Assembly: GCA_027451505.1 (NCBI GenBank)
Contig: DAIDJD010000122.1
Location: 1 to 39,823 of the forward strand
Length of the DNA stretch: 39,823 nucleotides
Direction of reading: 5' to 3'
Source: a candidate division FCPU426 bacterium
GTDB lineage: Bacteria; Oederibacteriota; JAJYGY01; DAIDJD01
Below, piece by piece: positions 1 to 39,823 of the stretch (position 1 is the first letter of the stretch; each line of letters opens with the position of its first letter). Position numbers and translations under genes: made by a program. The notes under the pieces were generated by a model that ran no database searches, was not told where the DNA came from, and was given only the letters and a program-made list of their open reading frames with translations.

Positions 1-60
1 GTGCCGACCGCAGTGCCGACCGCGGTGCCGACGGCGGTGCCGACCGCGGTGCCGACCGCT
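1..60. repeat. Five tandem copies of a 12-bp repeat
   Basis: Five head-to-tail copies of GTGCCGACCGCG, with single-base variants in copies 1, 3 and 5. In plus frame 1 the repeat reads Val-Pro-Thr-Ala five times and runs into a stop at 79-81, so it could be the C-terminal tail of a gene that begins before the window. That is uncertain because the window starts inside the repeat. On the minus strand the same bases would encode a Gly/Val/Thr-rich repeat. The copy number is visible; its function is not. Confidence 0.75.
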
Positions 61-132
61 TCCCATACAGCGATTCCGTAGGGACGGCGGCGGCACCCCA
101 CTGCCGAAGCCTTCGCCCCGTCGCCTCGGGTG

Positions 133-138
133 TACAAT
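133..138 (+). promoter_or_regulatory. Candidate -10 box of bluB (leaderless transcript?)
   Basis: TACAAT lies 7 bases before the ATG at 145, so a standard start point would fall on or next to the A of the start codon. There is no Shine-Dalgarno match before that ATG. Both facts fit a leaderless mRNA. No good -35 box is seen at 15-18 bases. This is inferred from sequence pattern only. Confidence 0.35.
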
Positions 139-144
139 AGCGCC

Positions 145-762
145 ATGGACCTTTATGAGGCGATCTACAAGCGCAGGGACATCCGCAAGTTCCGGCCCGA
201 CCCGGTCCCGGAGGACGCGCTCGGGCGCATCCTGGAGGCGGCCCACCACGCCGGTTCGGTGGGCTTCATGCAGCCCTGGAACTTCATCCTGGTGCGCGAC
301 TTGGCCGTGCGCGGCCGGGTCAAGGCCAGCTTCGAGGAGCACAACCGGGCCGCCGCGGAGCTCTATGAGGGCGGACGCCGGGAACTCTACGAATCCCTGA
401 AGCTCGAAGGCATCCTCGAGTCCCCGCTCAACATCTGCGTCACCTGCGACCGCCGCCGGGGCGGGACGGTCCTGGGGCGGGCCTCCATCCTCGACACCGA
501 CCTTTTCAGCACCTGCTGCGCGGTGCAGAACCTTTGGCTGGCCGCCCGTGCCGAGGGCGTGGGTGTGGGCTGGGTCAGCATCCTGGACAACGCCGCGCTC
601 ACCGCCGCCCTGGCCTTGCCCGAGGGCGTGGTGCCCCTGGCCTACCTTTGCGTGGGCTATCCCGTGGAGTTCCCGGAATCCCCCATGCTCGAGAGCGTGG
701 GTTGGCGCGGGCGGTTGCCCCTGGGGGACTTGGTGTTCCGGGACCGCTTCGGGCAGCGTTAG
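145..762 (+). CDS. bluB: 5,6-dimethylbenzimidazole synthase BluB
   Basis: A 205-residue nitroreductase-fold flavoprotein. BluB uses O2 to break down reduced FMN into 5,6-dimethylbenzimidazole, the lower ligand of cobalamin. The N-terminal [13 protein letters not shown], the family-specific [15 protein letters not shown] (about residues 32-46) and [10 protein letters not shown] near residue 145 match BluB rather than general nitroreductases, and the length is usual for the family. ATG 145 is preferred over an in-frame GTG at 130 because conserved sequence begins there and because of the -10 box at 133-138. A short palindrome, 764-777, follows the stop. The gene stands alone beside eno, far from the corrin-ring genes at 27-33 kb, but belongs to the same pathway. 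Confidence 0.93.
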
Positions 763-784
763 CCGCCCCGCGGGGCGCGCGTCC

Positions 785-814
785 TTGACGGAACCGGAGG
801 CCGGGACCCATAAT
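785..814 (+). promoter_or_regulatory. Candidate sigma-70 promoter of eno
   Basis: TTGACG (785-790) and CATAAT (809-814) are 18 bases apart, about 85 bases before the enolase ATG. Both boxes are one base off consensus. This is the only AT-leaning patch in the bluB-eno gap. Confidence 0.6.
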
Positions 815-898
815 CGCTTTTCGACCCCGGCGGCCGTAAGTCAGGGTACGCGGCCGCCCGCCCCCCGCACGCCTTCCGCACCCTTAAGGGAGATCGGC

Positions 899-2173
899 AT
901 GAGCAGAAAGATCAAATCCGTCCGGGCCATGGAGATCCTGGATTCCCGCGGCAACCCCACCGTCAAGGTCTACGTCGAGTTGGACAACTGCGTGCGGGCC
1001 TGCGCGGCGGTGCCCTCGGGCGCCTCCACCGGCGAGAACGAGGCCGTCGAGCTGCGCGACGGCGACAAGAAGCGCTACCTCGGCAAGGGCGTGCTCAAGG
1101 CCGTGGCCAACGTCGACAAGATCGCCAAGGAGGTGGTTGGGCTGGATCCCTTCCAGCAGGCCCACATCGACCGCCTCATGCTCAAGCTCGACGGGACCGA
1201 GTTCAAGAGCGTCCTGGGCGCCAACGCCATCCTGGGCGTCTCCATGGCCGTGGCCCGGGCGGCCGCCCAGTCCGCGGGCCTGCCCCTCTACGCCTACCTC
1301 GGCGGCCCCGGCGGCGTGCGCCTGCCGGTTCCCATGATGAACATCATCAACGGCGGCAAGCACGCCGACAACAGCGTGGACTTCCAGGAGTTCATGGTGA
1401 TGCCGGTGGGCGCGCCGACCTTCGCCGAGGCGCTGCGCTACGGCGCCGAGACCTTCCACGCACTCAAGGGCATCCTCCACAAGAAGAAGTACGCGACCTC
1501 GGTGGGCGACGAAGGCGGCTTCGCCCCCAACCTCAAGAGCAACGAGGAGGCCTGCGAGGTCATCCTGGAGGCCATCACCGCCGCCGGCTTCAAGCCCGGC
1601 GTGGACATCGCCCTGGCCCTGGACCCGGCCGCGAGCTCCTTCTTCGAGAACGGCTCCTACGACCTGGCCAAGTCCGGCCGCGGCAAGCAGGGGACCAAGG
1701 AGATGCTCGCGCTGTGGTCCGAGTGGACCAAGAAGTACCCGCTCGCCAGTATCGAGGACGGGCTCGCCGAGAACGACTGGGCCGGCTTCTCCGAGATGAC
1801 CCGGACCATGGGCGACCGCCTGCAGATCGTCGGCGACGACCTCTTCGTCACCAACGCCAAGTACGTGGCCAAGGGCGTCAAGGAGAAGGCCGCCAACGCG
1901 GTGCTCATCAAGCTCAACCAGATCGGCACCGTCACCGAGACCATCGAGACCATCGCGCTGTGCCGCAAGGCGGGCTGGAACTACATCATTTCGCACCGTT
2001 CCGGAGAGACCGAGGACGCCTTCATGGCCGACTTCGCCGTGGCCATGGCCGGCGGCCAGATCAAGACGGGCTCGGCCTGCCGCAGCGAGCGCATCGCCAA
2101 GTACAACCGGCTGCTGGAGATCGAGCATGAGCTCGGCTCGGCGGCCGTCTTCGGGAACCCCTTCAAGGCCTGA
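899..2173 (+). CDS. eno: Enolase (phosphopyruvate hydratase)
   Basis: Catalyses interconversion of 2-phosphoglycerate and phosphoenolpyruvate in glycolysis, in the cytoplasm; in many bacteria it is also a degradosome partner. The 424-residue length is standard. Visible landmarks are DSRGNPT near residue 15, catalytic Glu164 and Glu205, metal ligands Asp242, Glu286 and Asp313, catalytic Lys338, the signature SHRSGETED at 365-373, and substrate-binding Lys389. ATG 899 has AAGGGAG upstream and the N-terminus starts exactly as in other enolases; the open frame extends further upstream without conserved sequence. It is probably monocistronic, with a promoter at 785-814 and a strong hairpin after the stop. 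Confidence 0.98.
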
Positions 2174-2194
2174 GGGCCCCGGGGAAGCGCGTCG

Positions 2195-2233
2195 GCCCGG
2201 GGGCCGTCCCTCACGGGGCGGCCCCCGGGCGTT
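2195..2233 (+). terminator. Hairpin after eno
   Basis: A 16-bp GC-rich stem (2195-2210 with 2215-2230, one G-T pair) has a TCAC loop and is followed by only GTTT. The position 21 bases after the eno stop suits a terminator, but the weak T run makes intrinsic termination uncertain. Confidence 0.55.
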
Positions 2234-2269
2234 TCGGGGCCCCGCCTTGCCCCCCTCTCGGATGGCGCC

Positions 2270-2461
2270 ATGCCTCCACGCCTCAAATTCGGCCTTCCCG
2301 GACCCCGGGATTGGGCCTGGATGCTCGCCCTGGTGGCCCTGGGAGCGGCCCTGGGCCTGGCGATGAACCAGTATTCCGGCAAGGGCATCAACCTGCGCAT
2401 CGCCCTGGACCTGGACCACGCGCCGGCCAAGGGGGGCTCCGCCACCGAGGAGATGCCATGA
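2270..2461 (+). CDS. Small single-pass membrane protein, unknown
   Basis: 63 residues, with one hydrophobic helix at about residues 17-32 after a short basic N-terminus and a short polar tail. The stop overlaps the next start (ATGA, 4 bp), so it is probably translationally coupled to the MauE/DoxX-like gene. The layout resembles the membrane anchor found at the start of small rhodanese-like proteins beside DoxX genes, but no rhodanese domain or catalytic Cys is present here. ATG 2270 has only a weak ribosome site. Reality is supported by the overlap and the hydrophobic segment; function is unknown. Confidence 0.55.
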   Translation: MPPRLKFGLPGPRDWAWMLALVALGAALGLAMNQYSGKGINLRIALDLDHAPAKGGSATEEMP

Positions 2462-3270
2462 AGCGCGGGCCCGCGTTGGAGTGGTTCTGGAACGGGGTGC
2501 GGGTGGTCCTGGGCTTCCTGTTCCTGCTGTCGGCCTCGGGCAAATTCCGCGATCCGGTGAAGTTCATGGGGGGCATGGACGAGTACGGCCTGGTCCACGG
2601 CTGGGTCCTGCCCATCGGGGCGGTGGTCCTGCCCGGGGTGGAGTGGCTCTGCGCCTTGATGCTGCTCCTGGGCCGAAGGACGCGCGCCGCCGGCCTGCTC
2701 GCCGGGGGCATGCTTTGCCTGTTCATCTTCGCCATGGGCTCGGCCATGCACCGGCACCTGGACCTGGACTGCTCCTGCTTCGACCTCATGGGCGCCGACC
2801 CGGCGCTCACGGAGCACGGCCCGCTGGTGCGGGACCTGATCCTCACCGCCATCGGCATGGCCTTCCTGTTCCTGAGCACCGAACCGTCCACGGTCCCGCG
2901 GCCCCGGCTGTGGCGCTCCCTGTTCCTTACGGCCTTCTTCGCCTGGGTCAGCTTCACCCTGCTCGACGCCGGCTCCCCGGCCTGGCGGACGGCGGAGCTG
3001 TGGGCCCTGGGGGGGACGGCGGCGGCCTGGGTCGTCTTCGACCTCACGGCCGCGGGTTGGGCGACCCTGCGCTGGGGCGCGGTCTTCCGGGACATCCTGG
3101 TGCTGGGACCGGTGCTGTGGCTGATCCTGCACCTGCTCGGGGACGGCGCCGCCCTGCTGGGATGGGGCACCATCCTCAGGGACATCTACATGGCAGTTCC
3201 GGCCCTGGGCCTGGCCCTCTACGGCCCCTCCGAGGCGTCCGGGCCCCGGGTCCGGGCGGCGGCCGCCTGA
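2458..3270 (+). CDS. MauE/DoxX-like polytopic membrane protein
   Basis: 270 residues with about seven predicted membrane helices. The first four helices (residues 13 to about 150) have the DoxX/MauE pattern: LFLLSASGKFRDP near the N-terminus, the GGMDEYGLV loop, and a CSC motif in a periplasmic-type loop (LDLDCSCFD). Members of this family are thought to assist disulfide or quinone-linked redox steps; MauE helps methylamine dehydrogenase maturation. The C-terminal half adds further helices. GAGGAG lies 6 bases before ATG 2458. The start overlaps the 63-residue protein and the next membrane-protein gene follows within a few bases, suggesting a small membrane operon. The exact partner is unknown. 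Confidence 0.7.
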   Translation: MKRGPALEWFWNGVRVVLGFLFLLSASGKFRDPVKFMGGMDEYGLVHGWVLPIGAVVLPGVEWLCALMLLLGRRTRAAGLLAGGMLCLFIFAMGSAMHRHLDLDCSCFDLMGADPALTEHGPLVRDLILTAIGMAFLFLSTEPSTVPRPRLWRSLFLTAFFAWVSFTLLDAGSPAWRTAELWALGGTAAAWVVFDLTAAGWATLRWGAVFRDILVLGPVLWLILHLLGDGAALLGWGTILRDIYMAVPALGLALYGPSEASGPRVRAAAA

Positions 3271-3275
3271 GCCGT

Positions 3276-4043
3276 TTGGCCCGCCCAACCGGTTCCGCCC
3301 CGCCCGTCCGCTACCGGGTGGCCCTGGGTTCCCCCCGTTTCTGGGCCTGGGTGGCCCTTTCCACCCTCCCCCCGGATTTTTTCGGGCTGGCGTTCCACTG
3401 GAGCCTGGCCGAGCCCGCGGGGATCGCGGCGGCCCTTCTGTGGTGGCCCGCCGATGTGCTGGGACGGTTGGGCGCCCTGCGCCTTCTGGTGGCCTCCGAC
3501 GCCGCCGGCGCCGCGCCCCCCGGGGGGCTGCGTCCCCTTCGCGCCGCCTTTGTCCCGGCCCTGGGGGCCGAGATCCTGGCCACGCTCCGGGCCACGGTGT
3601 GGCTGTTTTTGGGCGAACTGCCGTGCCTGGCGGCCCTTTCCCTGGCGTCGCCTGCATCCCTTTTCCGGACCCCGGAGCGGGCCTTTCTGCTGACCTTGGC
3701 CTTTCTGGGGGCCCTGCCCGCCGCGGCCTACCTCCTGCGCCGCTGCCTTTCCCCCCTGGAACTGCTCTTGGCCCCGCTCACCGCGGGGGAATCATTGGAG
3801 GCCTCGGCGCGCCGCCTGGGCTGGGGCCGCCGCCTGGGCCGCTTCCTGGCCCTGGCCTGGCCGTGGATTGGGATGTCCTGGGGCCTGGACGCCCTGGGTC
3901 TCCTTCTGCCGGACCGCTGGGCCTGGATCACGGACCCGCCCAGCGTGGCCCTGGGCCTGCTGCCCCTGGCCCTGGCGGTGGCGCTGGGGCGGCCCCCCGA
4001 CGGGAAGGCGGACCCTGGACAGGTCCCCGGCGAAGGCATATGA
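3276..4043 (+). CDS. Polytopic membrane protein, unknown
   Basis: About 255 residues, rich in Leu, Ala and Trp, with five or six likely membrane helices (for example WLFLGELPCLAALSLA and FLALAWPWIGMSWGLDAL). No family is recognised. The start is uncertain: TTG 3276 lies 5 bases after the preceding stop, and GTG 3318 is an alternative that would begin near VALGSPRFWAWV. The stop overlaps the helicase start by 4 bases (ATGA), which argues that the frame is real and coupled to both neighbours. It may be a permease-like or envelope-assembly protein, but nothing in the sequence decides this. Confidence 0.6.
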   Translation: MARPTGSAPPVRYRVALGSPRFWAWVALSTLPPDFFGLAFHWSLAEPAGIAAALLWWPADVLGRLGALRLLVASDAAGAAPPGGLRPLRAAFVPALGAEILATLRATVWLFLGELPCLAALSLASPASLFRTPERAFLLTLAFLGALPAAAYLLRRCLSPLELLLAPLTAGESLEASARRLGWGRRLGRFLALAWPWIGMSWGLDALGLLLPDRWAWITDPPSVALGLLPLALAVALGRPPDGKADPGQVPGEGI

Positions 4044-6202
4044 TGTGGGCCCTCATGGAAAACGCCACGCTTCCGACGACGTTCGAACCGTTTGGACTTC
4101 ATGAACGCCTGCTTCAAGTCCTACCTGAACTAGGCTTCGAAAAGCCCACACCCATCCAGCAGCAGGCCATACCCGTGGTCCTTTCGGGGCGCGACCTGCT
4201 GGGTTCGGCGCAGACCGGAACGGGCAAGACCGCCGCGTTCCTCCTGCCGGCCCTGCACCTGATGCTCGAACAACCCGGCCGGGGATGCCAGATGCTGGTG
4301 CTGGAACCCACGCGCGAGCTGGCGCTCCAGGTCGAGGAGCACGCGAGAACCTTCGCCAAGTACACCTCCGTGCGCTGCTTCAGCGTGCACGGGGGCGTGG
4401 CCTTCGGGCCCCAGGAGAAGGCCTTCCAGGACGGGGTGGAGATCATCGCCGCCACGCCCGGGCGCCTTCTGGACCACCTCCGCCAGGGCAACGCCCGTTT
4501 CGACGGGTTGCGCATCCTGGTCCTGGACGAGGTGGACCGCATGCTGGACATGGGCTTCCTGCCCGACGTGCGGTCCATCCTGCGCCAGCTCCCGGAGCGG
4601 CGGCAGACCCTGTTCTTCAGCGCCACCGTGCCCGGGGAGATCGGACGGCTGGCGGACGGCATGCTGAAGGACCCCGTCCGCATCGCCATCACGCCGGAGC
4701 GCAAGACTGCGGAGGGAGTCACCCAGCAGGTCTATCCCGTGTCCGACCACCTGAAGCCCCTGCTGCTGGAGGTGCTCCTGAGCCACGAGCACGTGACCAG
4801 CGCGCTCGTGTTCACGCGCACCAAGCAGGGCGCGGACAAGGTTTGCGCGGTGGTGGAACGCCAGGGGCTCCCGGTGAACCGCATCCATGGGGACCTCAGC
4901 CAGAGCCAGCGGCTGAAAGCGCTGGCCCAATTCAAGAACGCCGAAGTGAAGTTCCTGGTGGCGACCGACATCGCCGCGCGCGGTCTGGACGTGGAGGGGA
5001 TCAGCCACGTCATCAACTACGACGTGCCCGACGCCCCGGAGGACTACATCCACCGGGTGGGCCGCACCGCGCGCGCCGGCGAGACCGGACACGCCTACAC
5101 GCTGTTTTCGCCCCGCGACGCCGGGGCGCTGGCGGCCATCGAGCGCCACATCGGATCGAAGATAGAAAGAGTGACCATGCCTGATTTCAACTACGAAGAG
5201 CCCCTGGGCCTGCAGCACGAGGTGCGCCAGGGCCATAACGTGCGCGATTACGAGGACCTCGGGCTTCCCGGGGGCGGCGCCTTCACGTCCGTCCCGCGGC
5301 GCGCCTTCAAGGATTCCGACGAGCGCGCGAGTGTGCTGCTTTTGTACAGCCCGGACGCCACCGAAGCCGACGCGGTCCCCTCCGAGGGGGGCGATGGGCG
5401 CGGTTCGGCCCCCCAGGGCGGAGGGGACGGCGACGGAGGGCCCCGGCGCCGCCAGCGCCGCAGGGGCCGGCGCGGGGGCTCCGGAGAGGGAGCTTCCTCC
5501 GCGCCCAGGGAATCCGGGCCGGCGCGCGGCGGCGACGGCCGTGACGGCCGCCGCGGAGGCGAGGGACGCGGAGGTGAGGGACGCGGGGGCGAGAGGCGCG
5601 ACCGGCACCAGGCCAACGCCGCCCTGAGCGCCTCGGACGTGCTGCGCCGCGCCAGCGACCAGAAGGCCGTGGTCTCCAGCGACATGTTGGAGCTCAGGCC
5701 GCGGGGCGAAGCCGAAGCGGAACCCGCCGGTTCGTGGCGCGAGGATTCGGCCGAGCCCGGGCAGGAACCGGCGAGGGACGGGTCCAGGGCCGGGGGGCAG
5801 GAACCCAACCGGGCCCCGGGCGAAGGCGGCGGCAAACGCCGGCGTCGGCGCCGTCGCGGGCGTGGCGGCCGGGGCGGGGCCGAGGAGGCCGGTTCGCAGG
5901 CCACCCAGGTCCCCCAGAGCGGCCAAGGCGGGCAGCGGCCCCAAGATCGCGGCCCGCGGGAGCAGCGGCAGGATCGCGGCCGGGATGGCCGGGAGCACGG
6001 CGACGGGCGCGGACGCGGCGGCGAAGGTGTCCGCGGCGGCGACAACGGGGCGCGCCGTCCGGAACGCATGGAACGTCCGGAGCGCCGTGAAGGCGGGCAG
6101 CGTCCGTCCGAGTCGGCCAAGCCCAGCCTGTGGCAGAGGCTTAAGACCGGGATCTTCGGGAACAAGCCCACGGGTGGCGGAAGCCTCGGCGACAAGTGGT
6201 GA
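4040..6202 (+). CDS. DEAD-box RNA helicase, RhlE-type, with Arg/Gly-rich tail
   Basis: ATP-dependent RNA helicase of about 720 residues. All core motifs are visible: Q motif (about 15-40), AQTGTGKT (57-64), PTRELALQ (90-97), TPGR (139-142), motif II, SAT (194-196), ATDIAARGLD (308-317) and HRVGRTARAG (338-347). Motif II reads DEVD (163-166) instead of DEAD. After about residue 440 comes a tail of some 280 residues, low in complexity and rich in Arg, Gly, Glu and Ser, probably a disordered RNA-binding extension, ending in a conserved-looking SLWQRLKTGIFG. Three in-frame ATGs (4040, 4043, 4055) could start it; 4040 overlaps the previous stop. Such helicases act in ribosome assembly or RNA decay. 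An intrinsic terminator follows at 6232. Confidence 0.93.
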   Translation: MMWALMENATLPTTFEPFGLHERLLQVLPELGFEKPTPIQQQAIPVVLSGRDLLGSAQTGTGKTAAFLLPALHLMLEQPGRGCQMLVLEPTRELALQVEEHARTFAKYTSVRCFSVHGGVAFGPQEKAFQDGVEIIAATPGRLLDHLRQGNARFDGLRILVLDEVDRMLDMGFLPDVRSILRQLPERRQTLFFSATVPGEIGRLADGMLKDPVRIAITPERKTAEGVTQQVYPVSDHLKPLLLEVLLSHEHVTSALVFTRTKQGADKVCAVVERQGLPVNRIHGDLSQSQRLKALAQFKNAEVKFLVATDIAARGLDVEGISHVINYDVPDAPEDYIHRVGRTARAGETGHAYTLFSPRDAGALAAIERHIGSKIERVTMPDFNYEEPLGLQHEVRQGHNVRDYEDLGLPGGGAFTSVPRRAFKDSDERASVLLLYSPDATEADAVPSEGGDGRGSAPQGGGDGDGGPRRRQRRRGRRGGSGEGASSAPRESGPARGGDGRDGRRGGEGRGGEGRGGERRDRHQANAALSASDVLRRASDQKAVVSSDMLELRPRGEAEAEPAGSWREDSAEPGQEPARDGSRAGGQEPNRAPGEGGGKRRRRRRRGRGGRGGAEEAGSQATQVPQSGQGGQRPQDRGPREQRQDRGRDGREHGDGRGRGGEGVRGGDNGARRPERMERPERREGGQRPSESAKPSLWQRLKTGIFGNKPTGGGSLGDKW

Positions 6203-6231
6203 GGCCCTAGGGGCCGGTGGGACAAAGAAGG

Positions 6232-6261
6232 CCCTGGACCGCAAGGTCCAGGGCTTTTTTT
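6232..6261 (+). terminator. Rho-independent terminator after the helicase gene
   Basis: A perfect 9-bp stem, CCCTGGACC with GGTCCAGGG, has a GCAA tetraloop and is followed by a run of seven T. It lies 29 bases after the helicase stop. Confidence 0.93.
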
Positions 6262-6370
6262 ACGCGGCTCCCGGCCGCCTGGGATCCGGCAAGTGGACGC
6301 AAAGATTCAGGGAGGGATGGGTGCGGGCCGGGACTTAAGGCAACTCCGGGGGGCGTCCGGGAGGTGGATA

Positions 6371-6390
6371 TTCACGAAAATATTTGTGAA
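6371..6390. promoter_or_regulatory. Inverted repeat, candidate operator of the nitrite/sulfite reductase
   Basis: TTCACGAAAATATTTGTGAA is a 20-bp imperfect palindrome with arms TTCAC and GTGAA and an AT-rich centre. It lies about 90 bases upstream of the -35 box at 6482, in a gap of over 300 bases (6203-6536) that otherwise holds the helicase terminator and AT-rich DNA. Its position suggests an activator site, but it does not clearly match FNR, CRP or NsrR sites, so the regulator is unknown. Confidence 0.45.
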
Positions 6391-6481
6391 TAAAAGGTTT
6401 TTAAGCATAGTATGGATTTCAAAATGCGGAAAATCATGGCTCAAAAAATAGATCAAAAATATCTTACTTAAACAATATGAT

Positions 6482-6510
6482 TTGACACGCGAAATTTCAA
6501 AGACTATACT
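6482..6510 (+). promoter_or_regulatory. Near-consensus sigma-70 promoter
   Basis: TTGACA (6482-6487, perfect) and TATACT (6505-6510, one mismatch) are exactly 17 bases apart. Transcription would start near 6517, about 20 bases before the ATG at 6537, leaving just room for the ribosome site AGGAG at 6527-6531. Confidence 0.88.
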
Positions 6511-6536
6511 GCGCCCGAATCTTTTCAGGAGCCGCC

Positions 6537-8264
6537 ATGGCCGCCAAGACCCTACCCGCCCTCCCGGACGTTGTCCGTTCGGAGATCGACCGCTTCGCCG
6601 AGCGTTCCCAGGCCTACAAGGCGGGACAGGTGCCCGACGAGGAGTTCAAGCCCTACCGCCTGACCCACGGCATCTACGGCCAGCGCCAGCCCGACGTGCA
6701 GATGGTGCGCATCAAGATCCCGGGCGGACGGATGAGCGCGGCCCAGGCCCGCACGCTGAGCGAGGCCACCCGCGACTACTCCCCGCGTGGCCTGGCCCAC
6801 CTCACCACCCGCCAAGCCGTCCAGATCCACTTCGTGGAGCTCGGGCGGGTGCCGGAGCTCATGGAGCGCCTGGCCTGGGCCGACCTGACCACGCGGGAGG
6901 CCTGCGGGAACGCGATCCGCAACATCACCTGCTCCCCGGTCTCAGGACTGGCCGCCGACGAGGTCTTCGACACCTATCCCTACGCCCAGGCCGCCTTCCG
7001 CCACTTCCTGCGGCGGCCCGAGTTCGCCAACCTGCCGCGCAAGTTCAAGATGTCCTTCAACGGATCCGAGCGCGACCTGAGCCAGACCGCCATCAACGAC
7101 ATCGGCGCGACGGCCCAGGTGCGCATCGTCGACGGCCGGCCGCAACGGGGCTTTCGCGTCCGCTTCGGCGGGGGGCTGGGCGCCTCGCCCCAGAACGCCT
7201 GGCTGTGGTCCGACTTCACGCCCGAGGACGAGGTCCTGCCGCTCATCACCGCGATCCTCCTCCACTTCAACGAGAAGGGGGAGCGCAAGAACCGCATGGC
7301 GGCCCGCCTGAAGTACTTGGTGCGCAAGGAGGGCGAGGAGGCCTTCCGCGCCGAGGTCGGACGCATCCTGGCCACGCTGCCCAAAAGCATCCCCTTCGAG
7401 CTCGAGGCCTCCGAGGAGCCCACGGCCGAGGACCCCGCGGCCACGCCCCCGGTTGAGGGCGCCGAGGGGTACCCGGCGTGGCTTCGCCTCAACACTTGGC
7501 CGCAGAAGCAGCCGGGCCTGCGCTACGCCATCGTCAAGGTGCCGCTGGGGGACCTCACCTGGGGCCAGGTGGCCGCCCTGGCCGACCTGAGCGAGCGCCT
7601 CGGCCGCGCGGAGCTGCGCACGGCCAACGACCAGAACCTGGTGATCCCCCACGTGCCCGCGGGGCGCCTGGCCGAGCTGCACTCCGCGCTCAAGGACCTG
7701 GGCTTGGCCGAGCCCGGCCCGGACCTCATCGGCGACGTCACCAGCTGCCCCGGGTCCGACACCTGCAACCTGGCGTTCGTGTCCTCCAAGGGCCTGGCGG
7801 CCCGCCTGACCGAGTTGTTGGCGTTCCGGGGCGAGGGCTCGGACGACTTGCGGGGCACCCACATCAAAATCAGCGGGTGCCCGAACTCCTGCGGCCAGCA
7901 CCACATCGGAACCTTCGGTTTCTTCGGCCACATCCGCAAGGTCAACGGAAAGGACTCCCCGCACTTCCAGGTCCTTATCGGAGGCGGGCTGGACGCCACC
8001 GGGGCCACCTTCGGCCGCCTCGTCGGGAGGATCCCCTCGCGGCGCGCGCCCCAGTTGGTGGAGGCCTTCATCGCCAAGTTCAGGGCGGAACGGGCCCCTG
8101 GCCAGGGACTGGAGGCCTGGCTGCGCGCCCTGCCCCTGGAGGCGGCCCGCAAGGTCCTGGAGCCCTTTTCCGACGTGGTCCGGGAGGATGAGGAGCTGTT
8201 CAAGGACAACGGGTCCGAGGAGGTCTTCGCCTTCACCGGCCTGGGCGCCTCGGAGTGCGCCTAA
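6537..8264 (+). CDS. Ferredoxin-type nitrite/sulfite reductase (siroheme, 4Fe-4S)
   Basis: Six-electron reduction of nitrite to ammonia or sulfite to sulfide in the cytoplasm. 575 residues, with two ferredoxin-like half-domains (about 55-125 and 315-390) and two siroheme/4Fe-4S half-domains. The cluster ligands are clear: Cys404 and Cys410 in SCPGSDTC, and Cys448 and Cys452 in SGCPNSC. The N-terminal half has RGLAHLTTRQAVQIH and NAIRNITCSP, typical of the NirA/Sir family. The sequence alone does not tell nitrite from sulfite specificity. It lacks NADPH or FAD domains, so it needs a separate donor; the single-cluster ferredoxin at 9142-9390 is a possible one. AGGAG lies 5 bases before the ATG. 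It is flanked by its own promoter and terminator. Confidence 0.92.
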   Translation: MAAKTLPALPDVVRSEIDRFAERSQAYKAGQVPDEEFKPYRLTHGIYGQRQPDVQMVRIKIPGGRMSAAQARTLSEATRDYSPRGLAHLTTRQAVQIHFVELGRVPELMERLAWADLTTREACGNAIRNITCSPVSGLAADEVFDTYPYAQAAFRHFLRRPEFANLPRKFKMSFNGSERDLSQTAINDIGATAQVRIVDGRPQRGFRVRFGGGLGASPQNAWLWSDFTPEDEVLPLITAILLHFNEKGERKNRMAARLKYLVRKEGEEAFRAEVGRILATLPKSIPFELEASEEPTAEDPAATPPVEGAEGYPAWLRLNTWPQKQPGLRYAIVKVPLGDLTWGQVAALADLSERLGRAELRTANDQNLVIPHVPAGRLAELHSALKDLGLAEPGPDLIGDVTSCPGSDTCNLAFVSSKGLAARLTELLAFRGEGSDDLRGTHIKISGCPNSCGQHHIGTFGFFGHIRKVNGKDSPHFQVLIGGGLDATGATFGRLVGRIPSRRAPQLVEAFIAKFRAERAPGQGLEAWLRALPLEAARKVLEPFSDVVREDEELFKDNGSEEVFAFTGLGASECA

Positions 8265-8293
8265 GGGATCTGGAAGTCCTCCGCATCCGCGCC

Positions 8294-8338
8294 AAAAAAA
8301 GGGGAGCCGCCCGGTGAAGGGCGGCTCCCCTTTTTTTT
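8294..8338. terminator. Bidirectional intrinsic terminator
   Basis: A perfect 12-bp stem (8301-8312 with 8319-8330) is flanked by seven A on the left and eight T on the right. It therefore works on paper in both directions: for the reductase on the plus strand and for the membrane-protein gene ending at 8361 on the minus strand. Confidence 0.95.
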
Positions 8339-8360
8339 CGCCTTGGGTCCGGCGTCCCGG

Positions 8361-9029
8361 TCAGAGGATCCACCCCAGCAACGCCGCCAGCGTGCCCAGC
8401 CCCAGGATCAGAAGGATCCACGGGAGGGGTTCGCCCCAATCCACCGGGGCCTCATGGACCTCGATCAGGGATCCGGCGGGCCGGCGCTGGGCGGTCTCGG
8501 CGAAGAGGCGGGAAAGGCCCTCGAGGTCCCGAAGGGTCACGCTGTCGTCTTCAAGGTCCAGCCGCAGGCTCCAGAGGCGTCCATCCGGGCTTTGTTCCGT
8601 GCGCAGGTGCCGGATCGACTCGAACACCACCAGGCGCCGGAAGGATCCCCTCCTGAGCTCCAAGGCATGCTCCCCCAGAAGGACCTCGCGCGCCTTGAGC
8701 GGGTCACGTAGACCCAGGACCAAGGCGGCCAGGGCCCCGGCGCCCAGGAGCGCCGCTGCCGGGACCCAGCGGGACAGGCCCGACCGACCGCCTTGGAGCA
8801 GGAGCGCCGCTGCCAAGCCCGCCAGCGCGGCCAGCAGCAGGGCCAGCGCGCGCCTTTGGGCCAAGGCCCTGTGGGAGGCCACGAAACGGGCCGCCGAGGG
8901 GGCTGCGGCGGCAGCGGGTTCGGCCGGGGCCGCCGGGGCCGCGGAAGCGGCGGGCTGGACCGGGGCCCGGATGGGCCCGGAGGGGGTGGGCTGGCCCGCG
9001 GGATCGGTAGCCGGGCTGTCTTCGTTCAT
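8361..9029 (-). CDS. Membrane protein with Ala/Pro-rich N-terminus, unknown
   Basis: 222 residues. The first 50 or so are Ala/Pro-rich and probably disordered. Two hydrophobic helices follow (about 58-78 and 88-106), then a soluble, beta-rich-looking stretch of about 90 residues with the character of a small PH-like domain (EVLLGEHALELRRGSFRRLV), then a last helix at the C-terminus (about 202-220). No family is recognised. It shares a terminator with the convergent reductase gene. The upstream ferredoxin gene on the same strand has its own terminator, so this gene is probably expressed separately. Confidence 0.65.
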   Translation of the reverse strand: MNEDSPATDPAGQPTPSGPIRAPVQPAASAAPAAPAEPAAAAAPSAARFVASHRALAQRRALALLLAALAGLAAALLLQGGRSGLSRWVPAAALLGAGALAALVLGLRDPLKAREVLLGEHALELRRGSFRRLVVFESIRHLRTEQSPDGRLWSLRLDLEDDSVTLRDLEGLSRLFAETAQRRPAGSLIEVHEAPVDWGEPLPWILLILGLGTLAALLGWIL

Positions 9030-9076
9030 CGCATCCCCGACTTAGGTGAGGGTGCCGGCTCCGCTCCGGATCCGGG

Positions 9077-9110
9077 CAAAATAAAGGGCCGCCGCCTGGG
9101 GGCGACGGCC
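9077..9110 (-). terminator. Intrinsic terminator of the ferredoxin gene
   Basis: On the minus strand a 10-bp stem with one mismatch (9101-9110 with 9087-9096) and a CCCA loop is followed by a T-rich run (TTTATTTT). It lies 32 bases after the ferredoxin stop. Confidence 0.8.
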
Positions 9111-9141
9111 GGAAGGTCCGTCCGAATCCGGTTTCCCCGAT

Positions 9142-9390
9142 TCAGCCGTTGGCCCCGATGCTGGTGACCGGGCAGGCCTCCAGCTGTTCCTGGCACAGCG
9201 CGATTTCCTCGGGCGTGGTCGGCTGCTTGTACACGTAGGAGTACCCATTGTCGTCGGCCACGAAAAAGTCCGGGGCGCCCGTGTTGCAGACGCTGCAGGC
9301 GATGCAACCTTCGCCCGAGGCGTCGTCGGAATTCGTGCAATACCAGGGGCCGGGGACGTTTTGGGGGTGCTTGTTGCCGGGTTGAGCCAT
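9142..9390 (-). CDS. Single-cluster 4Fe-4S ferredoxin
   Basis: 82 residues. It carries CIACSVC (CxxCxxC) and, near the C-terminus, EACPVTSIG giving the fourth Cys followed by Pro, the usual pattern for one 4Fe-4S cluster; one more Cys lies in the N-terminal PWYC. The middle contains YSYVYKQPTTPEE, also seen in small ferredoxins of anaerobes and acidobacteria. It is a low-potential electron carrier in the cytoplasm. ATG 9390 has AGGAG 7 bases upstream. It is divergent from nothing nearby but lies about 0.9 kb from the nitrite/sulfite reductase, which needs such a donor; that pairing is an inference from proximity. Confidence 0.9.
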   Translation of the reverse strand: MAQPGNKHPQNVPGPWYCTNSDDASGEGCIACSVCNTGAPDFFVADDNGYSYVYKQPTTPEEIALCQEQLEACPVTSIGANG

Positions 9391-9442
9391 GGTCGAACTC
9401 CTGAATTCCTGAAGGGACAGGGGCGCAAGCCCCATCATCTAT

Positions 9443-9470
9443 AAGATAGCCTGAAGCCTAGGATTTGCAA
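9443..9470 (-). promoter_or_regulatory. Candidate promoter of the ferredoxin gene
   Basis: On the minus strand TTGCAA (9470-9465) and TATCTT (9448-9443) are 16 bases apart, about 55 bases before the ferredoxin ATG. Each matches consensus at four of six bases. Confidence 0.4.
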
Positions 9471-9497
9471 GCGGAAAGGGGCGCGGTCCCGGGAGGC

Positions 9498-9755
9498 TCA
9501 TTTCGCGGAACGACCCTTACGGGGGCGCGCCTTCCGGGTCGGAGCCGATTCCGGGGCCTGCGGGGCCCGGGCCGTGACGAAGTCCACGCACACCACCAGG
9601 ATCACGGTGAACACCGCCGCCGGGGTCCAAAGATCGGCGAGCCAAAACACCGGGTGGCCCGAGGCCAGTTCGGCGTGGATCCGCACGCCCCAGACGGCCG
9701 CGATCAAGGCCAGGGACAGGGGCAGGGCGGTCAGAACCACGGCTTTACGGGACAC
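9498..9755 (-). CDS. Small two-helix membrane protein, unknown
   Basis: 85 residues: a hydrophobic helix at about 6-25, a second at about 45-62, and a basic C-terminal tail (TRKARPRKGRSAK) that should lie in the cytoplasm. It starts with GTG at 9755, with AAGGA 5 bases upstream. A near-consensus promoter lies about 50 bases upstream. No family is recognised. No terminator is seen between it and the ferredoxin gene downstream, so some read-through into that gene is possible. Confidence 0.65.
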   Translation of the reverse strand: MSRKAVVLTALPLSLALIAAVWGVRIHAELASGHPVFWLADLWTPAAVFTVILVVCVDFVTARAPQAPESAPTRKARPRKGRSAK

Positions 9756-9804
9756 GGAATCCTTAAAAGGGCGGGCCGGGCCTTCGGGCCCGGGCGGGGA
9801 ATCC

Positions 9805-9834
9805 GTTATAGGGGTCCCACGGAGGTGTTGTCAA
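9805..9834 (-). promoter_or_regulatory. Strong promoter of the small membrane protein gene
   Basis: On the minus strand TTGACA (9834-9829, perfect) and TATAAC (9810-9805, five of six) are 18 bases apart. The start point would be near 9798, 43 bases before the GTG at 9755. Confidence 0.75.
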
Positions 9835-9876
9835 GGCGCGGGCCGCCCTGGGTGGGCGGCGCAAAACGGCGCGTCA

Positions 9877-9885
9877 TGCTATAGT
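9877..9885 (+). promoter_or_regulatory. Extended -10 promoter of the dienelactone-hydrolase-like gene
   Basis: TGC followed by TATAGT is an extended -10 element 32 bases before ATG 9918. There is no good -35 box, as expected for this promoter class. Confidence 0.5.
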
Positions 9886-9917
9886 CCGTAGGGAACTTCG
9901 AACCCTTGGGAGGCGTC

Positions 9918-10718
9918 ATGATGGAAGCCCGAAAAAACCGGCGGCGTCGGCTGCCGATGCTGGCCTTGGCCTTAACGCTGGCCCTTCCCGCCGCCGTGCG
10001 CGCGGGCAAGCCCGTGGACTACCGCGACGGTTCGGCCCACCTGCGCGGCTATCTCGCCGGTGAAAACCTGTCCGGGCGGCGTCCCGCCGTGCTGATCGTG
10101 CACCAGTGGATGGGCCTGACCGACTATGAAAAGGGCCGGGCCGACCAGATCGCCCACAGCCTGGGCTATGTGGCCTTCGCCGCCGACATCTACGGGGTCG
10201 GCCATCGGCCCAAGGACCAGAAGCAGGCCGGCCAATTCGCCGCGAAGTACGAGGCCGACCGTCCCCTCTACGACGGCCGGGTCCTGGCCGCCCTGAAGGT
10301 GCTCAGGGGCCTGCCCAACGTCGACCCTTCGCGCGTGGCCGTGATCGGGTATTGCTTCGGCGGGGCCGGGGCCCTGGACATGGCCCGCATCAACGCCCCG
10401 GTCCGGGGGGTGGTGACCTTCCACGGGTTCCTCACCACGGTGGATCCCGCCCGCGGACCCATCCACCCGCGCATCCTCATCCTGCACGGGGCCGCCGACC
10501 CTTACGTCAACCACGCCGCCGTGGTGGCGGTCGAGCGCGAACTGGACCGGGTGCACGCGCACTACCGCGTGGTGCTCTACCCCGGCGCGGTGCACGCCTT
10601 CACCCAGCCTTCCGCGGGCAACGACCCGAGCAAGGGCGTGGCCTACAACCCCAAGGCCGACCGCGAGAGCTGGCGCGCGATGCGGCGTTTCCTGGCCCGC
10701 ATTTTCGGGCGGGCCTAG
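9918..10718 (+). CDS. Secreted dienelactone hydrolase family protein
   Basis: 266 residues with a twin-basic-rich start (RKNRRRR), a hydrophobic segment (about 13-29) and a likely signal peptidase site after VRA. The rest is an alpha/beta hydrolase of the dienelactone hydrolase family: nucleophile Cys146 in GYCFGG, Asp194 in GAADPYV and His226 in AVHAF form the expected triad, and the family's VHQWMGLTDYEKGRADQIA is near residue 61. Substrate is unknown; related periplasmic proteins are called carboxymethylenebutenolidases by similarity only. GGGAGG precedes ATGs at 9918 and 9921. The arginine run is not a proper twin-arginine motif. It is followed after 36 bases by a secreted redoxin, probably in one operon. 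Confidence 0.85.
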   Translation: MMEARKNRRRRLPMLALALTLALPAAVRAGKPVDYRDGSAHLRGYLAGENLSGRRPAVLIVHQWMGLTDYEKGRADQIAHSLGYVAFAADIYGVGHRPKDQKQAGQFAAKYEADRPLYDGRVLAALKVLRGLPNVDPSRVAVIGYCFGGAGALDMARINAPVRGVVTFHGFLTTVDPARGPIHPRILILHGAADPYVNHAAVVAVERELDRVHAHYRVVLYPGAVHAFTQPSAGNDPSKGVAYNPKADRESWRAMRRFLARIFGRA

Positions 10719-10754
10719 CCCGCCCGGAAAAAAGGCCCGGCCCAAGGAGGAAGC

Positions 10755-11369
10755 TTGAAACGGTGGATGGCGTTCGCGTTGGGGGCCTTTCTGGCCCTGC
10801 CTACCCTGGGCCGGGCCCAATACCCCGCGGTGGGGTCCCCGGCCCCCGGTTTCACGCTCAAGGACGCCCACGGGCGCGAAGTCTCGCTGGCGGCCTTCCG
10901 GGGGAAGCTGGTGGTGCTGGAGTGGGTCAACCCGGATTGCCCCTTCGTGCACAAGCACTATGACAGCGGCAACATGCAGCGCCTCCAGAGCCGCTACACC
11001 CGGCGCGGCGGGGTGTGGCTGTCCATCGACTCCTCGGGCCCGGGCAGCGAGGGCTGCCTTAAGGATCCCCAGGCGGCCCGCGCCTTCATCCGGGAGCGCC
11101 GCGCCCACATGACCGACCTGCTGCTGGACCCCCGCGGGCTGGCCGGACGGGCCTACGGGGCCAAGAACACGCCCACCATGTTCGTCATCGACCGGGCCGG
11201 CCGCATCGCCTATGAGGGCGCCATCGATGACAAGCCCGGCACCGATCCCGCGGAGATCCCCGGGGCCCGGAACTACGTCTCCGAGGCCTTGGACGAACTG
11301 CTCGCCGGGCGGCCCGTGAAGGTCCCCGCCACCCGGGCCTACGGTTGCCACATCCCGTACGCGGATTAG
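10755..11369 (+). CDS. Secreted redoxin (AhpC/TSA-like thioredoxin fold)
   Basis: 204 residues, with a signal peptide ending near GRA-QYP at residues 20-22. The thioredoxin-fold body opens with VGSPAPGFTLKDAHGREVSL and carries the active-site-like NPDCPFVHKHY with a single Cys62 and no CxxC; further Cys occur at 101 and in the C-terminal YGCHIPY. This pattern belongs to a redoxin family with peroxidase or disulfide roles that are not well defined. The start is TTG 10755, preceded by AAGGAGG at an ideal distance. It lies 36 bases after the hydrolase gene, and an intrinsic terminator follows, so the two form a secreted pair. Confidence 0.85.
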   Translation: MKRWMAFALGAFLALPTLGRAQYPAVGSPAPGFTLKDAHGREVSLAAFRGKLVVLEWVNPDCPFVHKHYDSGNMQRLQSRYTRRGGVWLSIDSSGPGSEGCLKDPQAARAFIRERRAHMTDLLLDPRGLAGRAYGAKNTPTMFVIDRAGRIAYEGAIDDKPGTDPAEIPGARNYVSEALDELLAGRPVKVPATRAYGCHIPYAD

Positions 11370-11389
11370 CTAGCGGTCCCGATCCCACG

Positions 11390-11427
11390 AAAAAACGCCC
11401 GGGACCTTGGTCCCGGGCGTTCGTTTT
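11390..11427. terminator. Bidirectional terminator between convergent genes
   Basis: An inverted repeat (11394-11406 with 11409-11421, the innermost pairs forming the loop) has a run of A before it and TTCGTTTT after it. It can serve the redoxin gene on the plus strand and the zinc-ribbon gene on the minus strand. Confidence 0.88.
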
Positions 11428-11445
11428 GGATCCAACGGCCCGCCG

Positions 11446-11835
11446 CTAAAGCCTCCGCAACACCCAGGTCAGCACCGAATCCCCGCCCGGCGAGTACACC
11501 GGTTTGAGCTCCAGCCGGTCCCCGGGCTTGAGCCGCGCCGCCTTCAGGAAGTCCCGGTCAAGCTCAAGGAAGGCCCCGCGGGAGCCGGATTCCACCATGA
11601 ACTCGAAGCCGGCCAGCGAGTGCAGGCGCTCCTCGTCCACCTGCCGGCTTTCGGAGCGGTAGTCGCACTTGGTGCAGTACACCCGCGTCAGGGTCCCGCC
11701 CGGGGCCTTCACCACGGACTGGCTCAGGCTCGACCCGCAGTCCGGGCAGCGCCTGCGCTCCGCCGCACCTTTGCGGCGATCGGCCCCCACGGCCTGGTTC
11801 ACCTTGCGCCGGTCGCGGCGCGCCCCCTCGGCCAT
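11446..11835 (-). CDS. Zinc-ribbon protein with AbrB-like C-terminal segment
   Basis: 129 residues. A basic N-terminus leads into a four-Cys zinc ribbon, CPDC and CTKC, about 20 residues apart (residues 30-57). The C-terminal part, FLELDRDFLKAARLKPGDRL, has the strand-helix-strand and LKPGD look of an AbrB/SpoVT swapped-hairpin DNA-binding domain, but here it is a single weak match. It may be a small DNA- or RNA-binding regulator. ATG 11835 is chosen because the frame upstream runs into the preceding gene; an AGGGGG lies upstream. It follows the fibronectin-like gene by 11 bases. Confidence 0.6.
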   Translation of the reverse strand: MAEGARRDRRKVNQAVGADRRKGAAERRRCPDCGSSLSQSVVKAPGGTLTRVYCTKCDYRSESRQVDEERLHSLAGFEFMVESGSRGAFLELDRDFLKAARLKPGDRLELKPVYSPGGDSVLTWVLRRL

Positions 11836-11846
11836 CCCAGCCCCCT

Positions 11847-12212
11847 TCAATTCCAGCTCTGCCGCGCCACGCGGGCGAACATGCCCCCCGGCCTGCCTTC
11901 GCGGCTCGGGTCGCGCTTGGAAATCGCGGTCATGTAGAAGTAGTAGGTCTTGCCGGGCTTGAGGTAGGGGACCATGAGGTTGGAATAGCCCAGCACCGGC
12001 TCGGTGTTGATCTTCTGGAACGGGCCCTTGACGCTGTCGCTGAAATAGAGATTGTAGCCGGCGCACCAGGCGGGCTGGCGGGGGAAGGGCCCCAGCTTGA
12101 CGATGCCCAGCATGTTGGCGCCGTTGCGGTTGGCGTCGACCGTGCTGCAGGACCCGGCCAGCACCAGGGGGGCCAGGCACGCCAGGGCGAGCGCCAGCAG
12201 GCTCTTTCTCAT
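11847..12212 (-). CDS. Small secreted protein with fibronectin-III-like domain
   Basis: 121 residues with a clear signal peptide (MRKSLLALALACLAPLVLAG) followed by Ser-Cys. A lipoprotein anchor is possible, but the lipobox is imperfect because Gly and Ser precede the Cys. The mature part has the pattern of one fibronectin type III module: AGYNLYFS, then LMVPYLKPGKTYYFYMTAISK. A Cys pair (Cys22 and WC near residue 49) may form a disulfide. ATG 12212 is preceded by AGGAGG at 5 bases. It is probably exported to the periplasm or surface; role unknown. It follows the PhzE-like gene by 60 bases, with an 18-bp palindrome (12242-12259) between them. Confidence 0.8.
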   Translation of the reverse strand: MRKSLLALALACLAPLVLAGSCSTVDANRNGANMLGIVKLGPFPRQPAWCAGYNLYFSDSVKGPFQKINTEPVLGYSNLMVPYLKPGKTYYFYMTAISKRDPSREGRPGGMFARVARQSWN

Positions 12213-12272
12213 GGGTTTCCTCCTTGCGGCCCATTGTGCCCGCGCCGGGGCCCCGGCGCAAGCGGGGCCTCC

Positions 12273-14123
12273 TCAGCGGCCGGTGACGCGGCGGGCCGCC
12301 TCCTCGACGATGGCCAGCCCGTGCGTGGTCAGGATGGACTCGGGATGGAACTGGAACCCGGCGAAGTGGGGGCCCCTCAGGGCGTGGATCTCGCCGTCGG
12401 GGGAGGCGGAAAACTCCAGGCCCGGCCGGGGCTCGTCGGCGAAACCGCAGAAGGTGTTGTAGAAGCCCACGTCCTCGGGGCGCCCGAAGTAGTCGATGCG
12501 CTTCTGCACGCCCTGGGTCAGTTCGCGCTTCTTGCCCAGCCTCAGGCCCAGGCGCCGGCAAAGGATCTGGTGGCCCAGGCACACCGCCAGGAAGGGCCGG
12601 CGGGCCTCCAGGAGCCGGTCCAGCACCCGGCCGTTGAGGGCCATCTTGGGGTCGTCGACGGCCGAAGGGTTGCCCGGGCCGGGGCCGGCCACCACCACCG
12701 CGTCCCCCACAGCGGCGAGGTCGAAGCGCCTCCAGGGGATGACCTCGGTCTCGGCGCCCAGGTGGGCCAGAAGGTGGCCGAACATGGACAGGAAGTCGTC
12801 CTCATTGTCGATGAGGGCGAAACGCAGGCCCTTCAGAGGCCCGTCCCCGGGCGCCCGCTCCTGCTTCAGGAACCAGAACGTGGAGAGCCTCTGGTTGCGC
12901 TCATACAGGCATTCGATCACCAGGGCGTCGCGCAGCAGCCCGTCCAGGAGCCGGGGCTGGGGCGCGGGCTCCCCCTTGAGGCTGGCCAGGGTGGCCGCGG
13001 CCTTGGCCACCGTCTCGCGCACCTCCTCCTCGGGCACGCTGTCGCGCACCAGGGTCGCCCCCACCCTGAGCTGCACCCCCCCGTCGGGCGCGATCTCCAG
13101 GCTGCGGATCAGGATGGGGCTGTCCAGGAAGGGCTCCCCGTCCTCGTCGCGGCCGATGAGCGCGATGGAGCTGGCGTAGTAGCGGCGGGGCTGGGGCTCG
13201 TGCTTGGCGATCACCCGGCAGGCGTTCTCCACCGGGCTGCCGGTGACGGTGGCGGCGAACATGCTGTCGCGCAGCAGGTCCACCACGTCGCGCCCGGAGC
13301 TGCCCACCAGAAGGTACTCGCTGTGCGCCAGGCGGGACATCTCCCGCAGCAGGGGGCCGATGATCATGCCCCCGCGCTCGCACATCTTCGACATCATCTT
13401 CAGTTCCTCGTCGACCACCATGAACAGCTCGTTGATTTCTTTTGGGTCGCGGAGGAACTCCAGAAGCCGGCGGCGCACCCCCGAGGGGGCCAGGCTCTCG
13501 AGCCCGGCCTTGCGCAGCGTGCCGCTGATGGGGTTCATCACCACGCGGCCCTTGTCCACGCTCAGGTGCTTCTCCGGGGTCGACCCGACGAAGGCGCGGC
13601 TTCCGTCGAAGAAGAGGTACTTCCAATACGTCCCGTAGTCGGTCTGGATGAGGCGGCGCAGCAGGTTCAGGGCCACGGCCGGCCCGAAACCGCCCAGGCG
13701 GGCCCGGCAGGTGCGCTGGACGACGAAATTGGCCCCCTCGCCCTCCCCGATCTCGTCGCGGATGACCGACGCGACCACGTCCCGGTACGCCTCTTCGCTG
13801 CCCTCGAAGTCCGGGCCCGAGACCAGGGACACCTCGGCCTTCGGGAGGGCGGCCAGGAACTCCCCCACCGGGACCTCCCGCTGGCCTTGGATCTCCATGC
13901 ACAGCAGCTCCTCGTCCCCGCGGCGGGCCTCGAAGCCCTTCTCGCGGATCTGGGAGAAGGGCACCAGGGAGAGGGTGTCGTAGCGGCGTCCGGCCGGGTC
14001 CTTGCCGGAGCGGCGCGGGATCTGCTCCAGGCGTTCGAGCCGGCGCACGGGCCCCTCCAGGATCAGCACTTGGTGCTGGTCCTCCTTCTGGATCACGGCG
14101 AAGGGCTTGCTCAGGTCCAACAT
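12273..14123 (-). CDS. PhzE-type chorismate amidotransferase (anthranilate/ADIC synthase fusion)
   Basis: 616 residues: a chorismate-binding domain (about 100-380) fused to a class I glutamine amidotransferase (about 430-612). The chorismate domain has TYWKYLFFDG, VGSTPEKHLS, VVMNPISGTLR, ELFMVVDEELKMM and GSPVENACRVIAKHEPQ, closest in my recall to PhzE of phenazine synthesis rather than to TrpE. In the amidotransferase Cys515 (AVCLGHQ), His593 and Glu595 (FQFHPES) make the triad, and LIDNEDDFLSMFGHLLAHLG is the PhzE-type entry to this domain. The product could be 2-amino-2-deoxyisochorismate or anthranilate. No other phz or trp gene is in the window. ATG 14123 with GAGGA upstream is preferred over TTG 14144. 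The leader looks like an attenuator. Confidence 0.85.
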   Translation of the reverse strand: MLDLSKPFAVIQKEDQHQVLILEGPVRRLERLEQIPRRSGKDPAGRRYDTLSLVPFSQIREKGFEARRGDEELLCMEIQGQREVPVGEFLAALPKAEVSLVSGPDFEGSEEAYRDVVASVIRDEIGEGEGANFVVQRTCRARLGGFGPAVALNLLRRLIQTDYGTYWKYLFFDGSRAFVGSTPEKHLSVDKGRVVMNPISGTLRKAGLESLAPSGVRRRLLEFLRDPKEINELFMVVDEELKMMSKMCERGGMIIGPLLREMSRLAHSEYLLVGSSGRDVVDLLRDSMFAATVTGSPVENACRVIAKHEPQPRRYYASSIALIGRDEDGEPFLDSPILIRSLEIAPDGGVQLRVGATLVRDSVPEEEVRETVAKAAATLASLKGEPAPQPRLLDGLLRDALVIECLYERNQRLSTFWFLKQERAPGDGPLKGLRFALIDNEDDFLSMFGHLLAHLGAETEVIPWRRFDLAAVGDAVVVAGPGPGNPSAVDDPKMALNGRVLDRLLEARRPFLAVCLGHQILCRRLGLRLGKKRELTQGVQKRIDYFGRPEDVGFYNTFCGFADEPRPGLEFSASPDGEIHALRGPHFAGFQFHPESILTTHGLAIVEEAARRVTGR

Positions 14124-14141
14124 GGCGTCCTCGGGCTGGGG

Positions 14142-14173
14142 CAAAAAGAAAAGCGCGGCCTTGGGGCCGCGCT
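14142..14173 (-). terminator. Terminator just upstream of the PhzE-like start codon (attenuator candidate)
   Basis: On the minus strand a perfect 9-bp stem (14173-14165 with 14160-14152) with a CCAA loop is followed by TTTTCTTTTTG. It ends 18 bases before the ATG, overlapping nothing but the ribosome site, so no promoter fits between it and the gene. Any transcript of the gene must therefore pass through it, as in an attenuator. The sequence GCGCGGCC (plus strand 14153-14160) recurs at 14205-14212 and could form the alternative pairing. Confidence 0.75.
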
Positions 14174-14198
14174 GGGCTGGATCAGGGTGTTCGCAGGA

Positions 14199-14297
14199 TC
14201 AAGCGCGCGGCCGTCGTTCCAGGTCTGCGCGACGCCAAAAACGGAACGGCCGGACCGCTGGGCCGGGGGCGAAGCCGAAGGGAAGGGTTGGGGTCAC
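14199..14297 (-). CDS. Candidate leader peptide of the PhzE-like gene
   Basis: A 32-codon frame starting with GTG 14297, with CAGGA about 7 bases upstream. It holds a single Trp codon (FRFW) 12 codons before its TGA. Its last codons cover the segment that could pair with the 5' arm of the terminator. This is the layout of a trp-type leader peptide, but one Trp and several Arg and Pro codons make it a weak case. It may simply be a chance frame in GC-rich DNA. Confidence 0.3.
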   Translation of the reverse strand: MTPTLPFGFAPGPAVRPFRFWRRADLERRPRA

Positions 14298-14323
14298 GGC
14301 GATTCCTGGAGCGGGACGCGGCC

Positions 14324-14352
14324 ATCCTAGGCCAAAGGCGCCCCCGAGGCAA
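14324..14352 (-). promoter_or_regulatory. Candidate promoter of the PhzE-like gene
   Basis: On the minus strand TTGCCT (14352-14347) and TAGGAT (14329-14324) are 17 bases apart; each matches consensus at four of six bases. The start point would be near 14317, upstream of the candidate leader peptide and terminator. Confidence 0.4.
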
Positions 14353-14366
14353 GTTCCCCGGCCGGC

Positions 14367-14399
14367 CGCCGGGACCCCGAACCTCCCGGGGTCCCGGCG
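14367..14399 (-). terminator. Hairpin after the DoxX-like gene
   Basis: A perfect 13-bp GC-rich stem (14387-14399 with 14367-14379) with a 7-base loop starts 10 bases after the stop of the DoxX-like gene. No T run follows, so it may be an RNA-stabilising or weak terminator hairpin. Confidence 0.45.
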
Positions 14400-14408
14400 T
14401 TCCCAAAG

Positions 14409-14792
14409 CTACTTGCGCCGCAGGGGGATGAGCTCCCGGAGTCGGGCGTCGCGCAGGTACAGGCCGCCCCAGATCAGGAGCCCGATGACGATGTGCATGT
14501 ACACCGGCTGGCCCACGCGCACGTGGGTGGCGATGGCCCCGCCCAGGTACCCGGTGAGGACGATGCCCCCCAGGACGGCCACCGGCGGGAGCAAGTACAG
14601 GATGACGCTGCCCAATTCGAGGGTCGCGAGCAGGTTGAGCTGGGACTGCTGCCAGCCCAACTGGGCCAGCATGGGGACCATCTTGGGGTTGGCCGTGAGC
14701 TTCATGGTGGCGCTCATCACGAAGATGGCGGCGGCCAAGAGGGTCAGGACCCAGCCGAGGACGGTGGATACCATGGGGTTCTTCGAGGACAT
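14409..14792 (-). CDS. DoxX-like membrane protein
   Basis: 127 residues with four predicted helices (about 8-30, 50-70, 74-92, 98-115). SATMKLTANPKMV after helix 1 and the acidic residue in helix 2 (LATLELGSVILYLLPP) match the DoxX_2 type of the DoxX family, small inner-membrane proteins of poorly known, probably redox- or stress-related role. CGGAG lies 6 bases before ATG 14792. It is transcribed away from the AT-rich gap and is the last gene before the secretion-like cluster. It is a second DoxX-type protein in this window, beside the MauE-like one at 2458-3270, but they are not closely alike. Confidence 0.82.
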   Translation of the reverse strand: MSSKNPMVSTVLGWVLTLLAAAIFVMSATMKLTANPKMVPMLAQLGWQQSQLNLLATLELGSVILYLLPPVAVLGGIVLTGYLGGAIATHVRVGQPVYMHIVIGLLIWGGLYLRDARLRELIPLRRK

Positions 14793-15166
14793 GCGGACTC
14801 CGAGGGGGTGGAAGGGAAGGTTTAGGATACGCGAAGGAGGTTACGGGGCGGGGAAGGGGAGGGTTTGGTGGGGGCTGGGGTGCGTGGGAGAGATGTTTCG
14901 GTAATATGGCATATTGTTTCCATAAAATTATATGCAATTAAGAAATATATTTAAAATAATTGGATAATTCCAATATTTTGTCTATTGGGATTAACGCAAT
15001 ATATAAAAAATTAGTATCTGAATATATAAATTATGGGATATATGAATATAAAATATTCAAATTTTGTTATTTAATTTATGATATGAATTAAAATTAATAA
15101 TAAAATTGAAAATATAATAAAATAAATTTATATATATATAATAACAATGCCAAATAAGAATATCAT
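14793..15166. other. Extremely AT-rich intergenic region
   Basis: A gene-free gap. From about 14897 to 15180 composition collapses: by count, 14941-15120 holds 25 G or C in 180 bases (14%), against roughly 70% around it. It separates the divergent DoxX-like gene from the secretion-like cluster. Two short inverted repeats are visible: AATATG-G-CATATT at 14903-14915 and GAATAT-AAA-ATATTC at 15044-15058. Promoter-like words are abundant in such DNA; TTGAAA (15106-15111) with TATATA (15129-15134), 17 bases apart, is one choice for the downstream gene. No tRNA, integrase or attachment site is seen. Such DNA often binds nucleoid silencers and marks acquired regions. Confidence 0.85.
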
Positions 15167-16117
15167 TTGAATACAAATAGACCCTCTCATTGCAAACGAA
15201 GCGGCAAAGTCCTGGGATTGGCCCTGGCCTTGGTGCCGGTGTCCCTGGGAGCCATGCAGTCCGCTGGAACGAATATCTCGGCTGAACGGAGCGCCGTCCT
15301 TCGCTTTTTGGAAGAGCTCGCTGATAGCCCGGGACTGGGTCCGACCAACGCCATGCCGTCCGTCCAACGCCTTCCCGGAGTCGGTGCATTGCCACTTCGA
15401 AATGCCCCACGGGCGCGTGAAAAGCCTTTCAATTTGGCCCTTGCCGATTCCGATGGCGCGCGCGCAGGCGCGGCGCTTTCGATCCTTACCGCACTGGGTG
15501 AACTTGCCGTCCAATCCATCGACACCCCCTTCCAGGCGGAGTTGGCTTCGGCGCTTCAACAGGACGGCACCGCATTGGTCGGATCCTCCAACGGGGCCTT
15601 GGCCGAACAGGGAGGCCTGCTTCAGGAAGAGTCCAGCGCAGTCACGCTGGGCGACGCGCCGACGGCGCAGTCCTTCGTTGCATCGATGTCTTCCATAACC
15701 CCACCAAACCAGGCTGGAGTGCCGACCGCCGCTGACCAAGCTTGGATCGCCGCCCTGCAACAGTCCACATCCTCCCTGGTCGCGAGTGTCGTCTCGGCGA
15801 TGTCCCAAAGCGCCCTCGCTGAGCTCGGGGCGTGGCTCGGGAGTTTTGAAAACACCCAAACAGGCACACCAGGCACCCAATGGATCGATTCGTTGCTGCA
15901 GTCCCTGCCCGGCGCCCAGTCGACATCGGGATGGGCGGCGGGGAACCCCGCCATGACCTCTTGGGCCGGCCCAGCGTTGAGCACAGGTTCCGCCCGTCCT
16001 CCCGCGGGGGGCGCGTCCCTTGGAGGAACGCTGACCGAACCTATGGGCGCCGCCAACCAGCCGCTGGCTCCGGGCCTAGGTTCGAGCCAGGGCGGTGTGC
16101 TTCCCGGCACCCATTGA
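15167..16117 (+). CDS. Secreted Ala/Ser-rich protein A, paralogue of the next gene
   Basis: 316 residues from TTG 15167, the first start after an in-frame TAA at 15155. A signal peptide spans about 1-29 (cleavage near SLGA-MQS). The mature protein is rich in Ala, Ser, Gly and Gln, with helical stretches and a Gly/Pro-rich C-terminus. It shares with the next protein SAERSAVLRFLEELADSPG (compare VTEQRRAVLAFLEVLAMSD) and GSSNGALAEQGGLLQEES (compare GSSNPRVQQTSGVLAQES), in the same order. No known family is recognised. Being first in a VirB-like operon, it might be a secreted VirB5-like minor pilin, an adhesin or a substrate; this is inference from position. The ribosome site is weak. Confidence 0.7.
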   Translation: MNTNRPSHCKRSGKVLGLALALVPVSLGAMQSAGTNISAERSAVLRFLEELADSPGLGPTNAMPSVQRLPGVGALPLRNAPRAREKPFNLALADSDGARAGAALSILTALGELAVQSIDTPFQAELASALQQDGTALVGSSNGALAEQGGLLQEESSAVTLGDAPTAQSFVASMSSITPPNQAGVPTAADQAWIAALQQSTSSLVASVVSAMSQSALAELGAWLGSFENTQTGTPGTQWIDSLLQSLPGAQSTSGWAAGNPAMTSWAGPALSTGSARPPAGGASLGGTLTEPMGAANQPLAPGLGSSQGGVLPGTH

Positions 16118-16129
16118 AGGGCCGCCGCC

Positions 16130-17014
16130 TTGGGTAACGCCATCCATTGCGGGCTCGTCCTGTGGACGATCTGCGTCCCCGCCCTGGGGCAAAGTACCCA
16201 GATGGCCATGCCATCCAGATCTGCAGCCGTCACCGAGCAGCGAAGGGCGGTCCTGGCGTTCCTGGAGGTTCTGGCCATGTCGGACCGGAGCGCTTCCGGG
16301 CGTTACATGCCGGATTCCCCCTCCGGGGGGCCGCCCTGGAGCCTCCGTGAAGCCGTCCAAAGACCAAAGGACGCCCAGGCGGTGAACGACATCGTGGGCA
16401 CGGCGGTCATCATCGCCGCACTCGGCGCTCTCAGCGTCGGAAGCGCCGCGCAAGGCGAACAAGCATCCCTGTTGGCGGATTACGCGGCCTTCCTTTCCGG
16501 GTCTTCGAATCCGAGAGTCCAGCAGACCTCGGGTGTCCTGGCCCAGGAATCGACCGCCGTCGCGCAGGGCGCCGGATACCAGGCAACGGCGTTGGCAAGC
16601 GCCCTGGCCGCCGTAGCGCCGGAATCGAACGCAGCGGCGGGGCAAGTCGAAATCTCGGACCAAACCTTGGAAAAGGCGTTATCCGCGGGATCGGAATTCG
16701 ACTGGAATTCGATGCTGGCGGTGCTGGGCCAAGCAGCCGTGGCGGCTCTGCAGGGAGCCATCGTCGGCGGCGGATACGGCGCATTGGCGGCGGCGGCCCT
16801 TTCACTCATGGAATCCGCGATTCAAGGGGAGTTTCAGGCCGGCGCCGTGGAAGGCGGAGTGCCGGACGTGGCCGCGCCGGGACCTGCGGCGTCGAACCAC
16901 GGCGACTTGGGCGCACCCTTGGCGGTTCCGTCAGGGGCCGCCTCGATCACCCTCAGGCCCGGCACAGGCGCCGCGCCGGGGGGCGTCCTGGTGGGCGCCC
17001 AGACAACCCCATGA
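16130..17014 (+). CDS. Secreted Ala/Ser-rich protein B, paralogue of the previous gene
   Basis: 294 residues from TTG 16130, 12 bases after the previous stop. The signal peptide is short (about 1-20, ending near ALG-QST). Its order of segments matches protein A: a helical EQRRAVLAFLEVLAM motif early, a SGSSN...GVLAQESTAV motif mid-protein, and a C-terminus ending in GGVLVG, as A ends in GGVLPG. Two glycine-rich hydrophobic stretches (TAVIIAALGALSVGSAA and AALQGAIVGGGYGALAAAAL) may insert into membranes or pack as helical hairpins. No known family is recognised. The tandem duplication at the head of the operon suggests paired structural subunits or exported effectors. Confidence 0.7.
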   Translation: MGNAIHCGLVLWTICVPALGQSTQMAMPSRSAAVTEQRRAVLAFLEVLAMSDRSASGRYMPDSPSGGPPWSLREAVQRPKDAQAVNDIVGTAVIIAALGALSVGSAAQGEQASLLADYAAFLSGSSNPRVQQTSGVLAQESTAVAQGAGYQATALASALAAVAPESNAAAGQVEISDQTLEKALSAGSEFDWNSMLAVLGQAAVAALQGAIVGGGYGALAAAALSLMESAIQGEFQAGAVEGGVPDVAAPGPAASNHGDLGAPLAVPSGAASITLRPGTGAAPGGVLVGAQTTP

Positions 17015-17030
17015 CTTTTCCGGAGAGATG

Positions 17031-17381
17031 ATGAACAGAACAAGGCCACTAAACGCCGGACCGCTACTGGCGGCGGGCGCGCTCCTGCTACTGCCCGTGG
17101 CCGCATGGGCCATGGATCCGAATTCCGCAAGCGCCTCCATCATGGGCTACGCGTGGCGCATCACCAACTTCATATGCGGAGTCAGTGCGATTTTTGTCGT
17201 GGGCGACATAGCCTGGCACGCCCGGGACATGAGCGAACACGGGCGCAGGGTCAAGGCGGGGTTCATGGCCTTGGTGCTCCTGGGATGCCTATATGGCGTT
17301 GCCGCGTTCATCCTCAGCGCCGCGGATTCCCAAGGTACTTCCGTGAGCGGCCTGGACAGCGCGATGAACATGAAGCCCTGA
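17031..17381 (+). CDS. VirB2/TrbC-like pilin subunit
   Basis: 116 residues: a long signal peptide with the site AWA-MDP near residue 27, then two membrane helices (about 40-60 and 76-95) joined by a short charged loop (HARDMSEHGRRVK). That layout is the hallmark of type IV secretion and conjugation pilins (VirB2, TrbC), which are cleaved, held in the inner membrane and then polymerised. Sequence similarity in this family is low, so the call rests on topology, size and its place before VirB6-, VirB3- and VirB4-like genes. ATG 17031 has GGAG at 5 bases; an ATG directly before it is too close to that site. The stop overlaps the next ATG by one base (TGATG). Confidence 0.72.
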   Translation: MNRTRPLNAGPLLAAGALLLLPVAAWAMDPNSASASIMGYAWRITNFICGVSAIFVVGDIAWHARDMSEHGRRVKAGFMALVLLGCLYGVAAFILSAADSQGTSVSGLDSAMNMKP

Positions 17382-19120
17382 TGGGCCCGCGTTTCCAGGA
17401 AAAGCGGAGGTTCCGGACCTGCGCGACGGTCGCCGCGGTGCTGGTGCTATGTCTCACGGCACAGACCGGATTTGCTGGCGCTAGTGCCGGCCAAGTCCAG
17501 CAGATCGTGAATGGTGCCGACCAAACTTGGATGTCCCGTCTCATCAACGGGATGTTCAACAACGTGCTTTATGCACTAACCGCGTGGCTGGAGCTGGGTC
17601 TATACGGCGTATGGCTGGTGGTCACCTGGTCCGTGGTACGCCTCTATTCGGGAATCGGGACGTACCTGATACCGATCTGGGACTTCACCAACGGGTCCGG
17701 CTTTTTCCAAACCGGAGAAGCCGCCGCGCGGGCGGCGGTGGAGGTGCCCCCCGCGGCTGCGCAACTGCTCCAAAGCATGGTCCCTTGGATCCTCTCGCTC
17801 TGTGGACTGCTCATGTTTGGCCTCGCGGCCCTGGGTATACCGAGCTACGCGAAGGATTCCGAAGAACCCTTCGCGGCCATCGGGGGCCTGGCGGTATCCG
17901 CCGGACTCATGGTCGCCTTCCCCCTCCTCTATTCCGTGCCCATCCACGTCGGGGACTTCCTGGGTCGGGAATTTTACGAGGCTTCCCACGTACGCTATGC
18001 CGAAACCGCGGGGTGGGGCACGAACGGCACGCCGCCCAGCCTCTTTTCGATCTTGATTCAAGGGAGCGTATTCCCGAATTCCGTAGAAGGCACCGGTCCG
18101 CCGGGCTCCTCGCTCTCCACCGCCGTAGGTTCGGCGCTTCAGGGCGCCACGTCCGGGATCACACAGGCACCCTCCGCCGTCACCGAAACCGCGCAACTGG
18201 AGGGAGCCTACAACTACCTAAACCAACAGTTGGCCAGCGGGGGGAACATTTCGCTCGCGTGGTCCGCCGCGAAGGACGCGGTCATGTACAACCTAGAGAC
18301 GCAGGCGAGCCGCTTCATACAGGTCATTTTGGGGATCATGGCGCTGGTGGCGTTGGTGGGTCTCCTGATGCTTAAGGGCGGGCAGATCGTGGCCCTAGTG
18401 CTGAGCTACTACCTTGGGTGGATCGCTTGCGCACTCTATGTCCACCCTGCGACGCGGCCGGTCTTCGGTTTGTGGCTGAAGAACCATTTGAAGCTTTGCC
18501 TTTGGGGGTTCCTCTGGGCGGCGTTGATTTTCGTGATGGATATTCTGGTGGTCGGATGCCAGGACCTTCCGGGGATGACGCCCCTTCCCGGAACGCCCGG
18601 GGCCTTCATGGACGTGGGGATGTTCCTAATGCCGTTTATGCTCTTCGCCGCGGTCCATAAATTCAAGAGCGTCGGTGAACTGGCAGACTCGATGACCGCC
18701 ACCGGGCGAATCGCGTCCGCGGCGGGCCGTTCCGTGCATGAGGCCTTCGACGCCGGATTAAGGCGGGTGCCATCGGATGTGATCAAGGCCGGGGGCCGCG
18801 GAAGCGTCCACGGAAAATTGGGCCAATCCGTCATCGACATGAGCAAAACGTTCGCCGTCCGCATGGAACGCCTCGCGGCATCGGCGTCCGCGGCCGCCTC
18901 GACTTGGCCTGGTGTCGGCCCGATGGCCGCCTGGACGGCCCGCCAGGCCTTTTTGAACCTGGGCGAGACGGCCTCATCCGTCGGGCAAATAATGGGAACC
19001 GCCATCCGCGGGGTGAATCGCTTCCACGGCGCGCCCAAGGAGGAAAGCGACTGGTTGGAGCGCTCGCAGGAGCGGCCGAAGTACTTCGTCCAGGATCTGC
19101 GGCCGCCGGAAAGCCGGTAG
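17381..19120 (+). CDS. VirB6/TrbL-like polytopic membrane protein
   Basis: 579 residues: a signal-like N-terminal helix (about 10-33), then at least six membrane helices between residues 55 and 430, with a large non-hydrophobic loop of about 110 residues (roughly 190-300) that probably faces the periplasm. A soluble C-terminal region of about 130 residues, rich in Ala, Arg and Ser, should lie in the cytoplasm. Size and layout fit the VirB6/TrbL class, the inner-membrane channel part of type IV secretion systems; sequence identity in this class is very low, so the call relies on topology and neighbours. Start ATG 17381 overlaps the pilin stop. A VirB3-like gene follows after 9 bases. Confidence 0.68.
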   Translation: MGPRFQEKRRFRTCATVAAVLVLCLTAQTGFAGASAGQVQQIVNGADQTWMSRLINGMFNNVLYALTAWLELGLYGVWLVVTWSVVRLYSGIGTYLIPIWDFTNGSGFFQTGEAAARAAVEVPPAAAQLLQSMVPWILSLCGLLMFGLAALGIPSYAKDSEEPFAAIGGLAVSAGLMVAFPLLYSVPIHVGDFLGREFYEASHVRYAETAGWGTNGTPPSLFSILIQGSVFPNSVEGTGPPGSSLSTAVGSALQGATSGITQAPSAVTETAQLEGAYNYLNQQLASGGNISLAWSAAKDAVMYNLETQASRFIQVILGIMALVALVGLLMLKGGQIVALVLSYYLGWIACALYVHPATRPVFGLWLKNHLKLCLWGFLWAALIFVMDILVVGCQDLPGMTPLPGTPGAFMDVGMFLMPFMLFAAVHKFKSVGELADSMTATGRIASAAGRSVHEAFDAGLRRVPSDVIKAGGRGSVHGKLGQSVIDMSKTFAVRMERLAASASAAASTWPGVGPMAAWTARQAFLNLGETASSVGQIMGTAIRGVNRFHGAPKEESDWLERSQERPKYFVQDLRPPESR

Positions 19121-19129
19121 GGAGGCGAC

Positions 19130-19480
19130 GTGCCCATCGACATAAATGAGGACATAAAGGTTTGGGGCGGATTCACCCCGATGGAATTCTGGGCCGGGGC
19201 GTCGATCCTGGTGCTGTTGGCGCTTATCGCTTTGTCCTTGGGCGCACGCACCTCCGCGCTCTGGGGCGGGATCTTTTTTTTCGCTTCGGGTGGTTCGTTC
19301 TTCGGGTTCATGGTCTACCGCCGGAGCCTGCCAAAGGGCCTGTTGCTCCGCAGGTTTCTCCAGGACGGCCGGTTTCTTTTCATAACTATCCCCTGGATCA
19401 AGGCGCCCACGGTTTACCATCCGTGGGGGAGGGGACGCGCCGAGCGCTTCCGGGAGCAGTACGGGAGCAGGGATGAATAG
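19130..19480 (+). CDS. VirB3-like inner-membrane protein
   Basis: 116 residues starting with GTG 19130 after GGAGG. A short soluble start (INEDIKVWGGFTPMEFW) leads to two close helices (about 19-39 and 43-63) and a basic cytoplasmic tail (RRSLPKGLLLRRFLQDGRF). VirB3/TrbD proteins have this size and helical hairpin, and lie directly before VirB4, to which they bind. Here the next gene is VirB4-like and its start overlaps this stop by 8 bases. The first residues resemble the N-terminal strand seen in VirB3 proteins. Assignment is by topology and position. Confidence 0.7.
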   Translation: MPIDINEDIKVWGGFTPMEFWAGASILVLLALIALSLGARTSALWGGIFFFASGGSFFGFMVYRRSLPKGLLLRRFLQDGRFLFITIPWIKAPTVYHPWGRGRAERFREQYGSRDE

Positions 19481-21977
19481 CCGGGAGCCCACCGTGGAAG
19501 GCCTATGGCCGGAACTGCGCGCCATGCACGGCCACTTGGTGTTGGACGAACGGGAGTTTGTCGCCGCGTTCGAGCTGCGCTCGGGTTTGAATCCGGTGAC
19601 CGCCGATTCGAAGGACTACGAGCGCGCGGTCAAGCGCTTTCAAGACGCTCTTGAGGACCTCCGGCCAGGGGAGCGCGTTCAGTTACTGGTGGATTGCTCG
19701 CGATACAACCCCGAAGCGGACCTTGAGCGGATGCGGAACCAGGTGTCCGACGAGTCCCCCCAGGGCCACCGTGGGTATTACGCGCCGAGCATGGAGACGC
19801 ATTTGCGTGGTTACTGCGCCTTGAGCTTCGTGCCCGAGTTCAACTACCACCTGTTGTTCAGTTGTCCATCCCGGCGGGAAGCGCGGCCGACGAATCCAGG
19901 TCAGTTGCGGGAAGCTCTCGATCAGGTGCGTTTGAGGAGCGGCGAATTCGCGAGGCATCTTTCCGGCGGGGATCTGGTCTGCAAACCGTTGGATGAAAAA
20001 GGCGTCCAGGAATTGCTCGACAGAACCCTGAATCCAAGCCGGTTGGCCCCGCTTCCTGGGGGCGTCCTCTCCTCCGGCGGTGCGACCGGTCTGGAAGAAG
20101 GCGGAGGCCCCCTTTTCCGATCGCCGGTATTGTTGAAGGTGGGTGAGGGGGACCCCCGGTATTCATGCATTCAGGTCGGGCGCCGTTTGGTCCGGACCAT
20201 GGGCTTCCTCAGGGCGCCGCTGGGAGATGAAGCCCTGCGCGTCGCCATGGCTGAACTGATGCTATGCGGCAGGTCTTTTCGGTTCAGCATTTTCGTGGAG
20301 GGAATCTCCCAGGAGCGCGCGGCACAAGTGGTGCAGAAAAAGCGCGCGGCTGCCCTAGGCGCCGTGACTTTCGGAGAGGGCAAAGCCACCCAGGCATCCG
20401 AGGAGCAAGCCGCGGAATATGACGCGTTGCTTCGCGCCCATGCGCGCCGGGAGCTCAAGTTCGTAAGGTGGTCCGCGTACCTCTCGGTTTCGGCCGACAA
20501 CCGCCCTGAATTGGACCAAGCCAGCGGGGAGTTGGGCGGCCTCCTCAACGCGTTGGTGCCCGATGAGGGTATTTTAAGGCAGTTGGAGTATTGGCAGGCG
20601 ACCCAACCCTTGTGCAGGGACACGGGGGGCAACCCGCTCCTCGCCCGGAGCGATGCGGTGGCGTCGCTTTATCCGTTTTTCGAGTTCCGCAGCACCAGCC
20701 CTGAGGGCGGCGCGCTGTTGGGCTTCAGCCCCGCCAACCAGCCCTGCTTTTACGACCCTTGGAGCCGGGTCGTGAGCAACGGGAACGTCTTCGTCACCGG
20801 CCAAGCCGGCAGCGGCAAGTCATTCCTGATCAATCTCGTGGTGAACCGCTTGGGGATGCGGGCGCTCGACGTGAGCTTTATCGACCGGGCCAAATCCTAC
20901 CGATCGACGTGCATGGCATTGGAGGGGGATTACATAGAATTCGATCTCAACGGATCCCAAGCGGTCAACGTCTGGGACGTTCTGGAGTACGACCCTGCGT
21001 TCGACGAAGCGGGCCTCAACGACCTGGATCGGTCGGGTCGGGTGCTCCCCGAAAAGTTGGAACAGGTGGCGGGCTGCCTTGAGATCGTGCTGGCGGACGG
21101 GGGCGCGGATTTGCCCAAGCTCGAGCGCTCGTTGCTCCTCGAGGACATCGCGGAAACCTACCGGCGCCGCCTGCGCTTCTCTGGCGGCGTATTGGCCCAG
21201 GCAAGCGTACCTTGCTTCGGGGACCTCGCCGAGACCATCGCCACGAGGGTGTCCTCGGGCGGCGATTTCGCCGCTGAGCGCAAGGAAATGCTCCAAAAGT
21301 TGCGGCCCGTGGTCGGGGGACATCTGGCCGGCCTGCTGAACCGTCCGACGACCTTAACTGCCGGTTCACGTGCCCGGGTATTCGACATCTCCAACCTTCC
21401 CGAAAACTCTACGGTGCTCGGGGCGGCGGTGTATGTCCTGGCGGCGTGGCTATACCGCCATTGGCGGCGGAACAAAGCCATGGAGCGGCGCCAGATCGTG
21501 GTCTTCGACGAAATCCATTCCTTTATGGGATTCGAATCCGGCAGGCGACTGCTCGACGCGCTTGCGCGCAGGAGCCGCCATATGGGTCTCATGCCGTTTT
21601 TCGCCACCCAACAACTCTCCGATGTCCTGGACTACAAGGAAACGCGGAGCATTCTGGACAACTGCCAGACCCAATTCCTTTTCGCGCAGGCCCGCAACGT
21701 GATCGACCGGGTGACCGACCTCCTGAAGCTCACCGACCACGAACGGGTCCATCTCGAAAACCTCAGGCAGGTACGGGGCGTCTACAGCACCGCGTTTTTC
21801 GTATACGGCTCGCAGCGCAACATCATCACGGTTCGGCCGGATCCGGTGACCCGGTGGCTGAACACCACCGAGCCAACCCATGACCTACCCAGGCTCAACC
21901 GAGCCTTGCGCGATGCGGGCGGCGACATCTGGGCCGCCGTCCGTGCCTTGGCGCAGGCGGACGCGCAGACGGCCTAA
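19473..21977 (+). CDS. VirB4/TraC-family ATPase
   Basis: 834 residues. VirB4 ATPases power pilus assembly and substrate transfer in type IV secretion systems, at the inner membrane. The N-terminal 400 residues are the VirB4-type domain; the ATPase domain has Walker A GQAGSGKS (443-450), Walker B IVVFDEIHSF (Asp679-Glu680), and the later ATQQLSDVLDYKETRSILDNC and YGSQRNIITVRPDPVTRW with TTEP, features seen in VirB4/TraC/TrbE. It is the most securely recognised gene of the cluster. It overlaps the VirB3-like gene by 8 bases, and the VirB8-like gene starts 2 bases after its stop. No VirD4- or VirB11-type ATPase accompanies it. Confidence 0.92.
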   Translation: MNSREPTVEGLWPELRAMHGHLVLDEREFVAAFELRSGLNPVTADSKDYERAVKRFQDALEDLRPGERVQLLVDCSRYNPEADLERMRNQVSDESPQGHRGYYAPSMETHLRGYCALSFVPEFNYHLLFSCPSRREARPTNPGQLREALDQVRLRSGEFARHLSGGDLVCKPLDEKGVQELLDRTLNPSRLAPLPGGVLSSGGATGLEEGGGPLFRSPVLLKVGEGDPRYSCIQVGRRLVRTMGFLRAPLGDEALRVAMAELMLCGRSFRFSIFVEGISQERAAQVVQKKRAAALGAVTFGEGKATQASEEQAAEYDALLRAHARRELKFVRWSAYLSVSADNRPELDQASGELGGLLNALVPDEGILRQLEYWQATQPLCRDTGGNPLLARSDAVASLYPFFEFRSTSPEGGALLGFSPANQPCFYDPWSRVVSNGNVFVTGQAGSGKSFLINLVVNRLGMRALDVSFIDRAKSYRSTCMALEGDYIEFDLNGSQAVNVWDVLEYDPAFDEAGLNDLDRSGRVLPEKLEQVAGCLEIVLADGGADLPKLERSLLLEDIAETYRRRLRFSGGVLAQASVPCFGDLAETIATRVSSGGDFAAERKEMLQKLRPVVGGHLAGLLNRPTTLTAGSRARVFDISNLPENSTVLGAAVYVLAAWLYRHWRRNKAMERRQIVVFDEIHSFMGFESGRRLLDALARRSRHMGLMPFFATQQLSDVLDYKETRSILDNCQTQFLFAQARNVIDRVTDLLKLTDHERVHLENLRQVRGVYSTAFFVYGSQRNIITVRPDPVTRWLNTTEPTHDLPRLNRALRDAGGDIWAAVRALAQADAQTA

Positions 21978-21978
21978 A

Positions 21979-22581
21979 ATGGAGGGGACGGTGGAGCAGA
22001 AGGACTATGATTACCTCGATTTCGGATCGCCGCCATTGCGCAGGGAGGGGCGCGGGAGGTCCGGCTGGGGCGTTCCGGTCCTGGCCGGGGTGGTGGGGGT
22101 CATTTGCGTGGGACTATGCTTTTTCGCCGCGAAGACGCTCCTGGGCGGCCACGCGACGGCGCAGGACAACGTGGGATCCATAAGCCCGGACGACCTCGAA
22201 AAGCGGCAAATGGCCGCCTTCGTCGAAGACTTCCTTCCCGCCTATTACGGATTCTCCTACGCCTTCTATGACCAAAGTGTGTCCAAGGCGGAGTCCATGA
22301 TGACTCCTGAATTCCAGGCCGCCTACGACCAGCGCGCCGAGGACTTGGATTTCAAGAGAAGGCTCTCCGCGCTCAGGGTTGTCACGGACGGAATACGGAT
22401 CCTGCCGGGCAGCATGGAATTCGCGCGTCAGGGACCCATGTTCTATGTGCGACTTGCGGGGACCATGACCTACACCACGGGCATCAACGGAGCCAGGGGG
22501 GACTTTCCGCTGGCGCTTCTTGTCTCCCTGAAAAAGGGCGGGGACGGGTTCCTCGTCGACAACGTCGAGCGTCTCCGATGA
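21979..22581 (+). CDS. VirB8/TrbF-like bitopic membrane protein
   Basis: 200 residues: a short charged cytoplasmic start, one helix (about 28-50, GVPVLAGVVGVICVGLCFFAA), then a periplasmic domain of about 150 residues with helices followed by strands, ending in LVDNVERLR. Size and layout match VirB8/TraE/TrbF, whose periplasmic domain has an NTF2-like fold and links inner-membrane parts of the secretion complex. ATG 21979 lies right after the VirB4 stop but lacks a ribosome site; GTG 21991, with GGAGG 5 bases upstream, is an equally good start. The stop overlaps the TPR gene by 4 bases. Similarity is structural by inspection only. Confidence 0.6.
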   Translation: MEGTVEQKDYDYLDFGSPPLRREGRGRSGWGVPVLAGVVGVICVGLCFFAAKTLLGGHATAQDNVGSISPDDLEKRQMAAFVEDFLPAYYGFSYAFYDQSVSKAESMMTPEFQAAYDQRAEDLDFKRRLSALRVVTDGIRILPGSMEFARQGPMFYVRLAGTMTYTTGINGARGDFPLALLVSLKKGGDGFLVDNVERLR

Positions 22582-23363
22582 CGCCCACGGCCGACGCCAT
22601 GGCGGCGGCGGCGGAGGCCGAGGTCCAGCGCGCCCAGGCGCTCTTGGGTGTGGCCCCTCAGCAGGCCCATCGGCACCTGCTCGAGGCGCGGCACCTGAAT
22701 CCCGGGGATGTCAGGGTCGGCGAGCTCCTCGCCGGGCTGGAGATAAGGTTGGGCTATTACCGGGAGGCCCTGGGTCATCTGAGGGATGTCGCCGTCCTGG
22801 TCGCCGAGACTCCGGGAGGTTTGGCTCTGGCGGGGCTGTGCAACCTGCGTCTCGGTCGGATCGAGGACGCCTTGGATCTGTCCTGCAGGGCGCTGGCCCT
22901 CGACGGGGCCAACCCCGTGGCCTTGGAGGTGCGGGCCGATTGCAGGAAGGCCGGGGCGCACTGGCAGGACGCCGCGCGGGATTATCGGGAGTTGCTTGGC
23001 CGTGAGGGAAGGCAGCCCTCCCGGGCCCGGATCGAGTTCAAGCTTGCAGGGTGCTTGGCGGAGATGGGGGCCCATACGGCGGCCTGGGAAATCGCCGATG
23101 GGTTGCTGCGGCGTGGATACGATGCGAAAGCGGTCCGGGAATTGCGCCGGAGATGCGAATTGGGAAACCGGCGGGAATTGAGCGCCGTGATGGGCGCCTC
23201 CGGATGGTGGGAGCGGGTGGCCATGCGCTTCGCGGCGCGTCCCCTTGCGCGGGCCTTCTCCCTATGCCGGACCCGTGAGGTCGGCAGGAAGGCCGCGGCC
23301 TCGGTGCCGGATACGGGTTTCGTGGGCGAGGGCCCGCGTACGACCACCGAGAACGGGACGTGA
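22578..23363 (+). CDS. TPR-repeat protein
   Basis: 261 residues, mostly helical, with four or five degenerate tetratricopeptide repeats, for example REALGHLRDVAVLVAETPGG and RIEDALDLSCRALALDGANP. There is no signal peptide or membrane helix, so it is probably cytoplasmic, unless it is exported some other way. TPR proteins scaffold assemblies; in this operon it could organise the VirB4/VirB8 base or dock a substrate. Both ends overlap neighbours by 4 bases (ATGA at the start, GTGA at the end), showing tight coupling. TPR proteins are not standard parts of VirB-type systems, which makes it one of the unusual members of the cluster. Confidence 0.72.
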   Translation: MTPTADAMAAAAEAEVQRAQALLGVAPQQAHRHLLEARHLNPGDVRVGELLAGLEIRLGYYREALGHLRDVAVLVAETPGGLALAGLCNLRLGRIEDALDLSCRALALDGANPVALEVRADCRKAGAHWQDAARDYRELLGREGRQPSRARIEFKLAGCLAEMGAHTAAWEIADGLLRRGYDAKAVRELRRRCELGNRRELSAVMGASGWWERVAMRFAARPLARAFSLCRTREVGRKAAASVPDTGFVGEGPRTTTENGT

Positions 23364-24535
23364 CGGGGCCCGGGCTGGCCCTGGTCGCGGCGGCGCTGGT
23401 GGCCCCGGCTTGGCTCCATGGATTCGAGATCGCGACGAACCCTGGGGACTTGACCGGTACCGCGGTCGTGCAACAGGACTACACCATCGGGTACCTATGG
23501 AGGCAGGACGTCCAGGGTTGCGTCTACGGGCCCTTTGTGGACGCCGATCTTAGGCAAAAGCTCGTCGATAACTTCACGGCGCGGGCGGACCTGAGGATCT
23601 TCAAGGCCGCCGGCAGCGACGATCCGGCGGGCATCTTCCTGGAAGACGCGGATGTCGCCTATGTGGGGTCTTGGCTGAGCGTGATGGGCGGTCGACGGGA
23701 TCTCACCGATTTCCTGGGGCCGGGGCGGTTTTTCGGGGCCTACTCCACGATGGGGGAGCGCTGGCTCGACTCCATCGGCGCGACGGTGCCGTTTAGGTTC
23801 ACCGCGGACATCCCGGACGCGGACGCCGAGGTGGCGGCCCCCTACAACGCCCTGTCGATCCTATATGTGCCCGACCTTTTCGACACGGCTGTGTCGGACT
23901 TTTCCGGCAGGCAGGGGCTTGTCCTTGCCCAACTAAAGGCAAAATTCAGGATAAAGGAGGATTCCGCGGACGCCATGGTCAACGGCACCTATGGATTGGC
24001 GGACTGGTTCTTGAACAGCCCGGTGGACGAAACCGGGTCCCTGGATGCCAGCGCGGATTTCCGGGGCGGCGGATGGAAGCTTTGGGGCGAGTGGGCGATG
24101 CAAAATCTCGTCCGCGGGTCCGGCACATCGGTCCTCGCCGCGGGGGGGACCCTGGGCATCGCCCGATGGACCCTGAACGCCCTGCGCGATCTCGCCGTCG
24201 AGGTCCAGATCCCCCTGGGAAGCGACCCGGCCAATCCCTTCACCGGCGGGGATCCCCAGGATCCGCTTCTGGGCGGGACACCCAGCTATTGCTGGTTCGT
24301 CCAGCTCCGGGGCGATTGGGGAAGCCGGGGCGGGGACCAGCGCCTGGGGCTTTTTTACGGTGCCGCCGTCACCACGTCCGTGGGCGATTACACGTTGGCC
24401 CGGTTGGCCAACGGTACCCTGAACCAACCTCTGGGATCAGGCTTCGGGGAGGGGTACCGGGTGCAGTACATGAGCCTACGGGCGTCCAGCTACCAAGCTC
24501 CGGCGGGGATCGTGTACGCCGGCTATAGGTTCTGA
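23360..24535 (+). CDS. Candidate outer-membrane beta-barrel protein
   Basis: 391 residues from GTG 23360. The short signal peptide (about 1-20, ending near LHG-FEI) is followed by a protein with alternating polar and hydrophobic residues, many aromatic residues and no long hydrophobic helix. The last residues, IVYAGYRF, end in Phe with alternating hydrophobic positions, as in outer-membrane barrels recognised by BamA. It is the only barrel-like protein in the cluster and could form the outer-membrane exit or a surface receptor. No family is recognised; a periplasmic beta-rich protein remains possible. It overlaps the TPR gene and lies 1 base before the next gene. Confidence 0.6.
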   Translation: MTGPGLALVAAALVAPAWLHGFEIATNPGDLTGTAVVQQDYTIGYLWRQDVQGCVYGPFVDADLRQKLVDNFTARADLRIFKAAGSDDPAGIFLEDADVAYVGSWLSVMGGRRDLTDFLGPGRFFGAYSTMGERWLDSIGATVPFRFTADIPDADAEVAAPYNALSILYVPDLFDTAVSDFSGRQGLVLAQLKAKFRIKEDSADAMVNGTYGLADWFLNSPVDETGSLDASADFRGGGWKLWGEWAMQNLVRGSGTSVLAAGGTLGIARWTLNALRDLAVEVQIPLGSDPANPFTGGDPQDPLLGGTPSYCWFVQLRGDWGSRGGDQRLGLFYGAAVTTSVGDYTLARLANGTLNQPLGSGFGEGYRVQYMSLRASSYQAPAGIVYAGYRF

Positions 24536-24536
24536 G

Positions 24537-25118
24537 ATGGTCCCCCCCGGCGTTCTGCGGCGCGCGTGCATGGCGAGCGCGCTCTGCGCGGTCCTTTTCA
24601 CCGTTGCCCCCGGATCCCTTCGGGCGACCGATCGGGCGGACGTGGACCGGGAGACGGCGGTGGACGACAGCTTCCAATGGGCCGAGGGCATCATCGAGGC
24701 GCTCGGCGCCCTGGCCCCTCCCTTGCCGCCGATCCCGCCGCCCGCCGTGTGGGCGCCACGGCGGGCCAAACCACGCCGAGCCCGGATACGCGTGAGGCGT
24801 GGCCCGCCGCCTTTCGTGGTTCGGCACTTTATGCTCCACAGGAGCACGGTGTTCGGGATTTTCGACCTTACCGTGGACGAAACGTCGCCGGAGTCCTTCG
24901 ATTTGGTCGTGGGATCGGACGAGCCCGCCGAGGAAGTGCAGATCCAGGATCGATACACCCATGCCATCGTGTTGGAGCGTCCTTTGGACGACGAGCGGGT
25001 GTTCCGCGTCCACGTGCCCGGGGCGTTCAGCCGGCGCCTGGCCGTGTGCGTCAGCCTTTCCCAAGCCGGAGAGATAGACAAGGCGTATTTCCCGCTTTTC
25101 GAGAGGGGATCCAGATGA
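24537..25118 (+). CDS. Secreted protein with Pro/Arg-rich spacer, unknown
   Basis: 193 residues. A signal peptide (about 1-30, ending near LRA-TDR) precedes a short acidic stretch, then a spacer rich in Pro and Arg (LAPPLPPIPPPAVWAP followed by basic residues), then about 100 residues of likely beta structure (FDLTVDETSPESFDLVVGS, RVFRVHVPGAF). A Pro-rich spacer before a beta domain recalls periplasm-spanning parts such as VirB10 or TonB, but there is no membrane anchor and no sequence match that I can name. It is a candidate periplasmic link or lost-anchor core component. The next gene's start overlaps its stop by 4 bases. Confidence 0.6.
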   Translation: MVPPGVLRRACMASALCAVLFTVAPGSLRATDRADVDRETAVDDSFQWAEGIIEALGALAPPLPPIPPPAVWAPRRAKPRRARIRVRRGPPPFVVRHFMLHRSTVFGIFDLTVDETSPESFDLVVGSDEPAEEVQIQDRYTHAIVLERPLDDERVFRVHVPGAFSRRLAVCVSLSQAGEIDKAYFPLFERGSR

Positions 25119-25903
25119 AACGGAGGTCCGCGAACCCGAGAACGTCGGCGTCGAGCCGGGCAAGGCGCACGGCTATACTCGCGATGGTGTGCCTGGCGAT
25201 GGCTGCCTCCGGATGTCGGGGTCCCCAGGGAGCCGCCGGGCCCATGGGCCCGGCGGGCGGCGTGGCATCGCCGACCTACATGTTCAATGAGGATTTTGAC
25301 GAGGCCACGTTCCCTTCGGGTGAATGGACTGTCGAAGACCCCAATGGCACGGTCCATTCCTTTTCCGCAGATTCGGCGGCGGGCCAGTACATCTCGTATC
25401 CCAACAGCGGCATCCTTTCTTGGGATGCGGGTACGCCGGGTCCAGGGGCCGGTCTGTGGACCACAAGTGGTCTTTGGAGTATCCCAAATGGGAAGGATTG
25501 CTATTTTGATGTTTTTATAAATCTTGGAAATCTTATGGTGGGTGACGAAACGGAGGTGACTCTTAATATAGGTAGTGACACGGTTGCGTCTCTGGGGTTT
25601 TCCTTGCAGCCGTCTGAGTTGTGCAACATCTATACCTACCAATCCGGAAGCCCTTATACAGTTGAGTTCGGGATTTCCACCCTGAACTGGCATCATGTGG
25701 TCCTTTATTGGAACCATTCCACGGGGCTTTCCTCGGTCACTCTGGACGGCATGCTCTTGGGCCAGAATATCAACGGGAAGCGCTCCCTGCCCACCGGAGC
25801 CCCAGGGACCAGTGCTGGAGTGTTGTTCCCGAAATGGAATTGGCCCGGGGGTACTTCGGCCCAGGAAGTGCTTCTGGATAATTTTTCTCTTTATTACTAC
25901 TGA
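25115..25903 (+). CDS. Lipoprotein with collagen-like segment and lectin-like domain
   Basis: 262 residues. A basic start, a hydrophobic segment and the lipobox AASGC (Cys34) mark it as a lipoprotein. Right after the Cys come four Gly-X-Y triplets (GPQGAAGPMGPAGG). The remaining 210 residues look like a concanavalin A/LamG-type sandwich: NEDFDEATFPSGEWTVEDPN at the start, TLNWHHVVLYWNHSTGLSSV, and LLDNFSLYYY at the end, a pattern seen in carbohydrate-binding or surface modules. It is probably outer-membrane or surface exposed. Bases 25490-25700 are clearly richer in A and T than the rest of the cluster. ATG 25115 has AGGGG upstream. Confidence 0.75.
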   Translation: MKRRSANPRTSASSRARRTAILAMVCLAMAASGCRGPQGAAGPMGPAGGVASPTYMFNEDFDEATFPSGEWTVEDPNGTVHSFSADSAAGQYISYPNSGILSWDAGTPGPGAGLWTTSGLWSIPNGKDCYFDVFINLGNLMVGDETEVTLNIGSDTVASLGFSLQPSELCNIYTYQSGSPYTVEFGISTLNWHHVVLYWNHSTGLSSVTLDGMLLGQNINGKRSLPTGAPGTSAGVLFPKWNWPGGTSAQEVLLDNFSLYYY

Positions 25904-25909
25904 CCGCCC

Positions 25910-27040
25910 ATGGAAATCAGGGGTTCCTTTGCAACGGCTGCCCTTCTTCTAGCGCTGGGTTGGGTGGCTGGATGTGAAAGCCACATGCCTTTGGATGCCG
26001 TGGTCAATCCTCAGCCGATCAACGGGCAAATCACGGCTTGGGTCGATAACGGCGCTTCGGTAGTCGGTGGTCAGTCAATCACGGTGGTGGCTCCCAATGG
26101 AGAATCGCAGACTAAATTAAGTTCGATTTCGGGGACTGTCAGCACCGCCCAAACCGGAGAAGCGATTTTCCAAGAACCGCTGAGTGGCACCTACCAAGTG
26201 TTCCTCACCCCAGCGCCTGGGGTGACTCCCCTGATTCAGGATGTGGCCCTAACCCCAGGGCAACCCTACAACACCGTGACCCTTCAACTCCTGGGGACCT
26301 ACCTCGCCGTCACCGAGCCCGACGGAAAGCCGCTGAGCTACGACGACACCCAGACCTATCACACCTTCCGCTTGACCGCCGAAAGCGCCAGCTTGAGCGC
26401 TACGGTCAACGTGTTCTACAACCCCGCAGCTTCGGCGGTGCCGCCGGGCTGGGTGGTGTCCATGGGGCCCGCGACGCTGGCCCCGGGCCAGGGCACCGAT
26501 CTGGTGCTGTACACCCAGCCCGGGACCGCTTTCGGCAACGTGACCGTCGTCGTCTCCGCGATCACCAGCGCCAGTGTGCCCCTGGCGGTGGCGCCCATCG
26601 TCCTCACGCAGTCCTGGAGGCCCGAACTAATCCTCAACTTCACGGGATCGAGCTGTTGCCCCGGCGCGACCGATGTGATGGACGAGAGCGTGCAGTTCGA
26701 ATGCCTCGACTGCGTCAACCAGGAGTCCGCCTTCGTCTCGCTCACGATGAACACGGGATGCGCCATCGTCACGCCCTACCCCTCCTCGGCCACGCTCACG
26801 GCCGGATCCACCTGGCACGCGATAGGGGGGGAGCAGGTGGCCGATGCCTGCGACGGATCGGGCCCCACCTCCGAGGGCTGCATTCCCAACAATTCGGGGG
26901 GAGTGGGCCCCGAGACCGAGCAGTGGCAGTACGTGACCTGCGTCATCCTCTCCAATCCCGGCCAAAACTTGGTTCAAGCCCCTTTTCCGGTGTACTGCGG
27001 CCTGGCCCAGGTGGGCGGAAGCCTCACCCTGGGGTGGTAG
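25910..27040 (+). CDS. Cys-rich lipoprotein, last gene of the secretion-like cluster
   Basis: 376 residues with signal sequence and lipobox WVAGC (Cys22). The first third (about 30-130) looks like a carboxypeptidase-regulatory or Ig-like beta domain: GQITAWVDNGASVVGGQSIT, then a loop and LSGTYQVFLTPAPGV. A second beta module follows (about 135-245), and the last 130 residues contain nine Cys (SSCCPG, ECLDC, ACDGSG, EGCIP, YVTC, VYCG), suggesting disulfides in an exported domain. Base composition rises from moderately AT-rich at the 5' end to host-like GC-rich by about 26300. It is probably surface exposed. A 14-bp palindrome, 27036-27049, overlaps the stop and may end the operon. Confidence 0.7.
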   Translation: MEIRGSFATAALLLALGWVAGCESHMPLDAVVNPQPINGQITAWVDNGASVVGGQSITVVAPNGESQTKLSSISGTVSTAQTGEAIFQEPLSGTYQVFLTPAPGVTPLIQDVALTPGQPYNTVTLQLLGTYLAVTEPDGKPLSYDDTQTYHTFRLTAESASLSATVNVFYNPAASAVPPGWVVSMGPATLAPGQGTDLVLYTQPGTAFGNVTVVVSAITSASVPLAVAPIVLTQSWRPELILNFTGSSCCPGATDVMDESVQFECLDCVNQESAFVSLTMNTGCAIVTPYPSSATLTAGSTWHAIGGEQVADACDGSGPTSEGCIPNNSGGVGPETEQWQYVTCVILSNPGQNLVQAPFPVYCGLAQVGGSLTLGW

Positions 27041-27074
27041 GGCCCTACCCCGGCTTCTCCCCGCGCTTAGACCG

Positions 27075-27083
27075 TGCTATGGT
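27075..27083 (+). promoter_or_regulatory. Extended -10 promoter of the corrin-ring operon
   Basis: TGC followed by TATGGT is an extended -10 element about 52 bases before GTG 27135. No -35 box is evident. No cobalamin riboswitch fits in the short gap (27041-27134). Confidence 0.4.
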
Positions 27084-27134
27084 AGCCTACCCCTGAAGCC
27101 CTTGCGGCCGTACGGGGCACGCTTGGGAGCCGCC

Positions 27135-27377
27135 GTGAAGCTCTTTGCCGCCATCGAGGGCCTGCTGGCCTACCTTCCCCGCACCGCCCTGCTGCTTCTG
27201 GCCGTGCTGGCCATGCGCAATCCCTTCGCCGAGCACAGCCTGGACAACCTGGGCTGGTACTTCAAGTGGCCCATCCAGTTCGGGGCCCTGCTGCTTTTGG
27301 CCCTGACCCTGGCCGCCGGGGTGCGCCTGGCCCTGACGCGCGGGCCCGAGGGCCCGGGGGCCCGTCCGCTTGCCTAA
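27135..27377 (+). CDS. Small two-helix membrane protein at the head of the corrin-ring operon
   Basis: 80 residues from GTG 27135, with GGGAG 5 bases upstream; a TTG at 27102 would add 11 residues but has no ribosome site. Two helices (about 10-27 and 43-63) flank a polar loop (RNPFAEHSLDNLGWYFKWP). The stop overlaps the cbiET start by 8 bases, so the two are coupled. CbiN, the small subunit of cobalt transporters, also has two helices and about this size, but its typical sequence is not seen, and no cbiM or cbiQ is present. Function unknown. Confidence 0.6.
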   Translation: MKLFAAIEGLLAYLPRTALLLLAVLAMRNPFAEHSLDNLGWYFKWPIQFGALLLLALTLAAGVRLALTRGPEGPGARPLA

Positions 27378-28656
27378 GGTCCTCGTCCTGGGCCTGACCG
27401 ACGCCGGGCCGGGCGGCCTGGTCCCGGAGGCGAGGAGCCGCCTGGAATCGGCCACCCTGCTGGCCGGGGGCGAACGCCACTTGGCCCTGTGCCCCGGAGG
27501 CGCGGCCGAGCGGGTGGTGGTGAAGTCCGACCTTAAGGCCGTGGCCGAGCGCCTCGAGGCGGCCCTGGCCGACCCGGCCGCCCGCCCCGTGGTGCTGGCC
27601 AGCGGCGATCCCTTGTTCTACGGAATCGCCTCGTATTTGGCCGGGCGCCTGGGCCCCGGCCGCGTGGAGGTCCTGCCGGCCGTCAGCAGCATGCAGCAGG
27701 CCTTCGCCCGGGCCGGATGGAGCTGGGACGACGCCGAGCTCACCAGCGTGCACGGCCGCCCGCTGGAGCGCCTGGCGGCCCTGCCGCCGGGGTGCGCCAA
27801 GGTGGGGGTCTTCACCGACCCCAAGAACACCCCGGCACTGGTGGCCGGGTACCTCGCGTCCCTGGGCTGGCCCGCCACGGCCGATGCCCGGGTCCTGGAG
27901 AACCTGGACGGTCCCGACGAACGGGCCTGGGCCGGCACCCTGGGGGAGCTGGAAGGCCTCTCCTTTGGGCCCCTGGCCACGGCGCTCTTCCGGCGCCCGG
28001 CCCCGGACGCGCGCGCGGCGCACGCCTTCGGCCTGGACGAGGAGGCCTTCGCCCAGCGCCGCCCCGAGCGCGGGCTCATCACCAAGGCCGAGGTCCGGGT
28101 CTTAAGCCTCTCCAAGCTGGAGCCCTTCCCCGGCGCCGTGGTTTGGGACGTGGGCTCGGCCACCGGTTCGGTGGCCGTGGAGGCGGCCCGCCTGGCCCGC
28201 GGAGGGCGGGTCTGGGCCGTGGAAAAGAACGCCGAGGACTGCGAGAATATCCGCGAGAACGTCCGGCGTTTCGCGGTGCCCACGGTGCGGGTTCTGCACG
28301 GGGCCGCCCCCGAGGCGCTGGAGGGCATCCCGGACGACCCCGACGCGGTGTTCGTGGGCGGCACTTCGGGCCGCATGGACGCGGTCCTGGGGGCCTGCCG
28401 GGCCCGGTTGCGCCCCGGGGGCACCCTGGTGGTGAACACCGTGACCCTGGAGAACACCGCCGAGGCCCTGGAATGGTACGCCTCCTCGGGCCTGGAATGG
28501 GGGTTCCTGCAGGTGCAGGTGGGCCGGGGCAAGCCCATCCGCACCCCTTCCCAATCCCTGCACCGCCTCGACGCACTCAATCCGGTCCACATCTTTTGGG
28601 GGAAGGTCCCGGGCACGGGTCCGGGTCCCGCCCCCTCCAAGGAGCCAGCCTCATGA
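27370..28656 (+). CDS. cbiET: CbiET (CobL-like) precorrin-6Y/cobalt-precorrin methyltransferase, decarboxylating
   Basis: 428 residues, a fusion of CbiE (about 1-205) and CbiT (about 232-425), as in CobL. It methylates C5 and C15 of the corrin ring and removes the acetate carboxyl at C12, in the cytoplasm, using S-adenosylmethionine. CbiE part: ASGDPLFYG (77-85) and AVSSMQQAF. CbiT part: the methyltransferase motif DVGSATGSVAVEAARL (from 260), AVEKNAEDCENIREN and VFVGGTSGRMD. TTG 27370 is the first sensible start and overlaps the small membrane gene by 8 bases. The next start overlaps its stop by 4 bases. Tight spacing to cbiG and cbiH makes one operon. Confidence 0.93.
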   Translation: MPKVLVLGLTDAGPGGLVPEARSRLESATLLAGGERHLALCPGGAAERVVVKSDLKAVAERLEAALADPAARPVVLASGDPLFYGIASYLAGRLGPGRVEVLPAVSSMQQAFARAGWSWDDAELTSVHGRPLERLAALPPGCAKVGVFTDPKNTPALVAGYLASLGWPATADARVLENLDGPDERAWAGTLGELEGLSFGPLATALFRRPAPDARAAHAFGLDEEAFAQRRPERGLITKAEVRVLSLSKLEPFPGAVVWDVGSATGSVAVEAARLARGGRVWAVEKNAEDCENIRENVRRFAVPTVRVLHGAAPEALEGIPDDPDAVFVGGTSGRMDAVLGACRARLRPGGTLVVNTVTLENTAEALEWYASSGLEWGFLQVQVGRGKPIRTPSQSLHRLDALNPVHIFWGKVPGTGPGPAPSKEPAS

Positions 28657-29105
28657 CCATCCGCAAAGCCGTCCCCGCCGACCTGCCGGCCCTTCTGGCG
28701 CTCTATGACCACCTGCGCGGCGGGCTGGCCTGGGTCAAGCGGCCCCCCATGACCGCCCTGGAAAGCCACAAGAAGGCCCTGGCCCAGATGCTCGGCGACA
28801 AGTCCATCCACGTGCTGGTGGCCGTGGAGGCCGGCAAGGTGGTGGGCACCTGTACCCTCTACGTCCTGCCCCGGGTCTACTGGTCCGGCCGCCCCTGGGC
28901 CATCCTCGATTCCATCGTGGTCGCCGAGGACCGCCAGGGAGCCGGGCGGGGGACCCAGCTGATCAAACACGCCATCGCCGTGGCCCGCAAGGCCGGCTGC
29001 TCCCAGGTCAACCTCACCAGCAACACCCGCCGCACCCGCGCCCACCGCTTCTACGAAAGCCTGGGCTTCGAGCCGACCTACGTCGGCTTCAAGATGGCCT
29101 TCTAG
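28653..29105 (+). CDS. GNAT-family N-acetyltransferase
   Basis: 150 residues with the usual GNAT pattern: an N-terminal MTIRKAVPADLPALLALYDH, a central beta strand DSIVVAEDRQGAGRGTQLIK carrying the acetyl-CoA loop (Q-GAGRG-T), and the C-terminal RFYESLGFEPTYVGFKM. Substrate cannot be inferred. It sits inside the corrin-ring operon, overlapping cbiET by 4 bases and 9 bases before cbiG; a passenger of unknown relation to the pathway. It is not similar to the corrinoid-specific acyltransferases I know. Confidence 0.9.
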   Translation: MTIRKAVPADLPALLALYDHLRGGLAWVKRPPMTALESHKKALAQMLGDKSIHVLVAVEAGKVVGTCTLYVLPRVYWSGRPWAILDSIVVAEDRQGAGRGTQLIKHAIAVARKAGCSQVNLTSNTRRTRAHRFYESLGFEPTYVGFKMAF

Positions 29106-29114
29106 GCCCCGGCC

Positions 29115-30200
29115 TTGCGCACCGCCGTCGTCGCCATCACCAAGCACGGGCTGGGGCACGCCCGGGCCGTCAAGCGCGCCCTGGAGGGCGCCGAGCTGTG
29201 GGTCAGCGAGAAGCAGAAGGCGCTGGCCCCGGACGCCGACGGCACCTTCGCGGCGATCAAGGACCTGGCCGCCGCGGCCTGGGGCACCCACGACGCCCTG
29301 GTCTTCGTGGTCAGCCTGGGCGCCGTCGTGCGGACCATCGCCCCGCTGCTCAAATCCAAGGACGAGGACCCGGCCGTGGTGGCCGTGGACGACGCCGGTC
29401 GCTTCGCCGTGAGCGTGCTCAGCGGACACGTGGGCGGGGCCAACGCCTTGGCCGAGCGGGTGGCCGCGGCCCTCGGGGCGACGGCCGTGGTGACCACGGC
29501 CTCGGACGCGCTCGGCAGCCTGGCCGTGGACATCCTGGGCCGGCACCTGGGCTGGACCCTGGAGGGCAAGGACCGCGTCACTGCGGCCAGCGCGGCCGTG
29601 GTCAACGAGCGGCCCGTGGCCTTCGTGCAGGAGTGCGGGGAGCGCTCCTGGTGGACCCGGCCCACCCCCCTGCCGGCCCACATCCGCGTCTTCCCGGACA
29701 TCGCCTCGGCCCGGGCCGCGGGGCCCTTTGAGGCCTGGCTGGTGGTCAGCGACAGATCCACCGAGGCGCTCCAGTCCGAGCTGGGGGCGGACCGGGACCG
29801 CGCCGTGTTCTACCGGCCCAAAACCCTCTGCCTGGGCATGGGCTGCGACGCCGGCGCCGCTGAGGGCGAGGCCTGGGAACTGGTGGAGTCCTCCCTGGCC
29901 GAGGCCGGGCTGAGCCCGGCGAGCGTGGCCGCCCTGGCCAGCATCGACCTCAAGGCCGGCGAGGAGGCCCTTCTGGCCCTGGCGCGTCGCCTCGGGGTGG
30001 AGCCGGTCTTCTACACCCGCGACGAGCTCAACGCCAAGGGCGTGCGCAGCCCGGCCAACCCGGTGGTGGAGAAGTACACCGGCGCCGTGGGCGTCAGCGA
30101 GCCCGCGGCCATGCTCGCGGCCGGGGCCGACGCCTTGGTGGTGCCCAAGCGCAAAAGCCGGTGCGTGACCCTGGCCGTGGCCCGAAGGGCCTCCGCGTGA
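29115..30200 (+). CDS. cbiG: Cobalt-precorrin-5A hydrolase CbiG
   Basis: 361 residues. CbiG opens the delta-lactone of cobalt-precorrin-5A and releases acetaldehyde, the ring-contraction step of the anaerobic cobalamin pathway. Diagnostic segments are SLGAVVRTIAPLL and LSGHVGGANALAERVA in the N-terminal domain, the linker, and CLGMGCDAGAAEGEAWE with SIDLKAGEEALLALA in the C-terminal domain. The start is TTG 29115, 9 bases after the acetyltransferase stop. The stop overlaps the GTG of cbiH by 4 bases. Its presence says the early pathway here is the cobalt-first (anaerobic) route, although bluB in the same window needs oxygen. Confidence 0.95.
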   Translation: MRTAVVAITKHGLGHARAVKRALEGAELWVSEKQKALAPDADGTFAAIKDLAAAAWGTHDALVFVVSLGAVVRTIAPLLKSKDEDPAVVAVDDAGRFAVSVLSGHVGGANALAERVAAALGATAVVTTASDALGSLAVDILGRHLGWTLEGKDRVTAASAAVVNERPVAFVQECGERSWWTRPTPLPAHIRVFPDIASARAAGPFEAWLVVSDRSTEALQSELGADRDRAVFYRPKTLCLGMGCDAGAAEGEAWELVESSLAEAGLSPASVAALASIDLKAGEEALLALARRLGVEPVFYTRDELNAKGVRSPANPVVEKYTGAVGVSEPAAMLAAGADALVVPKRKSRCVTLAVARRASA

Positions 30201-31021
30201 GCCGGGGCGCGATCTACGTCGTGGGCTTCGGGCCCGGCGCCGAGGAGCACCTCACCCCGGCGGCGCGGCGCGCCATCGAGGACTGCGACGTCTGCATCGG
30301 CTACCGCACCTACATCGACCTGGTGCGGCCGCTGCTCAAGGGCAAGCGCATCGTGGCCACCGGAATGACCGAGGAGATCGACCGCGGGCGCAAGGCCATG
30401 GAGCTGGCGCGCGCGGGCTCCAAGGTCGCCATCGTCAGCAGCGGGGACTCCGGGGTCTACGGCATGGCGGGCCTGACCTACGAGGTGCTGCGCGACCACG
30501 GGTGGGACCCCGAGGCCCCGGACATAGACGTGGTGGTGGTGCCGGGCATCACGGCCGCGTGCAGCGTGGGCGCCCTGCTGGGCGCCCCCCTGAACCACGA
30601 CTTCTGCTCCATCTCCCTGAGCACCCTGCTGACCCCCTGGGAGGCCATCGAACGCCGCCTGAAGGCGGCCGCCGAGGCCGACTTCGTCTGCGCGCTCTAC
30701 AACCCCAAGTCGGTGCGCCGCGACTGGCAGATCGTGCGGGCCCAGGAGATCTTCCTCGCGCACCGCGCTCCGGACACCCCGGTGGGCCTGGTCAAGAGCG
30801 CCTGGCGCGAGGGCGAGACGGTGCGCCGCGTGCCCCTCGAGCGCATGGCCGAAGAGGACATCGGCATGCTCACCACCATCGTCATCGGCAACAGCCAGAC
30901 GCGCTGGTTCAAGCACCTCATGCTGACCCCTCGCGGCTACGGTTCGAAGTACGACCTCAAGGGCAAGGGAGGGGACCTCAGCGGGGTCCGCGTCCAGGGT
31001 CCGGATCCGGCCCCGAAGTGA
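30197..31021 (+). CDS. cbiH: Cobalt-precorrin-3B C17-methyltransferase CbiH
   Basis: 274 residues from GTG 30197 (the upstream frame is inside cbiG). It methylates C17 and contracts the ring in the corrin pathway. Visible family motifs are VVGFGPGAEEHLTPAA (8 onwards), GYRTYIDLVRPLL, SSGDSGVYGMAG (81-92), VVPGITAACS (about 114-123), HDFCSISLSTLLTPW and CALYNPKSVRR. CobJ and CbiH share these; CbiG next door supports the CbiH name. The last 30 residues form an extra Gly-rich tail. It overlaps both neighbours by 4 bases. Confidence 0.95.
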   Translation: MSRGAIYVVGFGPGAEEHLTPAARRAIEDCDVCIGYRTYIDLVRPLLKGKRIVATGMTEEIDRGRKAMELARAGSKVAIVSSGDSGVYGMAGLTYEVLRDHGWDPEAPDIDVVVVPGITAACSVGALLGAPLNHDFCSISLSTLLTPWEAIERRLKAAAEADFVCALYNPKSVRRDWQIVRAQEIFLAHRAPDTPVGLVKSAWREGETVRRVPLERMAEEDIGMLTTIVIGNSQTRWFKHLMLTPRGYGSKYDLKGKGGDLSGVRVQGPDPAPK

Positions 31022-31824
31022 ACGGCTTGGCCTTCAAGGCGGCGGTGCCCATGGCCCTGGTGGGCGCGGCGACGCTGGCGGGGCGGCGCTGGGGCAACAT
31101 CGCCGCCGGGCTGATGGGGGGCCTGCCGGTCGTGGCGGGCCCCATCCTGTTCTTCTACGCCCGGGAGCAGGGCACCGCCTACGCGGTCGAGGCCTCCCGC
31201 ATGACGCTGCTGAGCATCGTCAGCCTCAGCCTGTTCCTGCTGACCTTCGCCTGGCGCGCCCGCTTCGGGGCCACCCTGCTCAACTGCCTGCTGCTGGGCT
31301 GGGCGGTTTTCGCCGCGGCCACCGTGGTGATGGACCGCATCGCCGAGCTCCATCCGCTGGACCTGTTCCGGGGGCTGGCCTACGCGCTGGCGGCGCTGTA
31401 CCTCGCGCGCCGCAGCCTGCCGCCCCCGTTGGACCCCTCCGGCGCGGCGCGCATGGGGCCGCCCAGCCCCTGGGACCTGCCCTTGCGCCTGGCCGCGGCC
31501 GCGGCATTGGTCCTGGCGCTGACCGGGCTGGCCGAGCGCCTGGGCCCGCGCCTGGGGGGCCTGTTGACGGCCTTCCCGGTGGCCAGCACGGTCCTGAGCG
31601 CCTTCGCCTATCGGCAGGGGGGTAGAGACGCGGTGTTGGCTGTGATAAAAGGGTTGCTCGTCTCCCTGAACGCCTACGCCGTGTTCTGCGCCGCCTTGAG
31701 CTTGGCGCTGCCCCTGGGCCTGCTCGTCGGCTTCGCGGCCGCCCTGGCCTGCGCCGTGGCCGTCCAGGCGCTGCTGCTGCGCGCGGTCCTGGGTCCGTGG
31801 GCGGCCGCGTCCCGGCCTTCCTGA
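31018..31824 (+). CDS. Membrane protein with internal duplication inside the corrin-ring operon
   Basis: 268 residues from GTG 31018, with eight or so helices. Two halves look related: RRWGNIAAGLMGGLPVVAGP in the first and ERLGPRLGGLLTAFPVASTV in the second, each followed by a helix and Tyr-Ala-Arg/Arg-Gln-Gly residues (FFYAREQG; FAYRQGG). That repeat suggests a duplicated transporter-like fold. No named family is recognised. Its place between cbiH and the methyltransferase cbiF makes a role in cobalt, precursor or corrinoid transport worth considering, but nothing in the sequence proves it. It overlaps cbiH by 4 bases. Confidence 0.8.
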   Translation: MNGLAFKAAVPMALVGAATLAGRRWGNIAAGLMGGLPVVAGPILFFYAREQGTAYAVEASRMTLLSIVSLSLFLLTFAWRARFGATLLNCLLLGWAVFAAATVVMDRIAELHPLDLFRGLAYALAALYLARRSLPPPLDPSGAARMGPPSPWDLPLRLAAAAALVLALTGLAERLGPRLGGLLTAFPVASTVLSAFAYRQGGRDAVLAVIKGLLVSLNAYAVFCAALSLALPLGLLVGFAAALACAVAVQALLLRAVLGPWAAASRPS

Positions 31825-31847
31825 ACCAACCCTCGTAGGAGAAGCGC

Positions 31848-32282
31848 ATGCCCCGCGGGAACGTCAAGATGCTCTACTATTTCTGCTGCGGCGCCCCCCT
31901 CACCGACCTCGGACTGGACCGCCGCGTCGACACGCTGCGCCTGGAGGGCCAGGGCCGCCTGGACGGCCAGCGCCTGGCCTTCAGCGGCCCGGGGGGCCGG
32001 CCCAACCTGGAGCCCGCCGCGGGCGCCCAGACCTGGGGCTGCCTCTACTTGGTCGAGGAGCGGATGCTCCCGGTGCTGGACCGCGAGGAGCCCGGGGCCG
32101 CCCGGCGCGAGGGCTTGGTCCGTTTCGAGGGCGCTGAGGAGCGCTGCGTCTACTACGCCTATCCCCCCCAGTCCGGCGCCCGCGCCTCCAAGGAGTCCGT
32201 GGAGGCCCTGCGCTCGGCCTATTCCCAGGCCGGCCTGCCGCAGGCCCAGATCGACCGGGCCCTGGCGCCCGTGCCGAGATAG
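31848..32282 (+). CDS. Gamma-glutamylcyclotransferase-like (AIG2/GGCT fold) protein
   Basis: 144 residues. MLYYFCCGAPLTDLGL resembles the YGS-type nucleotide-like loop of the GGCT fold (usual form YFAYGSNL), and TWGCLYLVEERMLPVLDREE resembles its second conserved block with the acidic active-site residue. Such enzymes release 5-oxoproline from gamma-glutamyl compounds; this one has an altered first motif, so activity is doubtful. ATG 31848 has TAGGAG 5 bases upstream. It sits in the corrin-ring operon, 2 bases before cbiF; its relation to cobalamin is unknown. Confidence 0.7.
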   Translation: MPRGNVKMLYYFCCGAPLTDLGLDRRVDTLRLEGQGRLDGQRLAFSGPGGRPNLEPAAGAQTWGCLYLVEERMLPVLDREEPGAARREGLVRFEGAEERCVYYAYPPQSGARASKESVEALRSAYSQAGLPQAQIDRALAPVPR

Positions 32283-32284
32283 CC

Positions 32285-33061
32285 TTGGGGGCCTTGCCCG
32301 TCGCCTTCGTGGGCGCCGGCCCCGGCGATCCCGAACTCATCACCCTCAAGGGGGCCCGCCTGCTGCGCGGCGCCGATCTGGTGGTGTACGCGGGGTCCCT
32401 GGTGCACCCGGACCTGCTTAAGCACTGCGCCCCCTCCGCCCGCCTCGTCGACAGCGCCCCCTTGGACCTGGACGCCATCATCCGCGCCATGGCCGGGGGC
32501 TGGAGGGAGGGGCTCGCCGTGGTCCGCCTCCACTCCGGCGACAGCTCCATCTACGGCGCCACCGCGGAGCAGACCCTGCGCCTGGACGCCGAAGGCGTCC
32601 CCTGGACCATCGTCCCGGGCGTGAGCAGCTTCCAGGCGGCCGCGGCGGCCTTGGGCGTGGAGTTGACCGTGCCCGGGGTCAGCCAGAGCGTCATCCTGAC
32701 GCGCGCCGCCGGGCGCAGCACGCCCATGCCCGAGGGCGAATCCCTGGCGCGCCTGGGGGCCAGCGGGGCCACCTTGTGCCTGTTCCTGTCGGCGGGCCTG
32801 GCCGGGCGCGTCGTGGAGCAGCTCGTCCCCGCCTACGGCGCCGACTGCCCCGTGGCGGTGGTGGCCCGGGCCTCCTGGCCCGACGAGCTGATCCTGCGCT
32901 GCCGCCTGGCCGACCTGGAGGCGGAACTGCGCGCCGCCAAGGTCACCAAGACGGCCATGATCATCGTCGGCCGGGTCCTGCTCAAAGACGGCGAAGCCAG
33001 CCGCCTCTACGACCCCGCCTTCACCCATTCCTTCCGCAGGGCCGGTTCCCGGGCCGGCTGA
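32285..33061 (+). CDS. cbiF: Cobalt-precorrin-4 C11-methyltransferase CbiF
   Basis: 258 residues. It methylates C11 of the corrin ring. Family motifs: [20 protein letters not shown] at the N-terminus, [38 protein letters not shown] and [16 protein letters not shown], all typical of CobM/CbiF. TTG 32285 is the first start after the previous stop. It is the last recognisable corrin gene of the operon; cbiA, cbiC, cbiD, cbiJ, cbiK and cbiL are not in the window, so the pathway must be completed elsewhere. Confidence 0.95.
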
Positions 33062-33092
33062 GGGCCTTCCTCCCCCCGATCGGCGGACCCCC

Positions 33093-35192
33093 ATGAACCG
33101 ACTAGCCCGGGAAAAATCCCCCTACCTTCAGCAGCACGCCGACAACCCCGTGGACTGGATGCCTTGGGGCGAGGAGGCCTTCGCGCGCGCGCGCGCCGAG
33201 GACCGCCCCGTGCTCGTGTCCATCGGCTACAGCGCCTGCCATTGGTGCCACGTGATGGAGCGCGAGAGCTTCTCCGACCCCGCGGTCGCCGAGCTGATGA
33301 ACGCGCGCCTGGTCTGCGTGAAGGTCGACCGCGAGGAGCGGCCCGACGTGGACCGCTTGTACATGAACGCCGTCACCGCGCTCACCGGCCACGGCGGCTG
33401 GCCCCTGAACTGCTTCGTCACCCCCGACGGCCGCCCCTTCTACGGCGGCACGTACTTCCCGCCCCGCCCCGGTGCGGACCGCCCCAGTTGGGCCCAGCTC
33501 GTCGACGCCGTCACCCGGGCCTGGGGCGACCCCGACCAGCGGGCCCACGTGCTGCACGACGCCGACCGCCTGACCTTGGCGCTCAAGGGCCTGGAGCGCC
33601 CCACCGAGCCCGCGGACGCTGTGGACGCCAAGCCCCTTGAGGCCGCGCTGGCGGACTTCCGCGGGGCCCATGATCCGGACCACGGCGGCTTCTCCGGCGC
33701 GCCCAAGTTCCCCATGCCGGTGTACCAGCACTTCCTGCTGCGCCGCGCCGCGCGCCTGGCCGACCAGGGACGCCCAACGGAGGCGGCCGAGGCCGCCGAC
33801 TTGGCGCTGTCGACGCTGCGCGCCATGGCCCGCGGCGGCATCCACGACCACCTGGGCGGGGGCTTCGCGCGCTACAGCACCGACGAACGCTGGCACGTGC
33901 CCCACTTCGAGAAGATGCTCTACGACAACGCCCAGCTGGCCATGAACTACGTGGAGGCCTGGCAGCTTTCGCGCGACCCCTTCTTCAGCGGGGTGGCCGA
34001 GGGCATCCTCGGCTACGTCCTGCGGGACCTGGCCACGCCTGAGGGGGCCTTCCACGGGGCCGAGGACGCCGACTCGGTCCCCCCGGGCGGCGGCCCGGCG
34101 AAGGAGGGCGCCTTCTACACCTGGACCCGGGCCGAGATCGACGCGGTGCTGGGCCCCGAGGCCGACCGGTTCCGCTCCGCCTATGGGGTGGAGACCGACG
34201 GGAACGTGCTCGACGACCCCCACGGCGAGTTCCACGGCCTCAACGTGCTCTACGACCGCCGGGGGACCCTGGCCGCGGCGGCCGGGTACGGGGATCTGCC
34301 CGAGGAGGAGCAGGAAGGGCGTCTGGCGCGTTCCCGCCGCCTGCTCTTCGAGGCCCGGCTCAAGCGGCCGCGGCCGCGGCTCGACACCAAGGTGCTGGCC
34401 TGCTGGAACGGGCTGATGGTGGCCGCCTTGGCCAAGGCCGCGTCGGCCCTGGACCGGCCGGAATGGGCCGCGGCGGCGGCGCGCGCGGCGGAGTTCCTTC
34501 TGCGGAGCCTTTGGGACCCGTCCCGGGGCCTGCTGTTGCGCCGCTACGCAGGCGGCGAGGCGGCCCTGGACGGGCAGGCCGAGGACTACGCCTTCCTGGC
34601 CTGGGGACTGTTCGAGCTGCACCAAGCCACCCTCGAGCCGCGCTGGCTGGAGGCCTGCGAGGCCCTGCTCAAGGCCGCGCGCGGGCGCTTCTTCGACCCC
34701 GGCGACGGCCTGTACTTCCCCGGCGGGATCCAGGGGGATCCCCACCTGCCGGTGCGGGTCAAGGACGCCCACGACAACGTCGAACCGGCCCCGGCCAGCG
34801 TCATCGCGGACCTGCAGCTGAGGCTGTGGGCGCTGGGCCGCGGGGACGCCTGGCGGGCCGACGCCGAGCGCACCCTCAAGGGGCATTTCCGGGACTTGAG
34901 GCGGGCGCCCCGTTCCCTGGCCTTCATGGCCGCGGTCCTGGACCGCTTTTTGGCCCCGCCGCGCAGCCTAGTGGTGGCCGGGGCCGAGGGCGACCCGCGC
35001 GTCCGGGACCTGCTGAAGGTGGGCAGGGGGAACTGGCTGCCCGACCTCGACCGCATGCGCGCCGAGCCCGGGGACGGCCATCCGCCCGTGGGCGGGGCGC
35101 CGGCCGCCTACCTCTGCAGCGGGTTCGCCTGCCTGGCCCCGGTGACGGAGCCGGCCGAATTGGGGAGGCTTCTGGGGATAGCGCCCGGGTGA
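33093..35192 (+). CDS. DUF255 thioredoxin-domain protein (YyaL/SSP411 family)
   Basis: 699 residues. The N-terminal domain (about 1-165) is thioredoxin-like, with [20 protein letters not shown] and a CxxC active site, Cys49 and Cys52, in [14 protein letters not shown]. The rest is an alpha/alpha barrel (about 200-620) of the six-hairpin glycosidase type, with [19 protein letters not shown]. This family is widespread and its biochemical role is poorly known. There is no signal peptide, so it is cytoplasmic. The length is usual for the family. The next gene overlaps its stop by 4 bases. It follows cbiF by 31 bases and may be transcribed from the same promoter. Confidence 0.93.
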
Positions 35193-36160
35193 GCTGGGCG
35201 GTGCGGGACTTCCTGAAGGCGGTGGCCGACAGCCTGGGCTCGCAGGGGTATAGGGTCGACTCCCTGGCCGATCCCCGACCCCTGGGGGAGCACGGCGGGG
35301 TCTGGCGCTGCACGCTGTCCAGCCCGGAACAGGGCATGCCCCTGAGCGTCATCATCAAGCAGATCGGGCCGTCCTGGCCCTGGCGCTTCCAAGACTGGGC
35401 CTGCCAGTACTTCCTCAGCGACCTCCCCGGCACCCAAGGGCTGGGCCCCGAGTTCTTCGCCGCGGACCTGGAGGCCGGCTACTACCTCCTCGAGGACCTG
35501 GGTCTGGGCACCGACCTGGGGCTGGCCGTGGCGCAGACCGACAGCCGCGGGACCCTGGCCGTGGGCCTGCTGGCCTGCGCCCTGGCAGGTCTGCACGCCG
35601 GCACCTTCGGCAGGGAGCGAATTTTCGGGATGCTCCGCGCCCAGCTCCCCCCTGGGGAGGAGGCCCCCGACGAGCAGACCGTCTGGGAGAGGTCGGCGCG
35701 CCAGGCACTGGGCGGCCTGGACCCCGGCTTGGCCGAGGGCCTGGAGGGCGTGCTGGGGATCCTGCGCGCGGAGATGGAGTCCCCGGGGGAGTTCCTGTGC
35801 CTCACCCATGGCGACTGGTACGCGCGCAGCGCCTGGTACGGGGATTCCGGGCCGCGCCTGCTCGACTTCCGCGCGGGGGCGTACCGCCACGCCCTGCTGG
35901 ACCTGGCCGCCTGGGAATGGCGCTGCGGGGTCCACGACGCCGCGGCGGGCCGTCTGGTCCAGGAATACCTGGGCGAGCTTTCGCGCCTGGGGGCCGACCG
36001 CGGCGGGCGCTTCGAGGAGGCTTTGGCGCGGGCGCGGGCCTGGATGGGCCTTTGGCACCTGGGCCGCGGGGAGCGCGGCCCCCTGGTGCGGCGCCTTCTG
36101 GAGCGCGCGGCGGGGCGCCCGGAGCTCGGGGGACTGGCCGAGGTGGTGCCCCTGCTCTGA
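35189..36160 (+). CDS. Degenerate aminoglycoside-phosphotransferase-like (APH-fold) protein
   Basis: 323 residues from GTG 35189. The second half has the APH/choline-kinase arrangement: [12 protein letters not shown] with His207 and Asp209 in the catalytic-loop position, and [21 protein letters not shown] with Asp226 in the metal-binding position. The Asn that normally follows the catalytic Asp by five residues (HGDxxxxN) is Ser or Ala here, and the N-terminal part lacks a clear ATP-binding Gly loop, although KQIGPSWPW could hold the Lys. It may be an inactive or specialised kinase of unknown substrate. It is coupled to the DUF255 gene by a 4-base overlap. Confidence 0.7.
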
Positions 36161-36183
36161 GCGCGCCGCCGCTCGCCGCTTGT

Positions 36184-36486
36184 TCAGACCGCCTTGCGCG
36201 GGGTGTTCATGGGCTTGTGGCTGCGCGGCCCCTTGGGCACGCCGGGCCGGACCGGCGCTCCGTAGGACTGAGGATGCTCGCCCGGGCCGTGCCCGTGGCC
36301 CTCGTGGCCGGGCTCCTCGGCCTCCGCCTCGCGGGCCCGCTGCGCGTTGTCTTCGGCCAGGGCCTTGCTGGAGGCCTCCTCGTCGGCGCGCAGGTGGCAC
36401 TTCTTGTACTTCTTTCCCGAACCGCACGGGCAGTCGTCGTTGCGGCCGGCCTCGCGCAGTCGTTGCAGTGCTTCTTGGACGGACAT
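36184..36486 (-). CDS. SEC-C motif zinc-binding protein
   Basis: 100 residues. The N-terminal part carries a SEC-C motif, CPCGSGKKYKKCH (Cys19, Cys21, Cys30, His31), the zinc site that ends SecA and occurs alone in many small proteins, some linked to SecB or ribosome binding. The rest is charged and Pro/Gly/His-rich (GHEGHGHGPGEHPQS), probably disordered and perhaps metal binding. It is convergent with the phosphotransferase-like gene, 23 bases away, and divergent from the envelope operon. The ATG at 36486 is supported by the conserved motif soon after it. Confidence 0.9.
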   Translation of the reverse strand: MSVQEALQRLREAGRNDDCPCGSGKKYKKCHLRADEEASSKALAEDNAQRAREAEAEEPGHEGHGHGPGEHPQSYGAPVRPGVPKGPRSHKPMNTPRKAV

Positions 36487-36554
36487 GCGTACTCCTGAAG
36501 GGGACCCGCCAGTTTAGGACGGGGGGGGCCGAACGGGCAAGGGAACCCTGCCCC

Positions 36555-36584
36555 TTGGCGGCGCGGCGAAGCTCCTGCTAGACT
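36555..36584 (+). promoter_or_regulatory. Candidate promoter of the envelope operon
   Basis: TTGGCG (36555-36560) and TAGACT (36579-36584) are 18 bases apart, and the -10 box is preceded by TGC, an extended -10 feature. The start point would be near 36591. Confidence 0.45.
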
Positions 36585-36701
36585 GCCCTCCGGGGCCGCC
36601 GTCGCGCGCCCCCCCTGTCCGAGGAGCCCGCCATCCGCCGTCCCTGGCGCGGCGTCAAGCACGCCGCGATCCTCTCCCTTCTGGCCTTTCTGGAGGCCGT
36701 C

Positions 36702-37625
36702 ATGCGCCTGCTGCCCCTGTCCTGGGCGCGGGGCCTCGGCGGGCGCCTGGGGGCCTTTTTCTACGCCTGCGTGCCCTACGAGCGCCGCAAGACCCTGGCC
36801 ACCCTGGAGCGCGCCTTCCCCGGGAGCGACCCGAAGTGGCGCCACGCCACGGCCCGCGGGGTGTTCCGCAACCTGGGCCGCGGGGGCGCCGAGTTCCTGC
36901 GCCTGGGTGCCTCCCGGCCCCCCGAGGACTGGACCGCCTGGATCCGGGACGTGGAGGGCTTCGGGTACGTGCGCGACGCGGTGGACTCCGGACGCGGCAC
37001 GGTGATCGTCACGGCCCATTTCGGGAACTGGGAGATGCTGGCCGCCTGGACGGCGCGGCAGGCGCCCACCGCCGTGGTGGCCCGCCAGGTCTACGACCCG
37101 CGCGTGGACCGGGCCTTGAACCTGCGGCGCGAACGCAACGGCATCACCGTGTTCGGCCGCAACACGCCCGTGCGCCCCATCCTGCGCTGGCTCAAGGAGG
37201 GCAAGATCCTGGGCGCGCTGGCCGACCAGGACACCTCGGTGGACTCCCTCTACGTGGATTTTTTCGGGTCCCCGGCCAAGACCCCCTCCGGCCCGGCCTT
37301 CCTGGCGCGCGCCACCGGGGCCGACCTGCTCACCTCCTTCTGCCACCCCCTCGAGGGCGGCGGCTACCGCCTCGTCTTCGGCCCGCCCATCCCCCTGCCG
37401 CCCCGCGGCAAGGACGCCATGGACCTGTGGCCGGCGGTGCAGGAATACACCCGCCGGACCGAGCAGGCCGTGCGCCCCCAGCCCGAAGCCTGGGCCTGGA
37501 ACCACGCCCGCTGGCGCAGCCCCATCCGCAGCGCCTCCCCGGGCTGGGATCCCCGCTTGGCCGACGCGTGCCTGGAGCGCATCGCGGCCCGGGGTGCGGC
37601 CGCCGTCCCGGGGGCCCCGGCGTGA
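36702..37625 (+). CDS. Lipid A acyltransferase, LpxL/HtrB family
   Basis: 307 residues from ATG 36702 (GGAGG 5 bases upstream). It transfers a second acyl chain to lipid A at the inner membrane. The HxxxxE catalytic motif is clear, His106 to Glu111 in AHFGNWEM, and ALADQDTSVDSLYVDFFG with PSGPAFLARATGADLLTSF are typical of the family. The frame stays open upstream to an ATC at 36633, itself preceded by GAGGAG; a start there would add a helical, membrane-anchor-like N-terminus (VKHAAILSLLAFLEAVMRLL), usual in the family. The stop overlaps the lptC start by 4 bases, and all four envelope genes form one operon. Confidence 0.9.
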   Translation: MRLLPLSWARGLGGRLGAFFYACVPYERRKTLATLERAFPGSDPKWRHATARGVFRNLGRGGAEFLRLGASRPPEDWTAWIRDVEGFGYVRDAVDSGRGTVIVTAHFGNWEMLAAWTARQAPTAVVARQVYDPRVDRALNLRRERNGITVFGRNTPVRPILRWLKEGKILGALADQDTSVDSLYVDFFGSPAKTPSGPAFLARATGADLLTSFCHPLEGGGYRLVFGPPIPLPPRGKDAMDLWPAVQEYTRRTEQAVRPQPEAWAWNHARWRSPIRSASPGWDPRLADACLERIAARGAAAVPGAPA

Positions 37626-38200
37626 GGAGCGCGCGGCGAGCGGCGCCGGCGGCCCTGGCCCTGGCTTTGGCCCTGGCCGTCCCGGCCCCGGGCGCGCCCG
37701 CATCCGGGGCCCGCCCGGCCAAGGGACCCGAACAGCCCAGCCTGCTCTTCCAGGGCTTCAGCGCCCGCGCCTCGCACAATGGGGTGCGGCTTTGGGAGGC
37801 CCGCGCTGCGCGGGCGCGCGTGGACCACGACGAGCGCCACGCCCACGGGGAGACCGTCACCGTGCGGTACTACCGTCGCGGGCGGGTGGTGTCGCGGGCC
37901 CGGGCCGACCACGCGGTGATCGACCTCAAGGACTACGACATCGACGCCTCGGGCTCGGTGGAGGTGCGCTCCAGCGAGGGCGTGGTGCTGCGCACCCCGC
38001 GCCTGTTCTGGGACAACCGGGCCCAGCGCATCTCCAGCTCGGCGCCGGTGACCGTGATCCGGGGGCGCATGAAGCTCACCGGGGTGGGCTTCGTGGCCGA
38101 CCGGGACCTCCACAACGTGCGCATCCTGAGCCAGGTGCGCGCCGAGGCCCTGAGCGTGCGCGCCCTGCGCAAGGAACTCAAGTCGTGGCCCGGGAGCTGA
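37622..38200 (+). CDS. lptC: LPS export protein LptC
   Basis: 192 residues from GTG 37622. One N-terminal hydrophobic segment (about 8-26) anchors it in the inner membrane; the rest is a beta-jellyroll LptC domain, with [21 protein letters not shown] and [21 protein letters not shown] followed by the LptC pattern [20 protein letters not shown] and [17 protein letters not shown]. It passes lipopolysaccharide from the LptB2FG transporter to LptA. Its N-terminus is longer and more Ala/Pro-rich than in E. coli. It overlaps its neighbours, upstream by 4 and downstream by 16 bases. Confidence 0.85.
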
Positions 38201-39003
38201 GGCCCCGCTTTTTATCGACCGGAGCCCTGGCCGCCTGCTGCCTTTGGGCGGCCTCCTGCGCCGCCCCGGGGCTCACCCCGCGCCGCACCCGGGAGGCCCC
38301 GGCCGTCCCCCGGGTGCCCCGCATCGGCGCCACCCCGGCGCCCACCCCGGTCCCCTCCTACCCCCAGCGCCGCCCCGTCGACGAGGACCTGCCCCTGGAT
38401 GTCCATTCCAAGGCGCTGCGCTACGACCGGGCCGCCGGGGAGACCGTCTTCTACGGCGGGGTGACCGCGACCCAGGACACCACCGTGCTGCTGTCGAAGG
38501 AGCTGCGCAGCCGCGACCAGGGCAGGGAGGCCCGGGCCACCGGCGGCGTCCTGGTCACGGACCGGTCGCGGCGCCTGGCCATCCGCGCCGGGGAGGCCGA
38601 CTATACCGGAAGCCTCGGGGAGGCGCGCCTGCTCGACGGCATGCGCCTGGTCAGCGTCGACCCCTACGGCCTGCCCCTGACCGTGACCGGCCGGGACGGC
38701 ACCTATTCCGACTTCAGCCGCACCGCCCACGTCGGGGGCGGGGTCCGGGTGGTCCGCGGGCCGCTGACGGCCCGCTCCCGCTCGGCCACGGTCATCGACG
38801 GCGGGGCGCTGTTGAAGATGGTCGAGGAGGTCCGCGCGGCCCTGGGGGTGAACCGCCTGCAGGCCGACGAGGCCGATTTCGACCAGAAGGCCCACTGGAT
38901 CGACCTCATCGGCGATGTCCGCCTGAGGATCATCCCCAGCCAGGTGCGGGCGGCCGCGGCCCAGCCCTGGGCCATCAGCCCCACGTCCAAGGAGGCCCCG
39001 TGA
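38185..39003 (+). CDS. OstA/LptA-like periplasmic lipoprotein
   Basis: 272 residues from GTG 38185, with a lipobox-like LWAASC (Cys about 24), followed by a Pro-rich stretch and an OstA-type beta-jellyroll of about 190 residues: [39 protein letters not shown] and [14 protein letters not shown] show the LptA repeat pattern (a tail such as YDGNV-V-Q-G). It should bridge lipopolysaccharide transit in the periplasm. E. coli LptA is about 185 residues and not a lipoprotein; this one is longer, and the lipobox suggests membrane anchoring. AAGGA lies upstream. It overlaps lptC by 16 bases and lptB by 4. Confidence 0.8.
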
Positions 39004-39800
39004 CGCAGCCCAAGACCCTGGGGACCCGGGGTTTGTTCAAGGCCTACGGCGGCCGCAAGGTGGTCCAGGACGTCAGCATCGAGGTGCGCACCGGCGAGGT
39101 GGTGGGCCTGCTCGGCCCCAACGGGGCCGGCAAGACCACCACGTTCTACATGGTGGTGGGGCTGGTGCGCCCCGATTCGGGCAGCGTGTTCCTGAGGGAC
39201 GAGCCCGCCCCGCCGGCGCCGCCGCGCCGCAAGGCCGCGCCCGCCGACGAGGTCCCGGGGGCCGTGGTGACGGACATCACCGGGTTGCCCATGCACCGCC
39301 GGGCGCGCCTGGGGGTGGGCTACCTGGCCCAGGAGGCCAGCGTGTTCCGCAAGCTCACCGTGGAGGAGAACCTTTCGGCGATCCTGGAGATGAGCGGGCT
39401 CCCCCGCGGCGTCCAGGAGGAGCGCGTCGGCGAGCTCCTGGACGAGTTCGGGCTGCGCGGGGTGGCCCGGCAGAAGGCCTACACCCTTTCCGGGGGCGAG
39501 CGCCGGCGCACCGAAGTCGCCCGGGCCCTGGCCCTGCGCCCCTCGTTCATCCTCCTGGACGAGCCCTTCGTGGGCATCGACCCGATCGCGGTCATGGACC
39601 TGCAGACCGTCATCCGCCAGCTCAAGGCCCGCGGCATAGGGGTGCTGATCACCGACCACAACGTCCGCGAGACCCTCAGCATCATCGACCGCGCGTACCT
39701 GCTCTTCCAGGGCAAGGTGCTCGTCAGCGGCGGGGCGCGGGCCCTGGCCCGCGACCCCGAGGCGCGAAAGCTGTACCTGGGCGAGGGCTTCCGGATGTGA
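39000..39800 (+). CDS. lptB: LPS export ABC transporter ATP-binding protein LptB
   Basis: 266 residues from GTG 39000 (AGGAGG 4 bases upstream). Walker A GPNGAGKT (39-46), Q-loop Gln111 in [13 protein letters not shown], signature LSGGERRR (163-170), Walker B LLDEP (185-189), and the LptB-type ending of the switch region [10 protein letters not shown]. It supplies energy to the LptB2FG lipopolysaccharide extractor. About 25 extra residues lie after the Walker A region (about 67-90, Pro/Ala/Arg-rich) before [16 protein letters not shown]. coli LptB is about 240 residues. lptF and lptG are not in the window. A palindrome follows the stop. Confidence 0.97.
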
Positions 39801-39818
39801 GGCCGGCCGCGGCCGGCC
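39801..39818. repeat. Perfect palindrome after lptB
   Basis: GGCCGGCCGCGGCCGGCC is self-complementary over 18 bases, starting right after the lptB stop. It could be part of a terminator hairpin, but the window ends 5 bases later and no T run is visible. Confidence 0.5.
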
Positions 39819-39823
39819 GCGCG

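Follow-up and report, generated by a model that had tools for sequence, protein, structure and literature searches.

A VirB4-containing operon of a candidate phylum FCPU426 bacterium with a predicted porin-like barrel as a possible replacement for the VirB7/B9/B10 core

The question raised by this locus is how a secretion machine built around a VirB4-family ATPase might reach the surface of a cell with two membranes in a lineage in which VirB9 and VirB10 are not detected. The window, that is, the whole stretch of 39,823 nucleotides that was analysed, comes from an uncultured, two-membraned bacterium of the candidate phylum FCPU426. Within an operon of VirB2-, VirB6-, VirB3-, VirB4- and VirB8-like genes it contains three overlapping or abutting genes (22578–25118) that encode a TPR protein, a candidate outer-membrane barrel (hereafter BAR) and a small exported protein (hereafter J). 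No published description of a type IV secretion system (T4SS) in FCPU426 was found in the literature.

The operon and its inner-membrane genes

From about position 15167, the operon consists of two exported genes of the AB family, VirB2-, VirB6- and VirB3-like genes, VirB4, a VirB8-like gene, the TPR gene, BAR, J and two lipoprotein genes, LK and LL (Table 1). The AT-rich stretch that precedes it probably harbors the promoter. The VirB8-like and TPR genes overlap by 4 bases, as do the TPR and BAR genes, and a single base separates BAR from J; the genes that follow the lipoproteins (after 27040) were assigned to cobalamin biosynthesis by reading the sequence. The GC3 values of the island (0.63–0.82, compared to 0.92–0.97 in the flanking genes) mark it as compositionally foreign, and for this reason its coding signal is weaker than that of the flanks. 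A check for marks of integration found no tRNA in the window and no direct repeat of at least 12 bases common to both flanks of the island. The AB family is represented here by a tandem of two paralogues (15167–17014); relatives usually possess one copy.

Profiles of the protein families built without the window sequence (window-free profiles) recover every family of the operon, the VirB2-like and LL genes as weak matches only. Judging from this and from the recurrence of each family in syntenic loci of the phylum, the three genes at 22578–25118 are real; the sequence-only reading, which had placed three overlapping or abutting genes between the VirB8-like gene and the lipoproteins, is borne out by their coordinates as well.

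Table 1. Features of the island and of its upstream region (positions in the window)
Feature	Coordinates	Strand	Basis
AT-rich stretch (28.6% GC in a 70% GC contig), directly upstream of the operon	14800..15166	.	composition
AB family, copy 1; exported, largely helical, 316 aa	15167..16117	+	window-free profile 3e-5; 30% identity to next gene
AB family, copy 2; exported, 294 aa	16130..17014	+	window-free profile 1e-7
VirB2-like (pilin-like) small exported membrane protein	17028..17381	+	position, topology; weak profile match 0.08
VirB6/TrbL-like polytopic protein, 579 aa	17381..19120	+	family profile 2e-18
VirB3/TraL-like small membrane protein	19130..19480	+	family profile 1e-5; TIGR03750 0.014
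VirB4-family ATPase, 834 aa	19473..21977	+	TraC-F-type 1e-34, VirB4_CagE 1e-25; PDB VirB4 4ag5 6e-36, TrwK 1e-20
VirB8-like bitopic protein, 200 aa	21979..22581	+	window-free profile 2e-14
TPR protein, 261 aa	22578..23363	+	weak Pfam TPR matches; window-free profile 1e-8
BAR, predicted porin-like outer-membrane barrel protein, 391 aa; GTG start, C-terminus IVYAGYRF	23360..24535	+	window-free profile 2e-63
J, small exported partner, 193 aa; signal peptide, helix, Pro/Arg-rich spacer, C-terminal beta domain	24537..25118	+	window-free profile 1e-11
LK lipoprotein; short collagen-like GPxG stretch after the lipid-anchor Cys	25115..25903	+	sequence; blastp 1e-11 to L018 homologue
LL lipoprotein; lipobox VAGC	25910..27040	+	sequence; blastp 5e-5 to L022 homologue

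VirB4 together with the VirB8-, VirB6-, VirB3- and VirB2-like genes resembles a minimal inner-membrane set. The ATPase scores below every curated cut-off (F, CagE, CD1110 and Bacteroidetes types), with 119.5 bits against a cut-off of 567 bits in the best case. One member of the VirB6 family matches Pfam TrbL at 4e-5, and comparison of the VirB8 family profile with PDB identifies OmamC (2e-4) and an IcmL-like protein (4e-4). The features by which a T4SS is recognized that are found here are the VirB4-family ATPase, VirB6, VirB8 and a VirD4-type coupling protein.

The coupling protein is encoded in 8 of the 45 genomes of the phylum, including 6 of the 7 that contain VirB4, and shares a contig with the T4SS in three cases (G044:C68, G029:C87 and G029:C47). 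In the window genome it lies on another contig (G000:C108), beside a Replic_Relax-like gene whose assignment is based on similarity to its neighbours at other loci. The linked loci also contain genes for ParA, ParB, Replic_Relax, TopB, SSB and RPA; the linkage of coupling-protein, ParA/B and TopB genes suggests a conjugative element. A relaxase of the MobA/VirD2 family (PF03432), the family searched genome-wide, was found in none of the 45 genomes. The same is true of VirB10 (PF03743) and VirB9 (PF03524) in searches whose positive controls worked. The host is an LPS-bearing diderm, the window itself carrying genes for a lipid A acyltransferase (Lip_A_acyltrans), LptC and an LptA-type protein.

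The predicted barrel, its exported partner and the lipoproteins

Prediction places BAR in the outer membrane. The AlphaFold model contains 16 antiparallel strands, the final one ending at the C-terminus, with a low-confidence mean pLDDT of 49, which is partly due to the use of alignments of 5 sequences, the loci from the phylum genome search having been left out; the structure matches should therefore be read with care. A Foldseek search started with this model identifies outer-membrane porins in nearly all of the best 50 PDB matches (the best at 3.5e-5; TM to the hits about 0.4). Pfam, NCBIfam and PDB sequence searches with BAR yield no match. The family combines the features expected of a barrel, namely a signal peptide, an even number of antiparallel amphipathic strands (as far as the low-confidence model goes) and a terminal aromatic residue, with F, Y or W in the last position of complete members. 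The period-2 hydrophobicity of BAR reaches a z of 4.9, and that of the other operon families is near zero or negative. A barrel in this gene, suspected in the sequence-only reading from its C-terminus, is what structure prediction returns, with the confidence given above; no barrel-less structure was obtained.

In L024 (14264–15952), the BAR protein has about 170 additional N-terminal residues, and in L084 (3940–8795; G041:C105) one T4SS is adjoined by two tandem BAR genes with LL lipoproteins. The copy in L080 (9434–10441; G022:C31) is broken by an in-frame TAA and is probably a pseudogene; the T4SS locus of the same genome is without an adjacent BAR.

For J, AlphaFold predicts a confident C-terminal beta-sandwich (strands at residues 97–186, pLDDT about 90), which follows the Pro/Arg-rich spacer (PPLPPIPPPAVWAPRRAKPRRARIRVRRGPPP). 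Its structure matches are weak, the best being Ig/FnIII-like, with no known T4SS component and neither VirB9 nor VirB10 among the best 50, and Pfam, NCBIfam and PDB sequence searches with J give no match. L079 (12375–13412) and L078 (5697–6557) encode fusions of the J beta domain to TPR repeats at the C-terminus, with a BAR gene nearby and no T4SS genes. In a third orphan locus BAR lies near a J gene, so BAR and J occur together in some loci that are free of T4SS genes. From their joint presence in three orphan loci, BAR and J appear to work as a pair.

Collagen-like lipoproteins with GPxGPxG stretches recur beside BAR, in the window (25115–25903), in L018 (12707–13498) and in L080 (10644–11345). 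In each, the stretch directly follows the lipid-anchor Cys or stands at the N-terminus and is succeeded by a beta-rich domain.

Distribution and co-divergence

Relatives of VirB4 are present in 7 of the 45 phylum genomes. The BAR family, searched with a profile built from T4SS loci, is present in 11, namely every one of the 7 VirB4-positive genomes and 4 of the 38 others (Fisher 7e-6, uncorrected for host phylogeny); one of these 4 has a truncated VirB4 locus. The co-occurrence with the VirB4-like gene that the sequence-only reading led one to expect is thus observed, and the homologues of BAR are not always found apart from VirB-like genes. The T4SS gene set recurs in 13 further BAR-containing contig loci of the phylum, several of them cut by contig ends. 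The order in the relatives is lipoprotein(s)-BAR-J-AB-VirB2-VirB6-VirB3-VirB4-VirB8-TPR, in some followed by TopB; the window differs in that the BAR-J-lipoprotein block is located downstream instead of upstream. T4SS loci, some of them at contig ends, account for 15 of about 21 BAR copies, and the remaining 6 have no VirB-like genes nearby. In L021 a T4SS locus stands without BAR beside it.

Evolutionary distances within BAR closely follow those within VirB4 (r = 0.93, 6 of 5040 permutations, uncorrected for host phylogeny), more so than those of VirB6 (0.79) or VirB8 (0.64). In the tree, the orphan BAR copies branch among those from T4SS loci. A scan of genome contigs with the window VirB4 alone yielded no relatives, an alignment of 9 VirB4 rows contained no stretch of sufficient conservation for scanning, scans of viral contigs with VirB4 and with BAR gave no match, and no BAR was found in the plasmids searched for it.

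Possible architecture, rival readings and known systems

The membership of the BAR-J-lipoprotein module in the T4SS is well supported. The reading favored here, with a probability of roughly 55%, is that of a conjugation-type T4SS of FCPU426 whose outer-membrane part consists of BAR, J and the lipoproteins and takes the place of the VirB7/B9/B10 core. The island (15167–27040) would then be the mating-pair-formation part, supplied with DNA by the VirD4-type coupling protein. The most likely role of BAR would be that of an anchor or docking ring in the outer membrane, to which the beta domain of J binds; a role as the exit pore itself is conceivable but less likely. A barrel of 16 strands leaves little width for a pilus or for a strand carrying a relaxase, so that passage of the substrate through the lumen of BAR appears doubtful, and an exit for DNA made of a porin-type BAR and its beta-domain partner, with no VirB7/B9/B10 ring at all, is unlikely.

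The sequence-only reading went further in proposing all three genes of 22578–25118 as the replacement for VirB7/B9/B10. The predicted barrel, its co-occurrence with VirB4 and the failure to detect VirB9 and VirB10 favor a replacement; the TPR protein has to be taken out of it. No signal peptide was found in this protein, which is therefore probably cytoplasmic and an improbable substitute for an envelope-spanning core; on this ground, an envelope core formed by all three genes was rejected. The TPR protein would instead act on the cytoplasmic side.

Somewhat unlikely is an accessory role in which BAR is a porin or adhesin made together with the T4SS that mediates surface contact, stabilises mating pairs or surrounds the exit as a ring of porins; the exit itself would be built by other proteins, for instance those of the AB family or the lipoproteins. 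The narrow pore of a 16-stranded barrel and the existence of copies apart from T4SS genes are in line with such a role. So are the porin rings reported around the Dot/Icm complex (the Legionella OMCC) and the porins co-purified with the R388 T4SS (PMC12857230). What the accessory role leaves unexplained is an operon devoid of any other recognisable outer-membrane channel, and a divergence of VirB4 that is tracked more closely by BAR than by VirB6 or VirB8. It is rather improbable that J is a reduced, diverged VirB10- or VirB9-like protein to which BAR is an addition: the order of its parts is VirB10-like (an N-terminal hydrophobic helix, a Pro-rich spacer and a confident C-terminal beta domain), and according to a 2025 review no bridge between the inner- and outer-membrane complexes is known other than VirB10 (PMC12857230), yet the family lacks a sequence-profile match, prefers Ig/FnIII-like structures to those of VirB9 or VirB10, and consists of proteins of just 144–226 aa, usually with a signal peptide. 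Least credible is a general phylum-specific porin that adjoins T4SS genes by chance and has no part in the machine. That six copies have no VirB-like genes nearby and branch in the tree within those of T4SS loci would be expected of such a bystander, but loss of T4SS genes or co-option explains the nested orphans equally well, and the presence of BAR in all 7 VirB4 genomes and its strong co-divergence speak against it.

In the model T4SS of diderms, the link between the two membranes is VirB10. A conserved diderm T4SS without detectable VirB9 and VirB10 and with a co-diverging barrel would demonstrate that the part in the outer membrane can be exchanged, and would offer a defined gene set for working out the minimal requirements of a VirB4/B6/B8 machine for crossing the outer membrane. 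Searches that demand VirB9 or VirB10 would probably miss such elements as conjugative.

Among known proteins, the 16-stranded porins OmpC, OmpM1 and PorB share with BAR the predicted number and order of strands and the terminal aromatic residue, whereas sequence homology is not detectable and the BAR model is of low confidence. The Myxococcus stipitatus plasmid pYRE has a similar layout, with ParA, ParB, a coupling protein, a pilin-like protein, VirB4 (profile 8.5e-90) and a topoisomerase, but no homologues of BAR, J, AB or the lipoproteins; Pfam returns nothing for the other exported gene of the plasmid region. Despite the related coupling-protein, VirB4 and pilin-like genes, pYRE (L106) is typed as non-mobilizable; it is possibly an unrecognised conjugative plasmid. 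The T4SS of monoderms (FA/FATA) and Patescibacteria likewise consist of an inner-membrane set without VirB7/B9/B10 (PMC12102498), and further links are the weak TcpC matches of the VirB8 family and the relatedness of VirB4 to that of Levybacteria; the FCPU426 host, in contrast, is a two-membraned cell that has lipid A and Lpt genes as well as a dedicated exported barrel module. The association of beta-barrel porins with a T4SS is shared with the Dot/Icm porin arrays (PMC12857230), except that those porins decorate a VirB10 (DotG) channel, whereas FCPU426 lacks a detectable VirB10 and encodes the barrel within the operon. With the diderm VirB/D4 and F-type systems (R388, F), finally, the FCPU426 system has in common VirB4 (the best curated match being TraC-F-type), the VirB2-, VirB3-, VirB6- and VirB8-like genes and a VirD4-type coupling protein in the genome; it differs from them in the lack of detected VirB9, VirB10 and MobA/VirD2-type relaxase, in a VirB4 far below the curated cut-offs, and in the addition of a porin-like barrel, J and lipoproteins to the operon. 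Such an operon, with a barrel, an exported partner and lipoproteins where VirB9 and VirB10 would be expected, suggests a different way to the cell surface.
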